From Tubulanus polymorphus (lineage: Eukaryota > Nemertea > Palaeonemertea > Tubulaniformes > Tubulanidae), in assembly GCF_964204645.1 (NCBI RefSeq), contig NC_134028.1, forward strand, positions 25,766,153 through 25,830,152: DNA of 64,000 nucleotides. The letters run 5' to 3'. Below are positions 1 to 64,000 of the stretch, one piece after another (within the stretch, counting starts at the first letter, position 1; each line of letters opens with the position of its first letter). Position numbers and translations under genes: made by a program. Under the pieces are notes generated by a model that saw only the letters and a list, made by a program, of their open reading frames with translations, was not told where the DNA came from and did no database searches.

Positions 1-458
1 TTATGCTGATTTGTTCACAGGGACTTGTCACAATTGATAGTGAATGAATAAAACCAATATCAATGACCAGAGGTCCACTATCCCTGTTTAATATAAAAAT
101 TATATTATTATACAGTTGCAGGGATACTGCCTACTGGTACCCCCATCATTGGTCTCATCCATTATCAGTCGTGACAAGTCCCTGTGGATTTGTTGTGGCT
201 GATTTTGGCCATATTTTGAAAATGATAGCAGTTAAACACGCAATCTCTACTAATCCTTTTTCATTAAGATAAAGCCTGATGAGGCCATGTGAAAATTAAC
301 TTACTGTATTAATTTAATGCCTCATTTTAAAACCAACAATGTTTGGCGACATATGGTTTTTACTAAAAATGAATCACCAACAAGTTTTACTTTTACGTAC
401 TCTACTAAACCTCTGGGATTTTTACAATTATTTAATGATATTTTTTGTATGTGATTAG
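1..458. other. GET4 intron, 3' part
   Basis: This is intronic sequence upstream of the first GET4 exon in the window. The acceptor AG is at 457-458. I see no coding exon, RNA gene or repeat in it. Confidence 0.6.
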
Positions 459-3185
459 GTATAATGCGCAGAAGAAATACGCGGAAGCGATAGATTTAAT
501 CTATACCGGTGCCTCAACTTTATTAGATCACGGCCAATTTGAAAGTGGAGCAGATCTGGCTATGCTACTTATAGAAATTCTTAATTCTGCGAATATCCCG
601 GCATCTGATCAAACGATCGGTAAGAAGAGAATCTGGGACGTTTATTCCATTGTTGTTGTTTCAAACTGCTGCCATCTTTATCCTTGTTGTTTAATTTTTC
701 CAGATAAGCTGATATCGATTCATAAGAAAATGGAACAGAATTCTCAGGATCGTATGAACTTTGTAAATTCTGCTGTCAGATGGGCGCGGAGCGCTGACGT
801 GCAACAGTGCCAGGAAGCAACGGCGTTACATAAACGACTGGCATTTACTCTTTGGGAAGGTGAGGAGCTATCCCACTTGGTGCGATGAGCATCAATCCTT
901 AATCGGTCAAAATCAGTTCATTATCAACTTTAAAATAAATCTTTTATTGTCCCAAATTGATGCAAATTATACATAGGACTGTGAAATGAATGTACGGGGC
1001 TTGTATTTTCTACACAGTGGTTTAGTTAAGTTTTCACTATTACTGATCAATTTGTAACCCTTACTGTGCGGTGTAGAAATCAGTGATGGGCTCACAGTGT
1101 ATTGATGTAATTAGTTATTAGTTTTCATCTGTATTGAAAGATGGTAGCACCCGTCAAACATAGTGAAATATTAATAACTAATTGTACACTGCATCGCGTT
1201 GTGGACGCTGTGAAGTGTTGTGCCCGTTGGGTTGGAATTTTTTTAAATTTTCAAATAATCTGCAGCATTTTTGGGTAATATTAATAAGCACTCAAAGGGA
1301 AATTGAACACAGAAAACCGAGTAACTTCAAACTAACTTTGCAGATCCTTGCTTGCCACAAGTGGAATCCCCGATTGCTGCAGTACTTATATATCAATCTC
1401 TTTTAACCTTTCATTTTGCTGATAAATTGTTTCGCAATTTCAACAGAGAAGAATTACGTCGATGCGAGGTATCACTTCCTACATTCGACCGATGGAGAAA
1501 ACTGCGCTGAAATGTTGATCGAATACCACGTTAAAAAAGGGTTCCCTTCGGAAGTAGATTGTTTCATCGCGCAGGCTGTTCTTCAGTAAGTGTTATACTA
1601 CCCACAGTCAGTTAGACCCATCGATTATCCACCACCCTCGGTATTCCACTCAGTTTCCTCATTTCACAGGGTCCCTATGACTCCTTGGATTCCTTAAAAC
1701 GTCCTTCTAAATAGTAAATGCTATTAACGTTGATTGATTTTTAGCAAAATACCTGAAACCTGTTCAATTTTGAGAAATAGGCAATCAGATGTTTTTAGTT
1801 GTATTAATAGTAAACTACATGTACGTCTAAGTAGGTGTTGAAATTGAAATTTTCTCCTTTATAAATGCTTATATTCGGGAATGACTGATTTGAAAAGACC
1901 TTGTTACGTGAATTTAGTCAGTTATTGGTTACTTTGATTAACCGCCAACACTAACATTGGTAGATGAATTGACACTATAACGTGACTGTGCAGTAACAGT
2001 AGCACTCACCAGATGGTGCAACGATACTTTAAACTAGATTTCAGGCTCTCCAAAACATATATATATGAAACAAGTCATTGAATAAGATATGATTCACTTT
2101 CCTACGCACACTGAAAATTGAAAGAGAAAAAACATCGATTTCAAACGAGAGGTAGAAGAAGAAATTGAAGCGCAACTATAAGTCGGAGTCCTTACCTGCT
2201 GCAGTATCATTGCAGATTGTTAAATTTTGCTTTTATTTTTTCGTAGGTATTTGTGTTTAAAAAAGAAGCACACAGCTCACATAGTATTCTTCAATTATAC
2301 GAGTAAACATCCGCAACTAGAGAAAGGACCTCCATTTCTCAAACCATTGCTTAACTTCATCTGGTTTCTTTTATTTGCCGTAGATAGGTTTGTATTTCAG
2401 AACTCTAATCCTGTCGTAGTCATTTGAACTACCGATTCGCCATCTATGAGAAATAATTGAATTACTTTAATTACTGACCCACTTTTTTTCAATTTCAGTG
2501 GAAAATTAACCGTGTTTACAATTCTATGCGAACAGTATCAGCCATCCATTAATCGGGATCCCACGTATTCAGAGGTGAGCAGTAGATCTTGAACGTTTTT
2601 TTCTGAATTTCTGAATCACAGGAACCTTTCATAAAATATTTCAGCTGAAACATTTTATGAAACATTACGTCCTGTTGTAAGGATAACGTAAAATCTCACC
2701 ATAGAAATGAAAAATAGATTGCGAAATGTTTCATTCGAGCTATTTGTTGGTGTCAACTAATATTTCCTAATACACGTGTAATTATCTGTGCATATGCTTA
2801 ACTTACAACAAAATCATATTTGCTGTTTCGATTGTCTCTCTGAAAATGACTATGGACGGATTTTACATTATTGGAAATCGATTGATTAATTGTAATTCTA
2901 TTTTAGTACTTGGATCGGATTGGACAGATATTCTTCGGCGTACCACCTCCACAACCTAGAGGCTCAGGGATGTTAGGTAATTAGCTTTATTATTAGGGCC
3001 TGGAATAGAACATTGAATAAATCTTAACGAGTTGCAATGAATTTTTTCTGTTTTCAGATAATTTAATACAGAGTTTATTCGGTAACGGCGGTGATGACGC
3101 CGATGAAGACGCGCAGCCCGGCACTTCGGGGATTAACAATTCATCGCCCGCTGCTGTAATAATGCAACCGGAAGATTTAGATTGA
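459..3185 (+). CDS. GET4: GET4 (TRC35), partial: 3' seven exons
   Basis: GET4 is the cytosolic scaffold that bridges the GET3/TRC40 ATPase to UBL4A and BAG6 for delivery of tail-anchored proteins to the ER. Exons read as 459-619, 704-859, 1447-1585, 2247-2387, 2499-2574, 2907-2976 and 3058-3185; every junction has GT-AG and keeps frame, giving 289 residues plus a split codon at the left. The fold is all alpha-helical. Conserved stretches seen include [58 protein letters not shown] and [15 protein letters not shown], matching the animal GET4 family in order. The C-terminus is acidic and short (ends PEDLD). The family is about 320-330 residues, so roughly the first 45 residues lie in an exon before the window; nothing in 1-458 resembles it. 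Product call is very secure. Confidence 0.95.
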
Positions 3186-4214
3186 AAAAATAATCGGAAG
3201 AAATTTTCTTTTACATGTGATAATTTCGTGTTTTATATACGTGTTAAATAACGATGCAATTTTCGTGTAGTTTTTCGACCACCTGTTTACGATAACGTCG
3301 TCGCTGATGCTCGCGTGTTATTGGGGTTAGGTGTGGTTCAGGAAAAAGCACAACGGTTCAGCGTTCAATTTGCGGTTGAAATTTGTTGACGCGATGATAA
3401 CGGATATAGGAGAATTGAGAGGAATATTGGGAAATTGTTTCTTTCATTTAGTCATTTACTACTTTCGTAAATAAGGAATATTCTTCGGTATTTCTACTAT
3501 CTTGTACTTTGAATACATAGTGTTTATAAGGCTTTAGCTTTACCTGTATTCAGCACAACAGCAAATCCTCTTTAGCGGATAATATGTTTCCAATGGCTCG
3601 TTTGATTTATTAAGGGTATTTTAGCGTTCCATTCATGATACTTTCCGCAATTGTTGATAACGGTTCATTTGAATGTACGAATTATTCACATCTGTTGCGA
3701 TCGTCGATTGTATATGGTTAACTAGCAAATTGTCTCTGGTAAGAATGGATTTTAATCGATGCTTTGGTGAAAACCTGAACCGAGTCAATGACATCTGGGG
3801 TCATTCGTATGTCCAGCTGTTTATAACGCATTGCCTACCGTGAAAATTTTGTTCCGATTTGTCGTAACTACTGCGGTAAGCATTCCAAAAAACTCATATT
3901 TCAATACTTTATGAATGAGGTCGACAGTCATTTTGAAATAAGAAAATTGTTCTTGTTATCAGTTTAGGATCTAAAGAGCCGTGCAAATCACGTAACGATC
4001 AATTGTATTCAAGTTCTAGTCGGATTTCAACACAATTTTACACCCTGTTTTTGCTAGTGCTGTGTTATGGTCGCTTCATATTCAACTGCACGAGGTTCAT
4101 TTTGATTGAGGGTATGTGAGCTGTACTGCAGGCGCGTAGCTACCAAATATTCATTGGTAGATCTCATATTAGCACACGCAACAAAACAAGTACTTAAGGC
4201 GCTTAGTCTTTTCA

Positions 4215-4505
4215 CTGGGTTTGAAATTCCGGACATCCCAGTCTCATTCCGGGGCCAAATTGAATGGTTTTCAGAGTCTTCAGAGTGGCCACTTCCCCGT
4301 TTACAAATTCTCTGAGTGAATTGCCAGGAATCTTTGTTTGGTTTGTTTTAATTCATTTTTCATTAATTTTGTATTGATGAAGAAACATGAGTTCACCGTA
4401 CAACATGTTTAAATTCCCTGCGTTTTCCCTGACTTTTTTCCACGCTTTTCCCCTTGATCTTTCTGATGCCCCTCCTCGAGTTTCCACAGGGCGGTGGCCA
4501 CCCTG
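4215..4505. repeat. Diverged dispersed element with CCCTGA / TTTTCC runs
   Basis: The stretch combines a GGTGGCCACC-type end (near 4491-4504) with repeated CCTGA and TTTTCC words. Similar text occurs at about 44466-44690 (GGGTGGCGCCACC then TTCCCTCAG, TTTTCCCTGA, TTTTCCAGG). This looks like an old short interspersed DNA-transposon family. Boundaries are approximate. Confidence 0.4.
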
Positions 4506-4624
4506 GGCACCCTTTTTTTAAGCCATTTTTCATGCGCGAGAAAATCATTTAAGCCGAACAGTAATATTTGTAGGAAATCTCTGGTATTTATTTAGCTCAC
4601 ATGCAATGTGCAAATTGGATATAA

Positions 4625-4845
4625 GGCTAAACAAAAATGATACCTTGTTTCTCCGCAGCGGCCGGGTCATTTTTATAAAATATGATAAATTTTGTAAACA
4701 GTTCATTTCTATAGCGGCCGGGTCTGTTATGGTAAAATTGATCACGATTTTAAAAAAAAATAATGTATAGGGTAGATAGGCGGCCGGCCGGGTCAACATT
4801 TAAGCTCAGCAGAGCGGAGAAACAAGGTATCAATTTTTTTTAGCC
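4625..4845. mobile_element. Tourist/PIF-Harbinger-like MITE, copy 1 (complete)
   Basis: A 221-bp non-coding element with inverted ends GGCTAAA...GATACCTTGTTTCTC and GAGAAACAAGGTATC...TTTAGCC. It carries internal GGCCGGGTC words. It is flanked on both sides by TAA, which fits the 3-bp TWA target duplication of PIF/Harbinger elements. Related copies are at 30676-30896, 56743-56948 and 63026-63235. The superfamily assignment is inference from the target site and size. Confidence 0.75.
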
Positions 4846-5331
4846 TAAGCAGTAGAACCATCGGGACAATGAAAAGCTGATAGAAACCTTGTACCCTCCC
4901 CGTCCGGTTAATGAAAATTGTTTTTTTTTGTATGAATTATTATAGATACATGTGTATGGATTTTTTAAATATTGTGACACATGTTGCACTTGTCTCATCA
5001 ATGACTTTGTGCCTGATTACTATAGCCAATTGTTCTGTTATCATTGCATGTCGAGATCATTTAAGAATGCTTCGATGAAGGGTATTTATTTATGTTAATG
5101 TTATGCTAGCTTTTCTGTCGATGTCATAGAGATTCGTATGTCAACTTTACCAGGGATGAGAGGCATGTGAAGAATGTGAAAAAAAAAACGCAAACAGTTC
5201 TGATAAGTAAAATTTTGTGTAAAAAAATTGAAAATTCTCGTCAGAAAAATTTCTTTGTAGATTTCCTGATAGGCTCTTCTGGACTCAACATTGACCATAA
5301 ATAGTTCATAGTACATGTACATGTTCATAGT

Positions 5332-6229
5332 CAGGGGCCGGTTTCACAAAGCGTAATTAACCCTTAATTATGATTAAATCACTAATCATGATTAAATTAT
5401 CATGATTTAATCAAGTTAGGTGTTTCACAAAACGTAATTAACTTAAATTATAATTAAGTTAATTACAAAATTTAATTCTCCTCTAGAGTGTAATTAAACC
5501 ATTTAATCATCATTAGTTCATTATTAAAAACAAAAAGCTGCAGATATTATTCATGGAATTTGGTGTTTATTAATTGATGACGGCAATTCCTACACTTATT
5601 CAGTTTTTCAGATTGTTTGGCTCAAATAATTTGGATTTTTTGCCTTTTGTAAAATGTCAATACTCTAAATTCTATTGATTTATTTTCAAACGTCCTATGT
5701 TTTTGTCAGCACGACCACCACATACTTAGAAGTATTGAATTAATTGATTTTGTCCATACATATGATAGATTTCTGTCAGTAGAGTACATATCTATGGAGT
5801 AAGTGTTAAAAAGTGCTAATCACTGCTCGGAAATAAACCCCATTTACGAGGATTTTATTTTGCTGACTGGAGGTGAGTTTCTATTTAAAAACTTTTGAGA
5901 CATCTTGCTAAGTTTTTCCACTGGTTCCTGAGACCTTTCAGAGCAATCTTTAACTCCCAAAGGAGTGAATTTCTCTTTTCCTCTAAACAAGGAAGGTTGT
6001 TCCTGTTGTTGATGCTTGGACAGCAAATGGCTGTATAAAGTTCCGCCATTTTGATACAGTTAAATTGTAATTAAGTTGCCTAATTATGTAATTAGTTAAT
6101 TTTGTAATTAAACCCTTTCGTGAAACCGAATTTTAATCGTAATTAACTAATCATGATTAAGGAAATTTAATCATGATTTAGGTCCTAATTATAATTAAAG
6201 TTAATTATGCTTTGTGAAACCGACCCCTG
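5332..6229. mobile_element. Foldback non-autonomous DNA transposon, about 0.9 kb
   Basis: The left end CAGGGGCCGGTTTCACAAAG is mirrored by CTTTGTGAAACCGACCCCTG at the right. Both are followed inward by AT-rich arms made of TAATTA and TCATGATTAA words. A second GTTTCAC...GTAATTAA motif is nested inside each arm (about 5425 and 6110). The core (about 5480-6060) shows no transposase. No clear target-site duplication was found. Confidence 0.7.
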
Positions 6230-7049
6230 GTGTCAGTCATTGATTTGTATACCCTTCTTACAGTCCTAATTGTTAAATTTTCGCCAAATATGAAAAAATT
6301 GCATTAGGTATGACCGTTTTGAAAAATTCTATTTTCGGTATGGAAAATATATGTGAAAATCCCGTGTCTTCGAGTAGTCTTCGCAGTGACGAAATGTGAA
6401 AAAAGTGGAAAATAGCAATGTGAAAATTTCAGAATCTTTCTTCTCATCCATGTGCTACTCAAAGCAGGTTTTAAAGCTTCGTATACGATATAATCCCGAT
6501 ACATTTCATAAGTGAAATATTTGGTTAGTGACTGATTGAACGTGTGAATTTCAGTGGATTGTGCAGTTCGATATTGAAATGGTGAAATACTTTGTGCCTT
6601 ATATTCCATTCTGACAAAAATATAAGAAATCTTAATGTACTGCACTGGATGTTGAGGTCACCGTCGTTTATGTTTGTAAATAATTACAGGAAAAACAAAA
6701 TAAATATTTATCCTGAGAAATTAATAATTCTGTGCTATTAAATCTTCACTACTCGTCGATTTTACTCGTCATGATTTCAAAACTTGGAGTTCAATAGCGT
6801 AGGTCTGGGAGAGATAGCCAAAAGTACTGAGCCCGACTCGTGATGCATGCTGATGTACTGATGGGTATAGAATAGTAGCCAGAGTCTGACTAATATTCGC
6901 AGTTGCATGCTCGACGGGCACTGTGAATCGATCGGAGCGTCGCATCGCGAGGCGCTGTCGCGTTACTACAACGAGTAGCTGCAATCGATGGAATATCCCT
7001 TAGTGACGGCGGCGTCAGTACTCAGCTCCAGTGCTGATGCGAGATGATA

Positions 7050-7245
7050 CTGACTTTTGACAGCGATGCAGTAAAAATCATTCTAAAGGTATGGCGTTTA
7101 GTACCATTTTTCAGTGACGGACCTCAGTCTAGTTGATTTGAGTATAAGATGTTTAACGGCTAGTGTTTACTTAGACAGCGATGTAGTAAAACCATTCTAA
7201 AGACAAGTAAAGCCCAGGTACCGTACCGTTTCGCACCATTTTCTG
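7050..7245. repeat. Imperfect tandem duplication, about 115 bp unit
   Basis: Two successive blocks share ACAGCGATG-AGTAAAA, CATTCTAAAG, and later TACCATTTTTCAGTGAC / CACCATTTTCTGTGAC in the same order. The second block has a short insertion with AGGTACCGTACCG. Non-coding. Confidence 0.5.
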
Positions 7246-8500
7246 TGACAGCTAGCTTGATTAGGTCTTTAGACTTAGTTCATTTCGTACGATGCTTAAC
7301 GAAAATTGTCTAGCATCTAAACCGAGTTTTATTTATTTAATATGGCTATTGTAAAATGATCCCAGTGCAAGAAAATATAAGCGTTTGACCAGGAAGCATG
7401 ATAGTCATAATCACCCCCATTCCCAGTGCCGGAAAACTGTGTACCTATTATAGGCGTTTGAGCATGTTGCCAATGTGCATGCTACGGTTAAGGTTTGGAT
7501 TGTCATTTTCCAGGCTTGATTTCTTGTTTGCACGAACATTCGTAAATTGTGTTTGGATTATTCACTGGTGATCGTTCCGGTCCTTCGCTAATTTTCGCTG
7601 GTTTGTGCGACTAATGTGTTAAGATAGATGGAAATAGATTTTAGTTGGAATGTATTCGGGCTTTGAAAATATCCCTTTAAGCTGTATTGGAAAGTAGGCC
7701 TAATGTCGTTAGATTTTTCGTACGATGTCGTTGTGAATTTTCGATTGCATAGTTACCGAGAGAATACGAATATTTATTTACACTCCAACCATTTCCATGG
7801 TATAAGGAGGTGAGAAATTCAGATTTAGTGCTGCCATCTCGATTGACTGGTTGGACTCCTTACTAAAGAAAGCCTCTATAAGTCTCGCTATAATAATAGA
7901 ATTCAAACAATTGTACGTGAAATACCGGTCGGCCTCGTTGAGCTATGGGCTATGAATACAACATCGCAAATTGAGAACGTCTCTAAGTGCTTCATAACAC
8001 ATTACGACCATAGTTGACAACTTTTAGACTCTCGAAGTCTTACTTGTTGGGGTTACATAAGGTTAGTGTTCTTATAGGCCATACTATACCGTATATTTTC
8101 CAATATTAGTTCGGCCTGACAAGGCATTATAGGCATGATTTCCAAGAGCAAACATATCCAAGATCTGTACCGGTACACAATGATACTTTCCTGATACTTC
8201 ATGGACAACTTGATGTACGGTATATGTTTTTGAATCAACGACTGTATATGAATTACCTCGTGAAGATTAATACAGTAATAACTAAGTTGATTATCAATAA
8301 GCTGGCCGATAAATTTGGAACACTGCTAGGCTGGTTGACAGCTTGCGAATTTCGAAAATTGCCATTTTCAAAGGCGTCAGCTGGTGTCGAAGAAGATCAC
8401 TCCAGTTTCGGAGTAACAATTATCAAGAGTTGATTCCCGATATTATCAATCCTGAATCGAATTCATGTGGCACCACATTTGCCGGTATTGTAGCCTGAAC

Positions 8501-8527
8501 CTTGGAGTAATCAATGATTACTCCAAG
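8501..8527. repeat. Perfect 13-bp-arm palindrome
   Basis: CTTGGAGTAATCA (8501-8513), one A, then its exact reverse complement (8515-8527). The 8-mer GCCTGAAC occurs immediately before the left arm (8493-8500) and again at the right edge (8527-8534), so the palindrome sits between short direct repeats. Confidence 0.7.
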
Positions 8528-9243
8528 CCTGAACGATGCCAGGGAGGCGAGTACCGGTATATCGTTTATAGAATATACTTTGTTTTTAAAGTGAGTATTA
8601 CGGTGAGTGCAGTGGAGCACGTATTGAGCGTTGGCCATCGTGAGTCCTGTTAAACGCATGCACACGGTCAGTTTCGCACGGTGCGCTTAGTACACGTAGG
8701 CCTCCGTTTATTTCGTATAGAATATCACAGATCGTGACTAATAGCTCATCGCAAAAACTGAATAGACTAAATCTTAATGAAAAACGTAGGCAATTGTTAA
8801 GACGGGAAAGATAGTTTTGGCAATTTGGGTAACAGTCATGAGCATAATTTGATGCTACTAAAATTTTTATTTGTCACCATTATTAACGCGCTGAAGGGCG
8901 TCACCTGGAAAGGGCGAGCGCGTACATCAGAATACACATAAATATTAGATTTAAAGTCAATACATTCAGTGATGCGTTAAGTTAATGATGTTTCACAAAG
9001 AACCTCATATTGTGTCTGTTGTACCACAGACACTAAGACACGAACGACACGGTGAATTTTCAATCGTATGAAGATCATATCGTCAAAATGATATAACGAA
9101 CAAACATAAAATGTGATATGGTCGGTGTAGATAGTTTATTTATCAAAATCATTTTTTTTTTGAGCTGAGATCGCATTTCAAAAGAGTATATGGTGAGTGT
9201 ATGGTGTCTAGGTCGACTGATGCGGAACTTAACCTGGAAATTA

Positions 9244-10258
9244 CAGGGTGTCCCATTAATTACTATACATAAAGAACTGCCTGTCATTTTCAAACCGCTT
9301 GTGATATATCAGCCAAATCTCCAGGATAGATGGATTACAATAATACTTTTCACCACAAAAAAATTACTTTACTAAAATCCAATTAGTTTACAAAATATAC
9401 TAGATGAGAGAAGCTGTCAATTTTATCACATGATTCAGTCTATTGTTGAAATTTCTCTGTACGTTGCCAATCATCTGTGTTATTGCAGACGTTTCTCTTT
9501 AAATCATCAATAGTTTTTGGTTTGTTTTAGTACACTGTGTCCTTCAGCAGTAGCCCCACAAGTAAAAGTCCAGTGGATTTAGGTCAGGCGAGTATGGGGC
9601 CCAGTAGCACAGTTTGCAGCGCTGAGATACTGTGACCAAAATGCCTATGCAGAACATCAATTGTTTTGCGTGCTGTAAAACATTGCACACCATTCTGTTG
9701 GAACCACACTGGATTGAGACTTCCTCTAGACATCTACACAGTTTTGTAATGGAGTACTGAATCGGCATCGTATGATAGCCGGCTCTATTCATAGTCACCA
9801 TTTCCTTTTTTGTCAAAAAGTGTGGCCCGATTATAGGCCCATTGGATGACCTACTGTATGGCAAATCAAAAGATCACACCTAGTAGACAACAGACAGCTC
9901 ACTTGATGACATCAAGTGGCTTCTCTGCAATCAGATAGGGATTTTTAACTCCAAAATCTGTGATTCAGACTGACAGAAAGATTTGGTTTCCTAAAAAAAC
10001 AGCATACAGTCTAGGCTTTTTGTTTCATTGACATACACATGATTTAAAAGTGATCTTTTCTAAATCGAAATTACACAAAATCCCTACAACAATGTAATCA
10101 GTTGCTAGGAAATCACTAAGCAAATTACCATAGCAACCATGATAATAATCAAAAAGTACCGTTACATTCTATCCTTTGGTGGAAAATCGAAACATTTCAT
10201 TGAGAAATGTGGAGGATACAGGCAGTTCTTTATGTATAGTAATTAATGGGACACCCTG
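9244..10258 (-). mobile_element. Inactivated mariner-like element with perfect 41-bp TIRs
   Basis: Terminal inverted repeats at 9244-9284 and 10218-10258 are exact reverse complements over 41 bp (outer end CAGGGTGTCCC) and are bounded on each side by TA, the Tc1/mariner target duplication. On the minus strand, 9544-9864 encodes a transposase remnant with the family hallmark APYSPDLNPLDFYLWGY. The reading frame ends just after it, and further C-terminal homology (about 9380-9540) continues in another frame. The region expected to hold the second catalytic aspartate is degenerate, and the whole element (1,015 bp) is shorter than a full coding mariner. It is a dead, possibly internally deleted copy. 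Confidence 0.85.
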
Positions 10259-10332
10259 TATCATGTTATTTAGAATTTTAATGTCTTTCAGGCCGTGCCG
10301 AGCGATTGAAAGGCTCGGGCACAATCTGCATT

Positions 10333-11523
10333 ATGGAACATTCAGCGGCGAAGAAATTGTGGGCGCCGTGTCGGTTAGTCTCCAAGTTCGGAGTGTTAGC
10401 CGTTGTATTTCTGAGTTTAATGTGTGGATTTTATATAATGTTTATGATGGGTTACGTGTCGGCGTCTCGCCTACCGTCTGCGCGATTCGCAGTTCAAAAC
10501 ATGTCCGTAGTGAAACGCATTTTAGGATACGATGCGTCGACGATCGACCAACAGAAATCGAGAGTGCAACCGAAAAGCACAAGTTCGATCGCAACGACGA
10601 TAAAGAACTCGGCGAAAAATACGACCGTGAAAATGTCGGCGCATTCTTCGACAAAACCAACTCCGAAGCCGAAACCGAAAACTCCTCAGAAGCCCGCTTA
10701 CCGCCAGGAAACTTGTACGAATTGTAACTTACATAATTTCAATCTAATCATTAACGAACCAAATATATGCGCCACTGGGGACGTGGACTTATTGCTGATT
10801 ATTCTGACTTCGTTTTCGAAACGCGCTCAAAGAGACGCCATTCGCGAGACTTGGGCAAGCCCATCGAAAGGTAATATGGCGAACGTGCGTCACGTATTCT
10901 TATTTGGATCGGGAAAACCAGCCGACAATCAATTAGTGAAACAAGAAAGTTTGCAATTTCACGATATATTACAAGAGGATTTCGTTGATAGCTATTCGAA
11001 CCTCACGTATAAAACGAACATGGGTTTGAAATGGGCGACCAGCTTTTGCGAAAAGGCTAGATATATATTGAAAATAGACGATGATATGTGGGCGAACACT
11101 CCTAAATTAGTATCAAAAATAAAATCCGGGGAAATGGATAAATTAATCAAAGATCGAGGGTACGGCGGTCTGTGTGTTGGACCCGGAGGCCCGATTCGTG
11201 ACAAACGATCAAAATGGTATGCGTCGGTACGATCGTACCCGTCAAACGTTTACCCGCGCTTCTGTACCGGTCCCGGTTATATCATATCGACCAAAGTCGC
11301 CAAGGAAGTCGTGAGCGTGGCTAAAAACGTACCGTTTTTTCACTTAGAAGACATTTTCATGGCTATATGTATTAAAAAACTCGGGTATACGGCGCGGTCG
11401 CTCGCCGGTTTTCATAATTCCAAAGTTCGTTTCGATGCGTGCCATTACAAACGAACGGTGATGACGTCACACCAAGTTACCCCTGCGGAGCTGAGAACGG
11501 CGTGGAATGCATGGTGCATGTAA
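10333..11523 (+). CDS. GT31 beta-1,3-galactosyltransferase-like protein
   Basis: Single coding exon of 396 aa. It is a Golgi type II membrane enzyme of family GT31, expected to transfer a sugar from a UDP-sugar onto glycan acceptors through a beta-1,3 linkage. Visible order: short cytosolic tail, signal-anchor at about residues 19-41, a Lys/Pro/Thr-rich stem (about 100-122), then the catalytic domain with RDAIRETWASP, VFLFGSG, the metal-binding DDD at 249-251 (context LKIDDDMW), FCTGPGYIIS and the FHLEDIFMAICI (ED-V-like) motif. Usual length for the family. The start is the ATG at 10333; an in-frame TTG at 10306 is not needed. An AG acceptor at 10290-10291 suggests an upstream 5' UTR exon. 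Acceptor specificity (Gal, GlcNAc or GalNAc linkage) cannot be told from sequence. Confidence 0.9.
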   Translation: MEHSAAKKLWAPCRLVSKFGVLAVVFLSLMCGFYIMFMMGYVSASRLPSARFAVQNMSVVKRILGYDASTIDQQKSRVQPKSTSSIATTIKNSAKNTTVKMSAHSSTKPTPKPKPKTPQKPAYRQETCTNCNLHNFNLIINEPNICATGDVDLLLIILTSFSKRAQRDAIRETWASPSKGNMANVRHVFLFGSGKPADNQLVKQESLQFHDILQEDFVDSYSNLTYKTNMGLKWATSFCEKARYILKIDDDMWANTPKLVSKIKSGEMDKLIKDRGYGGLCVGPGGPIRDKRSKWYASVRSYPSNVYPRFCTGPGYIISTKVAKEVVSVAKNVPFFHLEDIFMAICIKKLGYTARSLAGFHNSKVRFDACHYKRTVMTSHQVTPAELRTAWNAWCM

Positions 11524-12872
11524 TCTAGAAAAAGTGTATTTTTTTTGTCTGAGATCTATTTTTGGGATATTTTCTTAATCTTTTGAACACATTTATTAAA
11601 TACCTTAATTTGGTCGTCATATGACCAGTGAAACTGAACAGTCTGAATTAACCATTGTTTTTATATCAATTTTACACTATTGCTAAAATTCTATTACCGC
11701 AAGACCAATTAGAGGTATGTGTTCAAAAGACTAAGAGAAATAGCCCAAAAAATCGATCCCAGACGAAAATGAATAAACGGATAATTGCTCGTAGATATAA
11801 TCAAATCGAAATATTTCTTTTTCGTGAAAATGATGTCCGTCTATGATTGGATTGAATTTTGTACGATTGTGCAATGGAGTCATTTTAATTTAAGAGAATT
11901 GGCGGTTGATGGATTTCAAGCTGTAGTTAAAATGTACAGTGGATGTTTTTAAAGGCCAACACGACCAGGTTGGTTTAATAATATTTTTTACTAAATGTCA
12001 TCTTTTGGTTACTATCTCATGCTTAATCGTGATACAGGATTGTAAAACTGAATTTCATGTTTCATAGAATATTTATTTTCTTCACACGCATATAGGAGGT
12101 GGTTTGATCTCATTGAGTTAATGAACTTTATTTCACCGTATTGAATTGATCTGAATTAGTCATTAGTGATAGGTTTATTTTGTTTCTAATTAAATGACAA
12201 ATAATGCAGCCTTTAAGGTATCAGTATTACTTAAACTGGTGGAAATGGCACTCGGAGATGTGGGGAATAGATAATAAGATTAAAACCCACTTTATTATTT
12301 GTACAAATTTTAAAGATTAAAAACTAAGACGGTCACAAGAAAGAGTCCGATTTGTCTTAATTTCAATTCTTGCAATTAAATATGTCTTTGAATTTGTACA
12401 TAATAATGGGTATTGATCTTATTATTCCGACAGTCTGTTGTTTATAGAATGTTCCTTTTGATTTTTTTCAATGCATTTCTTTCCCGTGTATTTTGTACTT
12501 ACTGCGCTATTGCATGGTAGTGAAATAGAAAGCTCGGTATATTATATTTTGGATTTCGTCAAGCTGACTTTGAGTTTAATTAGACCCGTGATAACGAATC
12601 GATAAGGCATTTCCTCTAGAAAAATGCTTGACATAATTTGTAGCATGCGCCATTTGAATTGTCGGTCGTTTTAATATATCGATTAAATGAATGAATATGA
12701 CGATATACGTTCTTCTTTTACCTAAGCCTATGTGTGAACAAATTCGATTAAAATTCTACATGTTTGTGCAATTACGATCGGGGGAATGTAGTGAGCAAAT
12801 ATATTCAGCTGTTTTGCGAAAATCATGTTCGACCTCACGTGAACAATGAATTCGATGAACACGTGGCCGTAC

Positions 12873-13085
12873 TACGGAAGCCCCTAGGTGACATATGAGA
12901 AAATTTTTTCACAATTTTGACTTATTAAGTCGAATTTCGACATAATAAGTCGAATTTCGAGTTTTGATTTTCATGTCGAATTTCGACTTAATTTACACGA
13001 AATTCGACTTATTATGTCGAAATTCGACTTAATAAGTCGAAATTATGAAAAAAATTATCTCATACGTCACCTAGGGGCTTCCGTA
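12873..13085. mobile_element. Hairpin MITE, 213 bp, almost fully palindromic
   Basis: Outer arms TACGGAAGCCCCTAGGTGAC and its reverse complement lie at the two ends. The inner arms are made of repeated AAGTCGAATTTCGACTTA words, so about 85 nt on each side can pair. No coding capacity. Confidence 0.7.
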
Positions 13086-13639
13086 CCAACCAGTCGTTCT
13101 TGTTGAAATAAATATCTACGGTCTCCCAACGTTATATGATCGAACTAATCTTCACACTTTCAGTATTTTCTATCTGCATTAATTTAACGCCAAAGAATAT
13201 TTGTATTCAAACATCTACCCGATTGGGAAGGATGATTCATAATCTGTGAATGTTAATGCTTATTAGTTGTTACCAGAACTATAGATTGAAATAAGTATTG
13301 CTAAAAATGTCAACTGTAAATTTTACTGTAAAATGTGTATGTATTATCAGGTAGATGCGAGGACCCTGCCTGGTTGACTATTCTTGAATGATAACTCTCG
13401 GAATCATGACGACAATTTCTTCGAATAAATGGTTATTGTATGTTGAATGACGATTCTATTCGTTTTGAGTTGATTGGATTTTGTCGATCATTTTTTAAAT
13501 TTTGGTAGGTTGCAGAGTCACTACCAACCCATCATCACAGTTCGTTGGGATGCCCATCTAGGGTGGTGTGTGGATGGCGTCAGTGGACAGCTTGGAGAAA
13601 TCTTGATTATTAGGGACAGCCTTGGAACTTCTCGGGTGA

Positions 13640-13735
13640 TGGTGATGAGTTCGGCCGAGTGATTAGAAAGATTTGAGCCCGAGGCCAAAAATCGGCGGGA
13701 GCTAGAACTGTAGCGGATGCGAAACCCGTCCACAC
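13640..13735 (+). repeat. tRNA-like sequence, probable SINE head or tRNA pseudogene
   Basis: CGGCCGAGTGATTAGAA (from about 13652) resembles the A box and D arm of class II (Leu/Ser) tRNAs. About 65 nt downstream, GGATGCGAAACCC (about 13719-13731) is B-box-like. Acceptor and T stems do not pair convincingly, so it is not a functional tRNA. The surrounding GC-richer 13500-13790 block may be the SINE body. Confidence 0.35.
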
Positions 13736-14142
13736 ACACACTCGACAGCCACGCTGCCCAAGGAGCTAATGTTCGTTTCAATGAACTTAGAATAGAAGAA
13801 TGATCCCAACCGAAAATGATTGTACAAGTATGGGCTGAGAATCAAGTACCTCAAAAATTAAAAAGACAAGAAAATCGTTCAATGAGATTTTATATGTACA
13901 CTGAAAAATAAACTGATACAAAATGCAATGTGAAGAATAGATCTCAATATAAAATCATGTCAATCAGTTAATGCATTAAAATACAAAAAAGTTCATATAT
14001 TCAATTTTTGACATTTGCAAATTCACAAGGAAAGGTCTGACAGTGTCACGAAAATGCGCATGGCACCGATCGGCCACGGTCTGTGAACTCAGTAGTTTCA
14101 CTTTAACAAGCTCAAGCCACCAGGAGATACATCGAGGAATCA

Positions 14143-14604
14143 TCAAGCCGTCCATTTCAAACATCTCGTATCTTGATGAGTCGTTAGACATTTCACACAA
14201 CAATACCGTGTACCGCATTGAACGCACGTATAATTCGACGGAAATCCGCAAACGGCGCAGAAATTGCGTTCAGGGAACGTGGAACTCGATGCCATGGCCG
14301 TGAAGAAATTTGGTGGTTCACGTTGATTCATTTGTTCTTCTTCTACTAACGCTGCAAAACTTCGTTTCATCCGGTATTTCATGTAATCGCTTCCTTTTTT
14401 ACGTTTTTTTTTCGAAGTTTCCATCGACTCTTCGAACTTCGGCGCCCTTTTGCTCATTTTTAAATCAGCGTGCGGATCGTCCTGGTAATTGTCTTGATCT
14501 AAAGCTTCCAGCGCTTTTTTCATCCTCCGTCGGCGGGCGGCGACATCCAGAACTCGACGAGCTTGAACGTCTTTGATTCGTCCCGATTGCCTCTGATCCG
14601 TCAT
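14143..14604 (-). CDS. ZNHIT1: ZNHIT1, zinc finger HIT domain protein 1
   Basis: Intronless here, 153 aa, matching the usual length (about 154). ZNHIT1 (p18Hamlet, yeast Vps71/Swc6) is a subunit of the SRCAP/SWR1 nucleosome remodeller that deposits H2A.Z in the nucleus. The N-terminal half is basic and helical (RRVLDVAARRRRMKKALEAL; QDDPHADL). The C-terminal HIT zinc finger spans about 116-148 with ligands C116, C119, C127, C130, C135 or C136, C139, H143 and C148, in context FCAVCGFPSNYTCVQCG and ending CLKWTA. The start Met at 14602-14604 opens the family N-terminus. It is divergently arranged with BICC1, 608 bp away. Confidence 0.97.
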   Translation of the reverse strand: MTDQRQSGRIKDVQARRVLDVAARRRRMKKALEALDQDNYQDDPHADLKMSKRAPKFEESMETSKKKRKKGSDYMKYRMKRSFAALVEEEQMNQREPPNFFTAMASSSTFPERNFCAVCGFPSNYTCVQCGTRYCCVKCLTTHQDTRCLKWTA

Positions 14605-15212
14605 TATTCTCTACAAAAAAGGACGTCAAAATTAAAAAGGAGATTTAGGCTAGAAAAGATCTTTATTTTACATAGCAAATGTAGTGGCACCTTTCTCCCT
14701 TACAGCGCCTCACTGTCATCAGCTGTGAGTGAAAATATATTTGCCGATTCAACTAAGTAAATAAGAAATAAATACCTTGTCAAATTTTTTTCTACGTGAT
14801 GCAATATATTTTAATTGAATTGAATTTCCGCGCCCTCTGTGTTCAAGTCGTGGAACTAGACTAGCTCTGCACAATAAATCGTAATTGAATTGGTAAAATC
14901 TGTACTCAAAATGCACGCTGAAAGCGATGTCAATGGATTGCTTCTTTATGATTTTGAAAATAAATCAACAGAAAAATAGTGAATTAATTCCAGCTTCTAT
15001 TCAAAAGTTTAAGTCAATGAAGTCGAAAGCGCAAGCGCGTGTTGGCCAGTGACGTCGATGACGCTCGGGCACTCGCTCGCGTCTTGGATCTAGCAACTAC
15101 CGTCAAAATGTCAACAAAGTGTAAAATCGAGCACATGTTTCTCGAGGAGGAGCGGGGAACATGAATGAAAGCACCCTCCTTCAGTTGATTATTAGGATTT
15201 AACGAGCTGACA
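14605..15212. promoter_or_regulatory. Divergent ZNHIT1/BICC1 promoter region with CRE-like pair
   Basis: The 608 bp between the two start codons contains a GC-rich patch (about 15024-15095). In it, TGACGTCG (15050-15057) is directly followed by ATGACGCT (15058-15065), a CRE/ATF-like doublet. An in-frame TGA lies 27 nt before the BICC1 ATG. Bidirectional promoter activity is inference from the head-to-head layout. Confidence 0.5.
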
Positions 15213-18200
15213 ATGGCCCAGAGCTGCTGTGAAAATTACGACGAAATCGACTCGGATGTGGTTGAAGAGAGATTTCGCGTTGACAGGAGGAAACTGGAGC
15301 TGATGTTGCTTCAAGGTTGGTGACTTTAACACATCGTCATCATCTCTGATCATCATTCAAATTTAAATTACAATTGTCTTTATTTAACAGTTTAAATGTT
15401 TTCTTACTACTTTCTGTTCTTTATGTGTCATCCGTATATGATTTTAAGACGAACCTTTTCATTATAGAATGAACCTTTTATCATTTAAATATAATTATAT
15501 TTAAATGATAAAAGTTTCATTCTATAGGCCTATAGAAGATTTAATTTTTTTGAAATGAGTCACTCGGGCTTGAAGCTTATCATCAATGCGTAACCTTCGT
15601 TGCAGTCACAAACTTATCTCACTTCCCTTTTGGAATTCTTTATCCATTCAAATCTTTTCACAATAAATTCCAAACCGAAAGCTTTCTAAGTGTTCTGTTT
15701 GCTGTTGGGGCTAAGCTAACAGTACTGAGTATTTTACCAAATGTTTACATTGTTAATTTATCCAAAGCATTTTCTTGATACTTCGCTTTTAAGCGTGTGT
15801 TTGTTTTAGCGAGAAATTCTGAACTGCTGTTAAATGTATTTAGTTGTCTTTGTTCTTTTGATATAAAAGATGAAGCCCGCTATGGAGTGAAGCTAGTTGG
15901 TGGTCTCTGACATTCCTAGTCTGTTGTGTAGGCTATCGGATTTAATTAGGTTTTTGTTGAGGCTCCAATGTGGTTACATGATCAAATGTTTTGTATTGTT
16001 TATAGCGGATGATATGCTTGTTATATCATTAGATTAAGAATTATCTGATTCCTCGATAAGCTAAATAAGGCAGTATTACGTTTCTTTAGGCAGAGAATTT
16101 GTTTTAGGCTTTCAGCTGGGGTCAGATTGATGTGAAAATTTGTTGTGTCAAAGTTTATGAAATTCTATTTCTACATGCCTATGTTAACACTTAATTAATT
16201 AATGAAAATGTGATTAATCCTGGTGTTTTGTTATGAATAAAATGTTAGAATCCTGAGTTCATCCTGCTTTTAGTGAGGATGATTAACTTGATTCAGGTCA
16301 TCACAATTTCAAGGCCAAGTTTATTTTAAGGAAGTGAAGATAATGTTATGAAATACATTCTTTAAAAGTCATGATTTCTTTTTTTGTGTTTGCCCGAAAT
16401 TAAGAAAAATAGTTCAGAAATAATGAATAACAATATCTCAAAGACTTCTGAATGACAGCTTCGAAAGCTTAACTCCCGGTTTTGGCACTATTGATGCCTT
16501 AAGTGTGGAAGTGCCGACATTCTTTCTGAAATTACCTGACAAGGAAGGCAACCTATATCGAATTCCGAGACTAAGTTATTCATAACATTGCCGTAGTTCC
16601 TTACTGCCCTGTTTATTTGCTAAGTTTGTGTGTTAGCTTATAAAAGATAGATTCCGTTCATATTTGATCAGTATTTAGGTATTAAATTTCGAAATTCATT
16701 CAATTATCAAACTGAAAGCCTCGTCTAATAGTGAGGTTTTGTGACTGGTTTAGAGAGACCAGGGGCACCTTCCTCAAGACACAATCGACTTCACGTTCTT
16801 TCTTTTGTTACCAATTTGACTTTCTCTTGAAAACAATAAAAGCAACCGTTATGTGAAATTCATGAGTTTACACAAAATAATGATGTAGATATTTTTCCTA
16901 TATAGATTCCATCAGTTTACCATTTTTCATTTACCTGTAAAATTTCAGGGCAGATTTATATTTTTAGGAGGGGTACGCCACCCTGCACCCTCCCCTTGGA
17001 ACACGTTTCCGACAATTAGGAAGAGCAGTAAATTAAAAGATTTCAAATACTTCATCCATTATCTCAATCAATTGAAATTTCAAGCCCAGGGTTGCTGTAA
17101 AACTATTTGACTATTTCATTCATAAATAATTCTGTATTGTTCAAGGGGGGGGATTTTTATTTACATTTGCACAAAAACCTGTTTTCACTCCTATGATAAT
17201 GAATATTATAAACCAGTGATCTATGAATGATAATTGGCCATTATTAATATGAATGCTTCATTGTTTGTATAATGGCCACACCCTGGTCTGAAAATAAACC
17301 TTTTCAGTACGAATAGAAGGGTCTAGTTCCTGGTCGTACGAATTCATTCATGAAAATGCCGGAAACATATCATTTTTCATCCGTTTTGTGAAAAGACTTT
17401 GTCGTTGAATTTTTTCCTTTTTGCTTTCGATTGTCCCGAATTTCGACAATAGGCGCAAAAATGATTGTCAGCGAGTATTGTTCACTTGTGAAGTATATAT
17501 TTTGCTAGCGGACAATAGGTTTTCTATGTATATAATACCAGTTCAGTCGAGTAACCTTTTACGACGTTTGCGATCGAACCACAATGAACGGAATGTTATT
17601 TAGTTGAAGAAGTACTGATTTTGGTATTTTGATCTCAGTTTGTTTTGTTTGGCTCAATGCGTTTATCCTGTAGACCGAGATAAGAATATTATTTATCAGA
17701 GCTGTTTTTTTCCGTTATATGATATTAATGTTTGTCTTGTTGTTAATGGCATCGTGTACATGACCTCGTTTATCCACTTTTACTTTTTAAAAAAACATCA
17801 AAAAATCTGGCTGGTGCACTGATATTCATCTCTGTATTTCAGAGATAATGAGCAAAACCCATAGTTGATGATTTAACAATTTGTTCCGCAGTTTTAAAGT
17901 CCACAAGTTCACGTTGCCCATTTGTTCAAACCTGTTGATTATTGAAATTGTAGATTCCCAGACTCCGTGGTCTGGAACTGTTGAATCTGGAAAATTAATC
18001 AAGATAAAACACTGCCGGTTTTAGTTTTGGGTAGATAAGCTTTTACTTCTCTAGACCTGTCATTACCAGTGATTAGTTTTTTCCCTGAGAGATTGATACA
18101 AAGATATTCATGATTTATTAGCGTTCAGATGATTTTCTGCTGCCATGCGGTCATTGATTTCTATGGGAACCAGTTTCCAGAATGTGGTGATGATAACTGT

Positions 18201-21200
18201 TACTCTGTTTATCGATGAATGCCACAAACTGATGAAAAAGTTGTTAAAACAGTGCCTGGTTTTTCACCGAAAAATTAACCAAACTCCTGATCATTTTGAC
18301 ATCAGTGGGATGATTGATACTATTTGGGATCTTCTGAATATTGTATTTCTGTTTAGATGAATGCCACGACCAGGTGAAAATGAAGTTTAAACAGTTACCT
18401 GGCGTTTCATCGAATTAACTGAATCCTCGATCAAATCATTTTGACATTGTTTAAGTGGAATGATTGATACTATTTGGGATCTTTTGAATATCATATTTCA
18501 AGATGAAAACTATTTGCATTCGTTTCATTTCAGCCTCGCCAGAAGAATCTGCCGAAGACTTCTTCCATAATGTAAGAAATATTTGGAATGAGACAGATTC
18601 TGATCTTACATAAAAGAAACAGCCTATATAAATATATATATATATATATGAGAAGTGGCATTTTCTGATGTATATTTTCAGGTAATGGAAGTAACTGAAA
18701 CTCATATATCATGGCCGTCCAAATTGAAAATAGGAGCAAAATCAAAAAAAGGTAAGCAACGAGAACTGGTTTTGCTCTCGGTATGCCTGTTTTATGTTTT
18801 AGTTAGAATGTCGTAATTGCGTAGAGAGGTCGAATTACGAGTTAGTTAAAATAGTGTATCAATCACTTCTGAGTACTGTGTTATTACGCCTTGGGTTTCT
18901 TTTCATCTGACCTCGCACAACATCGCTCTGAATATGTAGAATATTTTCGTTTGAGAACATTATTACAGCATTACTGAATATGCGTATAGAAAAATGCCAC
19001 CGATTGAGACGTCTAAAATTAGTCGACGGTCACCTAGAAGTTTGTGCCAAATATTCATTTCATGATTTCATCATTTATTCAGTCGGTTCTGCTTTTCTAG
19101 TTCCTGTTATCGAAGTTTTCCTGATGTTCTGAAATATTTAGTAGTTTCTGATATTCGTTCGGGTTCCAGACGAACTGAACACGTTATATTTTAAAACTCA
19201 GGTGAAGTAAACAGCTATAAACAGTAGTATATTGAGGCCAGTGCGTATGTCTGTACTAGCCTGTTATAGTATCATATTTCATGTATATAAACACATATTT
19301 AAGTGTAATCTTATCCATGTTCTTATCGTGTGTCCCGAGCACATTGTCAAATGACATGGCTTAGTTTTTAGTGCATCTGTGATATATTTCATATCACACG
19401 TGTATATCACGAATGTATATTAATCACTTCGGTATCGTTGTTTTATCTGAGATTGCTTGAAAAAAAAACTTAAAAGTCTGCAAAAAAGAGTCTTGTGATT
19501 TTATATGTTTTGATTTATTTGAACAGTATTTCATGTTAGTTTTGATTACCTAAGAACATTCCGGTACAGCATATTTAGATGAATATTACTGCAATTTTCT
19601 GAGACCAGAAGATAGTTCGATTAATAGATTAATAGAATATCCTGTACATCTGATGAGGAAAACAGTTAATAAGTTTTGAAAAGTCAGGTGTAACGTTAAT
19701 GGTCTCTAGAGACAGTCCGAAACGTCATGTCTTATGATTTAAAATTTTTGATAAATAAAATTCGCTTTTGATTTTGCATATATTGGATTTTAAATTTGTA
19801 GTTCCATTAGTTTAGGAAAAGAAAAGTTCGAAAAAAGAGGATTATTCAATAGAGTTTCCGTGTTTATTATTGTCGAGCGTAAACATTCTAATATTACGTT
19901 CTTTCTCGCGCTCCGTGTCTTTGAACATTCCCGAACGGTTTTTCTTACTTTTACTCGTCGTTCAATTACTCCTTTAGCAGTGACAGAAATTTGCAATTCC
20001 ATAAAAGACGAAGACCGCTGAAGCATGTCCCTTTATATAAGACAGTCAATTGAAATCGGTATTTCCGTACATTGTGCCTTTTGTGCCCGAAAATGTATAC
20101 AGTATCGTGTATTCTTTAGAAACCTGTCATATGCAGCGACGCTTTTCCAGAACGTTTCCAAACGGCACGGCGAAAACGGTGTGAAAATTTCGTGCCCGTT
20201 ACGAAAACGCTAACCGAAGATATTTGTAAAATATCCGCGAAAGATCGTCTCGAATCGAGGAAGGAATATGCGTAGAATTCACGGCAGACGGAATTATTCT
20301 GAAAATGGAGAATGTTAACTAGTGAGGAATCGTTAGCGAGTTCGTTTTTTTGTCGGAAAGTTCATAATGTCTTCATCGCGTAATCAGCGTATAGTGCTCC
20401 CGGTTTACAGTCAGATTTGGGCCCCTCTCGCGCCCGCATCAGCGCCTCAGATTATAATCTCATCGGCCGGCGATCAGAACAATGTCGCCTCGCCGCCGAT
20501 TATTGTCAAAAGTTGTAATAGAAATAGTGAGCTGGGTGAGTTTGAAGCGCTTAGAAAATACCATTAACTAAAAATCTAACGTAATCTAATTATAAATCAG
20601 GGCAGTTGAGTTCCAACATCTCTTCAGCGTAGGTAACATCATCGAGATTCAGATGAGATTCTATGGTGATCTATATTTAAACTCAAAATATTGAAGGTTT
20701 AACAACGAAAATCTGTTGCGCTGACGTTTTGGATAGAATGCTTCTTCTACCTATTTCATTTCGAATGAATCTCCGGTGACTGGTTCCACAGTGGAGAATT
20801 AAGTCTTAAATCTTACATTCCCAGTTCCACAGTTGTGAGTTAGAGTTAGCTCTGAGTTAAAGTTAGTTCATTTTTAAAGATTTAACTCACAAAAATTTCA
20901 TCAGCGGATCTAAAAAAACCATCACTTTTCACACCAAATTCAAAAAGTGCTTACTTTTGCTATCGCAAGTAATTTTTTTGGACAATCATTTGATTTCATT
21001 TCTAGAATATATGTCTGGATCCAGTTCCACAGTTGTGAGTTAGAGTTAACTCTGAGTTAAAGTTTTCAATTTTCAATGAGTTAACTCGAGTCATATCTTA
21101 ACTCACAACTGTGGAACTGGACCGAGACTGTTCTTAAGTTGTTAGATCATCGGCTATATATAACTAAGATCTTAGACTGGTCTTAAAGCCATTCCTAGTT

Positions 21201-24200
21201 AAATCTTCAATAATATATGCAGAACATGCTCGTGTTTGCATGTTAAGAATCATTTTCCGAAACTCGGATATCTTTTCTTTTCTTCGTTTAAAAGGAATTC
21301 GATGCCAGCTGTGAAATCATTAACAGATGATAACGGGAGGTCTTTATGATATCGTTGATTATGATTGACCAATATCGCGAGTGCCCACTCTGCACGTGTT
21401 TTGCGAGTGTCCGCCCTGCACGTCTCCACTGCGTCAGCTGATCAGTGTATTAGTCATATTCGACAGTAACTTCAATTGCTGCGCATAATATATATCTTTT
21501 AAGACGACATTTGATTATGCACTGTCATACCCCGCGTATATAACTATTAATCTAAGCTTTCAGTCGGTTCACAATGTGATTTGACTAGTGGGAGTTTTCC
21601 TAGAATAGCAGTGCATGGGAAATGTTGTATATATATGTGTGTAAACGCATACAGTTATGTTTATGTTGACATAATTGCGTAGGTTGATGTCCCCGCGCTC
21701 TCCGTGCGTCCGTTCGTTTCCTGTGAAATTTCTTGTCAATTACACAACGTAGTTGTTTCATCGATAGCTTTCTTCTAATATCTCAAATTAATTCTCGATA
21801 TTGCCGTCCATCCCGATGTAGTATGTATGGTATTTGCTCTATGAATATCTAATTCATAGAAATGCCCACCTATATGTACGTTACCCAACCACGCATTGTT
21901 ATCAAAGTAATTGTCTCGAAGTACCTGATTCTGTTTTGGGACCTGCATCATTTTTATCCGTATTTTTAGATCCACATATCAAAATATCTGGTCGTATGTC
22001 AGCTGTCTCAAACGCGAGAGAAAAAATTCTCAATGTTCTCGATACAAAGGTAAGAACCCAAAAATACCCGACATCAGAGTCCTCACTGATGAAGTTTGGA
22101 CCTTCATCAGTCGTTTGACGGTTCAGACTGGTCGGAAGATAGTTCACACAACCCGCAACTAGAATTTACAATTGTATTCTGGGATTCGACAAAAGATTTT
22201 GCCCAATCGACAGACAATCCAAATATTTCTGTACTTTGATTTCTGACCCCTGTTTCATAAACGGCAGGTGCGGTGGGTTTGTTACGGACACCAAATCGAA
22301 ATCATCTTAAGAACCGAGAGGGACGATCGATCGTGCCTATTTCACGATCAAAAAGCTAGGACGTTTTAGACCTACCGTATTGACCAAAGTTTCAGGGGCA
22401 GATTGAGCCTACCCCTTCACCGCTTTAGTGGTACTCTTGGATGAATGAAAACTATCAAAATATTCTGAAAGCGTAACCCTAAACCTCCCTGTATGGTGCT
22501 GTGATGCTGAATTGAGCCGTACTCAATCCACCCCTGAGTTTGGAATATTGTAGATTACGACTTACGAACTTCATTAATTCATGAATTCATTGGTTTCATG
22601 TGATTTCTTACGCAGAGTAATCGTGTTACATTGAAAATGGACGTGGCTCACACCGAGCATTCGCATGTCATCGGAAAGGGTGGAAACAACATCAAAACGG
22701 TGATGAAAGACACCGGTTGTCATATTCACTTCCCCGACTCGAACAGAAATAATACGCTGGAAAAAAGCAATCAGGTACGTATGTACTAGACTCGATTCAT
22801 GCAAATCTAGAGACCATCTTCTCGGGATATGAGTTCCTTCATTTTCAGTATCCTGCCAAATCAAAGTTTGGTTCTATCCCAGTTTGGTAGTATCCATCCC
22901 AGTTTGGTGGTATCCCAGTTTTGTGTATCCCAGATAGGTGGTATCCCAGTTTGATAGTATCCCAGTCTGTTAGTATCCCAGTTTGTTAGAATCCCAGTTT
23001 GTTAGTATCCCAGTTTGATAGTATCCCAGTTTGATAGTATCCCAGTTTGATAGTATCCCAGTTTGATAGTATCCCAGTTTGATAGTATCCCAGTTTGTTA
23101 GTATCCCAGTTTGTTAGTATCCCAGTTTGTTAGTATCCCAGTTTGATAGTATCCCAGTTTGATAGTATCCCAGTTTGAAAGTATCCCAGTTTGATAGTAT
23201 CCCAGTTTGATAGTATCCCAGTCTGCCTTTGTCGTGATATAAGTTGCTGATCGAGAAAAACAGGAACGATTTGAATTAAAAATCTCCTAACAGTGAAATC
23301 AGAAATTTCTCGCATCCTGTCGATGTAGTTTCATTTCAAATTTTAGGAGCCTAAATCTAGAACCCTCGGGATACTGGCCTAGGCCTGATGTATTTCTGCA
23401 GAGCCTAATCTTGCGGGTAGATTCAATAGTTCCCAGGATCGTTTAAATCGCGTCATTATCATAATCATTATAGAAATTCATGAAGTAATTTATGCCTATT
23501 TTAGTACTAATGACGCATACATCGCATACAAAATTCTGATAAACGGTTTTAAGGGCGTGTATTGTTACACTTTTGTTTTGGCGTTTAATGTTTGTTTTTG
23601 ATTCATATCCGGTTTTAAGTATATATTTCAAGTCGTATGATTCATTATTTCAAAGCTGTTAAATCGAATACGGTTAGAATAATGTCCTCAAGTTCAGGTC
23701 ACATCTGTCCTACCTACCTGAAATTCAATTGTATTTAGGTTATGCAAATAACAGTTGTGCGTGTGTGTGTGTGTACTGAACTAAGTTGTTCTTTAAAGCT
23801 GGATTTGCTTTCTTCAGGGCATCTTGAATATTAAGAATTTTACTGATCAGTGATTTTGAATTGTTTCATGTTTATACCTGCATATGTTTGCATTCGTATA
23901 TGCGCATGTATTTACGCTTTCTTATATACATATAAGTGAAGTGCTTTTATTTCTGAAACCGATAGAAAAAAAATGAAAATCATATTTGCCAGGACCTCTG
24001 TGAAAAAGATGGCCACCTCCGTGAAAACATTATTTGATGATATCATAGGGGGATTATTGGAGGCAGACTAGATTTTCCCTGTCTTAAAAATTTTTGATAA
24101 AATAAATGAAATTTTTCATCCCAGTTACTAGAATCTTATGATTACTTCATTGTAGGTTTCGTTAGCCGGTCAGCCTCATGGTGTGGAAAGTGCAAGGGCC

Positions 24201-27200
24201 CAAATAAGGGTAAGATTGCCCTGAAAATAGATGTTAATCAAATGATAAACTTGGCAATCCCATGTGTATGCACGGCCTTTATGGCTCTGTCCAGGTTCCT
24301 GTCCTCAATGCTTGTTTTTTATGAATATTCTATTACACAAAGTACCTTGTAAATTTGAATTTTGATGATGAAATGAATGATAATGATAACTATGTTAATG
24401 TATCGAATTCTTATCAATTCGAATCGATATCCCACTTTTTCGATATGCTGAAATCCTGTATTGAAATGCATGTACACGATCTGAAAATTCTCTGTTACTT
24501 TCAGGAGCTGTTACCTCTAGTCTTTATGTTTGAACTGCCAATAGCGGGAATGTTACAGTGTTTGCCCGATGCTAATTCTCCGACGATTCAACAAATACAA
24601 CAGTTACACAACGTGTCGGTTATATTTAAACAGCGTCCCCGCGTACTGGTGACATCGGTACTCATTAGAGGTACTGTTAATAATGCTAAATCGGTGAAAG
24701 AAGCGACAGCGATGATGATGGATCATCTTACAGGAGCATCGGGAGTGAGTGTCTCCAACAAATACCTTTATAATGTGCTATCTATAGTGTTTTATGTACT
24801 TAGTAGATATCAAATTGTCTATAGCTACGATTGCAACAGTGTTTTTGGTCTGTGCCAAATGGGCCCATGCCCGAAGAAAAAAACCAAAAAAGGCCAAATC
24901 GTCTTCATGTGATCACGGGTTAGAGCTTAGGCACTCACAATCTCTGAGAATGCCTCACTGTTCCTCACTGGTGCTATTAAAATTTATTGCTGTCCCTGAA
25001 ACAATTTTCTATTGTCCCTCTAAAAATTGTTCTAATCCTTTATGTTTTCCTTATCGTCTCCCTGAAATTAACATTTTTGTCCCTGATGTGGTAATTGATA
25101 TGTTGGCATGTCTGCTGAGGAATCTTTTTATGAAATTCCCATCCCAGTCCCAGCTTACCATGCTAAACTAATTATTTTATTTATGTATGAAATGATGCAT
25201 TTCTAGGTAAAACTACCGGTGAGCATGACATTAGAAATTGCGCCACAACATCATCTATTTATACTGGGTCGAGGTGGCAGCACTGTCAAACAGATTATGC
25301 AACAGACGGGCGCTACTATACATTTTCCTGATCCGAACACAGTTACCCCGCAGCGTAAAGGAACTGTTTACATCACCGGCGGAATTGAAAACGTATTTCT
25401 AGCTCGCCAGCGACTGATTGTAAGTCTTTTGAAAAATTAGAAATTAGAAATAATAATCTTAAATGCCTAGCATAAGATAGAATTGTTGTTTTCTTTTGTT
25501 TTCAGGGTTGTTTACCGTTAGTTCTCATGTTTGACGTGAAAGAAGAACAAGACATCGATCAACAATTATTGACACAATTACAAGAACAGCTTGATGTATT
25601 CCTCAGTATTAAACCAAAACCCAAACAAACAAGCAAGGTGTGTTTTACGTTCATTCCTGATGATGGCTGATATTAGATGATAGCCCAAAACATTGCAAAA
25701 TGATATTTTCATCTAACAGAATATTAAGTCTTTTTCCTGGATTTTTTGTCAGGTTTTTCTTCTTTCTTGTGTGTTTTACATTGAGATTGTATCAGACAAA
25801 TATGTAACGTCATCATAAGAGAAACCGTATATATCATAATTTAGCTTATGCATATTCCGAGTATTTAATCAGATATTTGCAGAGTATTCATTTGAATTTC
25901 ATCTGTCTGTTGTACATTGATAAGAATCCTTCCTAAAATTCGGATTAGCCCCTAAATTTAAGTCTGATATGATACCTGCACCTCTTCAGAATACTATGGT
26001 ATTTACACTATTTTGTATGTCTTATAGTCTGTGATAGTGAAAAGCGTTGAGCATAATGCATCGAATCTATTCGAGGCTCGACGTATAATGTTAGGACAGG
26101 AACGCGATGACCGAATTCCTGTGCCGAACTATACTTCAAATACTACAAATACGAACGAAAACATCGCTGTTGGACTCAATAATTTAAGTAAGAATTTAAA
26201 TCAGAATTTCAGTAATTAGTCATTTGAGGTTAGACATTTACATTGTATTTCTCGCTATGTCATTTTAGGCTTACTCCCTACGAACCTTTTAGCCGTGAAT
26301 ATGATGAACAATTTATCTCCCCCGCAATCGAAACCGGACCACGTTGAAACATCCACCAGTCCGCAGTGGATGTCAGTTCCACCTCCGCCTGCTGTCATTA
26401 AACCGCTAATGGTTGTTCCGACGTCAAACACATTTTGCGCTGTTCAGAATCCGTCGGATTTCTACGCGCAGTTGAACGCGATGAAGGATCTGAATTCAAA
26501 CAATGCATTGATAAGAGTACCATCACCTTCTGAAAAAGGTATTTTTTAGTCTCCTCTATCATGAAACAAGATGGAGTTATGAATTTGTGGCTCTCAGTTA
26601 GATCATATCATCTGAAGGCAGATATTCATTTAGGGCATTTGTACCCATCGTATGAAATTACCAACCCCAACCCCTGTGTCATATTGACTCTCCTAGTATT
26701 TAACTCGAGAAATTTATTGTCAAGTCATCACCTGTTTCTGTAGAGTACTTTTGATAATAGTTCTACTACATGTATTTTTAAGGTGCTTATTTGTATTTGT
26801 TGAGTTTTCAGTTATTTGTAATTTTGTAGGTGCCAGTAGTACGAACAGCAGCAGTGACAGTCCAATACAAAGTCCGTGTAGCAGTCCGATCGATTTATTG
26901 TCAAAGAATTTATCTATCGGTGCAAGTTTACCCATGACAAACCATATTGGTTGGTATTTTAGAGTTTTCACTGTACACTAGTTGTATATTTATAGTAATA
27001 TTCTATGAATATTTCCTTGTTTCTTTTTTTAAGTTCCTCCGATGTCGTTGAATGTAAATGCGCACAGTACTGTTTTCGTCGACGAAATCAAGAAAATATC
27101 TCCGAATAACAGCGCATCGACGGCTGAGTTAATGAGTTTCAATAAACCACGACCACTCGCCTCCTCGCCTCCCGGTTTATCTCGTAGATCGACCCCTCCT

Positions 27201-29616
27201 GGCCTTACTCATCCATCAGTACAAAGAGAAAGTCCTGTCTCTGCATTCCAGTACGTATTTCGGCGTTTCTCTTTATAAGGCGGGTTTTGATCGAAGCACT
27301 TCCAAATCACAAACTCTCTACCGGCCATTTCTGTGTCAGGTTTACAGATAATGCTATTCAGGAATAGGTAGAGTGTATTCTGGTTGAAATTAAGATGCTA
27401 AAAAGTATTCAACGATCAGTAGAGACCAATTGAAACCTGCCTATGTTTTGATTGACTATCATGAAGATTAATTTCATCTTGTTTGCGATATGTTTTAGTA
27501 AATTAAACCCATCGCCGATACACGGTGAACCATCATTGCTGCTACATCAGAATGTCAGTCAACTGTTCGGACAATTACCGTAAGTGTTGATGTTGGCGCT
27601 GCGAAAAGTGGTCTCATAGAGGAGACTTAGCGGGCAGATGTCTTTCCAGAAAGCTTTCATTCTTCATCGACTTTGCCTTTGGGTGACTTTTTCCTAATAG
27701 GTGACTTTTTCCTAAACAATTAATTGCCTAGAACGGTTTTGTTGATTGCAGGAATGGTACGAATCAAATTGATGATTGTCAGTCGCAGTTATCAATCGAA
27801 TCTGAATTATCACCAGATAAACGTGCGCCTGGAGCTGAACGACCTTCACCTGTATCGCAACTATTCAACAATCCTGCTCTTCCATTCCAACAACAACAAC
27901 AACAACAACAACAGAATGATTACGAACAAAAGAAGCTCCTCGCCACTAAAGGTAACTTTCAACTGATAAACACTTTACTGTGTACAGCAGAACCTGCTTA
28001 ATCTGGTTCGTTTTAGACCGATGAAATTCATCCGGTTTATGATGAATTCAGATTAAAATTCATATTTTACATAAAATTATGTATAGATGGACTGTTAATG
28101 ATATCTGGTTTTGATTGAAATACTAGTGCATTGACGCTGCAGTATGGCGTAGAAATCGATGATGCACTTTGCTAGTAGTACACTGCATCATGGTGCATAG
28201 TTGTTATTAGTAATTCGCTTTGATCTTTATTGAAAGATTGCATCTGTAGCAGTTAAAGTAAAGTTAAAAGTTAAAGCATTTTTGGGTATGAATAAGTCAG
28301 CACTAAAAGGGTAAAGAGGTTTTGATTGTATCGTGTATGAGCTCTTTCTATATGGGTAAAGTTTGAACATTGTAGCTATGCAAAAGAAGCCTGAGGGAGA
28401 ATCTCGTATTCCTACCGACTTCTGGTCTGGATTAGGCTTCTCGAAATCGATGCCCGACTCCGAGATTCGAGACCGTTTGAAAAAACAGAACATTAAAAAC
28501 TATAAAGGACCGAGTGCAATAACCGAACAATGCGAGGTGAGCGCTACATCAGTGAGATTCTGATGAAACAGGGTTCTAAATTCAGGAAAACAGAAGGTGG
28601 TAATCTATAAGTAGTTTATCGATAAGGTGTTTGAATTTTTTTCTAGAATGAAGTTGACCTTGATCCATGGAAAGATTCGCCATTTATGAACGGAGCGAGT
28701 GCTAATGATTTCTTGGATAACGGGCAAAACTGTAGTAAGTATAGTTCATCGATGCTATTAAATTCACTGTCCTCCACTTTTGGTTATTTCTATTTTTGAA
28801 TCGTTTTTGAAGGTGATTCTTATAATCGACACCATTTGGACGAATCTTCACGAAATGGCTTGGATGAAATTAGCGACATGGAGGAACTTTTCTCTCAATT
28901 AGGCCTCAGTAAATATTCTGAATTATTCAAACAACAAGAGGTACGTAGACGAGAGGCAGAAAGTGTTTAAGTCTGTTTTAACGAAATCTCGAAAATGACT
29001 GATTGAAAATATTTGCTCTTTCAGATCGACATGTCAACATTTGTGACGTTAACTGATCTTGATCTAAAAGAATTGGGAATTACGACATTCGGCGCTAGAA
29101 GAAAAATGCTGCTCGCGATTGCAGGTAGCCATCAAAAACCATTTCTATTTCTCTTCGGATATATCCTGATATTGCTGGGATTAGTAAATGTTTGAAAACG
29201 GTTTACAGGTTTGCAGCATTAGACCTGACTACGACTGCTATTTCAGAATAGTTTCTACTCTCTTTAAGAGTTCAACTCTACTCTTGAAAACATTGAAATA
29301 TTCTCAAAACTAGAAACATTTCTTGTTTATTTCAATTAAACAAGTATTTTTGATGTCAAATTATTCTCATTTTTGGTGAAAATCACCACGATATGAGTGA
29401 GATACCAGTTACACTGGTCTGCAGGATCTAAAAGTTCATTTCATTGATGTGTTTACTTTGCATACAGGTTTGAACAAGAGCAGTCCTCCCGGCAATCGAC
29501 AAGTTATATCGAACAGTTTCATGCATCAAACATCGGACCATCGCGGCATTTCTCCTCCTGTCTTACCGATGTTGATTCGTCGTAATGAAATACCGAGTCA
29601 GAGTGGACGCTGGTGA
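15213..29616 (+). CDS. BICC1: BICC1, Bicaudal-C RNA-binding protein
   Basis: Twenty exons give 920 aa: 15213-15315, 18534-18571, 18682-18751, 21970-22049, 22616-22774, 24156-24209, 24505-24744, 25207-25419, 25506-25637, 26028-26187, 26269-26538, 26830-26949, 27034-27250, 27499-27579, 27752-27951, 28376-28536, 28647-28734, 28813-28940, 29025-29124 and 29468-29616. Bicaudal-C binds mRNA, recruits CCR4-NOT and polymerises through its SAM domain; it acts in embryonic patterning and renal or ciliary biology. Seen: EERFRVDRRKLELML near the N-terminus, KH modules with GKGG at 117-120 and GRGG at 269-272, KH-like segments between and after them, a Q9 run (692-700), the WSGLGFSKSMP motif, a SAM domain (about 816-873) and the family C-terminus SGRW. 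An upstream in-frame stop supports the ATG. All exon phases agree. Confidence 0.97.
15463..15526. repeat. 64-bp near-perfect AT-rich palindrome in BICC1 intron 1
   Basis: TATAGAATGAA...TTTTATCATTTAAATATAA reads the same on both strands apart from about two mismatches (AACC against AAAC). The arms are about 30 nt with no spacer, so it could form a cruciform or be a tiny foldback element. Confidence 0.65.
17829..17890. mobile_element. Half copy of foldback MITE family 2 (BICC1 intron 1)
   Basis: It contains TTTCAGAGATAATGAGCAAAACCCATAGTTGATGATT-like text, matching the arms at 39943-40137 and 37975-38085. Only one arm is recognisable here. Confidence 0.45.
18200..18505. repeat. Tandem duplication of about 150 bp next to BICC1 exon 2
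   Basis: Two adjacent blocks (about 18195-18350 and 18351-18505) share GATGAATGCCAC, ACAGT-CCTGG-TTTCA, ATCA-TTTTGACAT and GATTGATACTATTTGGGATC in order. The second copy ends about 30 nt before the exon at 18534, so the duplication includes the region where the branch point should lie. Confidence 0.6.
20820..21120. mobile_element. Foldback element 21021-21120 plus a truncated neighbour copy
   Basis: 21021-21120 has perfect 22-bp arms (CCAGTTCCACAGTTGTGAGTTA and reverse complement). The left arm and subterminal sequence recur at 20820-20890. A more diverged relative begins near 47905. Non-coding; located in a BICC1 intron. Confidence 0.65.
22876..23227. repeat. Minisatellite, 16-bp unit, about 22 copies
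   Basis: Unit GTATCCCAGTTTGATA is repeated head to tail, with variant units (GTTA, GGTG, GAAA at the 3' side) at the left and a homogeneous run at the right. It lies wholly within the BICC1 intron 22775-24155. There are no spacers, so this is not a CRISPR array. Confidence 0.9.
24846..24925. repeat. Dispersed repeat fragment shared with 32510-32660
   Basis: GGCCAAATCGTCTTCATGTG followed by ATCACGGGTTA closely matches GGCCAAATCGTCTCCATGTG followed by ATCGCGGCTTA at about 32623-32653. Both are preceded by TTTTTGGTC-GTGCC. It lies in a BICC1 intron. Confidence 0.5.
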
Positions 29617-30675
29617 ATCCAGCTGCACACACACACACACCGGACGCCGCCTGTGTATCATCACACACCAGACGCCGCCTGTGTATCATCCATGACCTCG
29701 GTGAAATTTAACTCCACTTTTCACAGATTTTGAAGCCTATTCGTGTTGAAATGATACGGTGTATCATCATCATAGGCTCTTAATGCATTTTTGAAATGAT
29801 TTCAACCATTTTCTTCGTTTCTATAAACAGTAGACCTGTTTACTGCGGTTCATTTTGGCCTGATGGTTGGACTGCGTTATCGCGAGCCCTGGACAATACA
29901 CTATATCATGCTACAAATTTTCTTACTCCATGACCCATCTCTGCTCCGACTGCCCTGGAATTCGCGTAGTAGTCCCTCGAGATTTGAGGTTAAAGCGGAG
30001 TCAACTGTTCATGAGTTAAGATACGGTTCATACATATCACTTATATCTCTGTTATTATGATGTGTGTTCCTGGTCTGTGGACACACTTTACACACTTTCG
30101 TCGTGTATAAGATAAAATCAATTCAGTTTCTGTGATAACTATGTTTAATTTGGTAGCGTTATTCATAATTCAGGCAGTGACACCTTGCGGTTATTGTCGA
30201 AACCGTTATTGTTAGCGCATGCATGACAATATTTATATTTCCATAGTGCAGGGTTACTATCTGCATGAAACCATGAATAATTTAAATCTGAACTGACGAG
30301 ATGTGAAAATAATTGATGCGTTGAATCTGTCAATGTTGACACTATTCTGTATCAGTAGTATTCATTGTATGCAGAGTTCGCGTTGATCAACAGAATTACG
30401 ATTTATACGAATGTAATCGATCAAAACAAAAGTAGCCAAATTGATTTATAAGACTACAGTCAACTATGGTTGTTTTGTATCTCTGAGATCCAACAAAGAT
30501 GTCTACAATAAATAACCATGAAATCCAAAGGTATCCGACAAATTGTATGAAATACCTATAGTTAACTGTTATTTGTATATTTCCCATATAATGTACTACG
30601 TATCTTTTATACTAATATTTTGTGTGCTCCATGACACATTTTGATATGTCACATTTTAGATTATTTGGTACCTAA

Positions 30676-30896
30676 GGCTAAAAAAAGATGCCTTGTTTCT
30701 CATAATCGGCCGGGTCATTTTGTAAACTGTGATAAAGTTTGTAATCAGTTAAGTTCTATAGCTGCCGAGTCTGTTATGGTTAGCTTTATCATTTAAAAAA
30801 AAGTATTGTACAGGCTAGATTGGCAGCCGGCTGGGTCAACTTAAACTTAAGCTTAAACCCAGCAGAAATGAGAAACATTGTATCAATTTTTTAGCC
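30676..30896. mobile_element. Tourist/PIF-Harbinger-like MITE, copy 2
   Basis: Same ends (GGCTAAAAAAAGATGCCTTG and TTTTTTAGCC) and same internal GGCCGGGTCA and CCGGCTGGGTCAAC words as 4625-4845. The length is the same (221 bp). Flanks are TAA and CAA, consistent with a decayed TWA duplication. Confidence 0.75.
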
Positions 30897-32301
30897 CAAG
30901 ACTTGTACACAGTCGTGTACCTCCAAACTAATTGTTCTTAAAGCAGAAACTGTTGAATTTCGTTACGGTACTAAATATTTACGAATGCTGTTTATGAAAG
31001 GAAATATCCGTCCATTAGGAAGCATAGATAGAACAAAAAGCTGAATGAATAACTGCTGAAATTGTTTTCATTCCGAACGTTTTAACTGTGAAATTAGAAT
31101 TAGTTTAAAATCAGTGAAAGTGTATAAAGATTCCGATGCATGAGAGATTCATGTTTGTGCCTGTATCCTATTTGAGGTTTATATATATATGTATAATATC
31201 TACATGCAGTAGATTTGAGCGCGCATTTTATCGTGTTTGTAACAAGCTTTTTTTGCCGTGAATGATTAATTTTATAGTCATATAAATAGATTTTATCGAA
31301 TAATCGTGATATCTGGTGCTCTATGCATGTAAAACGTACCAGGTACAGTTGTTCATTTAATATGATTCGGAACAGAATACCGGTAATGTGTGTTTACAAT
31401 TTATCACAATTTGTTCAATATTTGATTACCGCTTGTGTCAACGAATATCAATGAGAAATGATGTATTTGAAAGTAAGCAGTTCAGAGGCTTGTTGCATAG
31501 ACCGGGTAATACAAGGGGGTGTAGGCTAATACAAGTAATATTTTTGTTATAGTTAACTAGTTGTGGCTTAAATCGTCCTCAGCTGAGTGGACTCTACTTA
31601 TGGCCTGCGAAAAAAGTTAATTCGCAGCCGTTTTTTTATGCAATAAGTTCATTTTGATAAATACATTTTAAAATCAAGTTCATTGTTGTTGTTGAAATGA
31701 TACGCCAGATAGGCTCATTGTGTGGTTTCAATTTTGATTTTTCGCGGTGGGATTTTCCGCTGCTAATTTTTGTGATTTATGTGTATAATAGAAATTTTCT
31801 GATGAAGATCATGCATTGCTGCTGCTTTGATTTTAAAAGGTTTGTTTTTTTTTAATTGTACAGTAAACAGGCGAGAAGTGCCTGAATGAATATACTTCAG
31901 TATGTGCTATATTTTAGATATAACATTTCAAACTATATGTGAATGAGCTGATCTATTCCATTTTACTATATCACCCCATGCATGTTTTTAACACATAAAT
32001 GAATTTATATCAATTGTAAAAATTTAAATTGTTATGATATTATAAAATATATTTCCAAATGAAAGCCATTGTTTCCATCTTTTGTGGTCTTCCAGATTTC
32101 GATTTCCCAGAGGTGTTAGCAATTTTGTCAGTTCCACGGACACTGTTGATACTTTTGAATTATGGAGGTCAACTGATTAGTCAGATAGGTTCGATCGGTT
32201 CTTTATGAAAGATTAAAAAGACCCCTCAGATAGGCGCTGCTAACAGGTCACAGTGACGTCAAATGAGGCATTGTGACGTCATATGGATAACTGTCTGCGT
32301 G

Positions 32302-32475
32302 CAGTGGGACCTCGTTATAACGAACTCGGTTACGACGATTCATTGGATGCAATAAATGTAGAATTTCGTCCGAAGTAAGAAAATCGCATACAGGATATAA
32401 CGAACTACCAGTTATAACGAACATATTATTTTCTGGTCCCTGTACGTACAAGTTCGCTGTAACGGGGTTCCACTG
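32302..32475. mobile_element. Short Tigger/pogo-like element, 174 bp
   Basis: The left end CAGTGGGACCTCGTTATAAC and right end GTAACGGGGTTCCACTG are imperfect inverted repeats. A second pair of TATAACGAAC words lies inside. The end sequence resembles those of pogo/Tigger-derived non-autonomous elements. There is no transposase. Confidence 0.6.
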
Positions 32476-33264
32476 TAGCAGGCTTCCCTTATCATCAAGT
32501 ATCGATTACTCGACGAGCGTTTTTGGTCCGTGCCTAATAGCATTATTCAGAATGATCATTATAATGCGAACGTGATCACTAATTAGGCAACGGCCCAAAT
32601 CGTACTCGCCAATTTGGCCCGGGCCAAATCGTCTCCATGTGATCGCGGCTTATATATATCTTGATAGATCTTGCATGAACTCCTTCAGCTACCAATATCA
32701 TATGATTATTGCGGTAAATGTCATCCTCAATGATGTTATAACCTTAAATGATGGTATTTTGTAAGCTCCATCAGGCCCAATATTCTGCAAGTTCCATGAA
32801 TATTTGGCTTGGCGACCACACTTATGATTTTTTTAACAAGTCTTAGGAATATAGTAGTCAATGAAATGAGAATTTATCACAAATGTATATGTCATACTTC
32901 TGGGATGTTGTCGTCTGAATTTGAAGATACAGTCGTTCCACCAGAAAAGGAAACACCCAACCAAAAAACCACGGAATGTCTAATTCGTGTAATACGTATT
33001 CTTCATTTATCTCCAACTAATAACATAATTTACAGGCATAAAGAAATACATGATTATACATGTGCAATGACCTCTAACATTTTGATATATACAAGATAAA
33101 ACTGACCATAACAAAGTATATACAATAGCATTTATCAAAATAACAATTATATTTCGTCTATTTACAATTATCGTGTCCCCTGGAGAGCCCCTGTTCGGTC
33201 GGGTGAAGTTATTAGAATGATCAGAAGTTCTACATGTTTTTTTTGTGGCGGTTACCCGCGAAAT

Positions 33265-34215
33265 CTAATGGACGGTCATACCTCTACTAAAATCAACTTG
33301 CGGCATAATCATTTTCAATTCATTTTCCTCCTGATGTCGATATTTCGGAGGTAAATGCAGAGTATCTATTTTCTGAATGACGGACGGAATTTCCAGGCTG
33401 CATCTCTGCACGTAATTCACTGATAAAGAGTTTTCTAATTGTCTATATCTCGGATCTCGTGTCGGACCTCCAGATTTCACCCGTTTCTTCGCCGATCGTC
33501 TGCCTCCGAAACCGCTCGGTCGTCTGGGGGTTATTAGCTTTCTATTCGAGCTATCGGGCCGCGCGCGCGGACTCATCTGGATATCTGGTTCATAAGACGG
33601 TGTTTTATTCATACTCGCCCGAGACGCGTATGGAGGGATTTGAGTTGTAGAACGATTCAAATCGGGTAACCGCTCGAATCCACCCATATCGACAATATCC
33701 ACAGTTTTTGCTCTCGTATTTTCACTCCTGGCGCTTACGAGATGATCAATTTTTGGCATGTGAGTCGTTTGGGGTCGATCTTTGCTACAGTTTTGTTGTA
33801 AATCAGTTGAATTCTTACGATCACCTCGGTATCGAACCCGTGGTTTCTTATAGTATTTATACTGTTGTTCCTCGTCGACGTGTTTCGTCGACCAAATCGC
33901 TGATTTACGCAAATACTTTTCGGCGTCTATTCCCTTCATCAGTTCCGTCATCACCGAGCACTTCCGCTTCTGTTTATCCAAGAAAACCTTCTTCTCGAAG
34001 TGATTCTGCATCAGGAACTTGTAGCGCTCTTTCGACAATTCCAGAATTTTCGATTCTAACATCCGCTCTTCGGTTACGTTATCGCTCAGTTTACCCGATT
34101 GTCTAGCCACATCCAAACGCTTCTCTTCCGAACCTTCGTTCGCCCAGGCTTGAATCTCCTTCGTAGCGTCGGTTTTCGGGGTTATGAATTTCGATTTTAA
34201 AGTCTTCGGTGCCAT
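33265..34215 (-). CDS. Unrecognised basic protein, 316 aa
   Basis: An intact single-exon frame. I take the internal Met (MAPKTLKSKF) at 34213-34215 as start because the preceding 11 residues look like 5' UTR. I do not recognise a family. Residues about 40-100 are charged and probably helical or coiled-coil (EERMLESKILELSKERYKFL). The middle and C-terminal thirds are basic, Ser/Arg/Pro-rich and likely disordered (PRRPSGFGGRRSAKKR). The end (LHLPPKYRHQEENELKMIMP) is better ordered. No signal peptide or membrane segment. The codon pattern and 950-nt uninterrupted frame in an AT-rich genome support a real gene. It could be a fast-evolving cytoskeletal or ciliary protein, but that is a guess. Confidence 0.75.
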   Translation of the reverse strand: MAPKTLKSKFITPKTDATKEIQAWANEGSEEKRLDVARQSGKLSDNVTEERMLESKILELSKERYKFLMQNHFEKKVFLDKQKRKCSVMTELMKGIDAEKYLRKSAIWSTKHVDEEQQYKYYKKPRVRYRGDRKNSTDLQQNCSKDRPQTTHMPKIDHLVSARSENTRAKTVDIVDMGGFERLPDLNRSTTQIPPYASRASMNKTPSYEPDIQMSPRARPDSSNRKLITPRRPSGFGGRRSAKKRVKSGGPTRDPRYRQLENSLSVNYVQRCSLEIPSVIQKIDTLHLPPKYRHQEENELKMIMPQVDFSRGMTVH

Positions 34216-36626
34216 TTTATTACTTTGAACATATACATAAAACAACAAGATGTCACAAGTTCTCTATACGGACACGAGTCCAGAACTAGCCGAGTAAAAA
34301 TACATTTAATAAACTGAACTGATCGTCTGGTTGTAGAAATATATAATAACTGAACAGCGGTCGTCTTGGTTAATTCGAGGCGTATTTATATATTTATTAT
34401 TAACAACCCGTAACATAATGACCAGTTGAATACGGTACGAAACACAGGTTAATGTAGAATTCTTTTATTCCGCGAATATAATAACGCGCACCAGTGCGAT
34501 ATTTAAATATTCACACACACGTGACCGACTGAAATGGCACGGAATCTCCTTATACATCCCCGACTGCGTGACCGTTAACAAATCGGTCACTTTCCCAAAA
34601 AATGCCGCAAGGGATTCCCACGCGCCTACTGCTGAAAAATGAATACATATAGACTTCAATCATTTCACAGGCTATCATCAAGCGAACCGTTTATGGGAAG
34701 CTCAAAACAAGAAGATCATTTTTAAAGAATTGATGGCGCATTTGGAAAAATAAAATATATCGTGTTAAACGTGATGGGTGCGATCAATGAAAGCGAAAAG
34801 CTCAATCGATGGAACCAAAGAATAATCCGGGCCATTTAGGATTTTGGAGAGTCATATACATTCCAAAATATCACTTGTCAATGCCAAGATGAGCTTTTGA
34901 ATTTAGGATTCGGGATTCAGAGCGCGATATAATCCTTCATTCGATGAATGAGCGCGAACGAAAACAGGGCAAAATAAAATTCAGATATTTCATAGTCACG
35001 TGTCCCGTACTTGGAACTGTTTCAAAATGACATTATTTCACAGTCATCCCTGATGAAACGCGAGGTACTCGACTTAGTAAACTATAATTAAAACTGTAAA
35101 TTTGATTGCGGTTTCTGAGTACCTCTTGGGATCGGGAACCACGTTTACGTTCATAAAAACAACCCTCTTATAAAGTTATACGGCATGGCCGCTGGGATTA
35201 ATATCACCATTGAAAAATACCTCATAATCAGGAAAGCGTGATGTCACTAAATTGACACAACGATCAACCGCCCTTACGATCAACGATCAAGCGCGGTTTG
35301 GTAAAGAAAGTCATAATTTCTTAGTGGTAATAAAACATTATCGCATTCCGAACACAGTTTATAAAGGCAATTCGAAAGCCGTTTATTTGTTTTTGGGTTA
35401 TACGTAAATTGGGCGTAGGTTGGATTCCGTAGGATCGGTCGTTAATTGATTTCAAATAATTTTTCTTGAGAAAGATTTTAATCCGTTAATATAATCTATA
35501 ACATGCAAGTCCAAATAGTTCAAAGTGTTAATGAGCTGTCGATTAAGATCCGTCATCATGAGACATGTCATCATCATATGTAATTGACAGTTCCCAGCGT
35601 ACGTAACGATGTACAACAACATTAGAAAAATAGGTACAACGTATAATATACGGGAATTGAGAAGGAATTTAAACTTGACATAGCGAGAAAACTTAACGAA
35701 TCAAGCTGCAAAAGGTCGAGAGAAAACTTTTGATGATTGGGAAACATTGAATATTTCATAACTAACGTACCTTGTATCGGGAAACGACGACATTGACACA
35801 ACACCATTACTGATCGAAGCAACAACTGATACTCCTATTAGTAAATCCGTTGTGAAGGGCATTATTTATACCGCACCAAACGCCGTATCCATTCATCATT
35901 ATTATAATATAAAGGCTGACCGTGAAATAGGGCAGCGTTGGACGATGTAAACAACAGAAATCGATGAAATTGCGTATTGAATTTTTAATCAACGTTGAAT
36001 CATTAGCGATGTTGTCAATTAATTTAGCCACCGCGGCGCGATCATTGTTCGACTAGTAATCAAATTCGTTTCAATATTTCGACTCTTTTCAAACGAGTTT
36101 CGCGTGATTCCAAATCTAAAATCGATCTATCACTCACCGTTCGAACTTGTTTTCACTGAAAACATCGTCTGCCTTCGGTTAATAATAGATTTATGCATTC
36201 ATTCAATTTTTTTATAATCATTCTTGAAAACCGACCTGACTGACTGCAGGCGGAGATATATTCATAGCCGTAAATCAATTTAAAAATCGAAATATGCCAA
36301 TAATCAACGGGACATAATATGCATTCAATATTAACCTAATGAACGGGAAAATGAGTCTTGTTGATAATATCATAGCAGTTTACAATTCTATGATAACATG
36401 AATACCAGTATAAGGGTTGCACCATAGATAATGATCATTTTCTATTGCAAACGCACTTATCAAACTACTGAATTCGTATATACATATCTATAAAGTAAAT
36501 TGGATAAACATCTTTTCATGAGATTCATAAGTAAGACATCTTGATAAGTACTTAATTAACTGTTTTAGTGGTTGAAATGGTCCCGTTGCCAGTAATCAGC
36601 GTAGTGTCAGATTTTAACCGTCAAGT

Positions 36627-36770
36627 GCTGCTCCTATACATATCGTTGACGGTGAATATGTGAACTAACTTAAATGCACGATTTTCCTACTGCGGCATGC
36701 AAGTAATAAGGTAGTTCACACATTCTCCGTCAACGATATCTATAGAGGCAGCACCTAACGGTTATGATTC
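36627..36770. repeat. Foldback (inverted repeat) of about 45-bp arms
   Basis: The left arm contains GCTGCTCCTATACATATCGT and GACGGTGAATATGTGAACTA. The right arm carries TAGTTCACACATTCTCCGTC and AACGATATCTATAGAGGCAGC. Spacer is about 50 bp. Likely a MITE remnant. Confidence 0.6.
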
Positions 36771-37359
36771 AGCTCAGCGGGACCTGCAGCGGGATGAACG
36801 ATCAATCCGTATCATAGTTCATATATAATGACGAGCTTCCACGAAAACTTGTGCATGATCCGAACGCCTGGAAATGAATACATGTAGTCCTTTCCGTCCT
36901 TAATACGGTTATCAAACAATGAACAACAAATATAACGATTAAGTTTCAATATAATTATGATTATATTCAATCTTTTCACCCAAAACGCTTTAAGGTTCGA
37001 ATATCCTCCATATATTTTTACTCATTGATATTTACAATTGAATTTATTAACAGAAAAAAAATCACTATCATTTTTTACACGCCGACGAAGACAATTCATT
37101 TTCATGATCAGACGAGAAAAACTATAATAAATAACATAGAAATTTATCATTCCAGTGAAAATACAAGACTCCAGCCGAGTCAGTTGCGCATGAAATATTT
37201 ATGATGCTGTTGCAACAAACTCTGACAAAGGACGAAACCAACAAATATAAACCTGTTCAAATATCAATATTCACCTTGCTGTAGAATTTAAATGCATTCA
37301 TTTTTTATGCATGCAGAAAATCGAAAAAAACCCACACTGATCATGTTAACCCAAGACTA

Positions 37360-37515
37360 GTAAGTCACTGATAACAGCGGTTTAGTCAGTGACCAGGCTA
37401 AGGGTTACTCAGTGACCGGACTATGGTCTTGTTAGCAACTGTACTGACATCTCGTCAGTAACTGGCCTGGTCTAGTCAGTAAGCAGACGGCGGTCTAATC
37501 AGAAACTAGACTATG
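37360..37515. repeat. Degenerate tandem repeat with AGTCAGTGACC-like units
   Basis: Words such as AAGTCACTGA, AGTCAGTGACCAGG, CTCAGTGACCGGAC, CGTCAGTAACTGGCC and AGTCAGTAAGCAGAC recur every 20-35 nt. It lies just downstream of USO1 on its coding strand, possibly in the 3' UTR. Confidence 0.4.
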
Positions 37516-37779
37516 GTGATTGCTCCTATATAGGGTCTAGTAAGCTAATGTACGGTTTCATGATCAGATATCTAAATCTTAGGTTTCTAACTAAACCAAG
37601 CTTATAACAAAACACAATACTATTCTGTGGCGTTAATCAAAAGATGAATTTTTAGGTATCAGCAAAAATTGAATTCAATAGGTTTAGTTATCGAAGTCAA
37701 ATTTCTGATATTTTCTTAATGTTTTTAAATCCTGCATCGAAAGCACATGGTTTTTTTAAAAATAAAATCTAAACGTTGC

Positions 37780-40700
37780 TTATACTGGTTCACCATCTTC
37801 CAGGTCTAAATCATCATCTTCATCACCGAAATCATCATCGTCGTCATCATCATCATCTTCAATCTATGGACGAGAAGAGTAAAATTTGATAGTAGATTAT
37901 GTCTAAAAGCTAAAAGCAATGGAAGATAATATTCTGATAATAGACGAAAACAACAAAATCTGACTGGTAGACTAATATTGATCACAAAATTTTTGGTTTC
38001 TCTGATGATGGTGTTTAATCAAAACTCTGAAACTGTTATGAAAATAAACTATTAAATCATCAACAGTGGGTTTTGTTCATTAACTACAACCAAATCAGTT
38101 TCGTTGATGTTTTAGATAAATTTCTTCCGTCCATCTCCAGAGATTTATTTAGAACTGGCTGGATAGAACTAACCTTTCCACCACCTCAGGTTAACTCAAT
38201 TTGTTCGTTAAATCATCATATTGCGGTCTTACATATACATCGACTGCGAAAGGTGTGAATTGATTTTAAGCATGAGACTAGACAATAAATAATTCTTACC
38301 TTATCTCCTAATTCTTTTAATCGTTCTCGGTATTTTTTTAGTTTGACCTCTTGGTCGGCCATTAGCACCAGTAAATCTTCCTGCTCTTTCCTGATCGTAT
38401 CTAGGTCTTCTTCAACTAGTTTCTTCTCACTCACCAATTTCTCATTAGCGTCTTCGCATTTCTGAAGAATACACGCATTGATATGAAATACATGTATCTT
38501 AATAATCTGTAGCATCGAAATACAGAGGAACCTCATAACAACAAATTTCTGGACCCAGTTCTAGATTCAACTTTTGAGTTAATAAAAATATTGGCAACAA
38601 ACTTATTTTAGCTGTTAAGTGAATTGTGTAATGAGAATTGTGGATGAAATGGATCCAGGTGACCAGGGGCATCAGTTGCTCAAAGTTGGATAAAGATAAC
38701 CAACTGATGAGGGATCATTCATTTATTACGTACGCATTAAATTTGACTTTTTCAACCCCCCTGTAGGCAAAATCGGCCATTTTTTTCATATACATTAAGC
38801 ATTACAGTACGCAATTGCACTGACCCCTCACCCCTCCCCTAATGCGTACGTAATAAATGAATGATCCCTAAATATCATCGTAACAATGAACTTTTAATTG
38901 TCAGTGTCATCTACCGGTTAACTCTGACCAACTTTTGAGCATCTGCCCCCAGAAAACGTATTTTTATCAATAAATACCTACATCCAAGTTTGTTACGACG
39001 TTCCAATGCAAATTCTTTTAAAATCACTGCACATACCTGGCATTTATCGATATATGTCATGTTATCTTCGTTTGATTTTTTAATACGATCCAGTAAGGTT
39101 TGCTTTTCGGTTTCTAACTGTGATTTCTCGGCTTCGACCGACGTCAGTTTAGATTCGAGGTTCGAGATCCGAGACGTCATCTCGCTAGACTCACCGCCAC
39201 TATCGGTTTCACTATTTGACTGTAGTTTCTGAAATGAGAAATATAAGTTTTTATTCGTTTTGAAATACAGTAGACTCTGCTTACTTTGGATCTCGCGGGA
39301 CCGGTAAATTCTCTCCGAGGAAGTACGCAAATTCCGGTTCAGACAGAGCAGGGATGGGTCAAGCGAACTTGAAATATATCGCCTGGGGCACATGATAATC
39401 TGAGGCAATCAACTCCGGAGTAACCAAAGACTACTCTAAATAGTAGTTTATTTCTGCTGTGGGCTAATATGCCCTTCAATGCATAGTTCATTTTGCCCAT
39501 TATACGTGAGTGACTCAGCAAAATCGATTGTGTTGTAATATACTGTTTTCAAAGAAGAAATTTGTTGTTGTGATTTCGTTGTGGCCGGTTTATCGATTGT
39601 TTGACTCTCTACCAAAAGACTGCAGTTTATTCTAAATTCTTGTTGAACTTTTATTTCTACTCACTAAATTTTCCAGTTGTTTAGTTGCTTCCGCATAATT
39701 ACTATTGACCGTTTCGAATTCTGCTGTTTTCGCGCGTAACGTTTCCTGAACTTGATTCAATTCTTGTTGTAAGTGAGAAACTCTGTTTTCTAAGTCGGTC
39801 GCGATCGAAGTCGAATCTTCTAATCCGTTCACTAACAACGGGTTAGCAGTTTCCGTCGAATTCACAGCGTTTTTCTACAAGAAATAGCAACAACTGTACT
39901 AGTAACAATCCTCAGTATGACCGGTAGACCAATATTAACTTCAGCATTTCAGAGTTAATGAGCAAAAGCCACAATTGGTGATTAAACAATTTATTCTGAC
40001 AATTTCGAAGTTTTGACTAAACTTCATCATCAGAAAAACAAGAAAAAATCTTTTTCATTTCTCTGGTGAAGTTTAGTCAAAACTTTGAAACTGTCAAGAT
40101 AAATTGTTAAATCAACCACTGTGGGTTTTGCTCATTAAACCTGAGTATGATTTTCAATCGGTTGTAAGTAACTCACCAGTGTCTCTATCTCTTTATCTCG
40201 TTCTTCTAATTGTTTCCGCTGACTTTCGACGTAATTTCTCAATTCTACCAATTCGTCCGAGTTCTCCGAAGACTGGGCCGACGAGGCTGAACTTGTACCT
40301 AAATAAATACCGATTACATTATGTAAATTACGATTCAATGCATCAAACTCTGAACTGAAAAAGACAAATACCGTTTTGTATAAGAAAGAAAAACCCAACA
40401 TGTATGCTTATTTCCTATCTATTTGTTTTCCCTTTAGGGTGCCTGATATTACAAACTTAGCTTTCTTCTGGTTGCCCCGCTTTTATTTTACAACAACAGC
40501 GTGCTTGGGAGCCGCATTTCTTTAATACGAAGAAAGGAAGTCATTTGTCTAAGGAAACCAACCTTTTTGTATCTTCAGCAGAGAATTTTGGTCTTTAAGT
40601 TGTTGCATCTGTTCGGCCGTTTCAGCGAGTTTATTCTCAGTGTCGGTGAATTGTTGTTTTAATTTCGCGTGTTCGGCTTTCAGTTTGTTCAACGCCGTGT

Positions 40701-43700
40701 CCTGTTCGCGGATCAATTCTTTATACTGAACGACGATGTCCTCGTGTTGCGAGAAACTGCGTCTTTGCTCCAATTCACCTTCTTCTAGCGGATGGACGGC
40801 CTTCAATACTTCATCTGTAACAAACACAAATACACGTAAAGTAAAACCTCCGTGAAAACCTCTCCACAGTAAAAGTTTCGCCCAGAACCGAACGCGTTCG
40901 TTGACAAGAAGATTTACTGTATTATAATACGGACCCAAGTTTGTCTATTGCAAAACATTATTATTTTCATCACTTACTCTCTAAGGCTCGGTAGATTTTC
41001 GTGAATTCGTAATCGAAGATCACTTCGTTCGGCTGTTTATACTGAACGTGCGGGCGTTTAGCAGCTTTACTATATCCTTCGACCTTCGACACTTGACTCA
41101 ATTTATCCGAATACATCTCTAAACCGATGCGCTTCTCGATCACCTGACGAAGCGTTTCCCTAGAAAAAAACACAAAAGCAGCCATGAAATTAGTTCATCA
41201 TTCCGTCGTTGATCGGTAAACGTTTTCCCCATGAGGTAGAATTACATACTTTGTGTAACCAGCGGTCTCATCATTATTGTATAGGACGCTGATTCCCAAT
41301 AGAAACGCGCACAGACCCTGAACAAGCACTTCCTGTTCATCGCCGTCTGACGCTGATATCTGCGAAATGAGCTATTCACGAAAGGTCAAGGTATTCAATT
41401 TGAATAAGCTGAATAATTTAATTATGTCTCTGAAGAACGTCCGAATTGTTTTCCCCGACTTGATCTGCTTAAAATCCACTTGATTAACTGTCAAATATGT
41501 TTGACAGAAACTGTTTAAGTTGTTGTCAAATGTGACGGAAACTGTTTGATTTTACACACAATCTAGCAATCTCAATTAATTTCCCAGACTTTCAGCTTTT
41601 TCTACACAATTCCCTGACTTTTCACTGATAGAATGTTTAAAACGAAACTCATTTCATCATTTAAAGGATACATAAGGCACATTTGATTCATTGGAGAGGA
41701 ATGCTTGTACGCAGGCGGTGCTATTACACAACCAATTACACAACAGCTGCAACAAACCAACTTTAGTCTGGAACTTAGCTCCCTGTAACAAATAGAACAC
41801 GTTCTCAGCTTATCTTCATTCATTAAGGTATGATTTGAATTTCTTTAAACACCCCACTTTCTTGTATGCAAAATCGACCATTTTGTACTAGCCAATACTT
41901 AAAGAATTACAATACGTAATTACATTAACCCTTTCTCCCTCCCCCTAAGCTTACGTCATAAATGAATGACCCTCACAGTTAACCGTGCCTAACGGGAGTG
42001 GCACCGGGATCGGAAAAATAAGATAAGAAATCAGAAAAAAATTCCTTTTATCTGAGTTAGTGAAAGGTCTGAGTTAGTGAAAGGTCTGAGTTAGATTAGG
42101 AGTTAGATGAGGTTTACTTGAGCCAGTTTCACAACCTTTGAGTTAGTATTTGACTCCATAGTTGAAAATGACCTAGTTTTAACAAGGAAGTTATATCCAA
42201 CTCATTTCTGATGTGGAAACGCTGGATCCTGTTGATGAAAAAGTCCCGATGATTTCATGATTGATAATTACCTGGCCGAGAATATTGATACATTGTTGCA
42301 GTAATGAGACAGGAGGATTGCCGAGACTCGTCGCCAGTTGAACGCGCAGTAGTTGCTCTTTTTGACTCGGGTTATCGAGGGTAGAGTGCAACAGAGCGAT
42401 CGCAGCGCACCACGTCGACAGAGAATCTGAACTGAATAATCCACCGCATAACAGCTGACCAGCAGATATTGTATTCACTACAAAACCAGAGACACAATGA
42501 TTAATTATCTTTATATAATATGACAATCATGGTTCCCACAGTTACATGAATTCAATATTGCTAAGTTTTTCCCAAGTATTACATGGGTGATTTTATTTTC
42601 AATTTTCCCAAATGAAAATGGGAATGCCCCATGCCACCACACTGCAGGGAGGTTAACATTTTAGTGGTGACTTGTTGATAAAGGTGAAGAAAGTGAGCCG
42701 CTGGGTAAGACCGATGCTGTGATGTGTAAAATAAATTTCCCAAATATTTGCCAGATAAGAGGAAAATCGATTTAATTCCAGAATATTTCCAAACCTTGAA
42801 ATATAACGTACTTCCCCGAGTTGGAAAACATGAGATGGTTGAATATAACTTACCATCAGCAGATGCTGGTAATAATGTTTGAACGATCTGCGACTGACCG
42901 AGTTCGTTTTTATACAGAAACGACTGGAAGCAGTAGAGAACGGCGCAGCGTAATACGAACGGCTGTTTCTCGTTAACCATCGACATCAATAACACCACAA
43001 TAGCCGGTCTAAAACAACAACACATCAGAGATAATCCCGATTTTTCCTTTGTATTGCAGGGTCTTATTGAGTAAGAGATTAGGCAGCTACTGGTAATAAA
43101 CAGATCTATTTATTTGTCTTCCAGTGGACTCTGATCTTTCAAGAGACACGACACGTACCTAGGTGGATTCGATGGTGCCATAACCGATGCGAAGAATTCC
43201 TGATTCGGTGTATTACCACGGATTATCTCTGATACAGTGTTTATTGTCTGTAATAAATCATCATATTCATGTACACAGTATTTGCCACGCAGGGTTCTGG
43301 AGGGGTGGTGGCAACCCTCGCCAATTTTACAATTACCCCTCAGAAAAATCAGCTTCCCGTTCAAAAATCTGCTGCCGCAGTAGAGGAGTTGATATCAATG
43401 TTCCATGTCAATATATTATGATTGCTTACAATTGCTTTATACAATAATAAGTCTATGCGAAATTACACCAAGATGACACTTTAAACGCTTAATAGCGTTT
43501 GGTGTCCATGCTGTTGCACTCTAAATGCATTCAGCCCCTCTAAATGCCAGCATATGGAGAATGCGTATAAAAAGTTTTTTCATAATACGGTATGGAATTA
43601 TTTAACAAAGAGTTGTGTTTTTTAATGAAGTTACCTCGGTAAGAACATCAGCTGGTACACCACTAGCCATTAGAATAGAACATAACTGTTGCAATAAACC

Positions 43701-45894
43701 TACAATATGAGAATAAACTCCTTCAATTATTGAACCAGCTGACAATTTATACGATATCTCAACAATGAGAATCTATTCCTGTAATGTCAAACATACACTA
43801 GACCAGTAAACTGTTACTCACCACACTGATTCATGACTTTCTGACAACTGAGAATCTGTTGGGCCGGACTACTAGGTGAAACAAGGGCACGCACAACCTG
43901 AAATTAAATCGTCGAACGATGAAAACCATCAGCAGAATCCCAAAAGGCTTCCATTAGTCGATGACTAATTTTCTACTACAGCATCTTAATAGTCATCTTC
44001 AGTTACAAATAAATATTTGAAAAACATCTCACTCAGAAATCCAAATTACTAACCTAAATCAGGGTCCAGTTTCACGAAAAAGTTTTAGCCTAAAACGGTC
44101 AAGTTTGAATTGTTGTCCTCATTGAAAACATGAAGTAACCAATGGCAATTACACCAAAAATTTGAGTTTAACTTTTTCGTGAAACCGGGCCCTGGGCTGA
44201 TAGAAGAATTCTCATATCTTACCTGTAGCATCAGATGAATATTAGTGACTTTTTGAGCGCTCCAGCCGCCCTGAGGGCTCTTCTCAACGGGCTGTAACTC
44301 GAAGAACGGAGCGATTTTCTGGATGTAACTTCCCTCTTTGAAGAAGTTCTGATTTGAGGCGTTGTTTTTCAAGAGGTTTAACAGTAACAGTAGACAATCC
44401 TCAACTACGATACCTGCGCACAACAAAGCAATAATTTTTTATAAAAATATATTCATACATAATAGACAGGGTGGCGCCACCTTCCCCCGTTTTACAAATC
44501 CCCTGAGTTTCCCATGTCATAACACAAAATTCCCAGAGGGAATCGCCGGTAGGTGAATGGAGATACAAATGACGTAGGCCTATCGATAAAGAAAGGCATG
44601 GTCAAATAAAATAGGGCTATCTAAATTCCCTCAGTTTTCCCTGATTTTTTTAATAGATTTCTCTGATTCCCTGAGTTTTCCAGGTCTGATCAGGGGCTAT
44701 CCTAAAAAATAGGATGCCACAATTTTCTTGTAATATTTACCTCCGTCACTATTGTCTTCCTCGCGTATTATTTCCAGTAATCTTTCGAACGCGTTTTCAA
44801 AAGCAACAATTTTCTGTATATTCGCGTTACCCTTCGTCAGTTGTTGCAAAAGCAAAAGACCCTGAAACATATAAAGACCACAACTTAGAAAATCATCACT
44901 TTAATATTTCTCCTCTTGGCTCCGGGATACTGGAAAATTGACTTACATCATTTCTGATAACTTCTCGACTGTCCGACAGTAGATCCATCATTTTTGAAAC
45001 GCCCATCGGGCTGACCAGGACGACTTCTTGCAAATCTTTACATCTATTCCCCAATAACGTAATCAGAAGCTTCACAGTTGGCCATCGCACGTGGAAATCG
45101 TACTCCTAAAAATTGGTCGAATCAATTTCTACCGAATCAAACGATTTTAATTACAAATTTGAAGAAAAATGTGTAGTTAATTTACCTCTAAAAGGGACAG
45201 TAACATCTGTACATTTTCCTGTTTTTTAATGAATATTTCCGTGAATTGGCCGCCTAAATCTTCCGGATAATTAGGATCCAAAACGGCAATGTTGTCTGAA
45301 AACGGATACATCAAGATAATAAATAAACGTCCCAAAATCGAAAGATTTTAATTTTCAAACAAATTTCTCCCTTGTATGAAAGTTTTCTCACCCTGTTCTT
45401 CATTAGGTTCGTTTGACATGATGTTACACAACGTTTCAAGCGCGTATCCAATAATTTCAGGATCTCCTCTGGAGAAATAAGAGAAAGAGCAGATGATTCT
45501 ACAGAATATCGAATATATCAAACTCAAGCTTCAAGCTGATACAATGAATGAAATGTGTCAACGCTATTTGAAATCATGTTTATTTAATAGCAGACAACAT
45601 GATGTAAACGATCATTGATGTTAAATAAGTTTACACAGAATTTCATTTCTTACATCTGTTACTAATAAGCGGTGAATTAAAAATCACAGAAAAGATGAAA
45701 AGGGTTTGTAAAAATTTCAATGTCAATAGAAATTAAAATTTAATACCTGTCAACTGCCAGCACGTTTAGCAGTATTTCCATGCTTTGAGTGCCTACTTCA
45801 AGGCAATATTTCTAAATGAAAAAAATTTGTTCTTTAAATAGGTGTACACCTATCTGTTATCAATTTATATAATAATACAATAATGACAACGATT

Positions 45895-45935
<41 letters not shown>

Positions 45936-47066
45936 AGATTTATAAAGTGCTTGTTTCTCATTAGTTCATCGGCGCTGAGATGGTGCATAGTCACCATATG
46001 CACATTGAACCAAGAAATGTTTTAATGATCGTTTAAACTGGTTGATGTCGCGAATATCTCAGGAGAGTGTGATCGACGTTGCTCCAAACTGAAGCAGCTA
46101 TTGCAAATGACTGAATGTAACAATTTTGAAATGAGGTTTAAACTGGCAAAGTCTTCGATGTGATGAAGTTGGCCAATAAGCAGTAGAAGGTAGAGATAAT
46201 ACACACTCTTGAAAGTGACTTCAGAGCGCGGACTGCATCTCTCCTGTCATCTAACAACGTTGATGATTGCACTCGATCGCATAACCTTTCAACCTGAAAC
46301 ACAAAAACAAATCTATATCAAATTCATCGCACATCATATCATGACATGTTCCAAAATGTTTTAGCATGTCGAGTTCATTCGCCTTAATCTAAAACTCGTC
46401 TGTGGTTTGGTTTCACGATCGGATAATTTCCTGAACCACATCGAGGTATTAGCCTATCCATCCAATTGTTAGAGCTTACCACAAACGATTAGGCAACTAT
46501 CTTATTTTAAGGATTGTAAGGATAAATGTTGCTTGGAGCAATATTGTGCTCTAAAGTTCTAGGAAAGTCTTTTCATTTTTGTGTCTTTGATTTTTTTTTG
46601 GACATTTGCATTGGCCATAATGAAGTCAAATTTGAGATATGCGTTCAAAAGTTCGAAATATCCACAAAAAATCGATGACTCAAAAATAGACTAAGGCAGC
46701 AGTTCATTTAGGCCACTATCAACAAGTGTTAAAAATATCAATCTCTGTCTCTGAGGCCTAGTCCAGCTTTATCTGAATACATGAGTATAAGAACAGGACA
46801 AAATTCGAGGTTTTGAGGAAACTGTCATTCTATTCTAGAGTCAGCGAAACTGAAAGCAGATGCTTTGACAGATCGTAGACGTTTCTAATCGATATTTAGC
46901 ACGACCGCTGCCGGTATCAATCTGGACTATTCCACTGTCGCTGACCACTTAGACAGATTTTTGAAACTAAGACATTTAGATTGTCTAATCAACTTACAGT
47001 TTCTGCCCCAGTAGGCTGGCCCCCGCTTTCCTGATTTGCGCCCAAATATTTGCGGAAATAATCCAT
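37780..47066 (-). CDS. USO1: USO1 / p115 golgin vesicle-tethering factor
   Basis: Twenty-two exons give 968 aa (human 962): 46998-47066, 46207-46293, 45747-45811, 45392-45468, 45186-45295, 44947-45105, 44741-44861, 44223-44413, 43822-43897, 43635-43699, 43159-43247, 42854-43008, 42272-42477, 41672-41782, 41250-41371, 40978-41159, 40563-40814, 40177-40298, 39665-39874, 39037-39228, 38300-38461 and 37780-37863. p115 tethers COPI/COPII vesicles at the ER-Golgi interface downstream of Rab1 and engages SNAREs. The armadillo-like globular head fills about residues 1-628 (LCDRV-SSTLLDDRR, EIIGYALETL, YSKAAKRP). The coiled-coil tail (about 645-935) includes DLLVLMADQE. The acidic C-terminus (Asp run from 944, ending LEDGEPV) matches the GM130/giantin-binding tail. 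The start peptide MDYFRKYLG is family-typical. All phases agree. Confidence 0.98.
37975..38085. mobile_element. Foldback MITE family 2, diverged copy (USO1 intron)
   Basis: It contains GTTTAATCAAAACTCTGAAACTGT...TAAACTATTAAATCATCAACAGTGGGTTTTG, matching the right arm of 39943-40137. The left arm is eroded. Confidence 0.5.
38664..38952. mobile_element. Nested MITEs: inner 38710-38869 inside outer 38664-38952
   Basis: The inner element has arms AGGGATCATTCATTTATTAC plus GTACGCATTA and the exact reverse pattern at its right end. The outer element has CAGGGGCATC...GCTCAAAGTTGG and, beyond the inner copy, CCAACTTTTGAGC...GCCCCCAG. The geometry shows the inner element inserted into an older one. 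Both lie in the USO1 intron between 38461 and 39037. Confidence 0.65.
39943..40137. mobile_element. Foldback MITE family 2, most complete copy (USO1 intron)
   Basis: The left arm has GAGTTAATGAGCAAAAGCCAC, AAACAATTTATTCTGACA and TTGACTAAACTTCATC. The right arm is its reverse complement (GAAGTTTAGTCAAAACTTTG ... GTGGGTTTTGCTCATTAA). Arms are about 80 nt with a short loop. It sits in the intron between 39874 and 40177, so it nearly fills that intron. Confidence 0.7.
41868..41975. mobile_element. Partial second copy of the inner MITE at 38710
   Basis: GCAAAATCGACCATTTT and, at the right end, CTTACGTCATAAATGAATGACCCT match the corresponding parts of 38710-38869. The left terminus is missing. In a USO1 intron. 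Confidence 0.5.
44060..44194. mobile_element. Short MITE, 135 bp, in a USO1 intron
   Basis: The ends CAGGGTCCAGTTTCACGAAA and TTTCGTGAAACCGGGCCCTG are inverted repeats of about 25 bp. The interior is non-coding. The GTTTCAC core resembles the ends of the foldback element at 5332-6229, so they may be relatives. Confidence 0.65.
44466..44690. repeat. Second copy of the CCCTGA/TTTTCC dispersed element
   Basis: GGGTGGCGCCACCTTCCCCC is followed by repeated TTCCC, CCCTGA and TTTTCC words, as at 4215-4505. Located in the USO1 intron between 44413 and 44741. Boundaries uncertain. Confidence 0.4.
45895..45935. repeat. (AAT)n microsatellite
   Basis: About twelve uninterrupted AAT trinucleotides in the USO1 intron between exons 2 and 3. 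Confidence 0.9.
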
Positions 47067-47704
47067 TTTCTATAATTTTTGACAAGAGCAGAGTAAGACT
47101 TCCGGGTTGAAGTGACGCATGCGTACGCGACGTGGCATAGCTGTTTTGCACCTGTATTCCGATAGATGGCGAGTGTGTGAACGATGCAAATGTGCAGATT
47201 TATCAACGACCGCGGGTTACTAGATCAACAAGGCTGCTCGAAGTGGGATTATCAAAATAGTAAAAACGAATACGTATACTTTCAGTGTTTATACTGTATT
47301 TCAGTGTAAATATTGTTGTCTATTTTGATTTAAACAGATCTGATCTTTTGTTTATAAGTCGTAGAAAAGAGCTAAAAGACAAGTGATCTACGTCGAGGTT
47401 AGGGAATACTACTAGTAGTTCGGGAACCTGAATCCAGTGATCAACCCCTCTTCGATCCTCGTTAGGTGTAGGCCTATCCAACTGCGTATAACATCAGACA
47501 CCAAGGTTATCTTGCATGAAAACGAAAAACAAAAATTTCTTGATTTTTTTTTTCATTAATATGTATTTAATCAAATGTTTTCACTTAAAATGGTACACGA
47601 TGAAATAATGGCCTGAAATAATAGCGAAATAATAGCTAGCGTTAATAAATACACCATTTATTCAAATCTATCATTTAATTGCATAAGATCATTGATTGAG
47701 AGCA
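47067..47704 (-). promoter_or_regulatory. USO1 upstream region and 3' flank of the protease gene
   Basis: Between the USO1 ATG and the protease stop there are 638 bp. About 50-65 bp upstream of the USO1 ATG a GC-rich patch has GACGCATGCGTACGCGAC (47114-47131), close to an NRF1-type GCGCATGCGC site. The protease polyadenylation signal is at 47657-47662. Promoter role inferred. Confidence 0.4.
47657..47662 (-). terminator. Polyadenylation signal AATAAA for the mosaic protease
   Basis: TTTATT on the plus strand reads AATAAA on the minus strand, 43 nt beyond the stop codon of the protease. The cleavage site is not identifiable. Confidence 0.5.
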
Positions 47705-50700
47705 TTATTTGCGCATTTCTCGGTCAATCCACGGTAGAATTGCCTTCACACTCGCGTACACTCCCGGAGCACCGGGTTTCGCGCAGCCGTGGCCCCACGA
47801 TGTTACGCCAACCAATGTGTATGAACCTAAAAAAGGAAAAAATGTGTCTGAAGTGATTTCAAACCATGTATGGATTGTTGTGATTTACAAAATGTTTGAC
47901 CAAGTTCCACAGCTGTAAATTAAAGCTAATACTGATATAGTTTATTCTCAATCTTGGTCAAAATGTCTAAAAAGACAGGACATGTCCTCAGAGTTTCGAT
48001 TTGACTCCAAGTTGAAACTCATTGAAAATGAACGAACTTCCAACTACTATAAGGGGTTTAATCTAACTTAGAAGGACCAAATATTTCTAGTTGCCACTAC
48101 CGGATCACGACCTAACGAACTCCGTGAATTACTTACCACCGACTTGGCAAACTAATGGTCCACCACTATCACCCGAACAAGAATCTATTCCACCTTCCTC
48201 GAAACCGGCGCACAACATCCTATCTGTTAAAGCGTTTTTGTACATCTTCGAACATTCATCATATTTGATTATAGGCACAACCGCCGCCAAAAGGGTCGAC
48301 GAACGAGCTGCAGAAAAGAATTACGAAATACTGCCGATTAGTTCTCACGTTATGTCATCATAGGTTGACTGTAGCCAGCCTAGCTTTGTTGTTTCAATAA
48401 GTGTTCCAATAAATCTGGGCCCAGTTTTATTGATTGGTTTTTTAACTTGAACTCAATTCAGTTTCAATTAAGTTAACCTCCAGGTTAGATTGAATATCAG
48501 TCTTTAAAACGTCCTGAATAATTTCAATTTTAGTGGCTTTAATGATACTGAAATATCGAATTCATACCGCCTCCAGTGCTTCCCCATCCGGAGATCAGAC
48601 ATTTCTGCCCGGTCATTGAGCCGAGGTCGATGTTCGCGGCCGGTAAACATGCCGCTTGTACTTGATCACCGAACCTAATACCGCGTCCATCCTTCGGCTT
48701 AATCTTAATCAAAGCGTAGTCGTAATCCACGGACTCATCTAATGCTGAAATAGACAAATGATATGTATAGAGGTTATTCGATCTTAAACATCTTGTTCTC
48801 AATCGACAAGAACACCGTAATCAAAAAAGTTACAAATTGTCAAATTGACAACTACCGAATAGCCTCTATAGGCTAAAATATAACTTTCAACGACTTCAAA
48901 TTTCGACGAAAGACCAGCCTGGTTTATGCGTCGTAAAATACTGATTACTGAACAACACTTTCAATATTCGTGGACTACGTACGATCGTATTCGGGGTGGG
49001 AAATGATTCTATCAACGTCGAATTCTTCTTCTGCCGCGTCAGGACTCTCGTTATCATGATCGCCGACTCTCATTTTATAGATTTCCTTGTCGCTGTCACT
49101 GAAATATCCAGAAATTCATTCTGATTCAAGACCATCGGACAAAGGTTTAGCACTTAAACGAAGCTGTCATTTCAACGGTGTCTACAGTCAGTCTGTTATA
49201 ACGCCACCCTTTTTAATGCCACTGCTCACAACGCCAACATTTTTCAGAGAACAAATTTCCTTTAATCTAACTAAAATTTACTGGAAAATACCTTGCTTTA
49301 TAACGCCAAATGCGTTATAATGCCATGTTTTTATTGGCCCGATCGTATCACAAAGGACTATAATATATTGTACTAAAATTCGTGTCGTTTTGGACACTTA
49401 ACCTATGTATCTAACACAAACAGATAGATAAGCAGTTTCTGATTATCTCGAGGACTGACTTACTGATAGCAATGGGCAGCAGATAGAATCCAATAATCGT
49501 TGAGAATGGTACCACCGCAAAACCGGCCGCTGTATTTTCTAACACCGACTTGCCACGGGTAAGCCCCGTACACTGCAGGAAAACCACCGACAATCCTGGG
49601 CTGGGCCTGATCTATCAATCTTTTACCGCAAGTAGCAACAGTTGCTGAAATAAGAATCCATTTCATCGATGTTAATATTTGGACATTCTTTTATAGTAAA
49701 ACAGCAAACGAAGTTGTTCATTCATACATGTAGTTGGTGGTGCAACAGTCGTTGGTTTGGGTATCGTAGTGGCAACTTCATTATCAGTGAGACAGACAAC
49801 CGAAACATCCTCAGCATGTCCACAGTCGTTGATTCCCCAATTTTTGTGTGAACATTCGCCTATCGTTTTCTCCGTGCCAGTGCATTCGACATCATCGAGC
49901 CAAATAATTGATTTACCTTTGCCGAACTTACCAGTATATGCGACGCCGTTAGTTCTGTATTAGAAATTACAGCAATTATGAAGTAAAGGGTAGAATTGGA
50001 CTAAGACGCAAACGGAGGGGTCAACATGAATGTCAGCCATACCCAAAACCGAGCATCTTACAGACCACACTGGCCGCTTTATTGTCAAATAAATCATCAC
50101 ATACAGATCCTTTAACGCCATTCCTTGTGATCTCAACACGACCTTCGCGACTATTTGTACCGTTTACGAGAGCCACATCAAAACTGTCTGTAAAAAAATA
50201 GCATGAACTGATTGTGATTATTCGATCCGGTGAGTGACGTGTTCGCAGAGGTGCATATGTTACCATTACGCGATACAGGTTAACCCTCTATCGTCCCCAG
50301 ATCTTTTGATAAACGCACATAGTTGTAAGCTTGTAGTCCTTACTTACCACAGCTTTTTTCGTCTGAATTGTCCAAGCAATCATTATCGCCATCACACACA
50401 AAAGAAACAGGCACGCAGTTCTTATTTTTACACTGGAATTCGTCATTTTTGCAGCCTATAGGAAATAGATTGGAATATGTAGTGTCGAAACGTTCATATC
50501 AGACAAGAAAACGTTGAATTGGACGAAACTCGCGTTTCATCTACCTCTATGTTTTGTTAGGCAAACTACTCCGGCCGATTCCCACGACTGACAATCGTGA
50601 TTTTTCCAACCTGAAAATTCACAGTCTGCCAACGATTTTTCGGTGCCATCACATTTCACGTCATCCATAAAGAATGTCAGCTGACCGTTCCCAAAGTGAC

Positions 50701-53700
50701 TTTTTCCTACAGCCCGATCCGCACCTCTGGTGAAAAATAAACATAGCACATTTTATGTCGTGCCGGAGAATGATTTAGCCTATTTCGTGTACTCACTGAT
50801 CATAGCCTAGCTGTTTGCAGACGACATCGGCATCGTCCGAACCCCAACGATCGTCGCACACGAGACCCCATTGACCGTTGTATTGAACCTCTACTCGTCC
50901 TTCAGATGCACTTCCGCCATCTGCTAATCGTATTCTAAATGGTGAGTCGGTACCTAATAAAGTTACGTTATACGTAATGACGATCATTGGATAATCATCG
51001 CCGTTTCACAAATACTCGCAATTTACTCGTAATTTAATTTACATCTTAACTTCAAATTTCTGTTGAACATACATGGCAAAGAGCTGCCAACTGCTACTAA
51101 GATGTCTCGCGACACACGATATAAGGTCCTTCAGTGATGGCATCGTTATGGCAATAGTGTATCAGGTAAGTCTCAATTTATCATCCAAATAGATGTAAGA
51201 TGACCAAGTAGGCCACAATTTATTGTAAGGGTCTATATGAATATACACCAATTTCTTTTAATGTCTTATGTTTGTTGTAATACTGGTGCAAATGTCTTTA
51301 CGTATTATGACTTCCAACCTACCGCAGCCTTCCTCGTCAGAAAGATCTCCACAATCATCCTTTCCGTTACACTTGTCTGTTTTACTGATACATCGTCCAT
51401 TTTTGCACGCAAAATTACTCGTTGCGTCGCACGACCCTGATAGAAACTAATTGTTATCAGATCTACGGTATTTCATTTGGGATTGAATCATGAAAACATT
51501 TTCTGATCTTTGCAACATTCTGAACATATCTTTTATTTCCTTCTTACCGATTAATGCTGTGACTTCGTAGTAATCGTTTCCAGTACTGGGTTCAATGTAT
51601 GCTCCTAACGTTTTCGAATTCGATTCGCTAAATAGACAACTTTCTTCGACCGCATTAAAGGTAAATGACCTACACACCCATTCAGAATTCAGACAAATTG
51701 ATGCGCACTGAAAACACAATCACGAATTTCTCAGGTCTTATACAATTATGAGTGAACTAAGAAGAATTGATCGGTAATCAATCGATTGATTCAAACCTAC
51801 ATTTTCAGTGGTAACATATAGATATTTCTGCGTCGCATACTCATCAACGACTAGTCTAGAATCCACATGCTTCGTGAATTCCGACAACTTATTTTCTAGT
51901 GTGAAAGCAAAAACAATCAACACATGTACATGTATTGGTACAAGAAGGAGCATCTCGGGACCGCTTTATAGACTATTACCTTAAACTCGGCGGTTAACTC
52001 AATTCATTTTCAATTGAATCAGCCCCACGGTTAAAGGTAATACACATCTATATAACCGGTCCTAGGAAAATTGAGGGTCAAAAGCATATAATGACTGATG
52101 GGACGTTTCAGGACTAAATTTACCGCATTGAAGTTCATCTTCACCATCGGGACAATCTTCCTCTCCGTCACAAGCCCACCAAGATGGAATACACGTCCTG
52201 CAAAAGAAAGCAGTATTATAGATCGTGTTAGATTCTTAAGGCTGGTTTTACGGACGGTTTCCAGCTAGCTTTTTCCAGCTGCCGCAGGAAACCGCTCGTC
52301 GTGAAAACCAGCCTTTAGCGCTAGAATCTTTGTACGCGTACGTACTTGGTTTGAGTTTTGTAACAATGATACATATTGTCTTGGCAAATTCCTCCGGGAC
52401 CTATAAATGAGTAATAAGGAATTATATACAACAAAATAATGCTCTGATACGTTATTGAATATGTAACTATTTGGATGACATATCATCAAAGTGATCCGGT
52501 CTAATTACTTTGGGTAGTTGGTACTGGAGCTGGTGTGGTTACATCTCCACATTTCTGTAGGTCGCAATATCCGTATTGTCCCAAATCGTGGTTGGTCCAA
52601 CACCAAGGTTTTTTATCGCTGTCCGGATTACGACAGTAGTTATGATCACCAAGACCCTGAAATTATGCGATCATTCGCAGTATATGCAAAAATGTGTAAC
52701 TTTATCATTTCTTATGATTTTTCAATTTCATCCACAAATTATGAATCAATGCATTATTGTTCAATGCAACCGTATATGTATTTAGTATTGCGTGCCCAAT
52801 TCCATGATCACAGTCAAGATTTGGACTTACAGCATCGGGGAATAAAGTTGGATTGGCAAGTGATGATCCGGTCCATTTCAAACACAAAGAACCCAATTGT
52901 GTCCTGAACGCTTTACCCGCATAGTCGACACCGTTACCATTGTAACATTCTGAAATCAGAATAAGTGAAATATCTCTTCTTCCCTCATTTCCAATGTTCA
53001 TAGAATGTTCATGATTCATAGAATCTAGACTATAGCATTAGTTGTATATGTACATCTAATTGGAACGTACCCTTTAGAGATGTTGTAACAGCATTTTTTT
53101 CACAGACGAATGGTAACTGATGCGTACACGATCCCGTAGTCCAGAAGTAGTACTGAACGTCGGCAATGTCAGCTCCTACTGGGAATCTATTTTTCAAAAT
53201 TATACATTTTCTAGTACTGTCTCCGCTGCTTATCAGCGGCTCTTTATTCGTCGTGGTTGATCCTGTAAATAGATTAGGGTTTTTAACTCCATCTTCGGAT
53301 CTTCGTTAATCGTCCCGACGCGTTATCAAATACGAACCACCATCTTTCGGAGGTATCCAGTTGCTAAATGTTACGTCATGTATGTCGTCGGCCCATGTCC
53401 ATTTCGTTGCATCGTTACCTTTTCTTTGTCCAGCCGTGTAAACGCCATTTGACGTTGCATCTACAGGAGACAAGTGATAGTAGCAGGCAAATGAGAAGAT
53501 ATTTTGTTCATTATGATATACCTGTTCTTCTATATACCTAGCTACATTATCTTTTAGATTTCAAAGTTAGATAAGATCCATTTTATCAGATGTATTAAGA
53601 TCTATCTTCTACTTGTCAAATATGTTAAGGTCTATCATCTATTTATCAGATTTATTAAGATCTATCATCTATTTATCAGATATGTTAAGATATATCTATT

Positions 53701-55223
53701 GTTATTACTACTTACCTAATTGTGTATTGTAAAGAAGGTCGGAGATAAAGTCGTTCTCCAGCTGTGACTCAATATTCACTAACCGGGCATCGAAACTTTT
53801 GCAAGTAGCGCGAGCATTTCGAAATGATTTCTTATCGGTGAAGACTTTGTAACAAATACCATGGTTATTGATCCAGTCCACAGGACAACCTGAAAACAAC
53901 AACAAATTTATCTCGTCTTTTTCTAAGAAATTAAGTAATATTTATTGCTTGCGATAAAGGGTCACGACGCGGTTTTTGTCTGTTCAAAGGTACGGACAAC
54001 GCATTATTCGTGGCAAAAAGTTTGATCCTGGTTTGTTTCATCATGGACTTAAGTATGAATATATGTATCTTAACAGGAGTTATCTTCAGCAGTAAAGCGG
54101 AAGATGGCTACATCTATTAGGATACAATAGAAACGTTGAAATTAACTACTAGCTCAACGAAACCTTTCGGAATCGTTTTCATTTTGTATTGTGGGTTTTA
54201 CTGTATTTCATAATTTACCTGGAGCTAACCGACACTCAACTCCTGACGACTCAAACGACGAACAATCGTGGTTTTCATCGTAAGCGCAATCGTGTAGCGA
54301 CTTCTCATCCCCGAAACAGAAAGTATCGTCCATCAGTACGTCATTGTAATTCCATTTACCTCGTCCATACCCGGCTGTGGTTATCGCTTTAGAAGCACCT
54401 CTACAATGATCATTATAATCATCAATAACAGTGAAATAGTTGAAAACAGATAATGATCGTGGATTAAAGCTCACAATTTGAATCCGAGCTGTCGACAAGT
54501 GACATTAGCATCTTTCATATCCCAGTAGTCGTCGCATACTATTCCCCAAGATTCTTGTAAATATACCTCAACTCTTCCAGCGTGACCAGCAGCGCTACCG
54601 TTACCTCGTAATCTATATTCATAAACGAAAAATATCAACTATAAAAAGTTAAGTCATTGAATGTGGACTAATTTTAACACACAACACTTCGGCTCCGTTC
54701 CCACTTACCGAACTAGTTGACCGCTTTTCGGCAGCCATATCGGTTTGTTTTCGATAAATTCCTCTTCGATTATTACCTCTTCGTCATCGGTTATTTCATC
54801 TTCATGAAAATCTGGTATTGTCGGGGCTGGTGTTGTTGGGACTTCCTCTAACTCTTCCTCTTCTTCGCTATAATCACCCCAACCCCATATAGCACGTTTA
54901 CTTCTCTCACGTGTTCCTGCGCTCTTTCCCACATCTTCGCTATCGACCTGAAAAATCGTTACGCCAAATTTCTTGATTTTGGATTGATTACAACGTAACT
55001 CGGTTGCACAGTCGTGACTTCTAAAGATCTTTGAAGCAGTTTATATGTTGTTACATTGGCCAGAGAACAAAAATGTAATTTGTCCTGACTATGCAAAAGA
55101 AATATCTTCTGTTCTAAGAATGATTGTGGGATGTTTTATGGAACGTACCTTGTATTTTGGTCTTGCTTCACTGTGCATTAGCACAATGGCCAGGACCACT
55201 AGCTTCAAGATACTTATATGCAT
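47705..55223 (-). CDS. Mosaic trypsin-like serine protease with SRCR, CTLD, kringle, LDLa and PAN domains
   Basis: 24 exons, 1157 aa: 55149-55223, 54709-54947, 54475-54612, 54219-54400, 53716-53889, 53338-53460, 53071-53262, 52831-52949, 52509-52656, 52346-52400, 52124-52197, 51801-51895, 51548-51707, 51323-51436, 50797-50953, 50545-50726, 50348-50455, 50043-50187, 49728-49954, 49464-49644, 48983-49098, 48568-48744, 48137-48307, 47705-47826. Order: signal peptide (1-20), acidic linker after a furin-like RERSKR, SRCR (105-211), C-type lectin-like (212-374), six-Cys kringle (375-455), LDLa (464-506), PAN/apple (507-591), LDLa, SRCR, LDLa, SRCR (to about 890), Thr/Pro linker, then S1 protease. 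The zymogen site is R919/IVGG; the triad is H960, D1010, S1108; D1102 marks a trypsin-like pocket. Kringle plus SRCRs plus trypsin recalls neurotrypsin (PRSS12), but the CTLD, PAN and LDLa modules do not, so I give no symbol. Secreted; substrate unknown. Confidence 0.95.
53575..53700. repeat. Tandem repeat, about 37-bp unit, 3-4 copies
   Basis: ATTAAGATCTATC-TCTA-TT-TCAGAT-T words repeat head to tail in the protease intron just after (on its strand) the exon at 53716-53889. Non-coding. Confidence 0.6.
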
Positions 55224-55799
55224 TCCGTGTACACCTAGGCTCTGAACACCTGGTATCTTTGCGCTCTGGCGCTATAAGACTCGCTATCTTGGGGACTATT
55301 CTCATGACTTCGATTAGATATGATTTTGGGACAAACCGTCCGATGAATATTGATCAGGAAATGTTCCCTGAAATCAATAATCAATGTCGGTCAATGCGAT
55401 TAAATGTTGACTTTACGACCTCTTTTTGTTAAAGATCCTGTTGTTTTTGACTGAAGTTCGATTTGAAGGGTATCTATCTATAATTTGACACTGAAATTTG
55501 CAAAATCAATCGCGCATATTCCAATTCAATAGATATATTTCAAAACTGTTATACAAGGTCGGCTAATTCCACAGAATAAATGAATATTTGTCGATTAGCT
55601 TCGAATTAGCAAAGTTTTAATACTTTTCTACGAAACAAGTCAGTTCTATAAGTTCATAAATATTGACACAAAGTCTATTCAATAAAAACCGGTCCCTATT
55701 GAATATGTAAAAAGTGGTTTACAGAGGTATCTTATCTTACTAACATTGCGCTATAGGGTGGGACTAAAATACGTCCTCTACACAACTTATACAAAGACA
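55224..55799. promoter_or_regulatory. Divergent region between the protease and SCPEP1-like copy A
   Basis: 576 bp separate the two start codons, which point away from each other. From about 55615 on, the sequence is duplicated upstream of copy B (about 61940-62122), including GGTTTACAGAGGTATC and the block just before the ATG. No strong core element stands out. A shared bidirectional promoter is inference. Confidence 0.4.
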
Positions 55800-58716
55800 A
55801 TGGTAAGTAAGTAGCATGGCTTATCTGTGTATGTTATTGGAGAGAGCTTCGATTTAGAAACGATCCTCTATTTTGATTTTAGTCTAAAGATAATCCAGCG
55901 TTTGTACCGGATATATCGACGGATTCGTCTGATATAAAATTGTCCGTAACTCCGACACCTGAGACTAAACCGCAGAAAACAGATAATAGTTGTTGTTCAC
56001 CACGATGTCGAACTGTCTTCCTCGTATTTTTGAGTTTCATCGCTGTTTCCTACGCCATTGCGATCACGATAGTTCTTATTCACGAAGGTATGAAATATCA
56101 ACCATTCATAAAGTGAATTGCTTTGCGATGTCATCGACGATAGCGTGTTTGATAAACGGATCGCATTCTGATCGGAAACTTCTTTTTCAGTTTATTTCTC
56201 TGATGAAGGAGAACACGGAATACAACAGGTAACATTATTGTTAATTCTGAAACTACCTTGCACAAATCCACTTCACTCTACTCTTTATCATCGTTCAATC
56301 TACAGAAACAGTTCACCGCTTATGAAGTTCTTGCCAATACGGCACGGGGATACATCGATGTGAGGAAGGGAGCTCATATGTTCTGGTGGCTTTGGTATGC
56401 TATTCCGAAACATACTTACAAAGAAAAACCACTAATCTTATGGATACAGGTGAAAGATTCTTCTTTTGATATCTTCTATTCTATGCTTCTGCAATATTGA
56501 CACATATTTAGGTCTATGTTGTAGGGTGGTCCAGGAGAGTCCGGTGTCGGTATTGGTGGATTTATGGAAATCGGTCCGTATGATACAGATCTCAAATATA
56601 AAAAAGGAAACTGGGTATGGGTACTGGTAACTCTTACGGTACTGGTAACTCTTATGGGTACTGGTACCACTGGTAACTCTTTTTGGTTTGAGAATCTTTG
56701 TCCATATAAAACAGACGCCAAACATCATTACCAAGCCCTTTAGGCTGAAAAAAAATGATACCTTGTTTCTCATTGCTGCTGAGCTTAGCTAGTTAAAAAC
56801 CTATCCAACCTGTGCATTACTTACTAAAGATATCACGATCTGGCGAACAGTAACAGATCTGACAGTTATAGAAAAGAAACTGATTACAAATTCTTTTGCG
56901 ATTTACAAAAGTGACCCGGCCGATTGGGAGAAACAAGACATTAATTAATTCGTTATAAATCTGTTCACTAATTTGCAGGCGGTTCATGCTAATCTGTTGA
57001 TAGTTGATAGTCCGGTAGGAGTTGGTTACAGTTACGTAGACAACGAGTCTCTGAATACTAAAAATACTGATGAAATTATAGCTGATTTAATGTCTTTCCT
57101 AAAGATTTTTTTCAACAAACATCCAGAATTTAAGGTAAACATGACATACATATTTGCAATTTGAATTTCAACTAAGATACAACATGTAAGTAGCTTGCCA
57201 CGGATCTTATGAATTTTTGTATACTTTGCAGACGATACCGTTTCATATATTCGGCGAGTCGTATGGCGGGCGAATAGCGCCTTTACTTGCTAAACAATTA
57301 CACAACGTACGTTCATCGGATACAGATCTGAAGTATTTTTCCAAACCTTCTCGTCAAAATCACCTACAACATTACGTTCTGAAAAAGCGATGAATAAGAA
57401 GTGTAGACTATCTATGTTTATGGAATTTTCGTTGCAGGAAATAATTGGTGGCAAAATGGAATGTTTACTGAAAGGCATAGTTTTAGGTGGACCCGCGGTA
57501 GATATGATGATAGGACCGGTTGCAACGTGGGCCCAATACTTATATACAATGGTAAAAATTAAACCGAATCGAAGCCATCAATGCGCTTTTGAAAACTAAT
57601 CTAAGAACTTTCCTTTTTCAAAGTCGATCATAGAAGAATCGAAAAAAGACGAATACGAACGAGAATATCAGAAATTAATGGTAACATACCAGACAAAGAA
57701 TTATACTGCGATAAGCGAGGAATTCCAAAAGCTTTCTCAGATACCGTACGGTACTGGCATAGACATGTATAACGTGCTCACTTGGAACACAATCGAAGGT
57801 GAGTAAAAACGAATTCGATGAGAAAATAACATAAAACGACGATGAATTTAGTTAACGTAGTTTTTAAATAAAAGACAATTTTAGCCAATATTTTTATTTC
57901 TTTTGTAGAGCTGTTTGGTCCCGTAACTAAACTAATGAACGGAGAGATGAAGAAAGCTGTTGAAATTGTTCCCGAAAACCTAGTTTGGACTGGTAATTGA
58001 GTCACCTCACCGCTAGTAAAGTATCCAGTTTTTATCGTTGCAATGTTAATCAATGTTATATTTTCTCTAATTTTTCCCGCAGATATGAATACAACCGTTA
58101 TGGCGAACGAGTTTGATAATGTTTTTATACCCGTTGTTGACACAGGTAGTTTTTCAGTCGTTATTGATTTCAATTCAGACATCTACCTCTTGACACAAAG
58201 CCTGCAGCACCAGTTGCTTATTTTTCTTGCAGTCGATTTCCTACTGACAAATACCAGTTATCGAGTAACTATTTACAATGGACAATTGGATGTTGTCGTT
58301 AATACGATAGGTAACGTTCGCTTCGTTCGCACAGTTCGAAGATGAAAATATTTTATGATTGAAAAAAGGTATTGTATTAACTGGAATACGAGTTTTTTTG
58401 AATAGGGACAGAAAAATGGTTAAAGAAACTGACATGGTCCGGCATGGAGACCTATTATAACCAAACTCGTACAACTCTAAGAATTAAACCGAAATCAAAA
58501 CCAATAGGATTCAAGAAAACCTACGATAAATTTACATTCTACTGGATACTTAAATCTGGTCATCAGGTAAAATTTAATTCTTTTGATAATGAGACGATTA
58601 TCATTGGATCTGAGGTCGTAGGTTTCTGATAAAAACATTTCTTATTCATTTAGGTTCCACACGATGCTCCTCTGGCAGGCGAATACATGCTCATAGATAT
58701 ACTGAAAAATACCTAA
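55800..58716 (+). CDS. SCPEP1: Membrane-anchored SCPEP1-like serine carboxypeptidase, copy A
   Basis: Fourteen exons, 482 aa: 55800-55802, 55883-56087, 56191-56228, 56306-56449, 56525-56614, 56979-57134, 57232-57306, 57438-57551, 57624-57798, 57909-57992, 58083-58145, 58233-58310, 58406-58566, 58654-58716. Peptidase family S10; SCPEP1 removes C-terminal residues from peptides. Seen: LWIQGGPGESG (oxyanion loop), VDSPVGVGYSYV, FGESYGG with nucleophile S222, VYNGQLD-type IYNGQLDVVV with D402, and FYWILKSGHQVPHDAP with H461; the triad is complete. Unlike the secreted human protein, residues 45-67 form a hydrophobic segment preceded by a Cys/Arg-rich cytosolic tail, so it is probably a type II membrane protein. 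The first coding exon appears to be only the ATG, followed at once by GTAAGT; copy B shares this. An MITE lies in the intron 56615-56978. Confidence 0.92.
56616..56680. repeat. Small minisatellite of GGTACTGGTAACTCTTA units
   Basis: Three to four imperfect units directly follow the exon ending at 56614. The paralogous intron in copy B has only one related word (AACTGGTAAC), so the array expanded after, or contracted since, the gene duplication. Confidence 0.7.
56743..56948. mobile_element. Tourist-like MITE, copy 3 (intron of SCPEP1-like copy A)
   Basis: It starts GGCTGAAAAAAAATGATACC and ends with GACCCGGCCGATTGGGAGAA; the last part of the right terminus is lost. Compared with 4625-4845 it lies in the opposite orientation. 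Confidence 0.65.
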
Positions 58717-59434
58717 AGGAATGACATGAAAACCAAACCCGGCGCAGTAGTTCTAGTACTGTTATAACTGTATATCTATTTTGATATTTTACATCTCTAT
58801 GTTAAACATTTTGTTAACTGTTAATAATAGCTTGAATATTTTTACCGAGGCCAAAATAAAGACATACATGTTTTAAAGAAATGATTTTTATCATTCAGTC
58901 GGTTCGAACTTCCCGTAGTAATCCGGGAATAGGAGCGATAAAGTTTTTGATCTCCGAAATCCTGTACCTCAAGATTTTATGATCGACGAAGAATCTTTCA
59001 TAATTAGGATAAACTTAATGATAATTTTCAGGATTCGAACCAAATCAGGTTTTACAATATATGGATACGGTATCTAAGGTGTTGCTACGGTTGCGGTATA
59101 TGGTTACGGTTCATTAGTCAACAAAGATTGAGCCCACGTGCGGTTGAAAAAATCAGACGGAGGAAAAAAAGTGAAAATCCGTGTCATAAACTAAAAAAAT
59201 TCTTGAATTAAGTCAAGGTAAGTTGAAAATGAAGTTATCTATAGGTTGTATAGATTGTAAAAGTCTTTATTTATTCAGAACCGTAAATTTTAGAAATTCG
59301 TTAATTTAGTGGAATATAGTTTGGTCGTATTTTCTACATTAAAGATGCGTCAGACAACAATTTGTCTCAGTTATATATACAGTGATTCATAGTTAGATAC
59401 GACTTCATTTATTTTCCGAAGATAATGAATCGAA
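58717..59434. other. 3' flank of SCPEP1-like copy A
   Basis: Contains the polyadenylation signal at 58855-58860. Apart from that I see no gene, clear repeat or RNA gene. A B-box-like word at about 59031-59041 on the minus strand is not part of a tRNA fold. Confidence 0.4.
58855..58860 (+). terminator. Polyadenylation signal AATAAA for SCPEP1-like copy A
   Basis: Canonical hexamer 139 nt after the stop codon, in AT-rich sequence. Confidence 0.6.
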
Positions 59435-59831
59435 ATGGAACATTTTTTTTCAATGCTACGAATGTTGAATCGGTTCGAAGAAAGGCCGCCATTTTGTGCC
59501 TGGTGGTTGCTAAAGACGGTACATCACAACCTTTTCCTAGTAACAAGCATAGCAACAACAGATATCCACCAATCACCGGTTGCTATCTTGGTTTTTCAGA
59601 TGATCTTCTTACTGCCAATTGCATTAGCCTTTGACTGCTACAATAACTACCAAAAGAGAAAAGCTGAAGGTCAGAAAGGTTCGTAAGTCAACGATGGACA
59701 ATTCTATTCATTTCGTGCCATCAATGAACAATCATAACGTTTTTTTCAAATTCATTTCTATTTCAGAAGCAGAAGCCGCCGCGCGTAAGAAAAAGAATTT
59801 TGGCGGCATGAAGAAGGGCTTCCTGTTATAA
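59435..59831 (+). CDS. Possible small two-exon membrane protein, 102 aa
   Basis: I do not recognise it. Exon 59435-59678 followed by 59767-59831 joins in frame through GT (59679) and a good pyrimidine-rich AG acceptor (59765-59766). A hydrophobic stretch (about residues 50-67, SPVAILVFQMIFLLPIALAF) is followed by a basic tail (NYQKRKAEGQK, AAARKKKNFGGMKKGFLL). The composed tail looks like a conserved small-protein C-terminus, but I cannot name a family. The true start may be in an upstream exon. A stronger-looking donor GTAAGT a few nt further on would put the second exon out of frame. Modest confidence that it is coding. Confidence 0.35.
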
Positions 59832-62122
59832 ATAACTACACCATTTTCTGTTTTTAAAAAAATGCACTTGAACATAAATTTTTATATACACCAAACACTT
59901 TAATCTACTTTATATTTTGTAAATCATGTAATGAAAATTAGTTGAAAGTTTTTAGATAATTCCTAAATGTAACTGCGAATAACTATTTTGCATTTTCTAC
60001 TCTCGGTCAGTGATAACTAATTTCTTATTTCATCGTATGTTTTAACTATGATATTTACAGGACTGGCATTATCTAGATGTAAATGTTTGTATGTAATCGA
60101 GTGTTTAGTGCAGCTGATGGTCGAAATACTGAAAACCTCCGAACTCTTTATGGATTTTGCGATACGTTCTGGAACTTTTAAAACGGGCGAGAGGTGAGAT
60201 CAGACAGGACTGAAAATAAACCTCTCTCGCCCGCGCGAGTGCGATAAACAGTTATAACGGACACAATATATTTGTGGGAGCGCAGTTAGTTCGCGGTAAC
60301 AGTTCGTATTGAGAACGAGTTGAGTCGGAGGAAGTCTTCAGCGGAGTCGAAATCAGCGGTGAAGTTCGGAATGAGAAACGCGTCGTGGGATTACAGTCAC
60401 TGCGCAACAATCGTGTTTTTGCGTATTTTCGTGTATTGAATGCCAGTCCCTCTAAATCTGATCAGTTCATGTCTGTTTTTGTGTTCAGTATTAATGTATC
60501 TAGACTCATAATTTTGTATTCCCATCACTGACCGAGACGTGTTTATTGTACTATTCGCGTTACAAAATTGCTTTGTTATCTAAAACTACATCATTGATTT
60601 TGTAAACCTTTGGTCCAAGTTGCTCGTGAGGAATTCAAGTATGACTGTAAGGACACTAGAGTCGACCAGTACTCGGGAAACGAGCCTATATATAATCAGT
60701 GCACACATAGCCCTAGGGCCAGGGCTGTGTCTGTACGTCACACGTTTCTCGATGAAATGATACCGACTCGCGAACCATGTTGAAATTTTAAACGTGGAGA
60801 CCTGATTCAGAATTACCGTACTTGAAATTATTCTTATGAATAATTTTGAGAAGGGCCTGCGGTAATTTTGTTAACGGTTACCTGTCCCTCGCAGTCTGTC
60901 TTAATTCCTCTTAGCTTCTTGCTCCAGATAACCAATGTTAATTACGAGACTTCACTGTAACAATGATTATATCGTAACATCAAATGTGGCCTCCATCAAT
61001 TCCTTACAATTTTTGATTCCGTAATCAGCTCTGGATTGATCGATGCCCGATTTCGCATGCTTTGCCACCAATTATTTCAATTTCTCGAGGCATCCTTAAT
61101 TTTTGGAAATTTTTCATACATTGCGACTAATTTGCTGTCTTATTCTTGGTCATTACGGATTCATTGCCACATTTTCCAATCTAAAGAATCAATCAAATCA
61201 TGTATTAAAAGATTGCAGTATATTAAATCATTATTATTCAAGTGCAACTGATCATTGTGTGCTTGTTAGTTTATCTAGTTTTTCGTCAATCTTCTTAAAA
61301 ATATCCGAACGCAACAGATCGATCGGATTATGGAAATGTATTCAACGACGTCTTTGAATGACTTTGGAATTTTTGGAGCTCATTGCACCCACAAGATATC
61401 CCCTGAGATGAAAACTAAATTTCATAAGCTCAGGGGCTGTCCTTCCGGAGAAGTGCCCTTCTTGCAAATATTATTGTTTTCATGTTCTATAGAACTGCTC
61501 TTTCCAAGTTCAAATGCTAGATTCCGCCCTGATTAACGATGGATTAATGAAACTATAATGAATGTATTATCCCACAAATGATGAAAAACGAATAAGATTA
61601 TTAGAATACTAGAACTATTTCGAATGGTTCCTACCACCCCTCTTCAGTCTAAAATGATAGAGGTCAAATTACGCAGCAAATTAAAGTTAAGCCTAAGACT
61701 CGAATCCATTGCACATAGTTAGGTCTGGGACGAGAGTATTGAAGCAAGTTTAATATGAAGACTGAACCTTTGTTGAGGTTGACAGAGCGATCGGAATGAG
61801 TACAACTAAAAGCTAAAAGTCTTTTTGAGAGATTGTTTTTGGGAAAAATACATAGTTATAGCTCCAGGGAAATCGAAATTGTGTCCAGTTTCCAAAGAAT
61901 AAAAGACTACTCCCACCTTCTAGTTTGACTCCATTAATGAACCTATAATACTTTTTACGAACAAGTTCTATAAGTTGATAACTCTCGACACCAATTCTAT
62001 TCAATCAAAACCGGTCCCTATTGAATACATAAAAAACTGGTTTACAGAGGTATCTTATCTTACTAACATTGCGCTATAGGGTGGGACTAAAATACGTCCT
62101 CTACACAACTTATACAAAGACA
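59832..62122. other. Intergenic between the small ORF and SCPEP1-like copy B
   Basis: A GC-rich inverted repeat (CGGGCGAGAGG at 60184-60194 and CCTCTCTCGCCCG at about 60221-60233) precedes a GC-richer block to about 60420 with a TATATTT word near 60267. This could be a promoter of an unseen transcript or part of a transposon end. From about 61940 the sequence is the duplicated upstream region of the carboxypeptidase. Confidence 0.4.
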
Positions 62123-64000
62123 ATGGTAAGTAAGTAGCATGGCTTATCTGTGTATGTTATTGGAGAGAGCTTCGATTTAGAAACGATCCTCTATTTTCAT
62201 TTTAGTCGAAAGATAATCCAGCGTTTGTACCGGATATATCGACGGATTCGTCTGATATAAAATTGTCCGTAACTCCGACACCTGAGACTAAACCGCAGAA
62301 AACAGATAATAGTTGTTGTTCACCACGATGTCGAACTGTCTTCCTCGTATTTTTGAGTTTCATCGCTGTTTCCTACGCCATTGCGATCACGATAGTTCTT
62401 ATTCACGAAGGTACGAAATATCAACCATTCATAAAGTGAATTGCTTCGCGATGTCATCGACGATAGCGTGTTTGATAAACGGATCGCATTCTGATCGGAA
62501 ACTTCTTTTTCAGTTTATTTCTCTGATGAAGGAGAACACGGAATACAACAGGTAACATTATTCTTAATTCTGAAACTACCTTGCACAAATTCACTTCACT
62601 CTACTCTCTATCATCGTTCAATCTACAGAAACAGTTCACCGCTAATGAAGTTCTTGCCAATACGGCACGGGGATACATCGATGTAAGGAAGGGAGCTCAT
62701 ATGTTCTGGTGGCTTTGGTATGCTATTCCGAAACATACTTACAAAGAAAAACCACTAATCTTATGGATACAGGTGAAAGATTTTACTTCTATTTTCTTCG
62801 ATTCTATACTTCTGTATAATTTTAACATATTCAGGTCTATCTATATGTTGTAGGGTGGTCCAGGGCAGTCCGGTGTCGGTATTGGTGGATTTATGGAAAT
62901 CGGTCCGTATGATACAGATCTCAAATATAGAAAAGGAAACTGGGTATGGATAAACTGGTAACTTTTTTGGTTCGGGAGTTTTGTCCATATAAAACAGACG
63001 CCAAACATCATTACCAAGCTCTTTAGGCTAAAAAATTGATACCTTGTATCTCATTTCTGCTGAGCTTAAAAGTTGACCCGGCCGGCCGCCTATCTACCTT
63101 GTACATACATGTCTTTAAAAAGATTATTATCAGGCTATAACATAAAAGACCCGGCAGCTATAGAAATGAACTGAGATTACAAATTTATTGCAATTTACAA
63201 AAGTGACCGGGCCGATTAGGAGAAATGAGGGGTTTATTGAAATTAATCTGTTATAAATCTGTTCACTAATTTGCAGGCGGCTCATGCTAATCTGTTGATA
63301 GTTGATAGTCCGGTGGGAGTTGGTTACAGTTACGTAGACAACGAGTCTCTGAATACTAAAAATACTGAAGAAATTATAGCAGATTTAATGTCTTTCCTAA
63401 AACAATTTTTTAACAAACATCCAGAATTTAAGGTATATATTACAAACATATTTTTTCGATTTGAATTTCATCTAAGATACATGTAAGTAGCTTGCCACGA
63501 ATCTTATGAATTTTTGTATACTTTGCAGACGATACCGTTTCATATATTCGGCGAGTCGTATGGCGGGCGAATAGCGCCTTTACTCGCTAAACAATTACAC
63601 AACGTACGTTCATCGGATATAGGTGTAACGTATTTTTCCAAACCATCCCGTCAAAATCACCTACAACATTACGTTCTGAAAAAGCGATGAAGAAGAAGTG
63701 TAGACTATCTATGTTTATGGAATTTTCGTTGCAGGAAATAACTGGTGGCAATATGGAATGTTTACTGAAAGGCATAGTTTTAGGCGGACCCGCGGTTGAT
63801 GTAATGACTGGACCGGTTGCAACGTGGGCCCAATACTTATATACAATGGTGAAAAATAAACGGAATCAATCTCTGTTAACAACCATCAATACATATTTGA
63901 AAACTTATTTTAGAACTCACCTTTTTTTTAAAGTCGATCATAGAAGAATCGAAAAAAGACGAATACGAACGAGAATATCAGAAATTAATGGTAACATACC
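62123..64000 (+). CDS. SCPEP1: SCPEP1-like serine carboxypeptidase, copy B (cut by window end)
   Basis: Paralogue of the gene at 55800-58716 with the same exon pattern: 62123-62125 (ATG only), 62206-62410, 62514-62551, 62629-62772, 62854-62943, 63277-63432, 63529-63603, 63735-63848, and 63934 onward, running off the end. Exon lengths are identical to copy A. The type II signal-anchor, VDSPVGVGYSYV and the catalytic Ser motif FGESYGG are kept; the Asp and His of the triad lie beyond the window. Differences include the oxyanion-loop residue (GGPGQSG, where copy A has GGPGESG), YEVLAN to NEVLAN, and DVMTGP where copy A has DMMIGP. No frameshift or premature stop is visible, so the copy looks functional so far. 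Confidence 0.9.
63026..63235. mobile_element. Tourist-like MITE, copy 4 (intron of SCPEP1-like copy B)
   Basis: GGCTAAAAAATTGATACCTT at the left, then GACCCGGCCGGCCGCCTATC and, near the right, GACCGGGCCGATTAGGAGAA. It occupies the same place in the same intron as copy 3 (after the GNW exon), and the right terminus is similarly eroded. Confidence 0.7.

Follow-up and report, generated by a model that had tools for sequence, protein, structure and literature searches.

The gene on the minus strand at 55223..47705 of the window (the 64,000-nucleotide stretch of Tubulanus polymorphus DNA that was analysed) is very likely a lophotrochozoan member, and probably an ortholog, of the Tequila/SP22D/SP23 protease family that lacks the chitin-binding modules. 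This assignment is based on module order and composition, the family members being compared through their published descriptions, and mobile modules could have been assembled twice, which counts against orthology. The module plan was already known, with its pieces spread across arthropods and chordates; new is a copy of the family in a lophotrochozoan, and the value of the finding is mostly evolutionary.

Gene structure and module content

The gene was rebuilt exon by exon and is comprised of 24 exons and 23 GT-AG introns, with a start codon at 55223, a stop codon ending at 47705, and a predicted product of 1157 aa having no internal stops, the same numbers as those given in the initial annotation. 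The introns span 70-369 nt. The domain scan of the joined translation against Pfam-A, in which all modules counted lie above the curated gathering cut-off, returned the ten-module order given in the initial annotation: SRCR, Lectin_C, Kringle, Ldl_recept_a, PAN_1, Ldl_recept_a, SRCR, Ldl_recept_a, SRCR and Trypsin. The Pfam-A spans are 231-366 for Lectin_C, 376-450 for Kringle, 514-586 for PAN_1 and 920-1151 for Trypsin, next to three SRCR and three Ldl_recept_a matches. With whole-protein E-values of 3.5e-76 (SRCRs), 1e-64 (protease) and, at the weak end, 1.5e-7 (lectin-like module), the ten-module match is far beyond chance. The number of cysteines per module is also as expected, with six in each SRCR, LDLa, kringle and lectin module, four in the PAN module and ten in the protease. 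The features are as follows.

55149..55223, minus strand: exon 1, start codon and signal peptide (gene rebuild)
54709..54947, minus strand: exon 2, propeptide-like linker with an RERSKR basic site and an acidic stretch (no Pfam match)
54219..54612, minus strand: exons 3-4, SRCR1, aa 105-208, with a phase 2 intron inside (Pfam)
53071..53889, minus strand: exons 5-7, C-type lectin-like module, aa 212-366 (Pfam Lectin_C, 2.2e-10 with the module scanned alone)
52509..52949, minus strand: exons 8-9, kringle, aa 375-451, and a Thr/Pro linker (Pfam Kringle, 3.5e-17; plasminogen kringle alignments)
52124..52400, minus strand: exons 10-11, LDLa1, aa 466-507 (Pfam)
51548..51895, minus strand: exons 12-13, PAN, aa 508-590 (Pfam PAN_1, 3.1e-11 with the module scanned alone)
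51323..51436, minus strand: exon 14, LDLa2, aa 592-630 (Pfam)
50545..50953, minus strand: exons 15-16, SRCR2, aa 636-739, with a phase 2 intron placed as in SRCR1 (Pfam)
50348..50455, minus strand: exon 17, LDLa3, aa 743-778 (Pfam)
49728..50187, minus strand: exons 18-19, SRCR3, aa 779-882, and a Thr/Pro linker (Pfam)
47705..49644, minus strand: exons 20-24, trypsin domain and stop codon (Pfam Trypsin, 1e-64)

The start of exon 6 is the sole real ambiguity of the gene model. An alternative acceptor at 53550 lies 90 nt earlier and would add 30 aa; it was dropped, as its splice score is -3.35 bits versus 7.85 for the acceptor at 53460, and the Lectin_C match falls to 33.8 bits versus 41.7. Weak splice scores were also found for the acceptor of exon 12 and the donors of exons 3 and 9. 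The intron separating the first two lectin exons contains approximately four tandem copies of a 30-bp unit (53582-53696).

Phase 1 introns are located at all nine module borders, compared with five of the 14 other introns (Fisher p = 0.0024), so that the earlier statement that most borders are in phase 1 was an understatement. Each of the three SRCRs, which are mutually 37-48% identical, contains an internal phase 2 intron at a common position after an LGF/LGY motif, and on account of this shared position they look like old duplicates.

Protease and binding modules

The intact triad, zymogen site and pocket Asp ascribed to the protease are all present in the sequence. The zymogen site reads QPR/IVGG, with Arg919 followed by IVGG from residue 920, and the catalytic triad consists of H960, D1010 and S1108. 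In the S1 pocket, D1102, G1129 and the Gly before VY occupy the trypsin-specificity positions D189/G216/G226, and D1102 together with G1129 predicts Arg/Lys specificity. The product, previously expected to be an active trypsin-like enzyme with many binding modules, is thus predicted to be a secreted, trypsin-specific zymogen that is probably active. The propeptide Cys (ATCGKR) aligns with that of TMPRSS2, and a C122-equivalent is found in AACLP, which suggests that the protease and the binding chain would stay linked after cleavage. In TMPRSS2, enteropeptidase and plasminogen the cleaved chains remain linked. The N-terminal RSKR site, located before the acidic linker, could release a short propeptide.

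The lectin-like module possesses neither the EPN/QPD nor the WND motif, reading NWIPPKDGG and YYFWTTGSC at these places, and is therefore probably not a standard Ca-dependent sugar binder. Lysine-binding kringles are recognized by Asp55/Asp57, aromatic residues at 62 and 72, and Arg71. Alignment with the plasminogen kringles showed that the Tubulanus kringle has kept the anionic pair (NPDSD) and the W62- and Y72-equivalents, and that a Gln stands where plasminogen kringle 4 has Arg71. The SRCRs keep the Asp-Asp and Glu positions that are typical of cation-binding SRCRs, and the LDLa modules retain the acidic DC..SDE pattern.

Comparison with the Tequila/SP22D/SP23 family

The module order had been considered unusual, a view that did not hold: the comparison had been made with neurotrypsin only, and the same series was tabulated in a 2006 survey for the honey bee (Apis mellifera) protein SP23, whose string reads 4LC-4CBD-SR-Clect-KR-LDLA-PA-2LDLA-SP (PMC1761132). 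SP23, which was grouped with Drosophila Tequila (CG4821) and Anopheles SP22D (Ag22D) and assigned trypsin specificity, T(DGG), shares with the nemertean protein the order SRCR, C-type lectin, kringle, LDLa, PAN, LDLa repeats and trypsin (PMC1761132). Once the low-complexity and chitin-binding part is removed, the SP23 string equals the Tubulanus series, except that the two C-terminal SRCRs are unshown; the string shows a single SR, these two being deduced from the stated likeness of SP23 to Tequila. The bee protein differs in its length of approximately 2323 aa, with low-complexity regions and four N-terminal chitin-binding domains that the nemertean protein lacks, and in its activation site (IFQK/VVRG versus QPR/IVGG). 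The module order is therefore to be regarded as a conserved plan and not as an oddity.

Among the traits of the family, the combination of LDLa and two SRCRs ending in trypsin was found in exons 14-24 (Pfam), and the SRCR-lectin-kringle-LDLa-PAN series is arranged as in the SP23 string. The N-terminal chitin-binding modules are absent: the Pfam-A scan detected none in the 1157-aa protein, and upstream of the gene there is little room for one. Such modules are not strictly family-defining, since Daphnia SCV4, a co-ortholog of SCV3, has no chitin-binding domain (PMC2685406). SCV3 itself has three SRCRs, as in Tubulanus, the first of which was thought to have been lost in dipterans (PMC2685406); it carries the chitin-binding modules, and lectin and kringle modules are unreported for both Daphnia proteins. 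For Tenebrio Tequila (SerP55), described as CBM(3), LDL(3), SRCR(2), PAN (PMC11172050), the LDL, SRCR and PAN counts equal those of the C-terminal part of the Tubulanus protein, while lectin and kringle modules are again unreported. Drosophila Tequila/Graal and Anopheles SP22D/SCRASP1 are likewise secreted mosaic trypsins with two SRCRs, LDLa modules and a C-terminal protease, and differ by their chitin-binding domains (15 in Tequila); the descriptions consulted for both mention no lectin, kringle or first SRCR. A literature search of partial coverage found no published lophotrochozoan protein with the same module order.

The gene could instead be an invertebrate neurotrypsin (a PRSS12 ortholog) with a mainly synaptic or neural role, which we consider improbable. 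Kringle, SRCR and trypsin modules do occur together in one chain, and SRCR3 of mouse neurotrypsin (6h8m) matches Tubulanus SRCR3 at 2.2e-24; single SRCRs of SCARA5, and also CD163 and CD6, however, outscore those of neurotrypsin. The neurotrypsin plan consists of a Pro-rich start, a kringle, three to four tandem SRCRs, a furin-type activation site and the protease, and includes no LDLa, PAN or lectin module (PMC9616769). In the Tubulanus protein, by contrast, the SRCRs are kept apart by LDLa repeats, a first SRCR, a lectin and a PAN module come in addition, and AQPR/IVGG, where activation would occur, is not a furin site, RSKR being present solely in the N-terminal linker. Since Tequila has been called a neurotrypsin ortholog, this interpretation and membership of the Tequila family overlap.

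Two further explanations are each very improbable. Gene prediction might have fused two adjacent genes, one for an SRCR-lectin-kringle protein and one for an LDLa-SRCR-trypsin protease: the gene model is a predicted one, the halves are separable modules, and descriptions of fly Tequila give it just the LDLa/SRCR/protease part and chitin-binding modules. The largest intron, however, measures only 369 nt, the frames agree across 23 of 23 introns, and SP23 shows this order within a single predicted chain (PMC1761132). Alternatively, common modules might have been newly assembled in the nemertean lineage, convergent with the insect proteins. Relatedness through independent module acquisition, or epaktology, is a known trap (PMC3927612), and the modules are mobile, with all borders in phase 1; yet the occurrence of the series SR-Clect-KR-LDLA-PA-LDLA...SP in the same order in the honey bee is unlikely by chance, and amphioxus has the same module set minus the lectin (PMC6337849). 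All three explanations rank below membership of the Tequila/SP22D/SP23 family.

Evolutionary implications

SRCR, kringle, LDLRA, PAN and trypsin modules are joined in proteases of amphioxus (PMC6337849 Table 2), which thus resemble the Tubulanus protein in having the same module types in a single chain, with the difference that no lectin is listed. The authors put them, with a bootstrap value of 41%, at the root of the plasminogen-activator group, and some copies were predicted to be inactive (PMC6337849). The ten-module core is probably older than the divergence of arthropods and lophotrochozoans. We lean slightly towards a scenario in which the ten-module chain represents the ancestral Tequila/neurotrypsin-like form, present before arthropods and lophotrochozoans (perhaps also amphioxus) diverged, to which arthropods would have added chitin-binding modules and from which flies would have lost the lectin, kringle, PAN and first SRCR modules, the Tubulanus gene having stayed near the ancestral state. 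A lophotrochozoan copy in the honey bee order, having neither chitin-binding modules nor a close paralog, makes the history of the family testable, in particular the question of which modules were present ancestrally and that of inheritance or double gain of the kringle seen in neurotrypsin and SP23. The copy further suggests that the fly protein, although well studied, is a reduced form; this is relevant wherever fly phenotypes are extrapolated to other animals.

Proposed function

According to the best reading of this anatomy, the Tubulanus protein would be a protease that acts locally in wounding or immunity: the binding modules would determine where it acts, and the trypsin domain would perform limited proteolysis there. 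Directed by its N-terminal signal peptide (exon 1), the secreted protein would circulate or sit in the matrix as an inactive zymogen, which the SRCR, LDLa, kringle, PAN and lectin-like modules may tether to other proteins or to polyanions in wounds, on microbial surfaces or in the matrix. A trypsin-like enzyme, possibly the protease itself, would then cut after Arg919, which would free a new N-terminus and switch on an Arg/Lys-specific protease, still disulphide-linked to the binding chain, that cuts a local substrate. The anatomy is read directly from the sequence; the site of action, the activator and the substrate in Tubulanus are what we infer. As with neurotrypsin, the protein may act in the nervous system.

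In insects, Tequila is induced by infection and affects memory; it is also induced by wounding and abundant in the haemolymph (PMC11050137). The tequila null fly displays no gross phenotype and its gelatinase bands are unchanged (PMC11050137), so that even the insect function is unsettled. Anopheles SP22D binds chitin, and the chitin-binding modules that give it this known ligand are absent from the Tubulanus protein. SP22D has been reported to mark granulocytes, a cell specificity that a promoter reporter failed to confirm (PMC12675505).

Copy number and genomic surroundings

A genome-wide search of the 268-Mb Tubulanus assembly found no second locus with the SRCR1-lectin-kringle series, and the gene is thus single copy. 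Its nearest relative among the proteases is an LDLa-trypsin gene located 0.87 Mb away (C4:26.69 Mb), with no SRCR or kringle in the 8 kb examined. Other SRCR arrays were found on C5 and C4, and kringle arrays elsewhere in the genome; a dense array of SRCR exons at G000:C5:17565778-17603626 is probably an SRCR-rich gene cluster.

Within the window, a divergent gene on the plus strand (55883-56500), approximately 0.7 kb upstream of the protease start codon, encodes a membrane-spanning stretch followed by a serine carboxypeptidase-like exon, whose Peptidase_S10 match lies slightly below the Pfam cut-off. Downstream of the protease gene, the minus strand carries an exon resembling the armadillo tether of p115/USO1, a vesicle transport factor (44088-44438; sub-threshold Pfam match). 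Farther away are a long open frame (10282-11520) matching Galactosyltransferase (PF01762; E 2.7e-48), and exons matching zf-HIT (14146-14610) and GET4 (439-885), both ordinary housekeeping genes.

The assembly also contains an apparently intact Hox cluster (G000:C6:5318228-5634756) of approximately ten homeodomains on one strand, running from Post2-type to anterior genes. Lox5, Lox2/Lox4 and Post2-type Hox genes mark lophotrochozoans and place the animal in that group, probably with the molluscs, annelids or nemerteans; the cluster includes homeodomains of the Lox5 type, the Lox2/Lox4 type (with a Ubd-A-like peptide) and the Post2 type.
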